Positions 1 through 34,503 of a stretch of 34,503 bases of DNA are shown here, piece by piece; the first letter of the stretch is position 1; every line of letters begins with the position of its first letter. This DNA is from an uncultured Pelagibacteraceae bacterium (GTDB lineage Bacteria > Pseudomonadota > Alphaproteobacteria > Pelagibacterales > Pelagibacteraceae): NCBI GenBank assembly GCA_902569105.1, contig CACFTE010000011.1:1-34503 (forward strand), in the 5' to 3' direction. The notes below the pieces were generated by a model. It was not told the origin of the DNA, did no database searches, and worked only from the letters and a program-made list of their open reading frames with translations. The position numbers and the translations under genes are program-made.

Positions 1-653
1 ATGCAAAAATTTACAGCGATGGTGGAGCAGATGAGATTTGCTTCTTAGATATTACAGCATCAAATGAAAATAGAGATACTATATATGATGTTGTAAAGAA
101 AACTTCTGAAAAATGTTTTGTGCCTCTTACAGTTGGTGGTGGAGTACGAAGCGTTGAAGATATAAATAAATTGTTAAACAGTGGAGCCGATAAAGTTTCT
201 ATAAATACTGCTGCAGTAAAAAATCCAGAAGTTGTAAAAGATAGTTCTAAAAAATTTGGTTCACAATGCATCGTTGTTGCAATTGATGCAAAAAAAAGTG
301 GAAATAAATGGGAAATCTTTACTCACGGTGGAAGAAATAGTACAGGGCTTGATGCAATTGAATTTGCAAAAAAAATGGAAGACGCTGGAGCTGGAGAATT
401 ATTGGTAACTTCTATGGACAGAGATGGTACTCAGGTTGGTTATGATATCAACTTAATGTCCAAAATAACATCAAAAGTTAATATTCCAGTCATTGCATCA
501 GGTGGAGTAGGGAATCTAGATCATTTAGTCGAAGGTATTAGACTTGGAAATGCTAGCGCTGTTCTGGCGGCATCTATATTTCACTATGGAAAATATTCTA
601 TTAAAGAAGCCAAAGAGTATTTGGACTCAAAAGGAATACCTGTTAGGATTTAA
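1..653 (+). CDS. hisF: Imidazole glycerol phosphate synthase, cyclase subunit HisF (5' truncated)
   Basis: HisF closes the imidazole ring of histidine biosynthesis, using ammonia from HisH to make IGP and AICAR. The reading frame is open from base 3; 216 residues are visible of a family length near 250, so about 35 N-terminal residues, including the first catalytic Asp, lie before the window. Visible family marks are [13 protein letters not shown] near the edge, [18 protein letters not shown] (second catalytic Asp), [12 protein letters not shown] and [11 protein letters not shown], which form the phosphate-binding and strand motifs of the (beta/alpha)8 barrel. hisE begins 1 base after the stop, so this is the tail of a his operon. 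The AICAR by-product can enter the PurH reaction, and purH also lies in this window. The identity is secure; only the 5' end is missing. Confidence 0.96.
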
Positions 654-654
654 T

Positions 655-927
655 ATGCTTAATACATTAGAAAGCCTTTTTAAACTTGCAAGAGAGAGAA
701 AAAATAACCCTGTTGAAGGGTCCTATACTAACAAACTGTTAAATGATAGATCTTTAAGTAAAGAAAAAATCTTAGAAGAATTAAATGAATTAATTGAAGC
801 AGTCGAAAAAAATACCAATAAAGTTCATGAGGCAGCCGATGTTTTCTATCATTTGATTATGTACCTTGAATCAAATAATGTTAAAATAGAAGAGGTAATG
901 GAAGAATTAGAAAAAAGAAAAAAATGA
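655..927 (+). CDS. hisE: Phosphoribosyl-ATP pyrophosphatase HisE
   Basis: HisE hydrolyses phosphoribosyl-ATP to phosphoribosyl-AMP, the second step of histidine synthesis. The start chosen is the ATG one base after the hisF stop, giving 90 residues (MLNTLESLFKLARERK...), close to the usual 90-110. An upstream in-frame start at 544 would lie inside hisF in another frame and adds sequence unlike HisE. The all-alpha MazG-like fold is supported by EELNELIEA followed by HEAADVFYHLIMYL, which carry the acidic metal-binding residues. The last bases ATGA overlap the start of the HIT gene by 4 bases, so translational coupling is likely. Confidence 0.95.
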   Translation: MLNTLESLFKLARERKNNPVEGSYTNKLLNDRSLSKEKILEELNELIEAVEKNTNKVHEAADVFYHLIMYLESNNVKIEEVMEELEKRKK

Positions 928-1289
928 GTTACGACGATAACAATATATTCGCTAAAATACTTAGGGGAGAAATTCCTTGTAAAAAAATTTATGAGGATGA
1001 ATATGTTTTATCATTTCATGATGTAAATCCACAAAAAAAAATACATGTATTGGTTATATCAAAAGGTAAATACATTGACTTAGATGACTTTAGTTCAAAT
1101 GCATCAAACGATGAAATAGTTGGTTTAATAAAGGGTATAAATAAAGTTGCAAAGAAACTTGGAGTTTCATCAGATACCGGGCAAGGGTACAGAACTATAG
1201 CAAATATAAGCACATTTGGAGGACAGGAAGTTCCTCATTTACATTTTCATCTTCTTAGTGGAGAAAATGTTGGAAAAATGACTCAATAG
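924..1289 (+). CDS. HIT family protein (purine nucleotide phosphoramidase-like)
   Basis: This is a 121-residue histidine-triad protein of the HINT branch, whose members hydrolyse AMP-lysine and related nucleotide phosphoramidates. The catalytic triad is seen as PHLHFHLLSG at about residues 107-116. The N-terminus NNIFAKILRGEIPCKKIYED is typical of HINT proteins and includes the conserved Cys. The length is normal. The start overlaps the hisE stop by 4 bases, and the hisE-HIT order is common in alphaproteobacteria. The physiological substrate cannot be inferred from sequence. Confidence 0.93.
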   Translation: MSYDDNNIFAKILRGEIPCKKIYEDEYVLSFHDVNPQKKIHVLVISKGKYIDLDDFSSNASNDEIVGLIKGINKVAKKLGVSSDTGQGYRTIANISTFGGQEVPHLHFHLLSGENVGKMTQ

Positions 1290-1291
1290 TT

Positions 1292-1798
1292 TTGAAAGTA
1301 GATAGATATTATTTAGAGATAAACTCTCAAAAAGAATTAAATGAGGTAATTATTCCTAATGAAAATCTAAAGCTAGAGAAAGTTTATCCACCAAATATTG
1401 AAATTAATAAATTTTTTTATAAAAATATTGGTAAAAAACACCGATGGATAGACAGACTGGCTTGGGATAATTTAAAATGGAGTTCATACCTAGAAAATAA
1501 AAACGTTTTCACTTATACGTTAAAATCCAATAATAACATGATGGGATATTTTGAGGTAATAAATGATCAGAAAATAAAAAGTTTTGAAATAGCTTATTTT
1601 GGAATACTCAGTGAGTATATTGGAAAAGGCTTAGGTGGCTATTTATTATCGGAAGCTATAAAAATATGTTTTAAACTTGATTGTCAAAAAGTTTGGGTTC
1701 ACACTTGCTCTTTAGATCATCAGAATGCTCTTTCTAATTATATAAAAAGGGGCATGAAAATATTTAAAGAGGAGACGATTCATTTGAATTCATATTAA
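1292..1798 (+). CDS. GNAT family N-acetyltransferase
   Basis: The 168-residue product has the acetyl-CoA-binding motif of GNAT enzymes at about residues 105-125: ILSEYIGKGLGGYLLSEAI, with the G-x-G pyrophosphate-binding loop. The following segment KVWVHTCSLDHQNALSNYIKRGM is motif B, with the usual N-A-x-x-x-Y-x-K-R-G pattern. The start is a TTG 2 bases after the HIT stop; no ATG gives a full N-terminus. The 3' end shares a TTAA tetranucleotide with the convergent lolA stop. The substrate is unknown: it could be a small molecule, a peptide or a protein amine. Confidence 0.85.
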   Translation: MKVDRYYLEINSQKELNEVIIPNENLKLEKVYPPNIEINKFFYKNIGKKHRWIDRLAWDNLKWSSYLENKNVFTYTLKSNNNMMGYFEVINDQKIKSFEIAYFGILSEYIGKGLGGYLLSEAIKICFKLDCQKVWVHTCSLDHQNALSNYIKRGMKIFKEETIHLNSY

Positions 1799-2343
1799 TC
1801 ATTTTTAGGTATTCTAAATATATTTTCGTTAATATTTTTATTAACTAATGTATCAAATATATAAGTAATTGCTAAATTTTGATAGATGTCCTCAACCTGC
1901 CATCCTATAATTTCATAATTTTTTTTACTAAAAAACACATTGATATTATTATTATTTTCAAAAATTTTAAAATATAAATATTCATTCTGAACTTCACTGA
2001 TCTTAGACGATTTGACTTTATTAATTAAAAAATTTTTGTCTAAAAGAAATTCAAAAGGAGTACTTTTAATTGGATAACGATAGTATTGCTTATTATTCTT
2101 GATCACTAAATTGATTCCATCAGACACTAAAATCTTGTTACTTCTTTCATATTTACAAAATATTTTTTTTGAATACTTTATTACACATTCACCCTTTTCA
2201 TCTTTTCCGTTTATTGTTTGAATAAAATTGAAACTTATATTATTTATAAGATTTAATTTGCTTAATATTTTTTCTTTATTCGATGCGTTCCCGATATTTT
2301 GGAGAAAAAAAAAAATTATGAAAATACAAAATATTTTTTTCAT
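1795..2343 (-). CDS. lolA: Outer-membrane lipoprotein carrier protein, LolA family
   Basis: LolA ferries lipoproteins across the periplasm from the LolCDE complex to the outer membrane. The 182-residue product begins with a signal peptide (MKKIFCIFIIFFFLQNIGNA, cleavage near residue 20). It continues with the LolA fold of amphipathic strands: NNISFNFIQTINGKDEKGE, then ESSN-type turns, and YEIIGWQVEDIYQNLAITY near residue 150. It lies directly downstream of ftsK with a 4-base overlap, a conserved alphaproteobacterial pairing. The sequence is divergent and lysine/asparagine rich, as expected for this base composition. The LolA call rests on fold motifs plus context. Confidence 0.87.
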   Translation of the reverse strand: MKKIFCIFIIFFFLQNIGNASNKEKILSKLNLINNISFNFIQTINGKDEKGECVIKYSKKIFCKYERSNKILVSDGINLVIKNNKQYYRYPIKSTPFEFLLDKNFLINKVKSSKISEVQNEYLYFKIFENNNNINVFFSKKNYEIIGWQVEDIYQNLAITYIFDTLVNKNINENIFRIPKND

Positions 2344-4427
2344 TTTAATATTTCTCTTTTTCCGACGTGATTTGCCTTACTTACGATCCCATTTTCTTCC
2401 ATCATATCAATTATCCTCGCTGCTCGATTATAACCAATTTGAAGTTTTCTTTGCAGGAAAGAAGTTGAAGCTTTGCCTTCACTTTTAACTAATTGTAATG
2501 CATTTTGATATAATTCATCTTTGTCATTCATCTCAACATTCTCAATTTCATTTTCTACTGACTCAGAGAATTCTAATATTTCTTCAACATAATCTGGTTC
2601 AGCTTGAGACCGTAGGAAATTATTTACTTTTTCAATTTCATCTTCAGTAACGATGGGTGCATGAATTCTAGTAATTCTATTAGCTGAGGACATAAACAAC
2701 ATATCACCTTTGCCTAAAAGTTGTTCTGCTCCTTGCTCACCCAATACAGTTCTGCTATCAATTTTTGAAGATACCTGAAAAGAAATTCTAGTAGGAAAAT
2801 TTGCTTTAATTGTTCCAGTTATTACATCAACACTCGGTCTTTGAGTTGCCATTATTATGTGAATTCCAGCGGCACGTGCCATTTGTGATAGTTTTTGAAT
2901 ATAATTTTCAATATCCTTTCCTGAAACCAACATTAGATCAGACATTTCGTCTACTATAACAACTATGTAAGGCATGAAAGTTTTATGTTTAGAATTATAT
3001 CCATCTATATTTCTGACTCCAACTTTTGTCATTAACTTATATCTATTTTCCATTTCTCTAACCACCCAACCTAAAACCGACGCTGCCTTCTTTGGTTCTG
3101 TAATTACCGGACACAACAAATTTGGAATTCCTTCGTAGGTAGACAGTTCTAACATTTTAGGATCAATTAATATAAATTTACATTTATCTGGAGTGTGTCT
3201 ATATAATAAAGATAGAATTATCGTATTAATACAAACAGATTTTCCTGAACCAGTTGTGCCAGCTATTAATAAATGAGGCATCTTACTTAAATCACCAATA
3301 ATTGGATTTCCCGAAATACTTTTACCTAGAGCAATTGGAAGTTTAATTTCCTTTTTTTTAAATTGTGCATCTCTTATTACTTCAGCCAAATATACATTCT
3401 CTCGTGTTATATTAGGTAACTCAATACCAATAGTATTACTCCCAGGTATAATTGCAATTCTAGCAGACTCTGAACTTGTATTTCTTGCAATATCTTCTGC
3501 TAAATTTATAATTTTTGAAACCTTAACGCCAGCTGCTGGCTCAAACTCGTTGAGTGTTACGACTGGACCATAATTAATCTTTTTAATTTTTCCTTCAACT
3601 CCAAAATCCATTAGGACCTTTTCAAGAAATTCCTCATTTATATTTTCATTTTTTTTTGCAATTTTTTCATTTTTTGTCGGTGTTTTTAAAAACTTTAAAT
3701 CAGGTATAGTAAATTTTTTATCAACTAGTTTTTGATTATTTTCAAAAGGTAAGATTTCTTGAAATCTTTTTTCCTCAACACTTTTTTCATTTGATATTGG
3801 ATCTTCACTGCTAGTCTCGCTCACATAATTTACTTTTTTTCTTTTTGAAAATGACAAATTTATTATATTTTTAAATATTAAAAGCACAAAAGAAATTTTA
3901 AAACTTACACTTTTCAAAAAAAGGAAAACCGTCAACATCAGTAAAGTATAAAATGAAACTTTAGTATTTATCTCTAGAATATTTTTTAAGAAACTCTCTT
4001 TGAGAAACAAACCTGTAAACCCGCCATTTCCATTTATTGTTAAAAAGAAAGACTGATTATAAAAAAAAGATAAAAAAAGACATCCACTTATCAGATACAA
4101 TACACAAAAAAATAAATTGTCGATTATAATTATTTGTTTTTTGCTAATTAAAGTGTTTATACCCGTAAAAAACAAAGTGAATGGAAACAGATATGAAACT
4201 AGACCCACAGATTGAAATAGAAAATCAGAAATAATACTGCCCCTAAGTCCCAAAACGTTTTTAACATCTCCAATTTTGTTAAATATAAAATTTGGATCCT
4301 CAGGAGAATAGCTTAAAAGTGATATCATTATTAAAACAGCTACAACAACTGTCACAAATCCAAATAATTCAGTTATTCTCCTTATAATAAAGTTTTTAAT
4401 ATTCGTTAAGAAAGCTGCTAATTTCAT
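2340..4427 (-). CDS. ftsK: DNA translocase FtsK
   Basis: FtsK couples division to chromosome segregation by pumping DNA at the septum toward dif/XerCD. The 695-residue product has about four N-terminal membrane segments (residues ~20-190), a short low-complexity linker (~200-255), then the motor. The Walker A GTTGSGKSV is near residue 392 and the Walker B IVVIVDEMSDLM follows; ATQRPSVDVITGTIKANFPTRISF is diagnostic. The C-terminal winged-helix gamma domain is present (LVKSEGKASTSFLQRKLQIGYNRAARIIDMMEENGIV), which reads KOPS-like polar sequences. It is shorter than the E. coli protein because the linker is minimal. The gene is divergent from the ubiH-like gene across 63 bases and is followed by lolA. 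Confidence 0.97.
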   Translation of the reverse strand: MKLAAFLTNIKNFIIRRITELFGFVTVVVAVLIMISLLSYSPEDPNFIFNKIGDVKNVLGLRGSIISDFLFQSVGLVSYLFPFTLFFTGINTLISKKQIIIIDNLFFCVLYLISGCLFLSFFYNQSFFLTINGNGGFTGLFLKESFLKNILEINTKVSFYTLLMLTVFLFLKSVSFKISFVLLIFKNIINLSFSKRKKVNYVSETSSEDPISNEKSVEEKRFQEILPFENNQKLVDKKFTIPDLKFLKTPTKNEKIAKKNENINEEFLEKVLMDFGVEGKIKKINYGPVVTLNEFEPAAGVKVSKIINLAEDIARNTSSESARIAIIPGSNTIGIELPNITRENVYLAEVIRDAQFKKKEIKLPIALGKSISGNPIIGDLSKMPHLLIAGTTGSGKSVCINTIILSLLYRHTPDKCKFILIDPKMLELSTYEGIPNLLCPVITEPKKAASVLGWVVREMENRYKLMTKVGVRNIDGYNSKHKTFMPYIVVIVDEMSDLMLVSGKDIENYIQKLSQMARAAGIHIIMATQRPSVDVITGTIKANFPTRISFQVSSKIDSRTVLGEQGAEQLLGKGDMLFMSSANRITRIHAPIVTEDEIEKVNNFLRSQAEPDYVEEILEFSESVENEIENVEMNDKDELYQNALQLVKSEGKASTSFLQRKLQIGYNRAARIIDMMEENGIVSKANHVGKREILK

Positions 4428-4490
4428 AAAAATGAATCAATTAGATTGATTTGTACCATTTAATTATTACTGGTAAAATTAAAAAATATT

Positions 4491-5585
4491 ATGAAAATTT
4501 GTTTAATTGGAAATAATCTTACTAGTGTTATTTTGGCAAGAATACTGTCTACAAAAAAACTTTATATCGACGTTTTTTCTACAAACTTAAGTGATAAAAA
4601 ATTCAAAACTAGAACATTAGGTCTTTCAGCTCAAAATTACGATTTCCTAAATAGTTTTAACAAAGACTTAAAAAAAAAGACAAATATCGTTAGTAAAATA
4701 AATGTAATTGTTGATAATAATAAAATTAAAGAAAAAATCACATTTAATGACGAAAACAAACCGCTGTTTCATATGATAAAGTATGATGATTTATTTTTAT
4801 TAATAAAAAAAGATTTGATTAAAAATAAATTTGTATCATTCAAAAAAATTAAAGAATATAATCTTCTTTCATTAAATAAACAAAAATACTCACTAATAAT
4901 AAATTGTGAAACATCAAATATTTTAGGAAAAAAATTTTTAAAAAATGGAATATTTAAAAAATATAATAATATTGCATTCACCACAATTATAAAACATTCA
5001 AAAATTAAAAATAATTCTGCAACTCAGGTATTTACGCAAAAGGGTCCAATTGCATATCTCCCTCTATCTAATATATCAACTTCGGTCGTTTATTCTCGTG
5101 AGTTAAAAAAAAAAGAAATTATCACAAATGATTATGTAAAAGAAACAATAGAAAAGTTTAATCCTTTATATAATATTTATTCTATAGAAAAGTTACAAAA
5201 ATTTAATTTAAATCTAAAATTACCTCGAAAATATTATTCTAATAAAATATTATTTTTTGGAGATGCTATTCATTCAATTCATCCTTTAGCAGGACAGGGT
5301 TTCAATATGACCATAAGGGATATAAGAGAATTAATAACTATAATTAACAAAAAGATCGATCTTGGTTTGTCAATTGATAAAAGTATTTACAATGAATTTG
5401 AAAAACAAACAAAGACATCCAATACAATTTTTTCTTTGGGTGTAGATTTAATTTATCAATCTTTTAAAATAAGTAATTCAATGGTTCCAAGTAATTTCTC
5501 AAAAAATATAATTTCCTTAATAAATCAAAATCAAAAATTTAAAAAAATTGGAATAGATTTAGCTAATAAGGGATTAAGATTATAA
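4491..5585 (+). CDS. UbiH/UbiF/Coq6-type FAD-dependent hydroxylase (ubiquinone biosynthesis)
   Basis: This family of flavin monooxygenases hydroxylates the ubiquinone ring. The strongest evidence is the second FAD-binding motif near residue 258, FFGDAIHSIHPLAGQGFNM, characteristic of UbiH/UbiF/VisC proteins. The product has 364 residues, shorter than the usual ~400. The N-terminal dinucleotide fold is degenerate: the normal G-x-G-x-x-G is G-N-N-L-T-S at residues 7-12 (MKICLIGNNLTSVILARIL). The neighbourhood beside ftsK and lolA is a known alphaproteobacterial location for this gene. The ring position modified cannot be assigned. The gene ends immediately before the convergent LON-domain gene. 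Confidence 0.85.
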   Translation: MKICLIGNNLTSVILARILSTKKLYIDVFSTNLSDKKFKTRTLGLSAQNYDFLNSFNKDLKKKTNIVSKINVIVDNNKIKEKITFNDENKPLFHMIKYDDLFLLIKKDLIKNKFVSFKKIKEYNLLSLNKQKYSLIINCETSNILGKKFLKNGIFKKYNNIAFTTIIKHSKIKNNSATQVFTQKGPIAYLPLSNISTSVVYSRELKKKEIITNDYVKETIEKFNPLYNIYSIEKLQKFNLNLKLPRKYYSNKILFFGDAIHSIHPLAGQGFNMTIRDIRELITIINKKIDLGLSIDKSIYNEFEKQTKTSNTIFSLGVDLIYQSFKISNSMVPSNFSKNIISLINQNQKFKKIGIDLANKGLRL

Positions 5586-6233
5586 TTATTGAATCGTCCT
5601 GTTTGTAAAAGAAGTAACTGTATACATTTTTAAAATATCTTCGAAAATTTTTTTCCGTGAAAACATATCGCTTGCCTCTAGTAGTGTCTGTTTTTCCTCA
5701 ATTGTAAATGGAGATGCCATTGAAAGTGAATTAATTATCTCATAACTGCTTTGATTTTTTAAGTTTTTCCAATCGATAGAATACCCTTTGCTTTTAAATA
5801 ATTGTTTTAATTCTTTAAGTATATAATTTAAGTCTATATTTTCTTTTTTCTCTTCCAAATCATTTAAATCATAATCAAATTTATGAAAATCTACCTCAAA
5901 TGTTCTATATAATTTATCTGTTTTTTTTTCTTTACGTATTAAAAATCTTGAAACTCCCTCAATTAAAATTATGTATCTGCCATCTTCTGTTTCATTAAAG
6001 CTAGTTATTTTACAAGCACAACCTATATCGTAGAGATCTGGTTTATTTAACTCCCCAGTCTTCCTTGGCTGAACAATCCCAATTATCCTGTCTGAAGACA
6101 TACAATCATTTACCATTTGTAAATATCTTGGTTCAAAAATATTCAGAGGTACAGTTGATTTAGGAAAAACTATAAAGTTAGAAAGTGGGAAAATAGGTAT
6201 ATCATTTTTAAGATTAATATTTTTGGATTTCAT
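5586..6233 (-). CDS. Stand-alone LON substrate-binding domain protein
   Basis: The 215-residue product corresponds to the N-terminal substrate-recognition domain of Lon protease without the ATPase and protease domains. The start IPIFPLSNFIVFPKSTVPLNIFEPRY is diagnostic of the PUA-like LON fold (residues ~14-40), and RIIGIVQPRKTGE, YDIGCACKITSF and RYIILIEGVSRFLI follow as its later strands. A helical C-terminal half completes the domain. Such proteins are common in alphaproteobacteria near thioredoxin and ubiquinone genes, but no function is established that I know of. The sulfotransferase gene lies 20 bases upstream on the same strand. Confidence 0.9.
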   Translation of the reverse strand: MKSKNINLKNDIPIFPLSNFIVFPKSTVPLNIFEPRYLQMVNDCMSSDRIIGIVQPRKTGELNKPDLYDIGCACKITSFNETEDGRYIILIEGVSRFLIRKEKKTDKLYRTFEVDFHKFDYDLNDLEEKKENIDLNYILKELKQLFKSKGYSIDWKNLKNQSSYEIINSLSMASPFTIEEKQTLLEASDMFSRKKIFEDILKMYTVTSFTNRTIQ

Positions 6234-6253
6234 AAAAAATTATACCAAACTTC

Positions 6254-7093
6254 TTAAAAATATCCTAATTTAATTAAGCTTTCTTTAAAAGAATTATTAA
6301 GTTTATCTATTTTTTCATTATCAAAAATTTTATTCCACTTATTTTCTTTGCCCAAGAAAAAGAAACTTACCTTTTTTTTATTTTTGTTTTCGACTGACTC
6401 AGGAAATCCATTATCAAGTTCCTTTTTTTTTAACAAATCAAAACTAATTGAATCAATAATATTTTTTACTCTTATTTCAGAAATTTTAATTTTATTCTTT
6501 AAAATATTATTTAAAAAATAAAGTATATCTAGAAAAACTTTATTTTGGTTTTTTTCTAAATCCTCATATTTAATAAATAATACTTTAAATTCCTGGCAAT
6601 TTTTCCAAGACATAACATTATTTGACCATGAGCTTATAAATTGGAAAGATGAAAAGGATTTTTTATCTTTTCTGTCATCTATTATATATTTTTTTGAATT
6701 TGACATAAATTCTAAAGACTCTTGAAAATTTAAATTGTAATGATTACCTAGTGATGTGATCACATTTCTTGGATCTCTCACTATATAAATTGCTCCAGCA
6801 GTATATTTTTTTGATGTAAAACTGTGTCCATTTATAGGAATTAAAGAAGAATGTGTTTTTAAGAATATATTTTCTTCTTCAGATATTATTTTTTTTTGTG
6901 CATTTTCCAAATTCGCAATTGCATCGTTTACATTTGTAATATTATTCGAAGTATAGTTTTTTAGATTAAATTGTTTTATTTTTTTTAGATGATCAAATTC
7001 AAACAAATTATCATTTGTATAAATATATGTTGATAAAAAAGACCTTAACCACGTATTTCCACTTTTTGGGTATGATGCAATCCAAATAATCAT
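6254..7093 (-). CDS. Sulfotransferase domain protein (PAPS-dependent)
   Basis: The 279-residue product begins MIIWIASYPKSGNTWLRSFL, whose YPKSGNTW loop binds the 5'-phosphosulfate of PAPS. The 3'-phosphate motif appears as YIVRDPRNVITSLGNHYN near residues 104-121, with the conserved Arg and Ser. Length and motif order match the sulfotransferase_1 family. The acceptor is not predictable; a surface glycan, lipid or small metabolite are all possible. The C-terminal half is very rich in Lys and Asn. It appears to head a two-gene minus-strand unit with the LON protein. Confidence 0.9.
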   Translation of the reverse strand: MIIWIASYPKSGNTWLRSFLSTYIYTNDNLFEFDHLKKIKQFNLKNYTSNNITNVNDAIANLENAQKKIISEEENIFLKTHSSLIPINGHSFTSKKYTAGAIYIVRDPRNVITSLGNHYNLNFQESLEFMSNSKKYIIDDRKDKKSFSSFQFISSWSNNVMSWKNCQEFKVLFIKYEDLEKNQNKVFLDILYFLNNILKNKIKISEIRVKNIIDSISFDLLKKKELDNGFPESVENKNKKKVSFFFLGKENKWNKIFDNEKIDKLNNSFKESLIKLGYF

Positions 7094-7163
7094 TATTAAT
7101 TTATAATTTTTTAATAAATTCTTATACCACTGTCTAAATATTTAAGAATTTAAAAAATTTCTA

Positions 7164-7192
7164 TTGCTTACGTTTTAAAAAATCGCTATTTA
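7164..7192 (+). promoter_or_regulatory. Candidate promoter of tRNA-Gly and the following dehydratase gene
   Basis: TTGCTT at 7164-7169 and TATTTA at 7187-7192 are separated by 17 bases, placing a transcription start a few bases before the tRNA 5' end at 7208. Each hexamer matches only three consensus positions and the DNA is A+T rich, so this is a weak call supported mainly by position. Confidence 0.3.
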
Positions 7193-7207
7193 TTAATCAA
7201 ATAATAA

Positions 7208-7282
7208 GCGGGCATAGCTCAGTGGTAGAGCGTCTCGTTGCCAACGAGAAGGTCGTGGGTTCAAGTCCCATTGCCCGCTCCA
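7208..7282 (+). tRNA. tRNA-Gly (anticodon GCC)
   Basis: A full cloverleaf can be drawn. The acceptor stem GCGGGCA pairs with TGCCCGC, followed by discriminator T and an encoded CCA at 7280-7282. The D arm is GCTCAGTGGTAGAGC. The anticodon stem TCTCG/CGAGA carries loop TTGCCAA, with the GCC anticodon at 7240-7242. The T arm is GTGGG-TTCAAGT-CCCAT. The 3' A of CCA is also the first base of the apparent ribosome-binding site of the next gene. Confidence 0.98.
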
Positions 7283-7285
7283 GGA
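7282..7285 (+). promoter_or_regulatory. Ribosome-binding site overlapping the tRNA 3' end
   Basis: AGGA at 7282-7285 stands 6 bases before the ATG at 7292 and is the only Shine-Dalgarno-like sequence available. Its first base is the terminal A of the tRNA CCA, so mature tRNA 3' processing would cut within it. Confidence 0.55.
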
Positions 7286-7291
7286 TTAAAT

Positions 7292-7639
7292 ATGGAAGAA
7301 GATTTATCAAAAAAAAAATGTATACCCTGCGAAGGTAATATACCCGCTTTTGATTATAGCGAAATTCATAAGTATCTAAAAAAAGTAGATGGATGGGATG
7401 TACAAAAGAATGAAAATAACAATTACTTTTTAACCAAAGAATTTAAATTCAATAACTTTAAAGAAAGCCAAAAGTTTGTAAATAAAGTAGGAGATATTGC
7501 AGAGGTGGAAGGTCATCATCCAGATATTATTTTTGGATGGGGATATGCAAAAATCAAAATATTTACTCATGCAATTAATGGATTGGCAGAGAGCGATTTT
7601 ATTTTAGCTTCAAAAATTGATAAAGTTATTAGTGATTAA
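7292..7639 (+). CDS. phhB: Pterin-4a-carbinolamine dehydratase family protein
   Basis: The family dehydrates 4a-hydroxytetrahydropterin to recycle the cofactor of aromatic amino acid hydroxylases; some bacterial members may instead bind molybdopterin or act in other pterin pathways. Of the 115 residues, the conserved core is FNNFKESQKFVNKVGDIAEV followed by EGHHPDIIFGWGYAKI, which holds the two catalytic His, then IFTHAINGLAESDFILASKID. An N-terminal extension of about 15 residues has a CIPC pair (KKKCIPCEGNIPAF), a common feature of this subgroup. The start is the ATG 9 bases after the tRNA; longer versions of the frame would read through the tRNA gene and are rejected. It overlaps the convergent purH by 11 bases. 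Confidence 0.9.
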   Translation: MEEDLSKKKCIPCEGNIPAFDYSEIHKYLKKVDGWDVQKNENNNYFLTKEFKFNNFKESQKFVNKVGDIAEVEGHHPDIIFGWGYAKIKIFTHAINGLAESDFILASKIDKVISD

Positions 7640-9167
7640 AGTGTCTTGTTTTTGAAAAAGCTAAAACAATTCCCATATCATTTGCAAACCTTATTATTTC
7701 TTTATCTCTAACAGAACCAAAAGGTTGAACAACTGCTGACACCCCAGCTTGCACAAGAGCCTCAATCCCATCCGTGAAAGGAAAAAATGCGTCTGAAGCA
7801 GCTATAATAGAATCTTCGTTGTCGAATTGCTTAAATTTTTTCATTTTTTCAATCGCTATCTTACAACTGTCTAGCCTACTTGGTTGGCCAGAGCCAATGC
7901 CCAAAGTTTTATTATTTTGACTTATTACAATAGCATTAGATTTTACAGACCGACAAACATTAAAAGAAAAGATAAGTTCTTTCATTATCTTTTTTGTTGG
8001 TTTCACTTTTGAAACAATTTTAAAGTTTTTTCCCCCTAATACATGATCATCATTATTTTGAAATAAAAAAGAGTTTAAACCTGAAACAATCTTAAAATTA
8101 TTGTTGTTCAATGAATTATTATAGTTAATTATTCTAAGATTTTTTCTAGTTTTCAAATATTTTAAAGCTTTGGGTTCAAAACCATTTGCTACAATAACTT
8201 CATAATAATTTCTTATTAATTCTTTAGCTACTTTTTGATTAATTTTAAAATTACATGCTACAATTCCACCAAAAGCACTTATTGGATCACAGTTTAGTGC
8301 TGACAAATAGCTTTTTAAATGATCGTTCTCTATTGATACTCCAGATGGGTTAGTATGTTTAACTATTACTGTGCCTTTGTTTTTTGGAAAAGTTTTTATC
8401 ATTCTCAAGCAAGCATAAATGTCATTATAATTATTATAGCTTAATTCTTTGCCATGTAATTGATTCAGATTTAAGGTTTCTTCATCACCATAAATTGCTC
8501 CAACTTGATGAGGATTTTCACCATATCTCAATTTTTTAAACAGTTTTGCATTAATAACTAATCTTTCAGGAATAATTTCTTTCGTACGAGAATTCAGATA
8601 TTTGTAAATTGTTGTGTCATAGCTTGCAGTTTCACAAAATGCAACTCTTGACATGTTCTCTCTAAATTTTAATGTAGTGCAGCCTTTATGAATATTAAGT
8701 TCTTCGATTAAATTTTGATAGTCGTTAATTTTAGTTATCACCACAACGTGTTTATAATTTTTAGCAGCAGACCTTACTAATGTTGGTCCGCCGATGTCGA
8801 TATTTTCTATTATTTTTTCTAGATTAGTTGTATTTTTTAGTGTGCTTTCAAATGGGTAGAAGTTACTAATAACTAAATCTATACTACTAAATTTATGTTT
8901 TCTTAGTACTTTTCTATGTGATTTACTGTTTCTCTTAAATAAAATTCCTGAATGTATTTTTGGATGAAGTGTTTTAACTCTCCCATCTAAAATTTCAGGA
9001 AACCCTGTATAATCGGAAACTTCTTCACATCGATATCCAAGTGACCTAATTTTATGATAAGTTCCTCCTGAACTTATTAATTTTACATTAAACTTTTTGA
9101 GAACTTTTAAAATATTATTAAGATTATTTTTATTGGATACAGAAATTAACGCAGACTTCACTCTCAT
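7629..9167 (-). CDS. purH: Bifunctional AICAR transformylase/IMP cyclohydrolase PurH
   Basis: PurH carries out the last two steps of IMP synthesis. The 512-residue product has the N-terminal MGS-like cyclohydrolase domain (ALISVSNKNN, LISSGGTYHKI, DGRVKTLHPKIHSGIL, residues ~5-80). The C-terminal transformylase domain shows KHTNPSGVSI, with the catalytic Lys-His pair, and DAFFPFTDGIEALVQAGVSAVVQPFGS. The C-terminus is the usual TRHFNH, so the protein is complete. Its start overlaps the end of the heparinase-like gene by 4 bases. The order heparinase-like then purH is widespread in alphaproteobacteria. Confidence 0.97.
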   Translation of the reverse strand: MRVKSALISVSNKNNLNNILKVLKKFNVKLISSGGTYHKIRSLGYRCEEVSDYTGFPEILDGRVKTLHPKIHSGILFKRNSKSHRKVLRKHKFSSIDLVISNFYPFESTLKNTTNLEKIIENIDIGGPTLVRSAAKNYKHVVVITKINDYQNLIEELNIHKGCTTLKFRENMSRVAFCETASYDTTIYKYLNSRTKEIIPERLVINAKLFKKLRYGENPHQVGAIYGDEETLNLNQLHGKELSYNNYNDIYACLRMIKTFPKNKGTVIVKHTNPSGVSIENDHLKSYLSALNCDPISAFGGIVACNFKINQKVAKELIRNYYEVIVANGFEPKALKYLKTRKNLRIINYNNSLNNNNFKIVSGLNSFLFQNNDDHVLGGKNFKIVSKVKPTKKIMKELIFSFNVCRSVKSNAIVISQNNKTLGIGSGQPSRLDSCKIAIEKMKKFKQFDNEDSIIAASDAFFPFTDGIEALVQAGVSAVVQPFGSVRDKEIIRFANDMGIVLAFSKTRHFNH

Positions 9168-10795
9168 ACTTTTCTTATTTCCCAGCAGATATTTTGTTCT
9201 TTAGGAATAGTCAAACCAGATATTACTATATTTTTATTTTCTAAATACTTATTTTTAGTCCCAAAATATAATCCAGTTTCAATATCCATTTTATAGTGTT
9301 TACAAGTGAACTTCCATCCAGCATTTTTATTTTCTATTAATATAGTCTCATTATTTATTAATTTTGTTAAGTTAATTTCCGGTTGTAAGTGAAATCTTAT
9401 CTCAAAATTACTTGACTTAAAATTTTTCATTTTTATTAGTTTATCACATCCTTGTAACCTGCAATCATCATGAAAATAACTTAATTCTCTTTCATGAATT
9501 AGTCCTTTTGATTTTAAATATGCATCATGAGAAGCTTTTATAAACCAAAAATTATTATCAGATTTTATCTCTTTATTTAGAATTTTAAAATTTTTACTTA
9601 CTAACATGTGATTATACTTATCTTTCTCAAATCTAACTATAGAAGTGTTATCTACTACTAATGTAGATTGAGTAGCTGATGATTTAGAAATCATATTTAG
9701 CTGATGTTTATAATTTTGAAAATAGCCCGAGTTTGAAATAACTTTTTCACCTATATAATTAAATTCAAATGATAATGCTCCTGCCTGGTATTCTCTTGAA
9801 AACTTTTTTTCAGGAGCTCTACCAATATCCATTGTTAAAGATGTTTTTTTATTTTTCAAAAATACATATCCACCTATTTCTTTGGTGTCTTCTTTAAATT
9901 TATATTTATGGAAGCTCAAATATTTATCAAATTCTTCATTAGAGTCTTCAAAATTTCCGTTAAACAACATTCCTCTTTTTTTATCTGCACATAAGAGATT
10001 ATATGCTTTGCCCATATAAAAAATAGTTTCCATTAGAAAATCAGGTATATTTGTTTGTGACTCTTTTAATAGTTCTCTTATCACAATTAAATATTTAAGA
10101 TAAAATACTAATTGTCTTAAATTTCTAGATTTAGGAAATTTGCCAGAGTCTAAAGAAAAATTTAATATTTGTTTTAAAAGGTCGACACCAAATTTAAGGT
10201 AATAGCTGTCTCCGTAAGACAAACCAACTAAAATTATAGCTGTGCTACCAATTATTTTATCATCTAATTTTTCAGATCTTTTAATTTCATTTACTAGATG
10301 ATTGGTTTGTTTTTTAATAATATTATTAAAACTAGACCTATAGTGAGTTTCAGCAGTTTCATAAGTTAATTTTGAATTCGCAATCCAGGCAATAATTCTT
10401 TTTGATAAAATATCCAAATCCCATTCGTTCTGTTTGTAACTATAATTTTCATTGATCCAGTTTAAAATTACATTTTGAGTAATTTTTTTTGATGATTTAA
10501 GATCTAGCGTGAATAACCAAAAAAAACTATGTAGTTTTTTAAAATTTCTTTTATCTAATTCCGAGGAATTTTTCCATATAGTGTTTAATGAAAAATCCTC
10601 AATATTATTTTTTTTTTTATCTATTTTAATTAAACAATTAAGAATACTTTGGCTTGGTTTATATATTATTGTTTTGTCATCAATTTTTGAAATTTTTTTA
10701 TTATAAATCGGTGAGTTAAGATAAATCTTTCTTATTTGTTGAACTAAATGGAAAAAAATAATACCAAAGTTTAAAAAAACATTTTTAAGAAACAT
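9164..10795 (-). CDS. Heparinase II/III family protein
   Basis: The 543-residue product resembles the heparinase II/III-like proteins encoded beside purH in alphaproteobacteria. The N-terminal ~300 residues are helical, consistent with an alpha/alpha toroid (LNWINENYSYKQNEWDLD, IGSTAIILVGLSYGDSYYL, FPKSRNLRQLVFYLKYL). The C-terminal part is beta-rich, with TLTMDIGRAPEKKFSREYQAG and HDAYLKSKGLIHERELSYF being typical. No clear signal peptide is present, although the first ~25 residues are hydrophobic. Polysaccharide lyase activity is known for some relatives but not for this clade, so a role in envelope glycan metabolism is only inference. It abuts rpe without a gap. Confidence 0.82.
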   Translation of the reverse strand: MFLKNVFLNFGIIFFHLVQQIRKIYLNSPIYNKKISKIDDKTIIYKPSQSILNCLIKIDKKKNNIEDFSLNTIWKNSSELDKRNFKKLHSFFWLFTLDLKSSKKITQNVILNWINENYSYKQNEWDLDILSKRIIAWIANSKLTYETAETHYRSSFNNIIKKQTNHLVNEIKRSEKLDDKIIGSTAIILVGLSYGDSYYLKFGVDLLKQILNFSLDSGKFPKSRNLRQLVFYLKYLIVIRELLKESQTNIPDFLMETIFYMGKAYNLLCADKKRGMLFNGNFEDSNEEFDKYLSFHKYKFKEDTKEIGGYVFLKNKKTSLTMDIGRAPEKKFSREYQAGALSFEFNYIGEKVISNSGYFQNYKHQLNMISKSSATQSTLVVDNTSIVRFEKDKYNHMLVSKNFKILNKEIKSDNNFWFIKASHDAYLKSKGLIHERELSYFHDDCRLQGCDKLIKMKNFKSSNFEIRFHLQPEINLTKLINNETILIENKNAGWKFTCKHYKMDIETGLYFGTKNKYLENKNIVISGLTIPKEQNICWEIRKV

Positions 10796-11455
10796 TTAAA
10801 TTTGTTTTAAAGTTTGAATATTTTTTTTTAAATCTCCATTATTTTCTTTAAAAATTGTTGTTCCAGAAACTAGTATGTCCACCCCTGCTTCAACTGCAAT
10901 TTTTGAGGTTTCAAAATTTATCCCACCATCAATTTCTATTTTAAATCTAAATTTCTGATCAGCTCTTATTTGGTTTAACTTTACTATTTTTTTAACAACA
11001 TCTTTAATAAATTTTTGTCCACCAAATCCAGGGTAAACACTCATTATTAAAATTAAATCTACTTTATCCAAATGTTCTTCAGCAGCTGTTATTTCTGTGT
11101 CTGGATTTAGTGAAATACCAACTTTTTTATTAAGTGATTTAATAAGATCTATTGTTTGTAAAATATTTCCAGTGGCCTCAGGATGAAAAGTTATTATATC
11201 AGCGCCTGCATCACTATAATCCTTAATATATTTGTGAACTGGATCAATCATTAAATGAACATCAAAAGGTAGTTTGGTATATTTCCTTAAACTTTTAATT
11301 ACTGGAGGCCCGATCGTGAGGTTTGGAACAAAGTGGCCATCCATTACATCAACATGAATCATATCTGCGCCACTATCCTCTAATCTTTTTATATCATCGC
11401 CCAACTTACTAAAATCAGCAGATAAAATTGATGGAGATATTTGTATTTTTTTCAT
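10796..11455 (-). CDS. rpe: Ribulose-phosphate 3-epimerase
   Basis: Rpe interconverts ribulose-5-phosphate and xylulose-5-phosphate in the pentose phosphate pathway. The 219-residue TIM barrel has ISPSILSADFSKLGDDI at its start, HVDVMDGHFVPNLTIGPP with the metal-binding His and Asp, FDVHLMIDP, MSVYPGFGGQKFI and EIDGGINFET with the second catalytic Asp. All expected residues are seen and the length is normal. The gene heads the rpe - heparinase-like - purH string on the minus strand. Confidence 0.97.
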   Translation of the reverse strand: MKKIQISPSILSADFSKLGDDIKRLEDSGADMIHVDVMDGHFVPNLTIGPPVIKSLRKYTKLPFDVHLMIDPVHKYIKDYSDAGADIITFHPEATGNILQTIDLIKSLNKKVGISLNPDTEITAAEEHLDKVDLILIMSVYPGFGGQKFIKDVVKKIVKLNQIRADQKFRFKIEIDGGINFETSKIAVEAGVDILVSGTTIFKENNGDLKKNIQTLKQI

Positions 11456-11503
11456 AGAAGATACAATTTATAGTACTATCAATTTTTAGAGCAATTTGAA
11501 TTA

Positions 11504-11839
11504 TTATTTGCCGAATATTCTATAAATTTCATTTGCAATTTCACTTTCCAATGGAAAGGAAAGCATTCCCATGACTGAATATCCTAATAAATATGGGATT
11601 AAATAAAATCTGATCATATAAAAAAACCAAGCTACATATAGTGGTATGATTGGGTGTGCTATAAAGCTCGGTGTTATAAACTTAAATACCTTTATTATTG
11701 GGTTTGTAGATTTTACAAATATTTTCATGAAGAAAAATTCTGAATCTTCTCTTTGAAATATATTCATTGCAGTACGACCTATTAGCGTCCACATTATAAT
11801 TCCTAGAATATAATCGATTATTAAAATATAAATTGGCAT
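11504..11839 (-). CDS. Small membrane protein, unrecognised (distantly YggT-like pattern)
   Basis: The 111-residue product has two or three hydrophobic segments: residues ~3-22, and ~62-90, which may be one long or two short helices. Between them, KSTNPIIKVFKFITPSFIAHPIIPLYVAW resembles in pattern the T-x-P-x-x-x-x-(R/K)-x-x-x-P-x-x...P-I-I-P segment of YggT proteins, but the match is too weak for assignment. It lies immediately downstream of the symporter terminator with no spare promoter space, so it may depend on read-through. A gap of 48 bases separates it from rpe. Confidence 0.7.
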   Translation of the reverse strand: MPIYILIIDYILGIIMWTLIGRTAMNIFQREDSEFFFMKIFVKSTNPIIKVFKFITPSFIAHPIIPLYVAWFFYMIRFYLIPYLLGYSVMGMLSFPLESEIANEIYRIFGK

Positions 11840-11840
11840 A

Positions 11841-11852
11841 TTCTTTAAAGAA
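11841..11852. repeat. Perfect 12-bp palindrome before the small membrane-protein gene
   Basis: TTCTTTAAAGAA is its own reverse complement. It sits one base upstream of the ATG at 11839 (minus strand) and shares its last base with the terminator hairpin. It may be an operator or simply an A+T-rich coincidence. Confidence 0.45.
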
Positions 11853-11878
11853 TAAGGGGCGTATAATACGCCCCTTAT
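11846..11878 (-). terminator. Intrinsic terminator of the sodium:solute symporter operon
   Basis: Read on the minus strand, a 12-bp perfect stem (core AAGGGGCG / CGCCCCTT) with a 3-base loop at 11864-11866 starts 13 bases after the symporter stop. It is followed by a short T-rich stretch (TCTTT). The G+C-rich stem stands out sharply from the surrounding DNA. The other strand lacks a T tract. It is the only convincing Rho-independent terminator in the window. Confidence 0.85.
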
Positions 11879-11890
11879 AAAAAATTTAAT

Positions 11891-13744
11891 TTAGTGTGCT
11901 TTTCCTAGAATAGTCTTACCGCTAGGTACCCTGACTTCATCAACCATTTTTTGGGTGGCGCTATCAGGTTCTTCAGTCATTAGACTTACTACAACCATTA
12001 CAACAAGACATACAGAAGCTCCGATAATACCAAATCTTAGGTGGTCAATTCCTAACCATGGTGTTTGTGCCATGAATTTAGGGCCAACATATATCAAGTA
12101 CGCAGTACCCGATCCAAGACCTGCTATCATACCTGCAACAGCACCTGCTCTAGTTGCTCGCTTCCACCATATTCCAAGAACAAGTGGGAAGAACAATCCA
12201 GACATAGCGAAGTCGAATGCCCAAGCAACAGCACCGAGAATTGATGTAATTCTCATTGATGCAATATATGCTCCGGCAGCACCGATCACTATTAGAAGTG
12301 CTCTAGCAACTAATAATCTTTTTCTTACATCTGCTTTTGGATCAACGATTTTGTAGTAAATATCGTGTGATAAAGCATTAGCTATCGCAAGAATTAGACC
12401 ATCCGCAGTTGACATCGCAGCAGCCATACCTCCAGCAGCAACTAGTCCAGAAATTACGTAAGGTAATCCAGCAACTTCAGGAGTTGCAAGAACCACTACG
12501 TCACCTCTCATGAACCATTCATTTAACTGAAGAATTCCGTCTCCGTTAAAGTCTGCAATAAAGGCTTGTTTAACATTAACCCAAGCATTAACCCATTCAA
12601 TTTGCATTATTTCAGCAATAGGTTTTCCTATCAGACCCGTTGGTAAGTTAGGATCTAAAAGAGATATCTTAGATAATGTTGCTAACATAGGCGCTGAAGT
12701 ATAAAGCAATGCAATAAAGAATAGTGACCATGCCACTGATTTTCTTGCAGCTTTAACACTAGGCGTTGTGAAGTATCTCATTAGAATGTGAGGTAAAGAA
12801 GCCGTTCCCACCATCATACAGATTGCTAATGATATAAACTTCCATGCAGCCATTCCACCACCTGGTACGTCAGAGTGAGGAACAGAAATCGATTTCAATC
12901 CTCCTGGTACACCAGCAGCTTTTATGTCCGCAGCAGCGTTTTTAACTAATCCAAATGTAGCCTCTAGATCATTTAATCTTGCAACCTCATCCGCCAACAT
13001 AAAGTGCGGAAAGAAACCAAAACCATTTTTATTACTGATCCAGAATACAGGAATTAGGTAAGCGATAATTAATACGATATACTGAGCAACTTGTGTCCAG
13101 GTAACCGCTCTCATACCACCTAACATTGAACATAGTAAAATACTTACTAGTCCAACCCAAACTCCTAATTCAAATGGAATACCTAAAGCTCTAGAAGCAA
13201 TTGTTCCAGTCGCATTAATTTGTGCTGTCACATAAGTGAAAGATGCCAAAGTAAGAACAACAACCGCCATGAAACGCGCAAGGTTTCCGCCGTATCTTGT
13301 TCCAATGAAATCTGGCACAGTGTAACATCCAAATTTTCTTAAGTATGGAGCCATTAGAGATGACACTAACACATATCCACCAGTCCAACCGACTAGGAAT
13401 GCCATGTAAGTATAACCACCGAAGTAAATACCTCCTGCCATCGCAACGAATGATGCACCTGACATCCAGTCAGCTGCTGTTGCCATTCCGTTGAAGACTG
13501 TTGGTACTTGTCTTCCAGCTACATAATAAGCATCGACCTGAACAGTTCTAGAAATCCATCCAATTAATGCATAGATCGCAACTGTAAAGGCAACAAAACA
13601 TATACCTATCGTCTTTGCAGTCATACCTGCTTGTTCCGCAATAGCCATCAATATGATGAATACTAAGAAACCACCAGTATATGTTCCATAGATCTTAGGT
13701 AGATTGTTTATGAAGTCTTTTCTATTTATAAACTTTTCAGCCAT
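11891..13744 (-). CDS. Sodium:solute symporter, large subunit (acetate permease ActP-like)
   Basis: The 617-residue product is an SSS-family transporter with about 13 hydrophobic helices. It belongs to the branch that works with a small DUF4212 partner. Family marks are YVAGRQVPTVFNGMATAADWMSGASF (sodium and substrate region), GGYVLVSSLMAPYLRKFG, YTVPDFIGTRYGG and GGMAAAMSTADGLILAIANALSHDIY. A ~60-residue soluble insert near residues 245-300 is typical of this branch. The substrate is probably acetate or another short organic acid, supported by acs about 1 kb away, but this is inference. The gene is visibly richer in G+C than its neighbours. It has a strong Shine-Dalgarno site, starts on a TAATG overlap with the small subunit, and ends at a strong terminator. 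Confidence 0.9.
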   Translation of the reverse strand: MAEKFINRKDFINNLPKIYGTYTGGFLVFIILMAIAEQAGMTAKTIGICFVAFTVAIYALIGWISRTVQVDAYYVAGRQVPTVFNGMATAADWMSGASFVAMAGGIYFGGYTYMAFLVGWTGGYVLVSSLMAPYLRKFGCYTVPDFIGTRYGGNLARFMAVVVLTLASFTYVTAQINATGTIASRALGIPFELGVWVGLVSILLCSMLGGMRAVTWTQVAQYIVLIIAYLIPVFWISNKNGFGFFPHFMLADEVARLNDLEATFGLVKNAAADIKAAGVPGGLKSISVPHSDVPGGGMAAWKFISLAICMMVGTASLPHILMRYFTTPSVKAARKSVAWSLFFIALLYTSAPMLATLSKISLLDPNLPTGLIGKPIAEIMQIEWVNAWVNVKQAFIADFNGDGILQLNEWFMRGDVVVLATPEVAGLPYVISGLVAAGGMAAAMSTADGLILAIANALSHDIYYKIVDPKADVRKRLLVARALLIVIGAAGAYIASMRITSILGAVAWAFDFAMSGLFFPLVLGIWWKRATRAGAVAGMIAGLGSGTAYLIYVGPKFMAQTPWLGIDHLRFGIIGASVCLVVMVVVSLMTEEPDSATQKMVDEVRVPSGKTILGKAH

Positions 13745-14004
13745 TATTCGTCCTCCCCTCTTTCAGCGAAGCCAAACTCTTCATCAATTTTCTCTTGTCT
13801 GTTTGCAAACCAAAATATTAAGACAACGAAAATTACTATAGACCCTTGGGCACACATGTAATAAGCAAGTGGGTATCCCAAAAAGCTACCATTGTTTAAG
13901 CTTTCACCAAACATGAAGATGACGATTGAGAAAATAAACCAAATAGCAAGAGTTATCATCATTAACCCCTTGGTTTTTTCCCAGTGTCTTTCTTTGTTTG
14001 ACAT
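13744..14004 (-). CDS. DUF4212 sodium:solute symporter small subunit
   Basis: The 86-residue product has two transmembrane helices, GLMMITLAIWFIFSIVIFMF and YPLAYYMCAQGSIVIFVVLI, and a charged tail (RQEKIDEEFGFAERGEDE). The motif LGYPLAYYMCAQGSI is characteristic of the small partner subunit of SSS transporters of this branch. Its stop TAA overlaps the ATG of the large subunit by one base, so the two are translated together. It is the first gene of the operon and has a strong Shine-Dalgarno sequence. Confidence 0.93.
   Translation of the reverse strand: MSNKERHWEKTKGLMMITLAIWFIFSIVIFMFGESLNNGSFLGYPLAYYMCAQGSIVIFVVLIFWFANRQEKIDEEFGFAERGEDE
13751..13760 (-). promoter_or_regulatory. Strong ribosome-binding site of the symporter gene
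   Basis: GAGGGGAGGA on the minus strand lies 6 bases before the ATG, inside the end of the small-subunit gene. It is unusually strong for this A+T-rich window and points to high translation. Confidence 0.75.
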
Positions 14005-14010
14005 TTTTAA

Positions 14011-14017
14011 TCCTCCC
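14011..14017 (-). promoter_or_regulatory. Strong ribosome-binding site of the DUF4212 gene
   Basis: GGGAGGA on the minus strand lies 6 bases before the ATG. It is preceded by an 8-bp palindrome CCTATAGG at 14016-14023 that partly overlaps it and could influence its accessibility. Confidence 0.7.
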
Positions 14018-14111
14018 TATAGGTTAAAAAAAGAAACCATACTGATTTGAAAATGGATTGGAAGCCCTAAAATGGTCTTAGATATCGTTAAAAATAAGGA
14101 AAAAACAGCAT

Positions 14112-14738
14112 ATGGCAATTAAATACAAGTTAAAGTTGAAAGACTTAAAGCTAGAATACTTGATTGACTATTTAAAACCCATTTTAAAATTTTTCAAAGC
14201 TAAACAAAAAATAAATAATTATGATGATTTAAAGAATTTTATACAAAAAAAATCAGCTTGGATTAGTCAAGTCACCTTATACGGGTATTTAAAAACTAGA
14301 ATGGGTGCCAAATATGTTTTGATGTTTGAGGATGAGATATTTCTTGGATCAATTAATAAAGCAAAGTGGAATATATATGTAGTAGCTCTTCAAGATCTAT
14401 CTTTATATTCTATTTCTTATCTAAAAAATATATCACAAAGGCATGACATTGAAAAAGCGAAAGAAATTTTTTTGGAAATACTATCTCAAGAGGAAAAAAA
14501 TCAAATGCCAACTGATATTTTAGAGAAGACCAAAAAGGAATTTGATGAAAGGTTTAAAAAAATTGATTGGGAAAAACATTACAAAAATTTACCGTTTAAT
14601 AATAGTGCTCTTGCCTTATATGAATGGTCTCCAATTGCTGAAGAGCTTAAAAGTTTAGATAGGAAGATTGTTTTAAATTCAATGATTCTAAAATGGGATA
14701 TAATAAAAAAAGAATTTGTACAGTTAATTAATTTTTAA
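14112..14738 (+). CDS. Conserved-looking protein of unknown function
   Basis: I do not recognise the family. The 208 residues are soluble, lysine-rich and mostly helical. Notable segments are [20 protein letters not shown] (residues ~53-72), [20 protein letters not shown] (~74-93) and [22 protein letters not shown] (~164-185), which look like conserved cores rather than random sequence. There is no signal peptide, membrane helix or metal motif. It is divergent from the symporter operon across 107 bases and convergent with acs, sharing a TTAA stop overlap. Its place between two acetate-type genes may be meaningful or accidental. AAGGA at about 14096-14100 is a distant possible ribosome-binding site. 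Confidence 0.75.
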
Positions 14739-16813
14739 ATATTTTTTCTATTATTTACTAAATTATCAACAACACTTGGATCTGCAAGAGTAGTGGTATC
14801 TCCAAGTTCATCATGTTCATTTGCAGCAATTTTTCTTAAAATTCTTCTCATAATTTTACCAGATCTGGTTTTGGGTAATCCAGGTGCAAATTGAATTAAC
14901 TCAGGTCTATAAAATGGTCCCAGACTTTTCGCAATATGATTTTTAAGTTCTCTTTCCAAATCTCCGTCTGCAATAACTCCATTATTAACAGTTATATAAC
15001 AGTATAATGCATTTCCCTTTATTTGATGTGGATATCCTACGACTGCTGCTTCAGCAACTTTTGGATGAGCAACAAAAGCACTTTCTATTTCAGCTGTTCC
15101 AAGATTATGACCTGATACAATTATTACGTCATCAACTCTTCCAGTAATCCAGTAATAACCATCCTTATCTCTCTTACAACCATCACCAGTAAAATATTTT
15201 CCATCAAATTGTGAAAAATATGTATCAATAAATCTTTGATGATCGCCGTAAACAGTTCTCATTTGACCTGGCCATGATTGAGACATACATAATCTTCCCT
15301 GACCTTCGCCTTTTATTTCTTTTCCATCTTGGTCAACTATTATAGGTTTAATTCCATAAAATGGTTTGGTAGCTGAACCTGGTTTAAGGTCTAGTGCTCC
15401 GGTTTGTGGAGAAATGAGAATACCCCCAGTTTCTGTTTGCCACCATGTATCTACAATAGGACACTTACTATCACCAACAGTTTTATAATACCACTCCCAA
15501 GCTTCTGGATTAATAGGCTCACCAACAGTACCAAGTAATTTCAATGATTTTCTTGATGTTTTTTTAACAGGTTCATCCCCTTGAGCCATCAAAGCTCTGA
15601 TTGCAGTTGGTGCTGTATAAAATGTATTAACTTTATATTTATCAACTATTTGCCACCATCTAGAATAGTCAGGGTAAGTAGGAATACCCTCAAACATAAT
15701 TGTTGTTGCACCATTTGAGAGTGGACCATAAATTATATAACTGTGGCCAGTGATCCATCCAATATCAGCAGTACAAAAATATATATCTTTAGGTTTATAA
15801 TTAAAAATATATTGATGTGTCATTGATGCATAAACCATATAACCACCTGTAGTGTGGAGAACACCTTTGGGTTTTCCAGTGGATCCCGATGTATATAAAA
15901 TAAATAATGGATCTTCGGCATTCATTTCCTCTGGATCACATTGGGATGGTAACCCTTTTGTCATTTCGTGATACCAAACATCTCTACTTTCATCCCAATT
16001 AATTCTATTACCTGTTCTTTTGACAACAATACATTTTTTAACATTTGGACAATGTATTAGAGCTTCATCAGTTATTGACTTCAAATGAATTGTTTTACCA
16101 CCTCTTATACCTTCATCAGCTGTAATAATGTAATCAGACTTACAGTTATTGACTCTGTCAGCAATTGAATCCGCTGAAAAACCTCCAAAAATTATTGAAT
16201 GAATTGCTCCTATCCTCGCACATGCAAGCATTGTGTAAGCTAATTCAGGTATCATTGTTAAATATATTGTAACTCTGTCACCTTTTTGAACACCAATTTT
16301 TCTCAGTCCATTTGCTGCTTTTGAAACTTCATCATGTAGTTGCTTATAACTTATTTTTTTATGAACCTTTGGATCATCTCCTACCCAAATAATAGCTGTT
16401 TTGTCTTTATTCTTTTTTAAATGTCTATCAATACAGTTTGCAGATGCATTAAGAGTCCCATCATAAAACCATTTAATATTTACTTCTGTTTTACTATAGG
16501 TAACATCTTTAATTTTTGTATAAGGTTTAATCCAAGTAATTCTTTTTCCTTCTTTAGCCCAAAAGTCATTGTTATTTCTTAAAGACTCTTTATATTTTTT
16601 CTCATACATAGATTTATTTACTATTGAATTTTTTATCCACTCAGATTTTGTTTTGTAAATTTTTTCTGCTGTTTGTTTAGAACTCTTTTTAGAATTTACT
16701 TTTTTTCTTCTTCTTTTTACCTTTTTTTTTAAAATTCTATTAAATTTATTTTTTTTTGATGATCTTTTCTGATTTTTTTTTTTAGTTTTTCTTTTTTTCT
16801 TTTTTTTTGGCAT
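14735..16813 (-). CDS. acs: Acetyl-CoA synthetase with polybasic N-terminal extension
   Basis: AMP-forming acetyl-CoA synthetase activates acetate for central metabolism. In the 692-residue product, the usual enzyme begins near residue 69 ([17 protein letters not shown]). It contains the P-loop [52 protein letters not shown] and the C-terminal [14 protein letters not shown], whose Lys is the regulatory acetylation site in this family. The first ~47 residues are extraordinary, with about 28 Lys or Arg. M69 is the next Met in frame but would remove residues that align with known N-termini, so the long form is likelier. The EVE gene stops 3 bases upstream on the same strand. Confidence 0.96.
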
Positions 16814-16816
16814 GTT

Positions 16817-17236
16817 TTATTTAGCTATTTTACTCATGTTCAAAATAATTTTCCAGTATTTAGTATCAATAGGCATAACTGACAGTCGGCTTTGTTTAAT
16901 CAAAGGCAAATCTTTTAATTCTTTAGTTTTTTTAATGTTTTCTAAGGGTACTGGATAATCTAATTTCTTATCAAACCTAACTTGGACGGCAACAAATTTT
17001 TTTGTTTTATCAGTTGGGTCTGGATATGCTTCTTTAATAACCTTAACTATACCAACTATTTCTTTTCCAATATTTGAGTGATAAAAAAAACAAAGATCTC
17101 CATTTTTCATTTTTCTTAAATTATTTGCAGCCTGATAATTCCTTACACCATCCCACATAGATCCTTTTTTACCAGAGGCAATTTGTTGATCTAAAGACCA
17201 AACGTCTGGTTCAGATTTAAGTAACCAATAATTCAT
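16817..17236 (-). CDS. EVE domain protein (PUA-like, thymocyte nuclear protein 1 type)
   Basis: The 139-residue product is a single EVE domain. YWLLKSEPDVWSLDQQ at the start, KGSMWDGVRNYQAANNLRKM and GDLCFFYHSN in the middle, and LSVMPIDTKYWKIIL near the end are the usual conserved blocks. The domain is related to PUA and YTH modules and is believed to bind modified nucleic-acid bases; in bacteria its target is not settled. The gene sits between tsaD (2 bases upstream) and acs (3 bases downstream), a common alphaproteobacterial arrangement. Confidence 0.93.
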   Translation of the reverse strand: MNYWLLKSEPDVWSLDQQIASGKKGSMWDGVRNYQAANNLRKMKNGDLCFFYHSNIGKEIVGIVKVIKEAYPDPTDKTKKFVAVQVRFDKKLDYPVPLENIKKTKELKDLPLIKQSRLSVMPIDTKYWKIILNMSKIAK

Positions 17237-17238
17237 AA

Positions 17239-18309
17239 TTAAATTTTTACACCAGCACCTTTTAGAAATTGAGCTTTATCATCAAGTTGCCATCTTGGAT
17301 TAACTTTGAAATCTAGTTCATTAAATAATTTTTTCTTAAATTTTTCTAATCCTACAAGTGCAATCATCGCAGCATTATCGCTACATAAATTTATATCAGG
17401 GAATAGACATTCAAATTCATTTTCATTGGATAAATTTATTAATGCATTTTTTATACCTTGATTTGCAGCAACACCTCCAGCAACAACAAATGTTTTCTTT
17501 AAAGAAGTGTTTTCATTTAAATAAATTTCAAAAGCTTTTTTTGTTTTCTCGTTAAGTATTTCTACTATAGTTTTTTGAAACGAAGCAGCTAAATCAAATT
17601 TATCTTGTTCAGTCTTTATTTCAGACTGAATACGCAAAATTGCAGTTTTTAATCCAGCAAAAGATAAATTGCATCCACCTCTATTTATTATTGGTTTTGG
17701 TAATTTAAATCTATTTTTATTTCCTTTCTCAGCATATTCCTCAATTTTTGGTCCACCAGGAAATTCAATACCAATAATTTTTGCAGTTTTATCAAAAGCT
17801 TCCCCAAGTGCATCATCTATGGTTGTTCCAAGTCTTTTATATTTTCCTAAACCTTCAACTAAAAGATATTGAGTATGTCCTCCAGAGATTAGTAGTAATA
17901 GATAAGGGAATTCTAAATTTGTATTTAATTTTGGACTTAGTGCGTGTCCCTCTAAGTGATTAACTGCAATAAATGGTTTATTCAACGATGCTGAAATTGT
18001 TTTTCCAAAATTTAATCCAACTGTTAAACAAACTATTAAACCAGGTCCAGCAGTAGCTGCAACTGCATCAATTTCATTAAGCTTAATTTTGCTTACTGAA
18101 ATTGCTTTTTCAGATATCAAATCAATTTTCTCTACGTGCGCCCTTGCAGCTAATTCAGGAACAACTCCCCCAAACTCCCTATGAATATCGAATTGGCTTG
18201 AAACTATGTTTGATAAAATCTTTATTTGTCCATTTTCCTCTTGGATGATAGATGCGGCAGTTTCATCACAACTAGATTCAATGCCTAAAATTGTAATTTT
18301 TTTATTCAT
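17239..18309 (-). CDS. tsaD: tRNA N6-threonylcarbamoyladenosine transferase TsaD
   Basis: TsaD transfers threonylcarbamoyl to A37 of tRNAs that read ANN codons, working with TsaB and TsaE. The 356-residue product has the ASKHA fold: GIESSCDETAASI at the start, HLEGHALSP with the two metal-binding His (about residues 117-125), LLISGGHTQYL, FAGLKTAI, VVAGGVAANQGIK and CSDNAAMIALVG with the last metal ligand. All catalytic motifs are intact. It is divergent from hemC across 51 bases. Confidence 0.97.
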   Translation of the reverse strand: MNKKITILGIESSCDETAASIIQEENGQIKILSNIVSSQFDIHREFGGVVPELAARAHVEKIDLISEKAISVSKIKLNEIDAVAATAGPGLIVCLTVGLNFGKTISASLNKPFIAVNHLEGHALSPKLNTNLEFPYLLLLISGGHTQYLLVEGLGKYKRLGTTIDDALGEAFDKTAKIIGIEFPGGPKIEEYAEKGNKNRFKLPKPIINRGGCNLSFAGLKTAILRIQSEIKTEQDKFDLAASFQKTIVEILNEKTKKAFEIYLNENTSLKKTFVVAGGVAANQGIKNALINLSNENEFECLFPDINLCSDNAAMIALVGLEKFKKKLFNELDFKVNPRWQLDDKAQFLKGAGVKI

Positions 18310-18360
18310 AATTTTTTAGATAGTACAATTAGATTATAAGATTTAAATATAAAACAATTA

Positions 18361-19272
18361 ATGAAAAAAAATAAAATATTAATTGGGACTAGAGCTAGCA
18401 AATTAGCGCTCATTTATGCTAATCGGGCTAAAGACGAAATAGCTAAAGTTTTTTCAGGTGAAATTGAACTAATTAAAATTACTACAGAAGGTGATCAAAA
18501 CCAAAAAGATAGACTTACGGAAATTGGTGGAAAAGGATTATTTTCAAAAAAAATAGAAGAAGAATTAATAGATAAAAAAATAGATCTCGCTGTACATGCC
18601 TTAAAAGATATGCCTTCAGAAGAAACAGCGGGTCTAATAACAAATTGTTTTTTGAAAAGAAATTTCCCAGAGGAAATACTCATAACAAAAGATAATAAAA
18701 AATTTAGAGAATTAAATTCAGATTCTATTATCGGCACTTCTTCATTTAGAAGAGAGTTTCAATTAAGAAGAATAAGAAATGATTTAAATTACAAAACAAT
18801 AAGAGGCAATGTGGATACAAGAATATCAAAGTTGAACAACAAAGATTATGATTGCGTCATACTTTCTAAAGCTGGAATAAAATCTTTAAAATTAGACCAC
18901 TTGATTTCAGAAGAATTTTCGACTGAAAAAATTATACCCAGCGCAGGTCAGGGAATAGTTTCTATACAATGCAGAAAAGAAGATGAAGATATCATTAATC
19001 TTCTAAGCAAAGTAAATGATAAAGTTACAAGCATTTCTGCTTTGGCAGAGCGTAAAGTATTAAGAGTCTTAGAGGGTGATTGTCATACAGCTGTTGGTGT
19101 TTTTTCAAAAGTAAATAATGATAATTTTGAAATTTCTGGTGAACTTTTTTCAATAGATGGTAAAAAGAGATATTTTAAAACAATTAAAGATATTTCTTCA
19201 AATTTTTTAAAAGTAAGTACAGAATTAGGAAATTATCTCAAATCAGAGGCAAAAGATACTTATAAAAAATAA
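18361..19272 (+). CDS. hemC: Porphobilinogen deaminase (hydroxymethylbilane synthase)
   Basis: HemC joins four porphobilinogens into hydroxymethylbilane for heme synthesis. The 303-residue product has IGTRASKLALIYANR, GGKGLFSKKIEEEL, LAVHALKDMPSE, GTSSFRREFQL, IRGNVDTRISKL and SAGQGIVSIQC. EGDCHTAVGV carries the Cys that holds the dipyrromethane cofactor. It opens a five-gene string hemC-hemD-mscS-yggT-folD. Its stop TAA overlaps the hemD ATG by one base. Confidence 0.97.
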   Translation: MKKNKILIGTRASKLALIYANRAKDEIAKVFSGEIELIKITTEGDQNQKDRLTEIGGKGLFSKKIEEELIDKKIDLAVHALKDMPSEETAGLITNCFLKRNFPEEILITKDNKKFRELNSDSIIGTSSFRREFQLRRIRNDLNYKTIRGNVDTRISKLNNKDYDCVILSKAGIKSLKLDHLISEEFSTEKIIPSAGQGIVSIQCRKEDEDIINLLSKVNDKVTSISALAERKVLRVLEGDCHTAVGVFSKVNNDNFEISGELFSIDGKKRYFKTIKDISSNFLKVSTELGNYLKSEAKDTYKK

Positions 19273-19970
19273 TGCATATTTTATTAACAAGACCTTTAGA
19301 AGATTGTTCAGATTTAATAATTAAGTTAAAAGAATTAGGTCATACCGTTTCACATTTGCCATTAATTAAAATAAAAAAAATGGAATATAAAGAAATAAAT
19401 TTTAACGATTTTTCAGCAATTATCTTTACAAGCTCAAATTCTATAAAACATTTAAACTTAGATAACATTAATAAGACAATTAAATGTTTTTGTGTTGGAT
19501 CTAATACAGAAAAATTTGCGAGGGCTTCAGGTTTTCAAAATGTAATTGCAGCTAATGGTAACGTAAGAGTGCTCAAAGAATTAATACTACAAAATCACGA
19601 TAAAAAAAACGGAAAGATTTTATATGTAAGTGGTGAACTCATTTCTTCTAATTTAGATAAAGATCTTAGCAACGAAGGATATGAAATAACCCGAATTATA
19701 AATTATACCGTTGAACATAATGATGAGATTAAAGATGATTTTATTGAAGAGCTAAAAAAAAATATACCAGATATCGTTTATGTATACTCTGAAAATAGTT
19801 CAAAAAGCTTCTTAAATATAATAAAAAAATATCAATTGATTGACAGCTGGATGAATACCAATTTAATGTGTATAGGAGAAAAAACATCTTCTGTTTTAAA
19901 TGAAGTAAAATGGAAAAAAATATTTTTATTTAGTCCAGGAGAAGAAGAGTTTTTATTATATAAGGTTTGA
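19272..19970 (+). CDS. hemD: Uroporphyrinogen-III synthase HemD
   Basis: HemD cyclises hydroxymethylbilane with inversion of ring D. The family is poorly conserved. The 232-residue product starts with HILLTRPLEDCSDLIIKLKELGH and has DFSAIIFTSSNSIKHL at residues ~45-60, CFCVGSNTEKFARASGFQNV (~73-92), GKILYVSGELISSNL and DIVYVYSENSSKSFLNII, matching the two-lobed fold. The position immediately after hemC supports the call. The length is typical. Confidence 0.9.
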   Translation: MHILLTRPLEDCSDLIIKLKELGHTVSHLPLIKIKKMEYKEINFNDFSAIIFTSSNSIKHLNLDNINKTIKCFCVGSNTEKFARASGFQNVIAANGNVRVLKELILQNHDKKNGKILYVSGELISSNLDKDLSNEGYEITRIINYTVEHNDEIKDDFIEELKKNIPDIVYVYSENSSKSFLNIIKKYQLIDSWMNTNLMCIGEKTSSVLNEVKWKKIFLFSPGEEEFLLYKV

Positions 19971-19971
19971 T

Positions 19972-21057
19972 ATGGATGTTTTCGTAAATTTTAAAGATTT
20001 ATTTTTGTCAGTCTGGGAAAAAGGTATTCTAGGAATTAATTTTTATGAAATACTTATTGGAATTGGAATTTTTCTTTTATTTTTAATTTTTAGAGGACTT
20101 ATAAGCAAACTCATTATTAAAAAATTAGAGATTATTTCTAAAAGAACTACTAATAAATTAGACGATACATTTGTTCATTCTTTAATTGGACCCGTAAGAT
20201 TTTTACCAATTGTTCTGGGTTTTTTCTTCGCTAGTTATTACATGACATTTGAAAGTGATACACGTGAATTTGTAAATGATATAAATAGGACATTAATTAC
20301 CATTTTGCTTTTTTGGACAATCCACCAAATAATTGAACCAGTTTCATACGTTCTATCTGGCCTTGGCAAAATCCTAACAAGAGAATTAATAAGTTGGATA
20401 GTTAAATCAATTAAAATTCTAATTTTTATCTTAGGTACCGCAGCTGTTTTAGAACTTTGGGGAATTAAAATAGGACCAATTATTGCCGGATTAGGATTAT
20501 TTGGTGTTGCAGTTGCCTTAGGTGCTCAAGATTTATTTAAAAATTTAATTTCTGGAATTTTAGTACTAGTAGAAAAAAGATTTAAAATGGGAGACTGGAT
20601 TTTAGTTGAGGGAATTATTGAAGGAATTGTAGAAAAAATTGGTTTCAGATCAACTGTGATAAGAAAATTCGACAAGTCAATTGCAATAATACCAAATTTT
20701 CAATTTGCCGAAAATGCGGTAATTAATATAAGTCAAACAACGAATTGGATCATTAGTTGGACAATCAATCTTCAATATGATTCAACTATTGATCAACTTA
20801 AAACAGTAAGAGAAGAAATTGAAAATTACATCAAAACAAATGAAGATTTTAAACCAGAACTTGGTTACGCGGTAAGAGTAGATAGTTTTGCTGAAAGCTC
20901 TATTGATATGTACGTTCGTTGTTTTACCAAAACAGATGATTGGGATGAATGGTTAGCTGTAAAAGAGAGATTGGCAATACAAATTAAACAGATTGTTGAA
21001 AATAATAAAGCTTCATTTGCTTTTCCTAGTCAATCAATCTATGTCGAGAAAAAATGA
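19972..21057 (+). CDS. MscS family mechanosensitive channel
   Basis: The 361-residue product is a small-conductance mechanosensitive channel of the MscS type. It has about four or five hydrophobic segments before the pore helix. The pore TM3 region is GLGLFGVAVALGAQDLFKNLISGILVL near residues 173-199, with the Gly/Ala packing pattern. It is followed by the beta domain (VEKRFKMGDWILVEGIIEGIVEKIGFRST) and an alpha/beta vestibule ending at VEKK. Such channels relieve osmotic downshift. The gene follows hemD after one base and overlaps yggT by 4. Confidence 0.92.
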   Translation: MDVFVNFKDLFLSVWEKGILGINFYEILIGIGIFLLFLIFRGLISKLIIKKLEIISKRTTNKLDDTFVHSLIGPVRFLPIVLGFFFASYYMTFESDTREFVNDINRTLITILLFWTIHQIIEPVSYVLSGLGKILTRELISWIVKSIKILIFILGTAAVLELWGIKIGPIIAGLGLFGVAVALGAQDLFKNLISGILVLVEKRFKMGDWILVEGIIEGIVEKIGFRSTVIRKFDKSIAIIPNFQFAENAVINISQTTNWIISWTINLQYDSTIDQLKTVREEIENYIKTNEDFKPELGYAVRVDSFAESSIDMYVRCFTKTDDWDEWLAVKERLAIQIKQIVENNKASFAFPSQSIYVEKK

Positions 21058-21344
21058 TTGCAATTTTTTATTTAATATTACAAATTTTGAAATTATATTC
21101 TTATGTTGTAATTGCTAATGTTATCATTAGTTGGTTAGTAGCTTTTAATATTATTAATACCTCAAATCGATTTGTGTATATGGTGCTTGATTTTACATAC
21201 CGTCTAACAGAACCTTTTTTGAGAAAGATTAGGCAATTTTTACCAAATTTGGGAGCCTTTGATATATCTCCAATTATACTTCTTTTGTTGATTTGGTTTA
21301 TCGAAATGTGTATGAAGCTCTACATTGCACCAATGATATTCTAA
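21054..21344 (+). CDS. YggT family membrane protein
   Basis: The 96-residue product has the YggT pattern: a first helix (ILKLYSYVVIANVIISWLVAF), the loop TYRLTEPFLRKIRQFLPNLGAFDISPI, and a second helix (IILLLLIWFIEMCMKLYI). The family is linked to osmotic stress and, in other bacteria, to septum or chloroplast division functions, but its activity is unknown. The 4-base overlap with the MscS gene suggests a shared envelope or osmotic role. Confidence 0.9.
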   Translation: MIAIFYLILQILKLYSYVVIANVIISWLVAFNIINTSNRFVYMVLDFTYRLTEPFLRKIRQFLPNLGAFDISPIILLLLIWFIEMCMKLYIAPMIF

Positions 21345-21347
21345 ATT

Positions 21348-22196
21348 ATGATTTTAATCGATGGAAAGAAAGCGGCAGCAGAGCTAAGAGAAGAATTAAA
21401 AAAGGAAGTTGCGAACTTAAAAAACAAACATAATAAAGTTCCAGGTTTAACTGTTATTTTAATTGGTGAGTTTGCTCCAAGTAAAATTTACGTAAAAAAT
21501 AAAGAAAAGTCTGCAAACGAAGTTGGCCTAAAGTCAGAGGTCATTCGTTACCCCGAAACAGTTGAAGAAAAAACTGTTTTGGAAAAAATTGACGACCTAA
21601 ACAATGATGATACCGTTTCAGGTATACTTGTTCAATTACCTCTTCCAAAACATATTGATAAACAAAAAGTAATTGAAGCTATTTCTCCAGGTAAAGATGT
21701 AGATGGTTTTCATCCAATGAATGTGGGAAATCTTTCATCTGGATATGAGAGCTCAGTTCCATGTACACCTCTTGGATGCTATTTATTAATTAAAAAAATT
21801 GAACCAAATTTAAGCGGAAAAAAAGCTGTAGTGGTTGGTAGATCAAATTTAAATGGTAAACCAATGACACAACTTTTGCTCAAAGAAAATTGTACCGTAA
21901 CTATAACTCATTCTAAAACTGCTGATTTAAAAGGTGAGTGTTTAAAAGGAGATATAATTGTTGCAGCGGTTGGTATTCCTGAACTTGTAAAAGGCGATTG
22001 GGTTAAGAAAGATGCAATTGTTATTGATGTCGGGATTAATAAAACAGAAAAAGGAATTGTCGGAGATGTTGCATTTGATGAAGTCTCAAAAGTAGCTAAA
22101 GCTTTAACTCCTGTTCCTGGTGGTGTTGGGCCGATGACGATTGCTTGTCTTTTAAAAAACACTATTGAGTGCTTTAAAAGATCAATTAATTCATAA
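21348..22196 (+). CDS. folD: Methylenetetrahydrofolate dehydrogenase/cyclohydrolase FolD
   Basis: FolD interconverts methylene-, methenyl- and formyl-tetrahydrofolate. Its 282 residues show YVKNKEKSANEVG with the catalytic Lys, GILVQLPLPKHID, PGKDVDGFHPMNVG, VPCTPLGC, KAVVVGRSNLNGKPM for NADP binding, DVGINKT and PVPGGVGPMTIACLLKNT. It is complete and canonical. The formyl-folate it makes is the donor for PurH, also in this window. It ends 6 bases inside the convergent glycosyltransferase gene. Confidence 0.97.
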   Translation: MILIDGKKAAAELREELKKEVANLKNKHNKVPGLTVILIGEFAPSKIYVKNKEKSANEVGLKSEVIRYPETVEEKTVLEKIDDLNNDDTVSGILVQLPLPKHIDKQKVIEAISPGKDVDGFHPMNVGNLSSGYESSVPCTPLGCYLLIKKIEPNLSGKKAVVVGRSNLNGKPMTQLLLKENCTVTITHSKTADLKGECLKGDIIVAAVGIPELVKGDWVKKDAIVIDVGINKTEKGIVGDVAFDEVSKVAKALTPVPGGVGPMTIACLLKNTIECFKRSINS

Positions 22197-23894
22197 TTTT
22201 AGATTAACTAAATGTTTAAATATTCTTTCTAAATCTGGAATAATGTTTTCATTTTCATAGAGCAATTTATCTGCTTGCTCCTTATAATAATTTTTAAGAT
22301 CTAACATTTTATTAATTTCTAAATTTGCTAATTCAATACATTTATTTACATAACCATCAATGTTGCCTACAATTGGTGCATCGGTAATTTTCATTTGTTT
22401 GTAAGCACCTGTTACAATTCTACTTTTCATTAAATGTGTAGGTAAAGTTACAGTTGGTGTGCCATAGTACATTGACTCATGGAAACTATTTCCTGCGCCA
22501 AACCAAAATGTATCAAGTAATACTGAGGCTGATCCACATTTATTGATATAATTTTCAGTAATCAAAGGATCAATAAATTCAATGCGGTCAAAGTTTGCCT
22601 TGATACTTACTCTAAGTCTCTCAAAAAATTGTTTTGTTACATATTTATTTCTATTTTTTATAAAAATTATTTTTCCTTTTTTGTCTTCTTTTAAAATATT
22701 TTTTATAAATTGATCAAATTTAGGATGAATTTTAATTAAAGATTGAGAACAAAAATATATATTTTTTTGGGATAATTGATCCTTAGCTAAAGGGTTGTGA
22801 ATATTTGGCTTGTAAAAATACATTGGCAAATAATTTGCCAATATTACTTTTTCAGAATAATTCTTCTGATAATTTTCAGTTTCTAAGTATTTTGATGATA
22901 AAAAATAATCTATATTTTCGTTTCCAGTAGTTTCGGGATGACCCCATGATGTAATATGTATTCTTGCTAACTTAACCATGGTTAAATAAAATAAATTTGT
23001 CGACATGTGAATATCAGTATAAAAAAGTATGTCTAAATTTTTTTCTCTAATATTTCTAACTTTGTCTTCAAATTTTTTTGGTAAAATAATATTTTCATAA
23101 TTATATAAGATTACATTTTCGTTTATTTCATCAAATTTTATTCCCTTGCGTGTTTTATCAGAGTGAATTACATAAACTTCAAAATTATCTTTGTTTAATT
23201 TGTAAATAATTCCTCTGAATAGTTTCATAATTGTATGATCTGTGAAAAACTCTGATATGAAACCTATCTTTATTTTTTTATTTTTGTCTTTTAAAAAATG
23301 TTTGTCATTTAATTTTTTTATTTCTGGATAGATATCGCTATAAATATTTTGAAGATTCTTGTTAATTTCTAAATTGTCATATCCATCATAAGACAGTTCA
23401 AAATTCACTGGTTTTAAAATATATTCAGAAATATTTAGTTCTGGTAATTTTTTGTCATCTTTGAGGTTTGAAATTTTCTCAGTAAATTTTTTTCTAATCT
23501 GATCAATTTCATCTTCTGAAAAAAAAAAATTGGGATAAAAAAGGCAACTCTTAACTTTAGTAATAGCATCAAACTTATTCTGAATTATTGCTTTTTGTGA
23601 TAGCTGTTCAACTTTAAAATAATTATTTTGTAAGATATAAATTTTTAACAAAAGTTTATATGCAATTTCATCATTTTGTTTTTTTAAAGAAATTAAATAA
23701 AGAAGTTGTTTTTCTGCTTCATCTAAAAGTTCAAGCTCAATATATGTTTTTGAAAGATTCTCCAAAGTTGGTTGGCTTTTAGGTGCAATTTTAAGACAAT
23801 CTAAAAAATATATCTTTGCTTTTTCGAAGTTTTTATTTTGAAAAAATTCTACCCCTTTATCAAAATATGATTTCGCTTTCTGAAATTCATCCAT
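22191..23894 (-). CDS. TPR protein with O-GlcNAc transferase-like (GT41) domain
   Basis: Residues ~1-110 form about three tetratricopeptide repeats (AKSYFDKGVEFFQNKNFEKA, AKIYFLDCLKIAPKSQPTLENL and successors). Residues ~195-560 match the SPINDLY/OGT glycosyltransferase fold. KIKIGFISEFFTDHTIMKLFRGI starts the N-lobe; ITSWGHPETTGNENIDYFLSS is the diagnostic G-H-x-x-T-T-G loop; CGSASVLLDTFWFGAGNSFHESMYYGTPTVTLP carries the donor-binding segment. Bacterial members glycosylate proteins such as adhesins and flagellins, but the target here is unknown. The number of repeats is much lower than in eukaryotic OGT. It forms a minus-strand pair with the SDR gene 5 bases upstream. Confidence 0.88.
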   Translation of the reverse strand: MDEFQKAKSYFDKGVEFFQNKNFEKAKIYFLDCLKIAPKSQPTLENLSKTYIELELLDEAEKQLLYLISLKKQNDEIAYKLLLKIYILQNNYFKVEQLSQKAIIQNKFDAITKVKSCLFYPNFFFSEDEIDQIRKKFTEKISNLKDDKKLPELNISEYILKPVNFELSYDGYDNLEINKNLQNIYSDIYPEIKKLNDKHFLKDKNKKIKIGFISEFFTDHTIMKLFRGIIYKLNKDNFEVYVIHSDKTRKGIKFDEINENVILYNYENIILPKKFEDKVRNIREKNLDILFYTDIHMSTNLFYLTMVKLARIHITSWGHPETTGNENIDYFLSSKYLETENYQKNYSEKVILANYLPMYFYKPNIHNPLAKDQLSQKNIYFCSQSLIKIHPKFDQFIKNILKEDKKGKIIFIKNRNKYVTKQFFERLRVSIKANFDRIEFIDPLITENYINKCGSASVLLDTFWFGAGNSFHESMYYGTPTVTLPTHLMKSRIVTGAYKQMKITDAPIVGNIDGYVNKCIELANLEINKMLDLKNYYKEQADKLLYENENIIPDLERIFKHLVNLKL

Positions 23895-23899
23895 TAACT

Positions 23900-24610
23900 T
23901 TAGGATAATCTAGATCTACCACCATCTACAGCAATAATTTGCCCTGTAATCCATGAGCTTTCTTCAGAAATTAAGAATTTCGCAAGTGAAGCAGAGTCTT
24001 TTCCTTCACCTAATCTTTTCAATGGATGTGCTTTTGCTATTCCATCTGCTAAAACTTTGTTCTTTAACATTGGTTCTGCAATTTTAGAATTAGTTAAACT
24101 CGGAGCAATACAATTTACTCTCACATTAGGTGCAAATTCCGCTGCTAAAGAAACTGTTAAACCCTCTACAGCTGCTTTTGTAGAAGCAATTATCGAGTGA
24201 TTTGTGAAACCTCTTTGAGCGGCTACAGTTGAAAATAAAACTATAGAACCTTTATTTTTTTTTAAACTTTCTTGAAAACCTTTAATTAAATTTACTACAG
24301 AATATAAATTTAATTTCATGCATTTGTTGAAGTCATTTTCATTAACCATTCTTAATGGTTTAAGATCTATTGATCCAACACAGTAAGCAACACCCTTTAC
24401 ATCTTGAATATTTGACTTAATTTTGTCAACAAAATTATCTTCTAGAACATCAGCAATAGTGAAATTACAATTTAACTTTTTAGCTAAAGATTGTGTTTGG
24501 ATGTCGTTTCTTCCTACTAAATGTACCTCTTTACCAGAGGCGGTTAATTGCTCTGCTAAATTTGATCCTATTGAACCTGTGGCACCAACAACTAAATATT
24601 TTTCTGACAT
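23900..24610 (-). CDS. SDR family protein lacking the catalytic tyrosine
   Basis: The 236-residue product has the short-chain dehydrogenase fold. Cofactor motif VVGATGSIGSNLAEQL is at residues 7-22, VGRND at 32-36 suggests a dinucleotide-binding Arg, then N101 and S127. It ends with the usual SSWITGQIIAVDGGRSRL. The active-site Tyr-x-x-x-Lys is not present: the segment is HSIIASTKAAVEG (138-150), with Ile at the position four before K145. Relatives with the same substitution exist, to my recollection, often near photolyase-like genes. The reaction is therefore uncertain. It starts only 28 bases from the divergent photolyase-related gene. Confidence 0.88.
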   Translation of the reverse strand: MSEKYLVVGATGSIGSNLAEQLTASGKEVHLVGRNDIQTQSLAKKLNCNFTIADVLEDNFVDKIKSNIQDVKGVAYCVGSIDLKPLRMVNENDFNKCMKLNLYSVVNLIKGFQESLKKNKGSIVLFSTVAAQRGFTNHSIIASTKAAVEGLTVSLAAEFAPNVRVNCIAPSLTNSKIAEPMLKNKVLADGIAKAHPLKRLGEGKDSASLAKFLISEESSWITGQIIAVDGGRSRLS

Positions 24611-24638
24611 AAATTTTTTAAAAAGTTATATATAGGCA

Positions 24639-26129
24639 ATGAAATTATTTTTTCTACTTGGAAATCAACTTTTTTCTGAAAAATACTTAGAAAAATTCAG
24701 AAAAGACCATATCTTTTTTATGGCAGAAGATTACCAATTATGTACCTACGAAAAACACCATAAACAGAAAATACTTTTATTTCTTTCTGCTATGAGGTCG
24801 CATGCAGAAAAATTAAAGAAAAATAAGTTCAAAATTGAATATTCGTCAATTGAGGATAAGTCATTTAAATCAGATTATATAGAAAAATTAAAAAAAACTA
24901 TAAAGACACAAAAAATTTCAAAAGTATCAAGTTTTGAAATTGAAGATAAATTTTTTGAAAAAAAAATAACAAAATTTTTTAAAAAAGAAAAAATTGAATG
25001 GAATGTCATTCAAACCCCAATGTTCATAAACTCAAGAGAAAATTTTAAAAAATACTTATCAAAATCAAAAAAACCTTTTATGGCTGTTTTTTACAAAGAA
25101 ACTAGAAGAGAATTAGATATTTTAATGAAAAAAGATGGAAATCCTGAGGGTGGGAAATGGAGTTTTGATGAAGAAAATAGAAACAAACTTCCTAAAAATA
25201 TAAAAATTCCGAAGTTTCCTAAAATAAACGAAACGACACATACAAAAAAACTTAAACCGGTTATAGAAAAAGTTTTTAAAGATCACCCTGGAAATACAAA
25301 AGAATTCTGGTTTGCTACTGAGTATGAAGATGTTGTGAAGTTGCTAAATTTTTTTATCAAAGAAAAATCAAATTTATTTGGTGATTATGAGGATGCAGTT
25401 GATCAGAAGGATAACATATTATTTCATAGCGCATTAAGTCCTTATATAAACTTAGGTTTAATTACACCTGAATTTATAGTTCAAAAAGTTTTAGATTTTC
25501 ATCATAAACACAAAATAAGATTAAATTCTTTAGAAGGATACATTCGCCAAGTTATTGGATGGAGAGAGTTTATGAGAGGGATTTATCAAAGTTATTCCGA
25601 TGAAATGGAAAATAGAAATTTTTTCAAGCATAATCGAAAAATGAAAAAATCATGGTATGAGGGATCAACTGGTCTTCCACCCTTAGATCATGCAATTAAA
25701 AATGCCTTAAATTATGGGTGGTCACATCATATTGAAAGATTAATGATTTTATCAAACATAATGAATCTCTGCGAGATCAAACCAACTATTGTTTACAAAT
25801 GGTTTATGGAAATGTTTGTCGACTCCTCAGATTGGGTGATGGTACCAAATGTTTATGGTATGGGTTTATTTAGTGATGGTGGAATATTTGCAACCAAACC
25901 ATACATTTGTGGTTCAAGTTATTTTATGAAGATGATGGATTTTAAAAAAGGTGATTGGTGTAACATAATGGATGGTTTATATTGGAGATTTATTGACCGA
26001 AACAGAAAGTTTTTTCTAAAAAACCCAAGACTATCAATGATGGTAAGAATTTTTGATAAAATGAAAACTGATAGAAAAAAATTAATTTTATCAGCAGCTG
26101 ATAAATTTATAAAACAAAATACACTTTAA
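24639..26129 (+). CDS. Photolyase-related protein, FeS-BCP/PhrB (CryPro) type, apparently without the Fe-S cluster ligands
   Basis: The 496-residue product is of the deoxyribodipyrimidine photolyase-related family, whose members repair (6-4) photoproducts or act as cryptochromes. The N-terminal alpha/beta domain (LFFLLGNQLF, then KHHKQKILLFLSAMRSHAEKLK) is followed by the helical FAD domain with EGYIRQVIGWREFMRGIYQ, TGLPPLDHAIKNALNYGWSHHIERLMIL and VMVPNVYGMGLFSDGGIFATKPY. By my alignment from memory to Agrobacterium PhrB, the first Fe-S Cys is Tyr386 (IVYKWF), the C-x-x-C pair is deleted between D434 and D439, and only C441 remains. DUF2256 follows directly on the same strand. Repair activity is plausible but unproven. 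Confidence 0.9.
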   Translation: MKLFFLLGNQLFSEKYLEKFRKDHIFFMAEDYQLCTYEKHHKQKILLFLSAMRSHAEKLKKNKFKIEYSSIEDKSFKSDYIEKLKKTIKTQKISKVSSFEIEDKFFEKKITKFFKKEKIEWNVIQTPMFINSRENFKKYLSKSKKPFMAVFYKETRRELDILMKKDGNPEGGKWSFDEENRNKLPKNIKIPKFPKINETTHTKKLKPVIEKVFKDHPGNTKEFWFATEYEDVVKLLNFFIKEKSNLFGDYEDAVDQKDNILFHSALSPYINLGLITPEFIVQKVLDFHHKHKIRLNSLEGYIRQVIGWREFMRGIYQSYSDEMENRNFFKHNRKMKKSWYEGSTGLPPLDHAIKNALNYGWSHHIERLMILSNIMNLCEIKPTIVYKWFMEMFVDSSDWVMVPNVYGMGLFSDGGIFATKPYICGSSYFMKMMDFKKGDWCNIMDGLYWRFIDRNRKFFLKNPRLSMMVRIFDKMKTDRKKLILSAADKFIKQNTL

Positions 26130-26258
26130 GTGAAAAAAGAAAACCTTCCTTCAAAAATTTGTCCTGTTTGTAAAAGACCTTTTGTTTGGCGTAAGAAATG
26201 GAGGCTTAATTGGGAAAGAGTAAAATATTGTTCAAAGAAGTGTTCTAAGCTTAGTTAA
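26130..26258 (+). CDS. DUF2256 zinc-ribbon mini-protein
   Basis: A GTG directly following the stop of the photolyase-related gene opens a 42-residue frame. It has [19 protein letters not shown] (C11, C14) and [10 protein letters not shown] (C34, C38). This is the DUF2256 signature, C-x2-C-x-R-P-F-x-W-R-K-K-W with a second C-x3-C pair, presumably binding zinc. No function is established that I know of. DUF2256 genes are often found next to photolyase/cryptochrome genes, so a partner role is plausible. It overlaps the convergent second photolyase-like gene by 8 bases. Confidence 0.93.
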
Positions 26259-27393
26259 ATGTTGAAATAATTTTTGGAATATAATTTTTAAAATTAAAAA
26301 ATCCTTTATTACAGTATTGCCAAGAATATTGATCAAGCTTTCTATATAAAAAATTTATTTCTAAACTATTTAAATTTAAGTAATCTAGGTTTTCACCTAC
26401 TGTTGGATATAATGCAACATAATTTTCATTAATATTTTTAATTTCGCTAATATCGATAGAATTACAATCAATAGATTGATCTTTTAATCTTTTCTCTTGG
26501 TCACTAATAAGAAGTAATTTAAATTTCTCAACTTTTTCACTAAGTTTAATAGATCTGTTTTGGTTTTTATTAGAAACTAAATATATTTTTTTAAATTTGG
26601 TATTTTGAAAATCGGTGTTTTCAAAAGATAAATTATTTTCAAAAATTAATAAACTTTTATCCTCAATATTTTTTGGATTATTAAAATCTTGTTTAATAAT
26701 TGAGTAAGTTTTTTCACAAATTTTTGGAGGGGCGTTTTCGTTTAACTTAATATTATTGAACCTATTATTAGTAAATTTTTTAATATTCCATTCGCTTGCT
26801 AAATAATGTTTACCCTGTGTTTGAACACCAGCCACCCATCGCCATCCAAGAGTATTGGATGCAGCATCTCCATCGTAAAGATGTTGCATAAATAACTCCG
26901 CACCTAATTGCCATGGTAATTCTAATGTAAAAATCCAAATACTTGCAAACCACATTCTTGTATGATTGTGTAAATAGTTGTTATTCTTCAACTCATTTAT
27001 CCAATAATTAAAGCATTCGATATTGGTTTTTCCTTCAACTGCATTAATGTAAATTTTATTATCTTTAAACTCTTCTCTGATTTTTTTTAATTCTATTAAA
27101 TAATCAGACCATACATTTGGTCTTAATTCCAACCAACCTTTCCAGTAAGTTCTCCAAAGAACCTCCTGAATAAACTTTTCATTTTTTATGAAAGAAAATT
27201 TTTTTAATGATTTTCTTATAACCTCTAGTTCGTTAATCACACCATGAGTTATATAAGGTGATAGACATGAGACATTTGATCTTTTATCTGGACCGTAATC
27301 AAAATTTCTTTGTTTTGAGTAATCTGAAAGATTATTTTCTACAAAATTTTCTAATTTCTCAACAGCCGAAGCTCTTGACGCTTTAAAATTCAT
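26251..27393 (-). CDS. Photolyase-like FAD protein with apparent circular permutation (FAD domain first)
   Basis: The 380-residue product starts directly in the photolyase FAD domain: [20 protein letters not shown] and [15 protein letters not shown], then [37 protein letters not shown] and [20 protein letters not shown] (residues ~6-190) are all canonical FAD-contacting blocks. The usual N-terminal antenna domain is absent there. Residues ~247-380 instead look like that domain: [14 protein letters not shown] mirrors the family start L-V-W-F-R-x-D-L-R-L-x-D-N; [16 protein letters not shown] matches the strand before the antenna helix; [12 protein letters not shown] matches the F-T-P-F-K/R segment that normally leads into the linker. 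Function is unknown. PsiE-like gene lies 5 bases upstream. Confidence 0.88.
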
Positions 27394-27398
27394 AAATG

Positions 27399-27779
27399 TT
27401 ACTTTGATTTTTTCTTTTTAAGTCCTAACTTGTCGCTATGCCTTAGTCTTAAAATTACAATTGCCGATGCAATAAGGACTATTGCAACTGCTTCATAAAC
27501 TAATGCAGATGCATCCATTTCTTTGCCTTGTAATATTATAAATCGTGCGAGTGCAGTAATTGCTATTAATAAAGGCAAAGTGATACTAATGGATTGTTGG
27601 CTCCAAAAAACTCTTACCATTGCCATTACCTCTAAATAAAGGAACATTAAAAGAAGGTCAGCTAAATTTACAGACTGTTCTAAGATCATTCTCTTTAATT
27701 CTATTCCAACAGCAATTACAGTACTAATTAAAATAATACTAAGTAAAATAAATTGTAAATTTTTTGTTATTTTGTCCAT
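27399..27779 (-). CDS. PsiE-like (phosphate-starvation-inducible E family) membrane protein
   Basis: The 126-residue product has four predicted helices: LQFILLSIILISTVIAVGIEL, LADLLLMFLYLEVMAMVRVFW, LPLLIAITALARFIILQG and LVYEAVAIVLIASAIVILRL. The block LMFLYLEVMAMVRVFW with the following ALARFIILQGKEMDA is typical of the PsiE family. Its function is unknown despite the name. The start overlaps the stop of the upstream membrane protein by one base, and the permuted photolyase-like gene follows, so the three are probably one transcription unit. Confidence 0.87.
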   Translation of the reverse strand: MDKITKNLQFILLSIILISTVIAVGIELKRMILEQSVNLADLLLMFLYLEVMAMVRVFWSQQSISITLPLLIAITALARFIILQGKEMDASALVYEAVAIVLIASAIVILRLRHSDKLGLKKKKSK

Positions 27780-28231
27780 TAATCACCTTTAGTAAACGGC
27801 AGCCATTTTTCAATTGCTGACTTTGCTGGTCCATCATATGGGATAGAGTATGAATTAGTTTTAGTTAAAACTTCAACACCTTTAGAAAATACAAACATAA
27901 ATAAAATTACAAATACTATTACCATAATTTTAGAGGGATCATAGTTTTTAGATTTGAATACACTTACAGAACTTTTTTCAGCTTTGTGAAATTGTTTAAA
28001 AGTGTAGTAAACTGCAAAGATCAAACCAATATGCGCGATAAAAGTTCCAGCCCAACCAAATGCAAAAGTGGTATAAGAAAATATATATAAACTAAAAACT
28101 GTTGACCAAATAAAACTTAAGACCAACAATATCTGTAGTCTAACTGTTTTTGGCAAAGCTCTTAAGTCATTTCTACTATCATCAAATAGTATATTAGCTG
28201 AGTCTTTTAACCAATTTTTAATACCTTCCAT
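27779..28231 (-). CDS. Three-helix membrane protein of unknown function
   Basis: I do not recognise this 150-residue protein. It has a soluble N-terminus (MEGIKNWLKDSANILFDDSRNDL), then helices at ~32-53 (LQILLVLSFIWSTVFSLYIF), ~57-78 (FGWAGTFIAHIGLIFAVYYTF) and ~102-118 (IMVIVFVILFMFVFSKGVEV). The C-terminal loop is predicted outside the membrane. It appears to start the unit containing PsiE and the permuted photolyase-like gene. A candidate promoter (TTGTCA at 28267-28272 and TTAAAT at 28244-28249 on the minus strand, spacer 17) lies in the 59-base gap after argG. Confidence 0.78.
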   Translation of the reverse strand: MEGIKNWLKDSANILFDDSRNDLRALPKTVRLQILLVLSFIWSTVFSLYIFSYTTFAFGWAGTFIAHIGLIFAVYYTFKQFHKAEKSSVSVFKSKNYDPSKIMVIVFVILFMFVFSKGVEVLTKTNSYSIPYDGPAKSAIEKWLPFTKGD

Positions 28232-28290
28232 ATTTTATGAATAATTTAAAAGTTGATTTATACAAATGACAAATTGTCCACTTAAAAGCC

Positions 28291-29469
28291 TCATCTAAGC
28301 TTATTTTTGTGAAAGTTAATAAATCTTTCAACGTTTGATTTATTAAAAGTTTTATTTTCTTCAAATGATACTTTTTTCATTGAATAAGCACTACTATTTG
28401 TGACTCTAGACTGAATTGTGATGTTTCCTTTATATAGTTTTAGTTTAACGGACCCATTTACTTTATTTCTTTTTAGATCAACGATTTTTTGAAGTTTAAG
28501 TCTTTCTTTAGAATACCAATAACCATTATAAATTAATTCAGCATATCTAGACATAATCGCATCTTTTTTATGCATTGTTTCTTTATCTAAAGTTACAGAT
28601 TCTATTGCTCTATGAGCATTTAATAAAAGTGTCCCACCCGGTGTTTCATAAACTCCTCTTGATTTTATTCCAATAAATCTATTTTCAACTAAATCCACTC
28701 TACCAATTCCATTTTTTCCAGCTAATTGATTTAATTTTTCTAAAATTTTATATGGTGAAAGTTTTTTCCCATTTAACCCTATCGGATCACTATTTTTAAA
28801 ATTTATCGTTACATATGTCGGTTTATTTGGAGCTTTTTCAGGTGAAATAGTTCTTTGGAATATAAATTCAGGAGCAGAGTTTTTTGGATTTTCTAAAACT
28901 TTACCCTCAGTCGAAGTATGGAATAAATTATCATCTACTGAAAAAGGTGGTGCTCCTTTCTTGTCTTTCGGAATTGGTATTCCATGTTTTTTTGCATAAC
29001 TAATTAAATCAGTTCTTGATTTTAATTTCCAAATTCTCCAAGGAGCAATTACTTTTATTTTTGGTCCAAAATAATGATAACCCAATTCAAATCTTACTTG
29101 GTCATTTCCTTTTCCAGTTGATCCATGTGATACAGCATATGCTTTATATTTTTTTGCAACTTTAATTTGGTCTTTAGCAATCAACGGTCTTGCTATTGAA
29201 GTGCCTAACAAGTAAACACCTTCATATAATGCGTGACCTCTTATCATTGGAAAAACATAATCTTTTACGAATGTATTTTTTAAGTCATTAATAATTATTT
29301 TTTTAACACCAAGTTTTTTTGCGTTTCTAATAATTTTATTTTTATCTAATTCTTGGCCGATATCAGAGGTATATGCAATAACTTCTGCTTTATAATTTTC
29401 TTGTAACCACTTTAATATAATAGAAGTATCTAAACCTCCTGAATATGCGAGAACAATCTTTTTAGACAT
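28291..29469 (-). CDS. argG: Argininosuccinate synthase
   Basis: ArgG condenses citrulline and aspartate with ATP in arginine synthesis. The 392-residue product has the N-type ATP pyrophosphatase loop AYSGGLDTSIILKWL at residues 8-22, AYTSDIGQE, SHGSTGKGNDQVRFELGYHY (citrulline and aspartate binding) and APWRIWKL. The C-terminal half is canonical (GRVDLVENRFIGIKSRGVYETPGG). It is complete. The IalB-family gene stops 3 bases upstream on the same strand. Confidence 0.97.
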   Translation of the reverse strand: MSKKIVLAYSGGLDTSIILKWLQENYKAEVIAYTSDIGQELDKNKIIRNAKKLGVKKIIINDLKNTFVKDYVFPMIRGHALYEGVYLLGTSIARPLIAKDQIKVAKKYKAYAVSHGSTGKGNDQVRFELGYHYFGPKIKVIAPWRIWKLKSRTDLISYAKKHGIPIPKDKKGAPPFSVDDNLFHTSTEGKVLENPKNSAPEFIFQRTISPEKAPNKPTYVTINFKNSDPIGLNGKKLSPYKILEKLNQLAGKNGIGRVDLVENRFIGIKSRGVYETPGGTLLLNAHRAIESVTLDKETMHKKDAIMSRYAELIYNGYWYSKERLKLQKIVDLKRNKVNGSVKLKLYKGNITIQSRVTNSSAYSMKKVSFEENKTFNKSNVERFINFHKNKLR

Positions 29470-29472
29470 TTA

Positions 29473-29982
29473 TTAAGAACAGTTTTTCTTTGCAGAATTA
29501 TATGCTTTTGTGAAACCTAAAAGTGAATAGTGATCAATAGTCTGTGAACCTGATTTATTATAACCTGTAACCATTATTCTAGATCCCTTTTTAAGAGTTT
29601 TAATCATTTTTTTTTCAACTTTATTTTCAGAGATCCAAGCAAAGTTTTCTTGAGCAATATCAAATTTATATTTTGATTTTCCAGAGGTGGCTATAATTGA
29701 GTTTTGATTATTGTACTCATAACCTGATGTTATACTTACTTCATCTGAAACTTTGTCATTAGGTCTAAAACTTACAAAAAGCCTTGCGTCTCTGGGATTT
29801 TTTTTTGGAGCTTGTAAAACTGGAACAGATTGAGCAAAACAAACTTTATTTTCACCATCTATAAAAACTATTGTTTCCCAATCTTTATACTTGCCAATTT
29901 TCTTAACTTCCTGTGAAAATACGTTTGTACTTAAAACTGATGTTACTAAAAATAAAAACAATGTTTTTTTAATTATGGACAT
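29473..29982 (-). CDS. Invasion-associated locus B (IalB) family secreted protein
   Basis: The 169-residue product has a signal peptide (MSIIKKTLFLFLVTSVLSTNVFS, cleavage near 24). It continues with the IalB fold: IGKYKDWETIVF, ENKVCFAQSVP with a conserved Cys, RLFVSFRPNDKVSDEVSITSGYEY, FAWISENKVEKKMIKTLKKGSRIMV and the C-terminal YSLLGFTKAYNSAKKNC with the second Cys, probably a disulfide. Despite the name, the family is general in free-living alphaproteobacteria and has no known biochemical role. It starts 10 bases inside the upstream aldo/keto reductase gene. Confidence 0.87.
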   Translation of the reverse strand: MSIIKKTLFLFLVTSVLSTNVFSQEVKKIGKYKDWETIVFIDGENKVCFAQSVPVLQAPKKNPRDARLFVSFRPNDKVSDEVSITSGYEYNNQNSIIATSGKSKYKFDIAQENFAWISENKVEKKMIKTLKKGSRIMVTGYNKSGSQTIDHYSLLGFTKAYNSAKKNCS

Positions 29983-31013
29983 GGGTTTGGGTAAATTTTT
30001 TGTATTTCATTTAAATCTTTTATTAAATCGTTACTTAAATTTATATTTACACTTTCAATATTTTCTTTCAACTGTTCCATTGTCGTCGCTCCAATAATTA
30101 CAGATGTCATAAACGGCTGTATTTCACAAAATTTTACAGACATTTGAGCAAAATTTATCTTATATTTTTTTGCAATTTTGTAATATTCCTCAACTGCATT
30201 TTCAGAATTTGGTTTATTATATCTTGTCCAAAAATCACCATCTCTTTCAATTCTTGACCCTTTTGGAAGGTTTCCATTTCTATATTTTCCTGTTAAGTAA
30301 CCAGATGCAAGTGGTGAGTATGATAAACATCCTATCTCGTCTCTAATTGAAATCTCAGCCAAACCAACCTCATAACTTCTATTAAGCAGACTATAAGGAT
30401 TCTGAATTGACATCATCCTAGGTAAATTATTTTCTTTTGATAATTGTAAAAACTTATTTACTCCCCAAGGAGTTTCATTTGATAAACCAACATATCTTAT
30501 TTTGCCTGCCTTAATATATTTTTGTAATTCCAACAATACATCTTCGATTTTATTCCACTCGTCTTCATCTTCATTATGTTTGTAACCTAACCTTCCAAAA
30601 CTATTCACATTTCTTTCTGGCCAGTGTAGTTGATATAAATCTATGTACTCTGTTTTTAACCTTTTTAGACTTCCGTTTAAGGCTTGTTCAAGATTTTTTC
30701 CAACAAAACTATTCTCTCCATTTCTTAAATAGTCGCGAGCTGGTCCGGCAACTTTAGTTGCGAGTATCACTTTGTCTCTTTTTTTAGTTTTCTCGAACCA
30801 GTTTCCAATAATTAGTTCTGTGTGTCCAAAAGTTTCTGCTCTTGGAGGTACTGAATATAATTCAGCGGTATCCCAAAAATTAACACCATTATCTAAAGCG
30901 AAGTCCATCTGTTCAAATCCTTCTTGCTCTGTGTTTTGTTCACCATAAGTCATTGTACCGAGACAAATTGTACTTACTTTCAGATCAGTATTGCCTAATT
31001 TCTTGTAATTCAT
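29973..31013 (-). CDS. tas: Aldo/keto reductase, Tas-like
   Basis: The 346-residue product matches the E. coli Tas branch of NADP-dependent aldo/keto reductases. LGTMTYGEQNTEQEGFEQMD opens the protein, NFWDTAELYSVPPRAETFG has the catalytic Asp and Tyr, VILATKVAGPARDYL the Lys and LYQLHWPERNVNSFGRLGY the His. SIQNPYSLLNRSYEVGLAEI and IIGATTMEQLKENIE follow as cofactor-binding blocks. All four catalytic residues are present. The substrate is unknown. It is divergent from the BI-1 gene across 70 bases and heads the AKR-IalB-argG string. Confidence 0.92.
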   Translation of the reverse strand: MNYKKLGNTDLKVSTICLGTMTYGEQNTEQEGFEQMDFALDNGVNFWDTAELYSVPPRAETFGHTELIIGNWFEKTKKRDKVILATKVAGPARDYLRNGENSFVGKNLEQALNGSLKRLKTEYIDLYQLHWPERNVNSFGRLGYKHNEDEDEWNKIEDVLLELQKYIKAGKIRYVGLSNETPWGVNKFLQLSKENNLPRMMSIQNPYSLLNRSYEVGLAEISIRDEIGCLSYSPLASGYLTGKYRNGNLPKGSRIERDGDFWTRYNKPNSENAVEEYYKIAKKYKINFAQMSVKFCEIQPFMTSVIIGATTMEQLKENIESVNINLSNDLIKDLNEIQKIYPNPCP

Positions 31014-31040
31014 AATTATTTTGTATTTGTTACTTATCTT

Positions 31041-31071
31041 TTGACCGCTTGAAAATAAACTAAAATATTAT
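31041..31071 (+). promoter_or_regulatory. Candidate promoter of the BI-1/YccA gene
   Basis: TTGACC at 31041-31046 and TATTAT at 31066-31071 are each one or two bases off consensus, but are separated by 19 bases. The likely start is just upstream of the ATG at 31084. Moderate call, given the A+T-rich background. Confidence 0.38.
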
Positions 31072-31083
31072 TATATAACCTTT

Positions 31084-31851
31084 ATGGAATTCAATAGAGA
31101 AAATATTCTGAATAAATCTACGACAGCTAAGAAATCTGTTGTAATGGATGAAGGTCTAAGAGCCTATATGTTAAAAGTTTATAATTACATGGCTTCTGGT
31201 GTTTTACTAACGGGTGTTTTGGCTGCACTATTTTTTCAATTATCTGGAGGATATAATATACAAGTTACAAGTCTTGGAATTACAGGTTTGAATTCATTTG
31301 GATATGCAATTTTTGCTTCTCCATTAAGATGGGTTGTAATGTTGGCACCACTTGCAATAGTTTTTTACATGAGTTTTGGAATAAATAAAATGAGTTCTGC
31401 TAAGGCTCAGACTGTGTTTTGGATCTTTTCTGGACTGATGGGTATTTCTTTGTCGTCAATATTATTAGTTTATACAGGAGAAAGCATAGCTAGAGTGTTT
31501 TTTATAACTTCAGCAACATTTGGAGCAATGAGTATTTATGGTTACACAACTAAAAGAGATCTTACAAAACTTGGTTCATTTTTATTTATGGGTTTAATCG
31601 GAATTATAATAGCCTCTCTTGTAAATTTATTCTTAAAGTCCCCAATGATGTATTTCGTAATATCAATATTAGGTGTTTTAATTTTTGTAGGTTTAACAGC
31701 TTACGATACTCAAAAAATTAAAAATATGTATGCTTCTTCAGATAGTGGGGAAGTAATGGGCAAAAAAGCAGTTATGGGTGCATTAACATTGTACCTAGAC
31801 TTTATTAACCTATTTATTATGTTACTAAGGTTATTCGGTCAAAGAAGATAA
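31084..31851 (+). CDS. Bax inhibitor-1/YccA family membrane protein
   Basis: The 255-residue product has seven hydrophobic helices of the BI-1 (TMBIM) family, some members of which are pH-sensitive calcium leak channels. Family blocks are LKVYNYMASGVLLTGVLAAL (TM1), SSAKAQTVFWIFSGLMGISLSSILLVYTGESI, FFITSATFGAMSIYGYTTKRDLTKLGSFLFMGLIGI, the diagnostic GLTAYDTQKIKNMY, and ALTLYLDFINLFIMLLRLFG at the end. The two conserved Asp (TAYDT and YLDF) are present. In bacteria YccA modulates FtsH; an equivalent role here is inference. Confidence 0.94.
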   Translation: MEFNRENILNKSTTAKKSVVMDEGLRAYMLKVYNYMASGVLLTGVLAALFFQLSGGYNIQVTSLGITGLNSFGYAIFASPLRWVVMLAPLAIVFYMSFGINKMSSAKAQTVFWIFSGLMGISLSSILLVYTGESIARVFFITSATFGAMSIYGYTTKRDLTKLGSFLFMGLIGIIIASLVNLFLKSPMMYFVISILGVLIFVGLTAYDTQKIKNMYASSDSGEVMGKKAVMGALTLYLDFINLFIMLLRLFGQRR

Positions 31852-31853
31852 TT

Positions 31854-32192
31854 TTAAAGTTTTTTCCAATTAGTTTTTTTAAGCAAATTTTCTAAAAGAT
31901 AAGAATTTTTTAAAACGGTGCCCTTAGTATCAGTTATTAAATATTTAAGATTTTTATTTACCGGCTTAAAATTTTTACAAATATTGTAAACAGCATTTTC
32001 AGAAGAGTTTTTGAAAACACTAAAGGCTACTTGTTTGCTAGATATTTTCAGCCCATAATCTTTCCAAGACCCGTTTGACACCATTTTTGCATACAGATCT
32101 AAAATTATTTTAAGCTCCTCTTTTTCAAAAAAATAATTCGATTTTTCATTTAATTGAGAATTATTAACGACTAACTTCAAGTGTTTATTCAT
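31854..32192 (-). CDS. DUF2794 family protein
   Basis: The 112-residue soluble protein matches the alphaproteobacterial DUF2794 pattern: FFEKEELKIILDLYAKMVSNGSWKDYGL at residues ~21-48, then VAFSVFKNSSENAVYNICKNFKP, YLITDTKGTVLKNSYLLENLL and a short end. Nothing is known of its role. The stop lies 2 bases after the convergent BI-1 stop, and its start overlaps the yciB stop by 8 bases. The recurrent pairing with septation protein genes in alphaproteobacteria suggests an envelope or division link. Confidence 0.87.
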   Translation of the reverse strand: MNKHLKLVVNNSQLNEKSNYFFEKEELKIILDLYAKMVSNGSWKDYGLKISSKQVAFSVFKNSSENAVYNICKNFKPVNKNLKYLITDTKGTVLKNSYLLENLLKKTNWKKL

Positions 32193-32736
32193 TTATTTTA
32201 TATTTGTTAATTAATCCAACCTGAAAAGCAGTGAAAATAAAAGTAATTGGCAAAAGTCCCCAAACTTTAAAGTTTACCCAAAACTCTTCTGATTGAGTTC
32301 GCCATACAATTTCATTCAACAATGCTAACAAAAAAAAGAAATACATCCATCTAGTATTTAAAATTTGCCATCCATCCCCAGTTAGTTTTAGAGCATTTCC
32401 AAGAATTTTTTTAAGTATTGGTTCTTTAGTAAAATGTTTTCCAAACAAAAGAGCTAAACCAAAAAGAATATTTATTATTGTTGGTTTTATATAAATAAAA
32501 ATTGGGTTATTAAAATATATTGTTAATCCACCAAAAAATGTTATTAAAACGCCACCCAACAGTGGAACCATTGGAACTCTTTTTTCTAACAACCAGACTA
32601 AAATTAAGGCAATTATTGTGGCTATTATAAATGGAACTAACGCAACTTTAATATCTTTACCACTACTATAATATATGTATAAAAATATAGCTAGAGGTCC
32701 AAAATCTGTGACAAATTTTACAAAAGATTTATTCAC
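32185..32736 (-). CDS. yciB: Inner membrane protein YciB (septation protein IspZ/A family)
   Basis: The 183-residue product has five to six membrane helices. It begins FVKFVTDFGPLAIFLYIYY, the usual F-x-x-D-x-x-P-x-x-x-F start of the family. RVPMVPLLGGVLITFFGGLTIYFNNPIFIYIKPTIIN and GDGWQILNTRWMYFFFLLALLNEIVWR are diagnostic. The family is needed for normal cell envelope and septum integrity. It is divergent from hspQ across 78 bases. Confidence 0.95.
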   Translation of the reverse strand: MNKSFVKFVTDFGPLAIFLYIYYSSGKDIKVALVPFIIATIIALILVWLLEKRVPMVPLLGGVLITFFGGLTIYFNNPIFIYIKPTIINILFGLALLFGKHFTKEPILKKILGNALKLTGDGWQILNTRWMYFFFLLALLNEIVWRTQSEEFWVNFKVWGLLPITFIFTAFQVGLINKYKINE

Positions 32737-32780
32737 TTTATTTTTATTAACAACTTAACAAATCGTTGTGATTTTTTCTA

Positions 32781-32810
32781 TTGATTTTTTTTTTCAAATA
32801 CCCATACTAT
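32781..32810 (+). promoter_or_regulatory. Candidate heat-shock (sigma-32-like) promoter of hspQ
   Basis: TTGATT at 32781-32786 and ACCCATAC around 32800-32807 resemble the sigma-32 pattern CTTGAA...CCCCATnT, with a 14-base spacer inside the accepted range. TACTAT at 32805-32810 offers an alternative vegetative -10. Either would place transcription start next to the GTG, implying a leaderless mRNA. Confidence 0.42.
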
Positions 32811-32814
32811 TAGT

Positions 32815-33135
32815 GTGTCAGTACAAAAAGCAAAATTTTCAATTGGAGACGTAGTTAAGCACAGGCACTTCGATTTTAGAGGTGTTATCTACGATGTAGA
32901 TTTTGAGTTTAATAACTCAGAAGAATGGTACCAATCAATTCCTAAGAACGTTAGACCTAGAAAAAATCAGCCTTTTTATCATTTGCTTGCAGAAAATGAG
33001 GATATTACATATGAAGCATACGTATCTGAGCAAAATTTATTAGCTGATGAATCAGGCGAGCCAATCCAACATCCATTGATTAACGAGATTTTTAGTGGGA
33101 AAAAAGGGTCTAGCTACTTTAAACCATCAAATTAA
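32815..33135 (+). CDS. hspQ: Heat shock protein HspQ
   Basis: HspQ binds hemimethylated DNA in E. coli and acts as a specificity factor for Lon protease. The 106-residue product has KFSIGDVVKHRHFDFRGVIYDVDFEFNNSEEWY at residues ~7-39, PFYHLLAENEDITYEAYVSEQNLLADESGEP and the C-terminal HPLINEIFSGKKG, all canonical. The start is a GTG; homology begins within seven residues of it, so no other start fits. No Shine-Dalgarno sequence is visible upstream. Confidence 0.94.
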   Translation: MSVQKAKFSIGDVVKHRHFDFRGVIYDVDFEFNNSEEWYQSIPKNVRPRKNQPFYHLLAENEDITYEAYVSEQNLLADESGEPIQHPLINEIFSGKKGSSYFKPSN

Positions 33136-33179
33136 ATTATCAGCCAATATTTAAACACATTTAATACAAAACATAGACA

Positions 33180-33197
33180 AATATTAGTTCTAATATT
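33180..33197. promoter_or_regulatory. 18-bp inverted repeat, possible operator
   Basis: AATATTAG-TT-CTAATATT is a perfect dyad with 8-bp arms and a 2-bp centre. It lies 45 bases after hspQ and just before a larger hairpin. It is too tight for a stable RNA loop, so a dimeric protein site is more natural. Chance occurrence in A+T-rich DNA cannot be excluded. Confidence 0.45.
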
Positions 33198-33202
33198 AAT
33201 TC

Positions 33203-33263
33203 TACTTTGATCAGGAGTTCAAACATTCCCTATTTATCTCCCTCAGAGCTCTTGATCAAAGTG
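33203..33263. ncRNA. Long hairpin in the hspQ-ccmC gap: candidate structured RNA
   Basis: Bases 33203-33220 pair with 33246-33263 over 18 consecutive positions, counting three G-U pairs; the core is CTTTGATCA against TGATCAAAG. The 25-base loop (33221-33245) is pyrimidine rich, with TTCCC and CTCCC runs complementary to Shine-Dalgarno sequences. No U tract follows on either strand, so it is a poor terminator. It could be a ccmC leader element or a small RNA; the strand is not decided. Confidence 0.5.
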
Positions 33264-33303
33264 ATTTAAAATTAAATTTCCAAAAAATATGTTATAAAAA
33301 AAT

Positions 33304-34011
33304 ATGTTTGAGTTTTTTAACCCTTACAAAATTTTTAGAATAAATTCTACATTACAGAAAATTATTTTTTTCTGTTTTATAATTGTTTTAAGTGTTGGTT
33401 TAGTTGAAGCATTATTTCTATCACCTGAGGATTACTTACAAAAAGACTCAGTTCGAATTATGTATGTACATGTCCCTGCGGCATGGATATCTTTAGGTAT
33501 TTTTTCTACAATAGCGCTGCTATCTTTTTCAGTTTTTATTTTTAAAAATAAAAATTTGATTTTGATTTCAAAAAGTTTAGCTCCTTCAGGCATACTTTTT
33601 ACTTTAATTGCTTTAGTAACAGGATCAATTTGGGGAAAACCTACTTGGGGAACATGGTGGGCATGGGATGCAAGAATTACTTCCATGTTAATATTATTTA
33701 TTCTTTATACTCTTTACCTTTTATCTTTTAGGATTTTTGAAGATCAAGATAAATCAAATAAAATATCTTCCATAATTGCAATATTTGGAGCGATAAATAT
33801 ACCTATAATAAAATTCTCTGTAGATTGGTGGAATACTTTACATCAACCTGCATCAATTAGTTTAACAGAAAAATCTGCCATACATACATCAATGTTAATA
33901 CCGCTTATTATAATGACTGCGGCATTTGCCCTGTTTTCAGTTTTGATTTTTTTAATGAAATATAATACAGAACTGATAAAAATTAAAAATAAGGGATTAA
34001 AAAGACTATGA
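33304..34011 (+). CDS. ccmC: Heme exporter/handling protein CcmC
   Basis: CcmC loads heme onto CcmE during cytochrome c maturation (System I). The 235-residue product has six membrane helices and the tryptophan-rich WWD signature TWGTWWAWDARITSMLILF near residues 116-134. Flanking histidines are YVHVPAAWIS near residue 56 and TLHQPASISL near 180, both heme ligands in the family. It overlaps ccmD by 4 bases. The usual ccmA and ccmB do not precede it here; hspQ does. Confidence 0.96.
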   Translation: MFEFFNPYKIFRINSTLQKIIFFCFIIVLSVGLVEALFLSPEDYLQKDSVRIMYVHVPAAWISLGIFSTIALLSFSVFIFKNKNLILISKSLAPSGILFTLIALVTGSIWGKPTWGTWWAWDARITSMLILFILYTLYLLSFRIFEDQDKSNKISSIIAIFGAINIPIIKFSVDWWNTLHQPASISLTEKSAIHTSMLIPLIIMTAAFALFSVLIFLMKYNTELIKIKNKGLKRL

Positions 34012-34238
34012 TATCAGAACTAATTTTAATGAATGGTTATGGAGCTTATGTTTGGTCTGCTTTCGCATTTACATTAGTAAGTTTTTTAAGTTTATATTTA
34101 ATTATAAGTTTTCAGTTAAAAAAAGAGCAAAAAAGATTTGAAGAAAATTTCTCAACGCTTACCGAAGAAAAATATAACGTTGCAATTAGTCAAAATATTC
34201 ACAAAGAAATTTTAAAACATTCTGGCTCAAAAATTTAA
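34008..34238 (+). CDS. ccmD: Heme exporter protein CcmD
   Basis: CcmD is a small single-span protein that helps release holo-CcmE from CcmABC. The 76-residue product begins MNGYGAYVWSAFAFTLVSFLSLYLIISF after a short leader, with the usual GxYVWxAF motif and one transmembrane helix (residues ~13-33). The remaining charged tail is longer than in many CcmD proteins. Its position between ccmC and ccmE makes the call firm. Confidence 0.92.
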   Translation: MISELILMNGYGAYVWSAFAFTLVSFLSLYLIISFQLKKEQKRFEENFSTLTEEKYNVAISQNIHKEILKHSGSKI

Positions 34239-34250
34239 CTTTAATATTTC

Positions 34251-34503
34251 ATGTATGGTAAAAAAGTTAAATTAAGGTTTTTATTTCTTTCACTCGTACT
34301 AGCCGTATTAATATTAACCATCTATTTAGTTCTTAAGTCTCTAGAGGATAATGTTGTATATTTTATTTCTCCAACAGATATTAAAGAGTTAGGTGAAGTT
34401 GATTATAACAAAAAATATAGAGTTGGAGGTATGGTAAAAAAAAATTCTGTTTTTATGAGTTCAGATCAAGTAAACTTTGTTATAACTGATTTTAAAAGTG
34501 AAA
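34251..34503 (+). CDS. ccmE: Cytochrome c maturation heme chaperone CcmE (3' truncated)
   Basis: The frame starting at the ATG 12 bases after ccmD runs to the window end, giving 84 residues. It has an N-terminal anchor ([19 protein letters not shown]) followed by [28 protein letters not shown] and the start of the OB-fold ([17 protein letters not shown]), as in CcmE. The heme-binding His is in the part outside the window. Confidence 0.92.

Follow-up and report, generated by a model that had tools for sequence, protein, structure and literature searches.

The window, a stretch of 34,503 nucleotides from an uncultured member of the Pelagibacteraceae (SAR11), encodes on its reverse strand a protein of 380 residues, read from an ATG start, that is a probable light-driven DNA-repair enzyme (Table 1). 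Pfam placed a FAD_binding_7 domain at residues 74-198 (E 7.7e-16, above cut-off) and gave no other match at E<=1, DNA_photolyase (PF00875) included. A phmmer search of PDB sequences aligned residues 3-197 with residues 200-395 of E. coli photolyase (1dnp; E 7.8e-16), and the protein therefore begins approximately where the FAD domain of class I enzymes begins. This agrees with an earlier note on this DNA, made from the sequence alone, which had placed the new N-terminus near the usual interdomain junction. The note had also read the domains in FAD-first order, which is what we found: a FAD domain at residues 1-223 is followed by an alpha/beta domain at about 241-380, and by sequence and Pfam the protein does not have the class I order, an N-terminal antenna domain plus a FAD domain. 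Both sequence motifs that the note had named are present. Its FAD domain was correctly identified, but the end point was set too early, since the fold match runs beyond the proposed residues ~6-190 to about residue 223.

Table 1 Features of the locus in the window and of FAD-first loci on plasmids
Feature	Position	Strand	Basis or remark
Probable NewPHL/Phr7-type photolyase gene, 380 aa	26251..27393	-	ORF, Pfam FAD_binding_7, AlphaFold2, homologues
Residues 1-223, photolyase FAD/catalytic domain	26725..27393	-	VIA to 2j07, phmmer to 1dnp
HNHTRMW motif, residues 142-148	26950..26970	-	sequence, residue conservation
DGDAASN motif, residues 174-180	26854..26874	-	sequence, residue conservation
Residues 241-380, C-terminal alpha/beta (Z) domain, predicted antenna-like fold	26254..26673	-	AlphaFold2, VIA, profile match
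Second photolyase gene, PhrB-like (DPRP + FAD_binding_7), convergent	24639..26129	+	PF04244 E 5.7e-63, PF03441 E 2.6e-9
DUF2256 gene, 42 aa, GTG start, converging on the NewPHL gene	26130..26258	+	PF10013 E 1.8e-19
PsiE-family gene	27399-27779	-	ends five bases before the NewPHL start codon
Deinococcus plasmid FAD-first photolyases	L265 2899-4269, L270 2411-3829, L273 1842-3215, L272 1896-3187		fused in three, two ORFs in QL22
Persicobacter plasmid FAD-first ORF directly upstream of a second photolyase/cryptochrome-like ORF	L267 2863-5494, L271 2288-5054		overlapping as listed

Of the 77 named SAR11 loci that leave 2 kb or more of room, 38 have a PhrB-like gene converging on the NewPHL gene. 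The DUF2256 gene sits between the two photolyase genes of the window, and its 3' end shares 8 bases with that of the NewPHL gene; a DUF2256 match occurs in 20 of the same 77 loci, always with a convergent PhrB-like gene. In 45 of 80 named SAR11 loci a PsiE-family match is present on the strand of the NewPHL gene, immediately upstream of it. An AarF/UbiB kinase gene adjoins the NewPHL-type gene in Ruegeria and Peteryoungia and lies three genes downstream in Asticcacaulis (L264, L268 and L269). Searching the window's own genome with the 380-residue protein recovered the protein itself and no second match at E<=0.01. In this genome, which is 84% complete, FAD_binding_7 matches two genes at E<=1e-4, the one under study and its convergent PhrB-like neighbor, whereas PF00875 matches none at E<=1e-10; the product of the gene under study is thus the genome's best candidate for CPD photorepair.

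The FAD domain, its active site and its distribution

Modeling of the whole protein with AlphaFold2, from an alignment of the window with 49 SAR11 sequences, gave a pLDDT of 91.8 and a pTM of 0.92, and VIA superposed residues 1-223 on residues 173-411 of 2j07 (Z 16.3, rmsd 2.7, 210 aligned). The SAR11 sequences came from a scan of named loci in which 80 of 593 confirmed places, all SAR11, were kept, 49 of the 80 entering the structure alignment; named NewPHLs from other groups came from plasmid records. Comparison with 23 diverse homologues of common architecture (32-75% identity to the window protein) revealed that H142, N143, H144 and R146 of the first motif and D174, D176 and N180 of the second are kept in all 23, as are E77, W80, W161 and W184, while W186 is kept in 22. 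E77, W80, W161, N180, W184 and W186 align with E. coli E274, W277, W359, N378, W382 and W384 (numbers counted along the 1dnp alignment), which have roles in the photolyase active site and electron chain. The position of the third tryptophan, F109 here, holds Trp in none of the 23 homologues (five of them have gaps), and in place of a triad there is a tryptophan dyad, W161 and W184, in 23/23. A dyad of this kind is reported for the Dinoroseobacter NewPHL and fits the missing third Trp here (excerpt of PMC8948257). By inspection, cysteines for an Fe-S cluster are absent: residues 1-240 hold C43, C127 and C226 only, with nothing like the C-x2-C...C cluster that follows the FAD domain in the Deinococcus FAD-first proteins.

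In the mechanism that we propose, the N-terminal domain would bind FAD, and light-excited FADH- would reduce a pocket-bound cyclobutane pyrimidine dimer by one electron and split it; a two-tryptophan chain of W184 and W161 would then re-reduce the flavin. In NewPHLs the C-terminal domain is said to cap the pocket and the antenna chromophore to have been lost. By analogy, the SAR11 tail would more likely close the FAD pocket than harvest light and may hold no antenna chromophore, and CPD repair with a preference for single strands can be expected of the SAR11 protein on the same grounds.

Within the SAR11 order, 227 of 247 genomes match the protein at E<=1e-10 and 179 at E<=1e-90, and we take the 179 as putative carriers of orthologues. 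The other 48 match no better than E 1.9e-20 and probably represent different photolyases; G008, G023 and G184, three of the 48, each have a single FAD_binding_7 match within a frame of 474-477 aa. This inverted photolyase type is a common gene in one family of the SAR11 order, that of the window, and a rare one in the second family, where 6 of 53 genomes match at E<=1e-90. None of the full-length matches listed for the order has an open frame longer than 416 aa, which leaves no space for an additional antenna domain. Exceptions among the matches listed are G044, which has an internal TGA, and G146, whose match starts at residue 22, and four matches end early (G237 at residue 305, G044 at 299, G245 at 254 and G229 at 237). 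In the class, 29 of 337 genomes match at E<=1e-30: four SAR11, 21 others matched into the tail (query residue >=364, BLAST) and four with tail-less FAD-domain genes (L055-L058). Scans without N-terminal trimming showed no PF00875 in the NewPHL-type ORFs L053, L047, L046 and L054 or in the tail-less L057. The order is FAD-first in all full-length homologues aligned, and no homologue with both an N-terminal antenna domain and this tail was found among the full-length homologues examined. Viral-contig stretches matched our search patterns in 25 cases, none of which encodes a relative, and the tail is missing from all ten phage records, each of which covered 49-52% of the query.

The protein might instead be a light sensor of the cryptochrome kind, which would fit a FAD domain that cryptochromes have in common and a repair activity that is, for the SAR11 protein, predicted. 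We consider this quite improbable, because the residues aligned with E. coli E274, W277 and W384 are kept in 22 or 23 of the 23 homologues, and because the Phr7-type proteins described from Dinoroseobacter and Methylobacterium are given as CPD photolyases (excerpt of PMC9426592). A truncated, decaying photolyase gene that has lost its antenna domain is suggested by a length below that of class I photolyases and by the internal stop in one listed homologue (G044), and is hardly credible given conservation over the full length with invariant residues in both domains. The matches in 227 (E<=1e-10) and 179 (E<=1e-90) of the 247 genomes of the order likewise argue that the gene is not a truncation.

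Fold and kinship of the C-terminal domain

In the full model the tail has strands of at least three residues at 247-250, 270-274, 310-314, 325-328 and 347-349 with helices between them; modeled alone, residues 240-380 (pLDDT 86.8, pTM 0.79) showed four strands of that length plus one that is two residues long. The prediction is thus an alternating strand-helix domain, and a tail without a Rossmann-like fold was not what we found. G333, G364 and F366 are invariant in 23/23 diverse homologues, which marks the tail as conserved rather than chance sequence. When the tail was compared by VIA, ranks 1-10 were all antenna domains of photolyases and cryptochromes (chain residues within 1-164), from 8ijy (Z 9.0, rmsd 2.8, 108 aligned) down to 5kcm (Z 7.3, rmsd 3.5, 130 aligned); these ten rows represent five distinct proteins, all prokaryotic (6-4) photolyases or CryB. 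The next rows were Can2 (Z 7.3, rmsd 7.9), shikimate dehydrogenase (7.2) and universal stress proteins (6.9), so the antenna rows exceed unrelated Rossmann-like folds by less than 2 Z units, and VIA warns that a Z under 8 may reflect merely a common arrangement. The first class I antenna was 2j07 at rank 19 (Z 6.7, rmsd 3.5, 131 aligned). Foldseek with the tail alone gave no match at E<=0.001, its first photolyase row being 3zxs_A at rank 20 (E 0.11, probability 0.95). PF00875 was sought in the tails of the 23 diverse homologues and matched none at E<=1. No PDB chain matched the family profile past position 226 of 394, and therefore no solved NewPHL was found by sequence.

Relatives with the FAD domain first occur elsewhere as split or fused genes. 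In several Alphaproteobacteria the gene for the FAD domain has a small gene behind it. The small gene of L058 encodes 153 aa with PF00875 at E 0.013, below cut-off, and has relatives in L057/L147, L148 and L149; the small genes of L055 and L056 have no phmmer match to other split antenna genes, and that of L055 has no Pfam match. A search for split antenna genes matched 3 of 190 genomes of the class and 4 of 398 genomes of the phylum; one of these four was already known, and the other three (E 2e-7 or weaker, frames of 466-473 aa) were left out. Three Deinococcus plasmids carry a fused FAD-first form of 456-472 aa. PF00875 lies behind the FAD domain in two of them (E 0.00072 and 0.001, below cut-off); the third, with 72% identity to the first, gave no PF00875 match. 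In Deinococcus sp. QL22 the FAD and antenna parts are overlapping neighbor genes, the second with PF00875 at E 0.00023, below cut-off. The FAD-first ORFs on two Persicobacter plasmids are 391 and 433 aa long, and neither has a PF00875 match in its tail.

We combined the six split genes with the Deinococcus and Persicobacter domains into a 12-domain profile of FAD-first antennas. Four of its 12 rows have no independent match, because the small genes of L055 and L056 were included by position and a KRFFQYW end and the two Persicobacter tails, which have no PF00875 match, by position. The tail profile, made from 23 sequences, matched this profile at E 1.5e-5 (probability 79, score 38.0, columns 5-148 of 168), and three further tail sets matched it with probabilities of 39, 79 and 44% and scores of 30.0, 37.8 and 30.9; in three of the four sets only the first 97-101 aligned columns match. 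The frame of Novosphingobium THN1 breaks after the FAD domain, and tail profiles were made both with and without it. Against the six split antenna genes alone the four sets reached probabilities of 31, 14, 42 and 4%, and against class I antennas 2, 2, 23 and 1% (E 0.0009-0.044). The 12-domain profile matched class I antennas at E 6.2e-11 (probability 97) and also universal stress proteins at E 1.2e-4 (probability 55, score 32.1), so scores of that size do not single out antenna domains.

Controls for the tail profile scored at most 20.5 (universal stress proteins), 13.3 (ETF) and 13.3 (response regulators). The reversed tail scored 9.6 against the 12-domain profile and at most 14.8 against other sets, and 160 column shuffles reached maxima of 17.1 (40 shuffles), 18.1 (60) and 17.9 (60). 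The control sets held 29 of 30 antenna, 24 of 30 universal stress protein, 23 of 25 response-regulator and 23 of 25 ETF loci; 6, 9, 7 and 10 loci, respectively, were dropped for ambiguous strand.

These results bear on the earlier note's reading of residues 247-380 as a diverged antenna domain. The predicted Rossmann-like fold and the antenna domains at the top of the VIA ranking support it in part, but the class I match is weak and the Foldseek result is not significant. For the class I alpha/beta domain in particular, the VIA match of the tail stood level with universal stress proteins. Our profile comparisons linked the tail to FAD-first antennas (best E 1.5e-5) and to class I antennas only weakly. 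Motifs that had been aligned by eye agree with the profile alignment to split antenna proteins, where the 12-residue segment pairs with KRFSRYWRQAQKSAF, but the probability of that alignment is 31%.

An unrelated Rossmann-like domain fused to the FAD domain, resembling an antenna through its common fold, is on balance unlikely, though it must be taken seriously. It would account for the absence of PF00875 from all 23 members, the non-significant Foldseek search, the weak direct profile match to class I antennas, the VIA scores of Can2, shikimate dehydrogenases and universal stress proteins (Z 6.9-7.3, against 6.7 for the first class I antenna) and the fact that the linking FAD-first profile also matches universal stress proteins. 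Against it stand the VIA ranking, headed by ten rows of antenna domains from the same superfamily, and the tail profile, which scores FAD-first antennas at 30-38, compared with at most 20.5 for universal stress proteins and 13.3 each for ETF and response regulators. The evidence that the tail is kin to antenna domains is thus moderate, weakened by the universal stress protein match of the linking profile. The tail, placed behind the FAD domain, is probably related to the photolyase antenna domain, in a reduced and diverged form.

Origin of the FAD-first order and relation to known photolyases

A FAD-domain HMM scored FAD-first relatives at 117-164 bits, class I-type proteins at 62-102 and the Persicobacter second genes and PhrB-like proteins at 26-40. 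In a 67-row tree of FAD domains (the L149 row was lost at domain extraction), 38 FAD-first rows fell on one side of a branch (93/94) and 27 NewPHL-type rows grouped together (99/100); this tree is unrooted and carries an unsettled bootstrap and a long-branch warning. Removing six rows (two Persicobacter and four class I-type with long end branches) gave the FAD-first branch 96/100. Uncharacterized proteins of Ruegeria, Novosphingobium, Peteryoungia and Asticcacaulis group with the window protein at 99/100.

The reversal most likely traces to an old FAD-first lineage, in which the FAD and antenna pieces would have stood in that order as neighbor genes or as a fusion. A more far-reaching version, which we hold tentatively and at somewhat less than even odds, is that the Z-domain is a degenerate antenna domain and that all FAD-first photolyases (Fe-S split pairs, fused forms and NewPHLs) have one origin, a FAD-then-antenna operon, possibly in the ancestral order, having been fused in frame without permutation. 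The earlier note had seen an apparent circular permutation. The reversed order stands, but permutation as its mechanism does not follow, since fusion of a FAD-antenna gene pair gives the same protein. A true permutation would require duplication of an antenna-first gene and then trimming that left the FAD half in front; both parts are indeed present in swapped order, and the N-terminus lies near the interdomain junction (query residue 3 against 1dnp residue 200). We nevertheless judge this improbable, because the FAD-first proteins form their own group in the tree and FAD-then-antenna neighbor genes exist in several Alphaproteobacteria and in Deinococcus sp. QL22. With such a group, and with split pairs in the same order, gene fusion suffices, and as an explanation of the reversal it is no worse than circular permutation and may be better. 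Deinococcus, a single genus with both split and fused FAD-then-antenna genes, offers a testable route to the reversed order.

Together with the domain order, predicted folds, conserved active-site residues and distribution established in this analysis, these considerations lead to our main reading, to which we give a probability of roughly 0.8: the gene encodes a CPD photolyase of the NewPHL/Phr7 type with a diverged, probably antenna-related tail and most likely an old FAD-first origin.

The NewPHL class was reportedly described by Emmerich et al. 2020 as single-strand CPD photolyases of inverted topology, and SPLs, short photolyase-like proteins, reportedly by Xu et al. 2021. NewPHLs or SPLs are named together for inverted domain topology (excerpt of PMC13274461); SPLs are also treated in PMC9178010 and are considered possible ancestors of the photolyase family (excerpts of PMC9649867 and PMC9498864). 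Phr7 consists of an N-terminal FAD domain and a C-terminal Z-domain, "an atypical, short photolyase domain", and Phr7 activity on single-stranded DNA is described for Dinoroseobacter and Methylobacterium; Phr4/Phr5 and Phr6 are photolyases with reverse domain order, and Phr7 is closest to Phr4 and Phr6 (excerpt of PMC9426592). Because inverted topology is already in print for NewPHL/Phr7, the reversed order itself is known, and the SAR11 protein fits that class by architecture and secondary descriptions. Among the literature matches listed we found no publication on a SAR11 member of the inverted type, although one may exist.

Like NewPHLs and Prochlorococcus Phr7, the SAR11 protein has an N-terminal FAD domain, a short C-terminal Z-domain, a tryptophan dyad and no Fe-S cysteine cluster, and both occur in Alphaproteobacteria and marine bacteria; no difference was found in this comparison, which was made by architecture and published descriptions. 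The SPL is described with an Fe-S cluster (excerpt of PMC9649867), whereas the window protein has no Cys cluster and carries a fused tail. Phr4/Phr5 and Phr6 of marine Synechococcus and Cyanobium place the FAD domain first and the photolyase domain second, as here, but unlike the SAR11 protein these proteins, encoded by two ORFs (Phr4/Phr5) or one (Phr6), have Fe-S cysteines and a photolyase domain recognized by InterProScan (excerpt of PMC9426592). Class I CPD photolyases (1dnp and Thermus 2j07) share the FAD-domain fold and the aligned active-site residues but have the antenna first, a third Trp and a longer C-terminal end of the FAD domain. To these known systems our analysis adds the distribution in the SAR11 order, a moderate link between the Z-domain and antenna domains, the FAD-first branch, and the split and fused pairs of Deinococcus.
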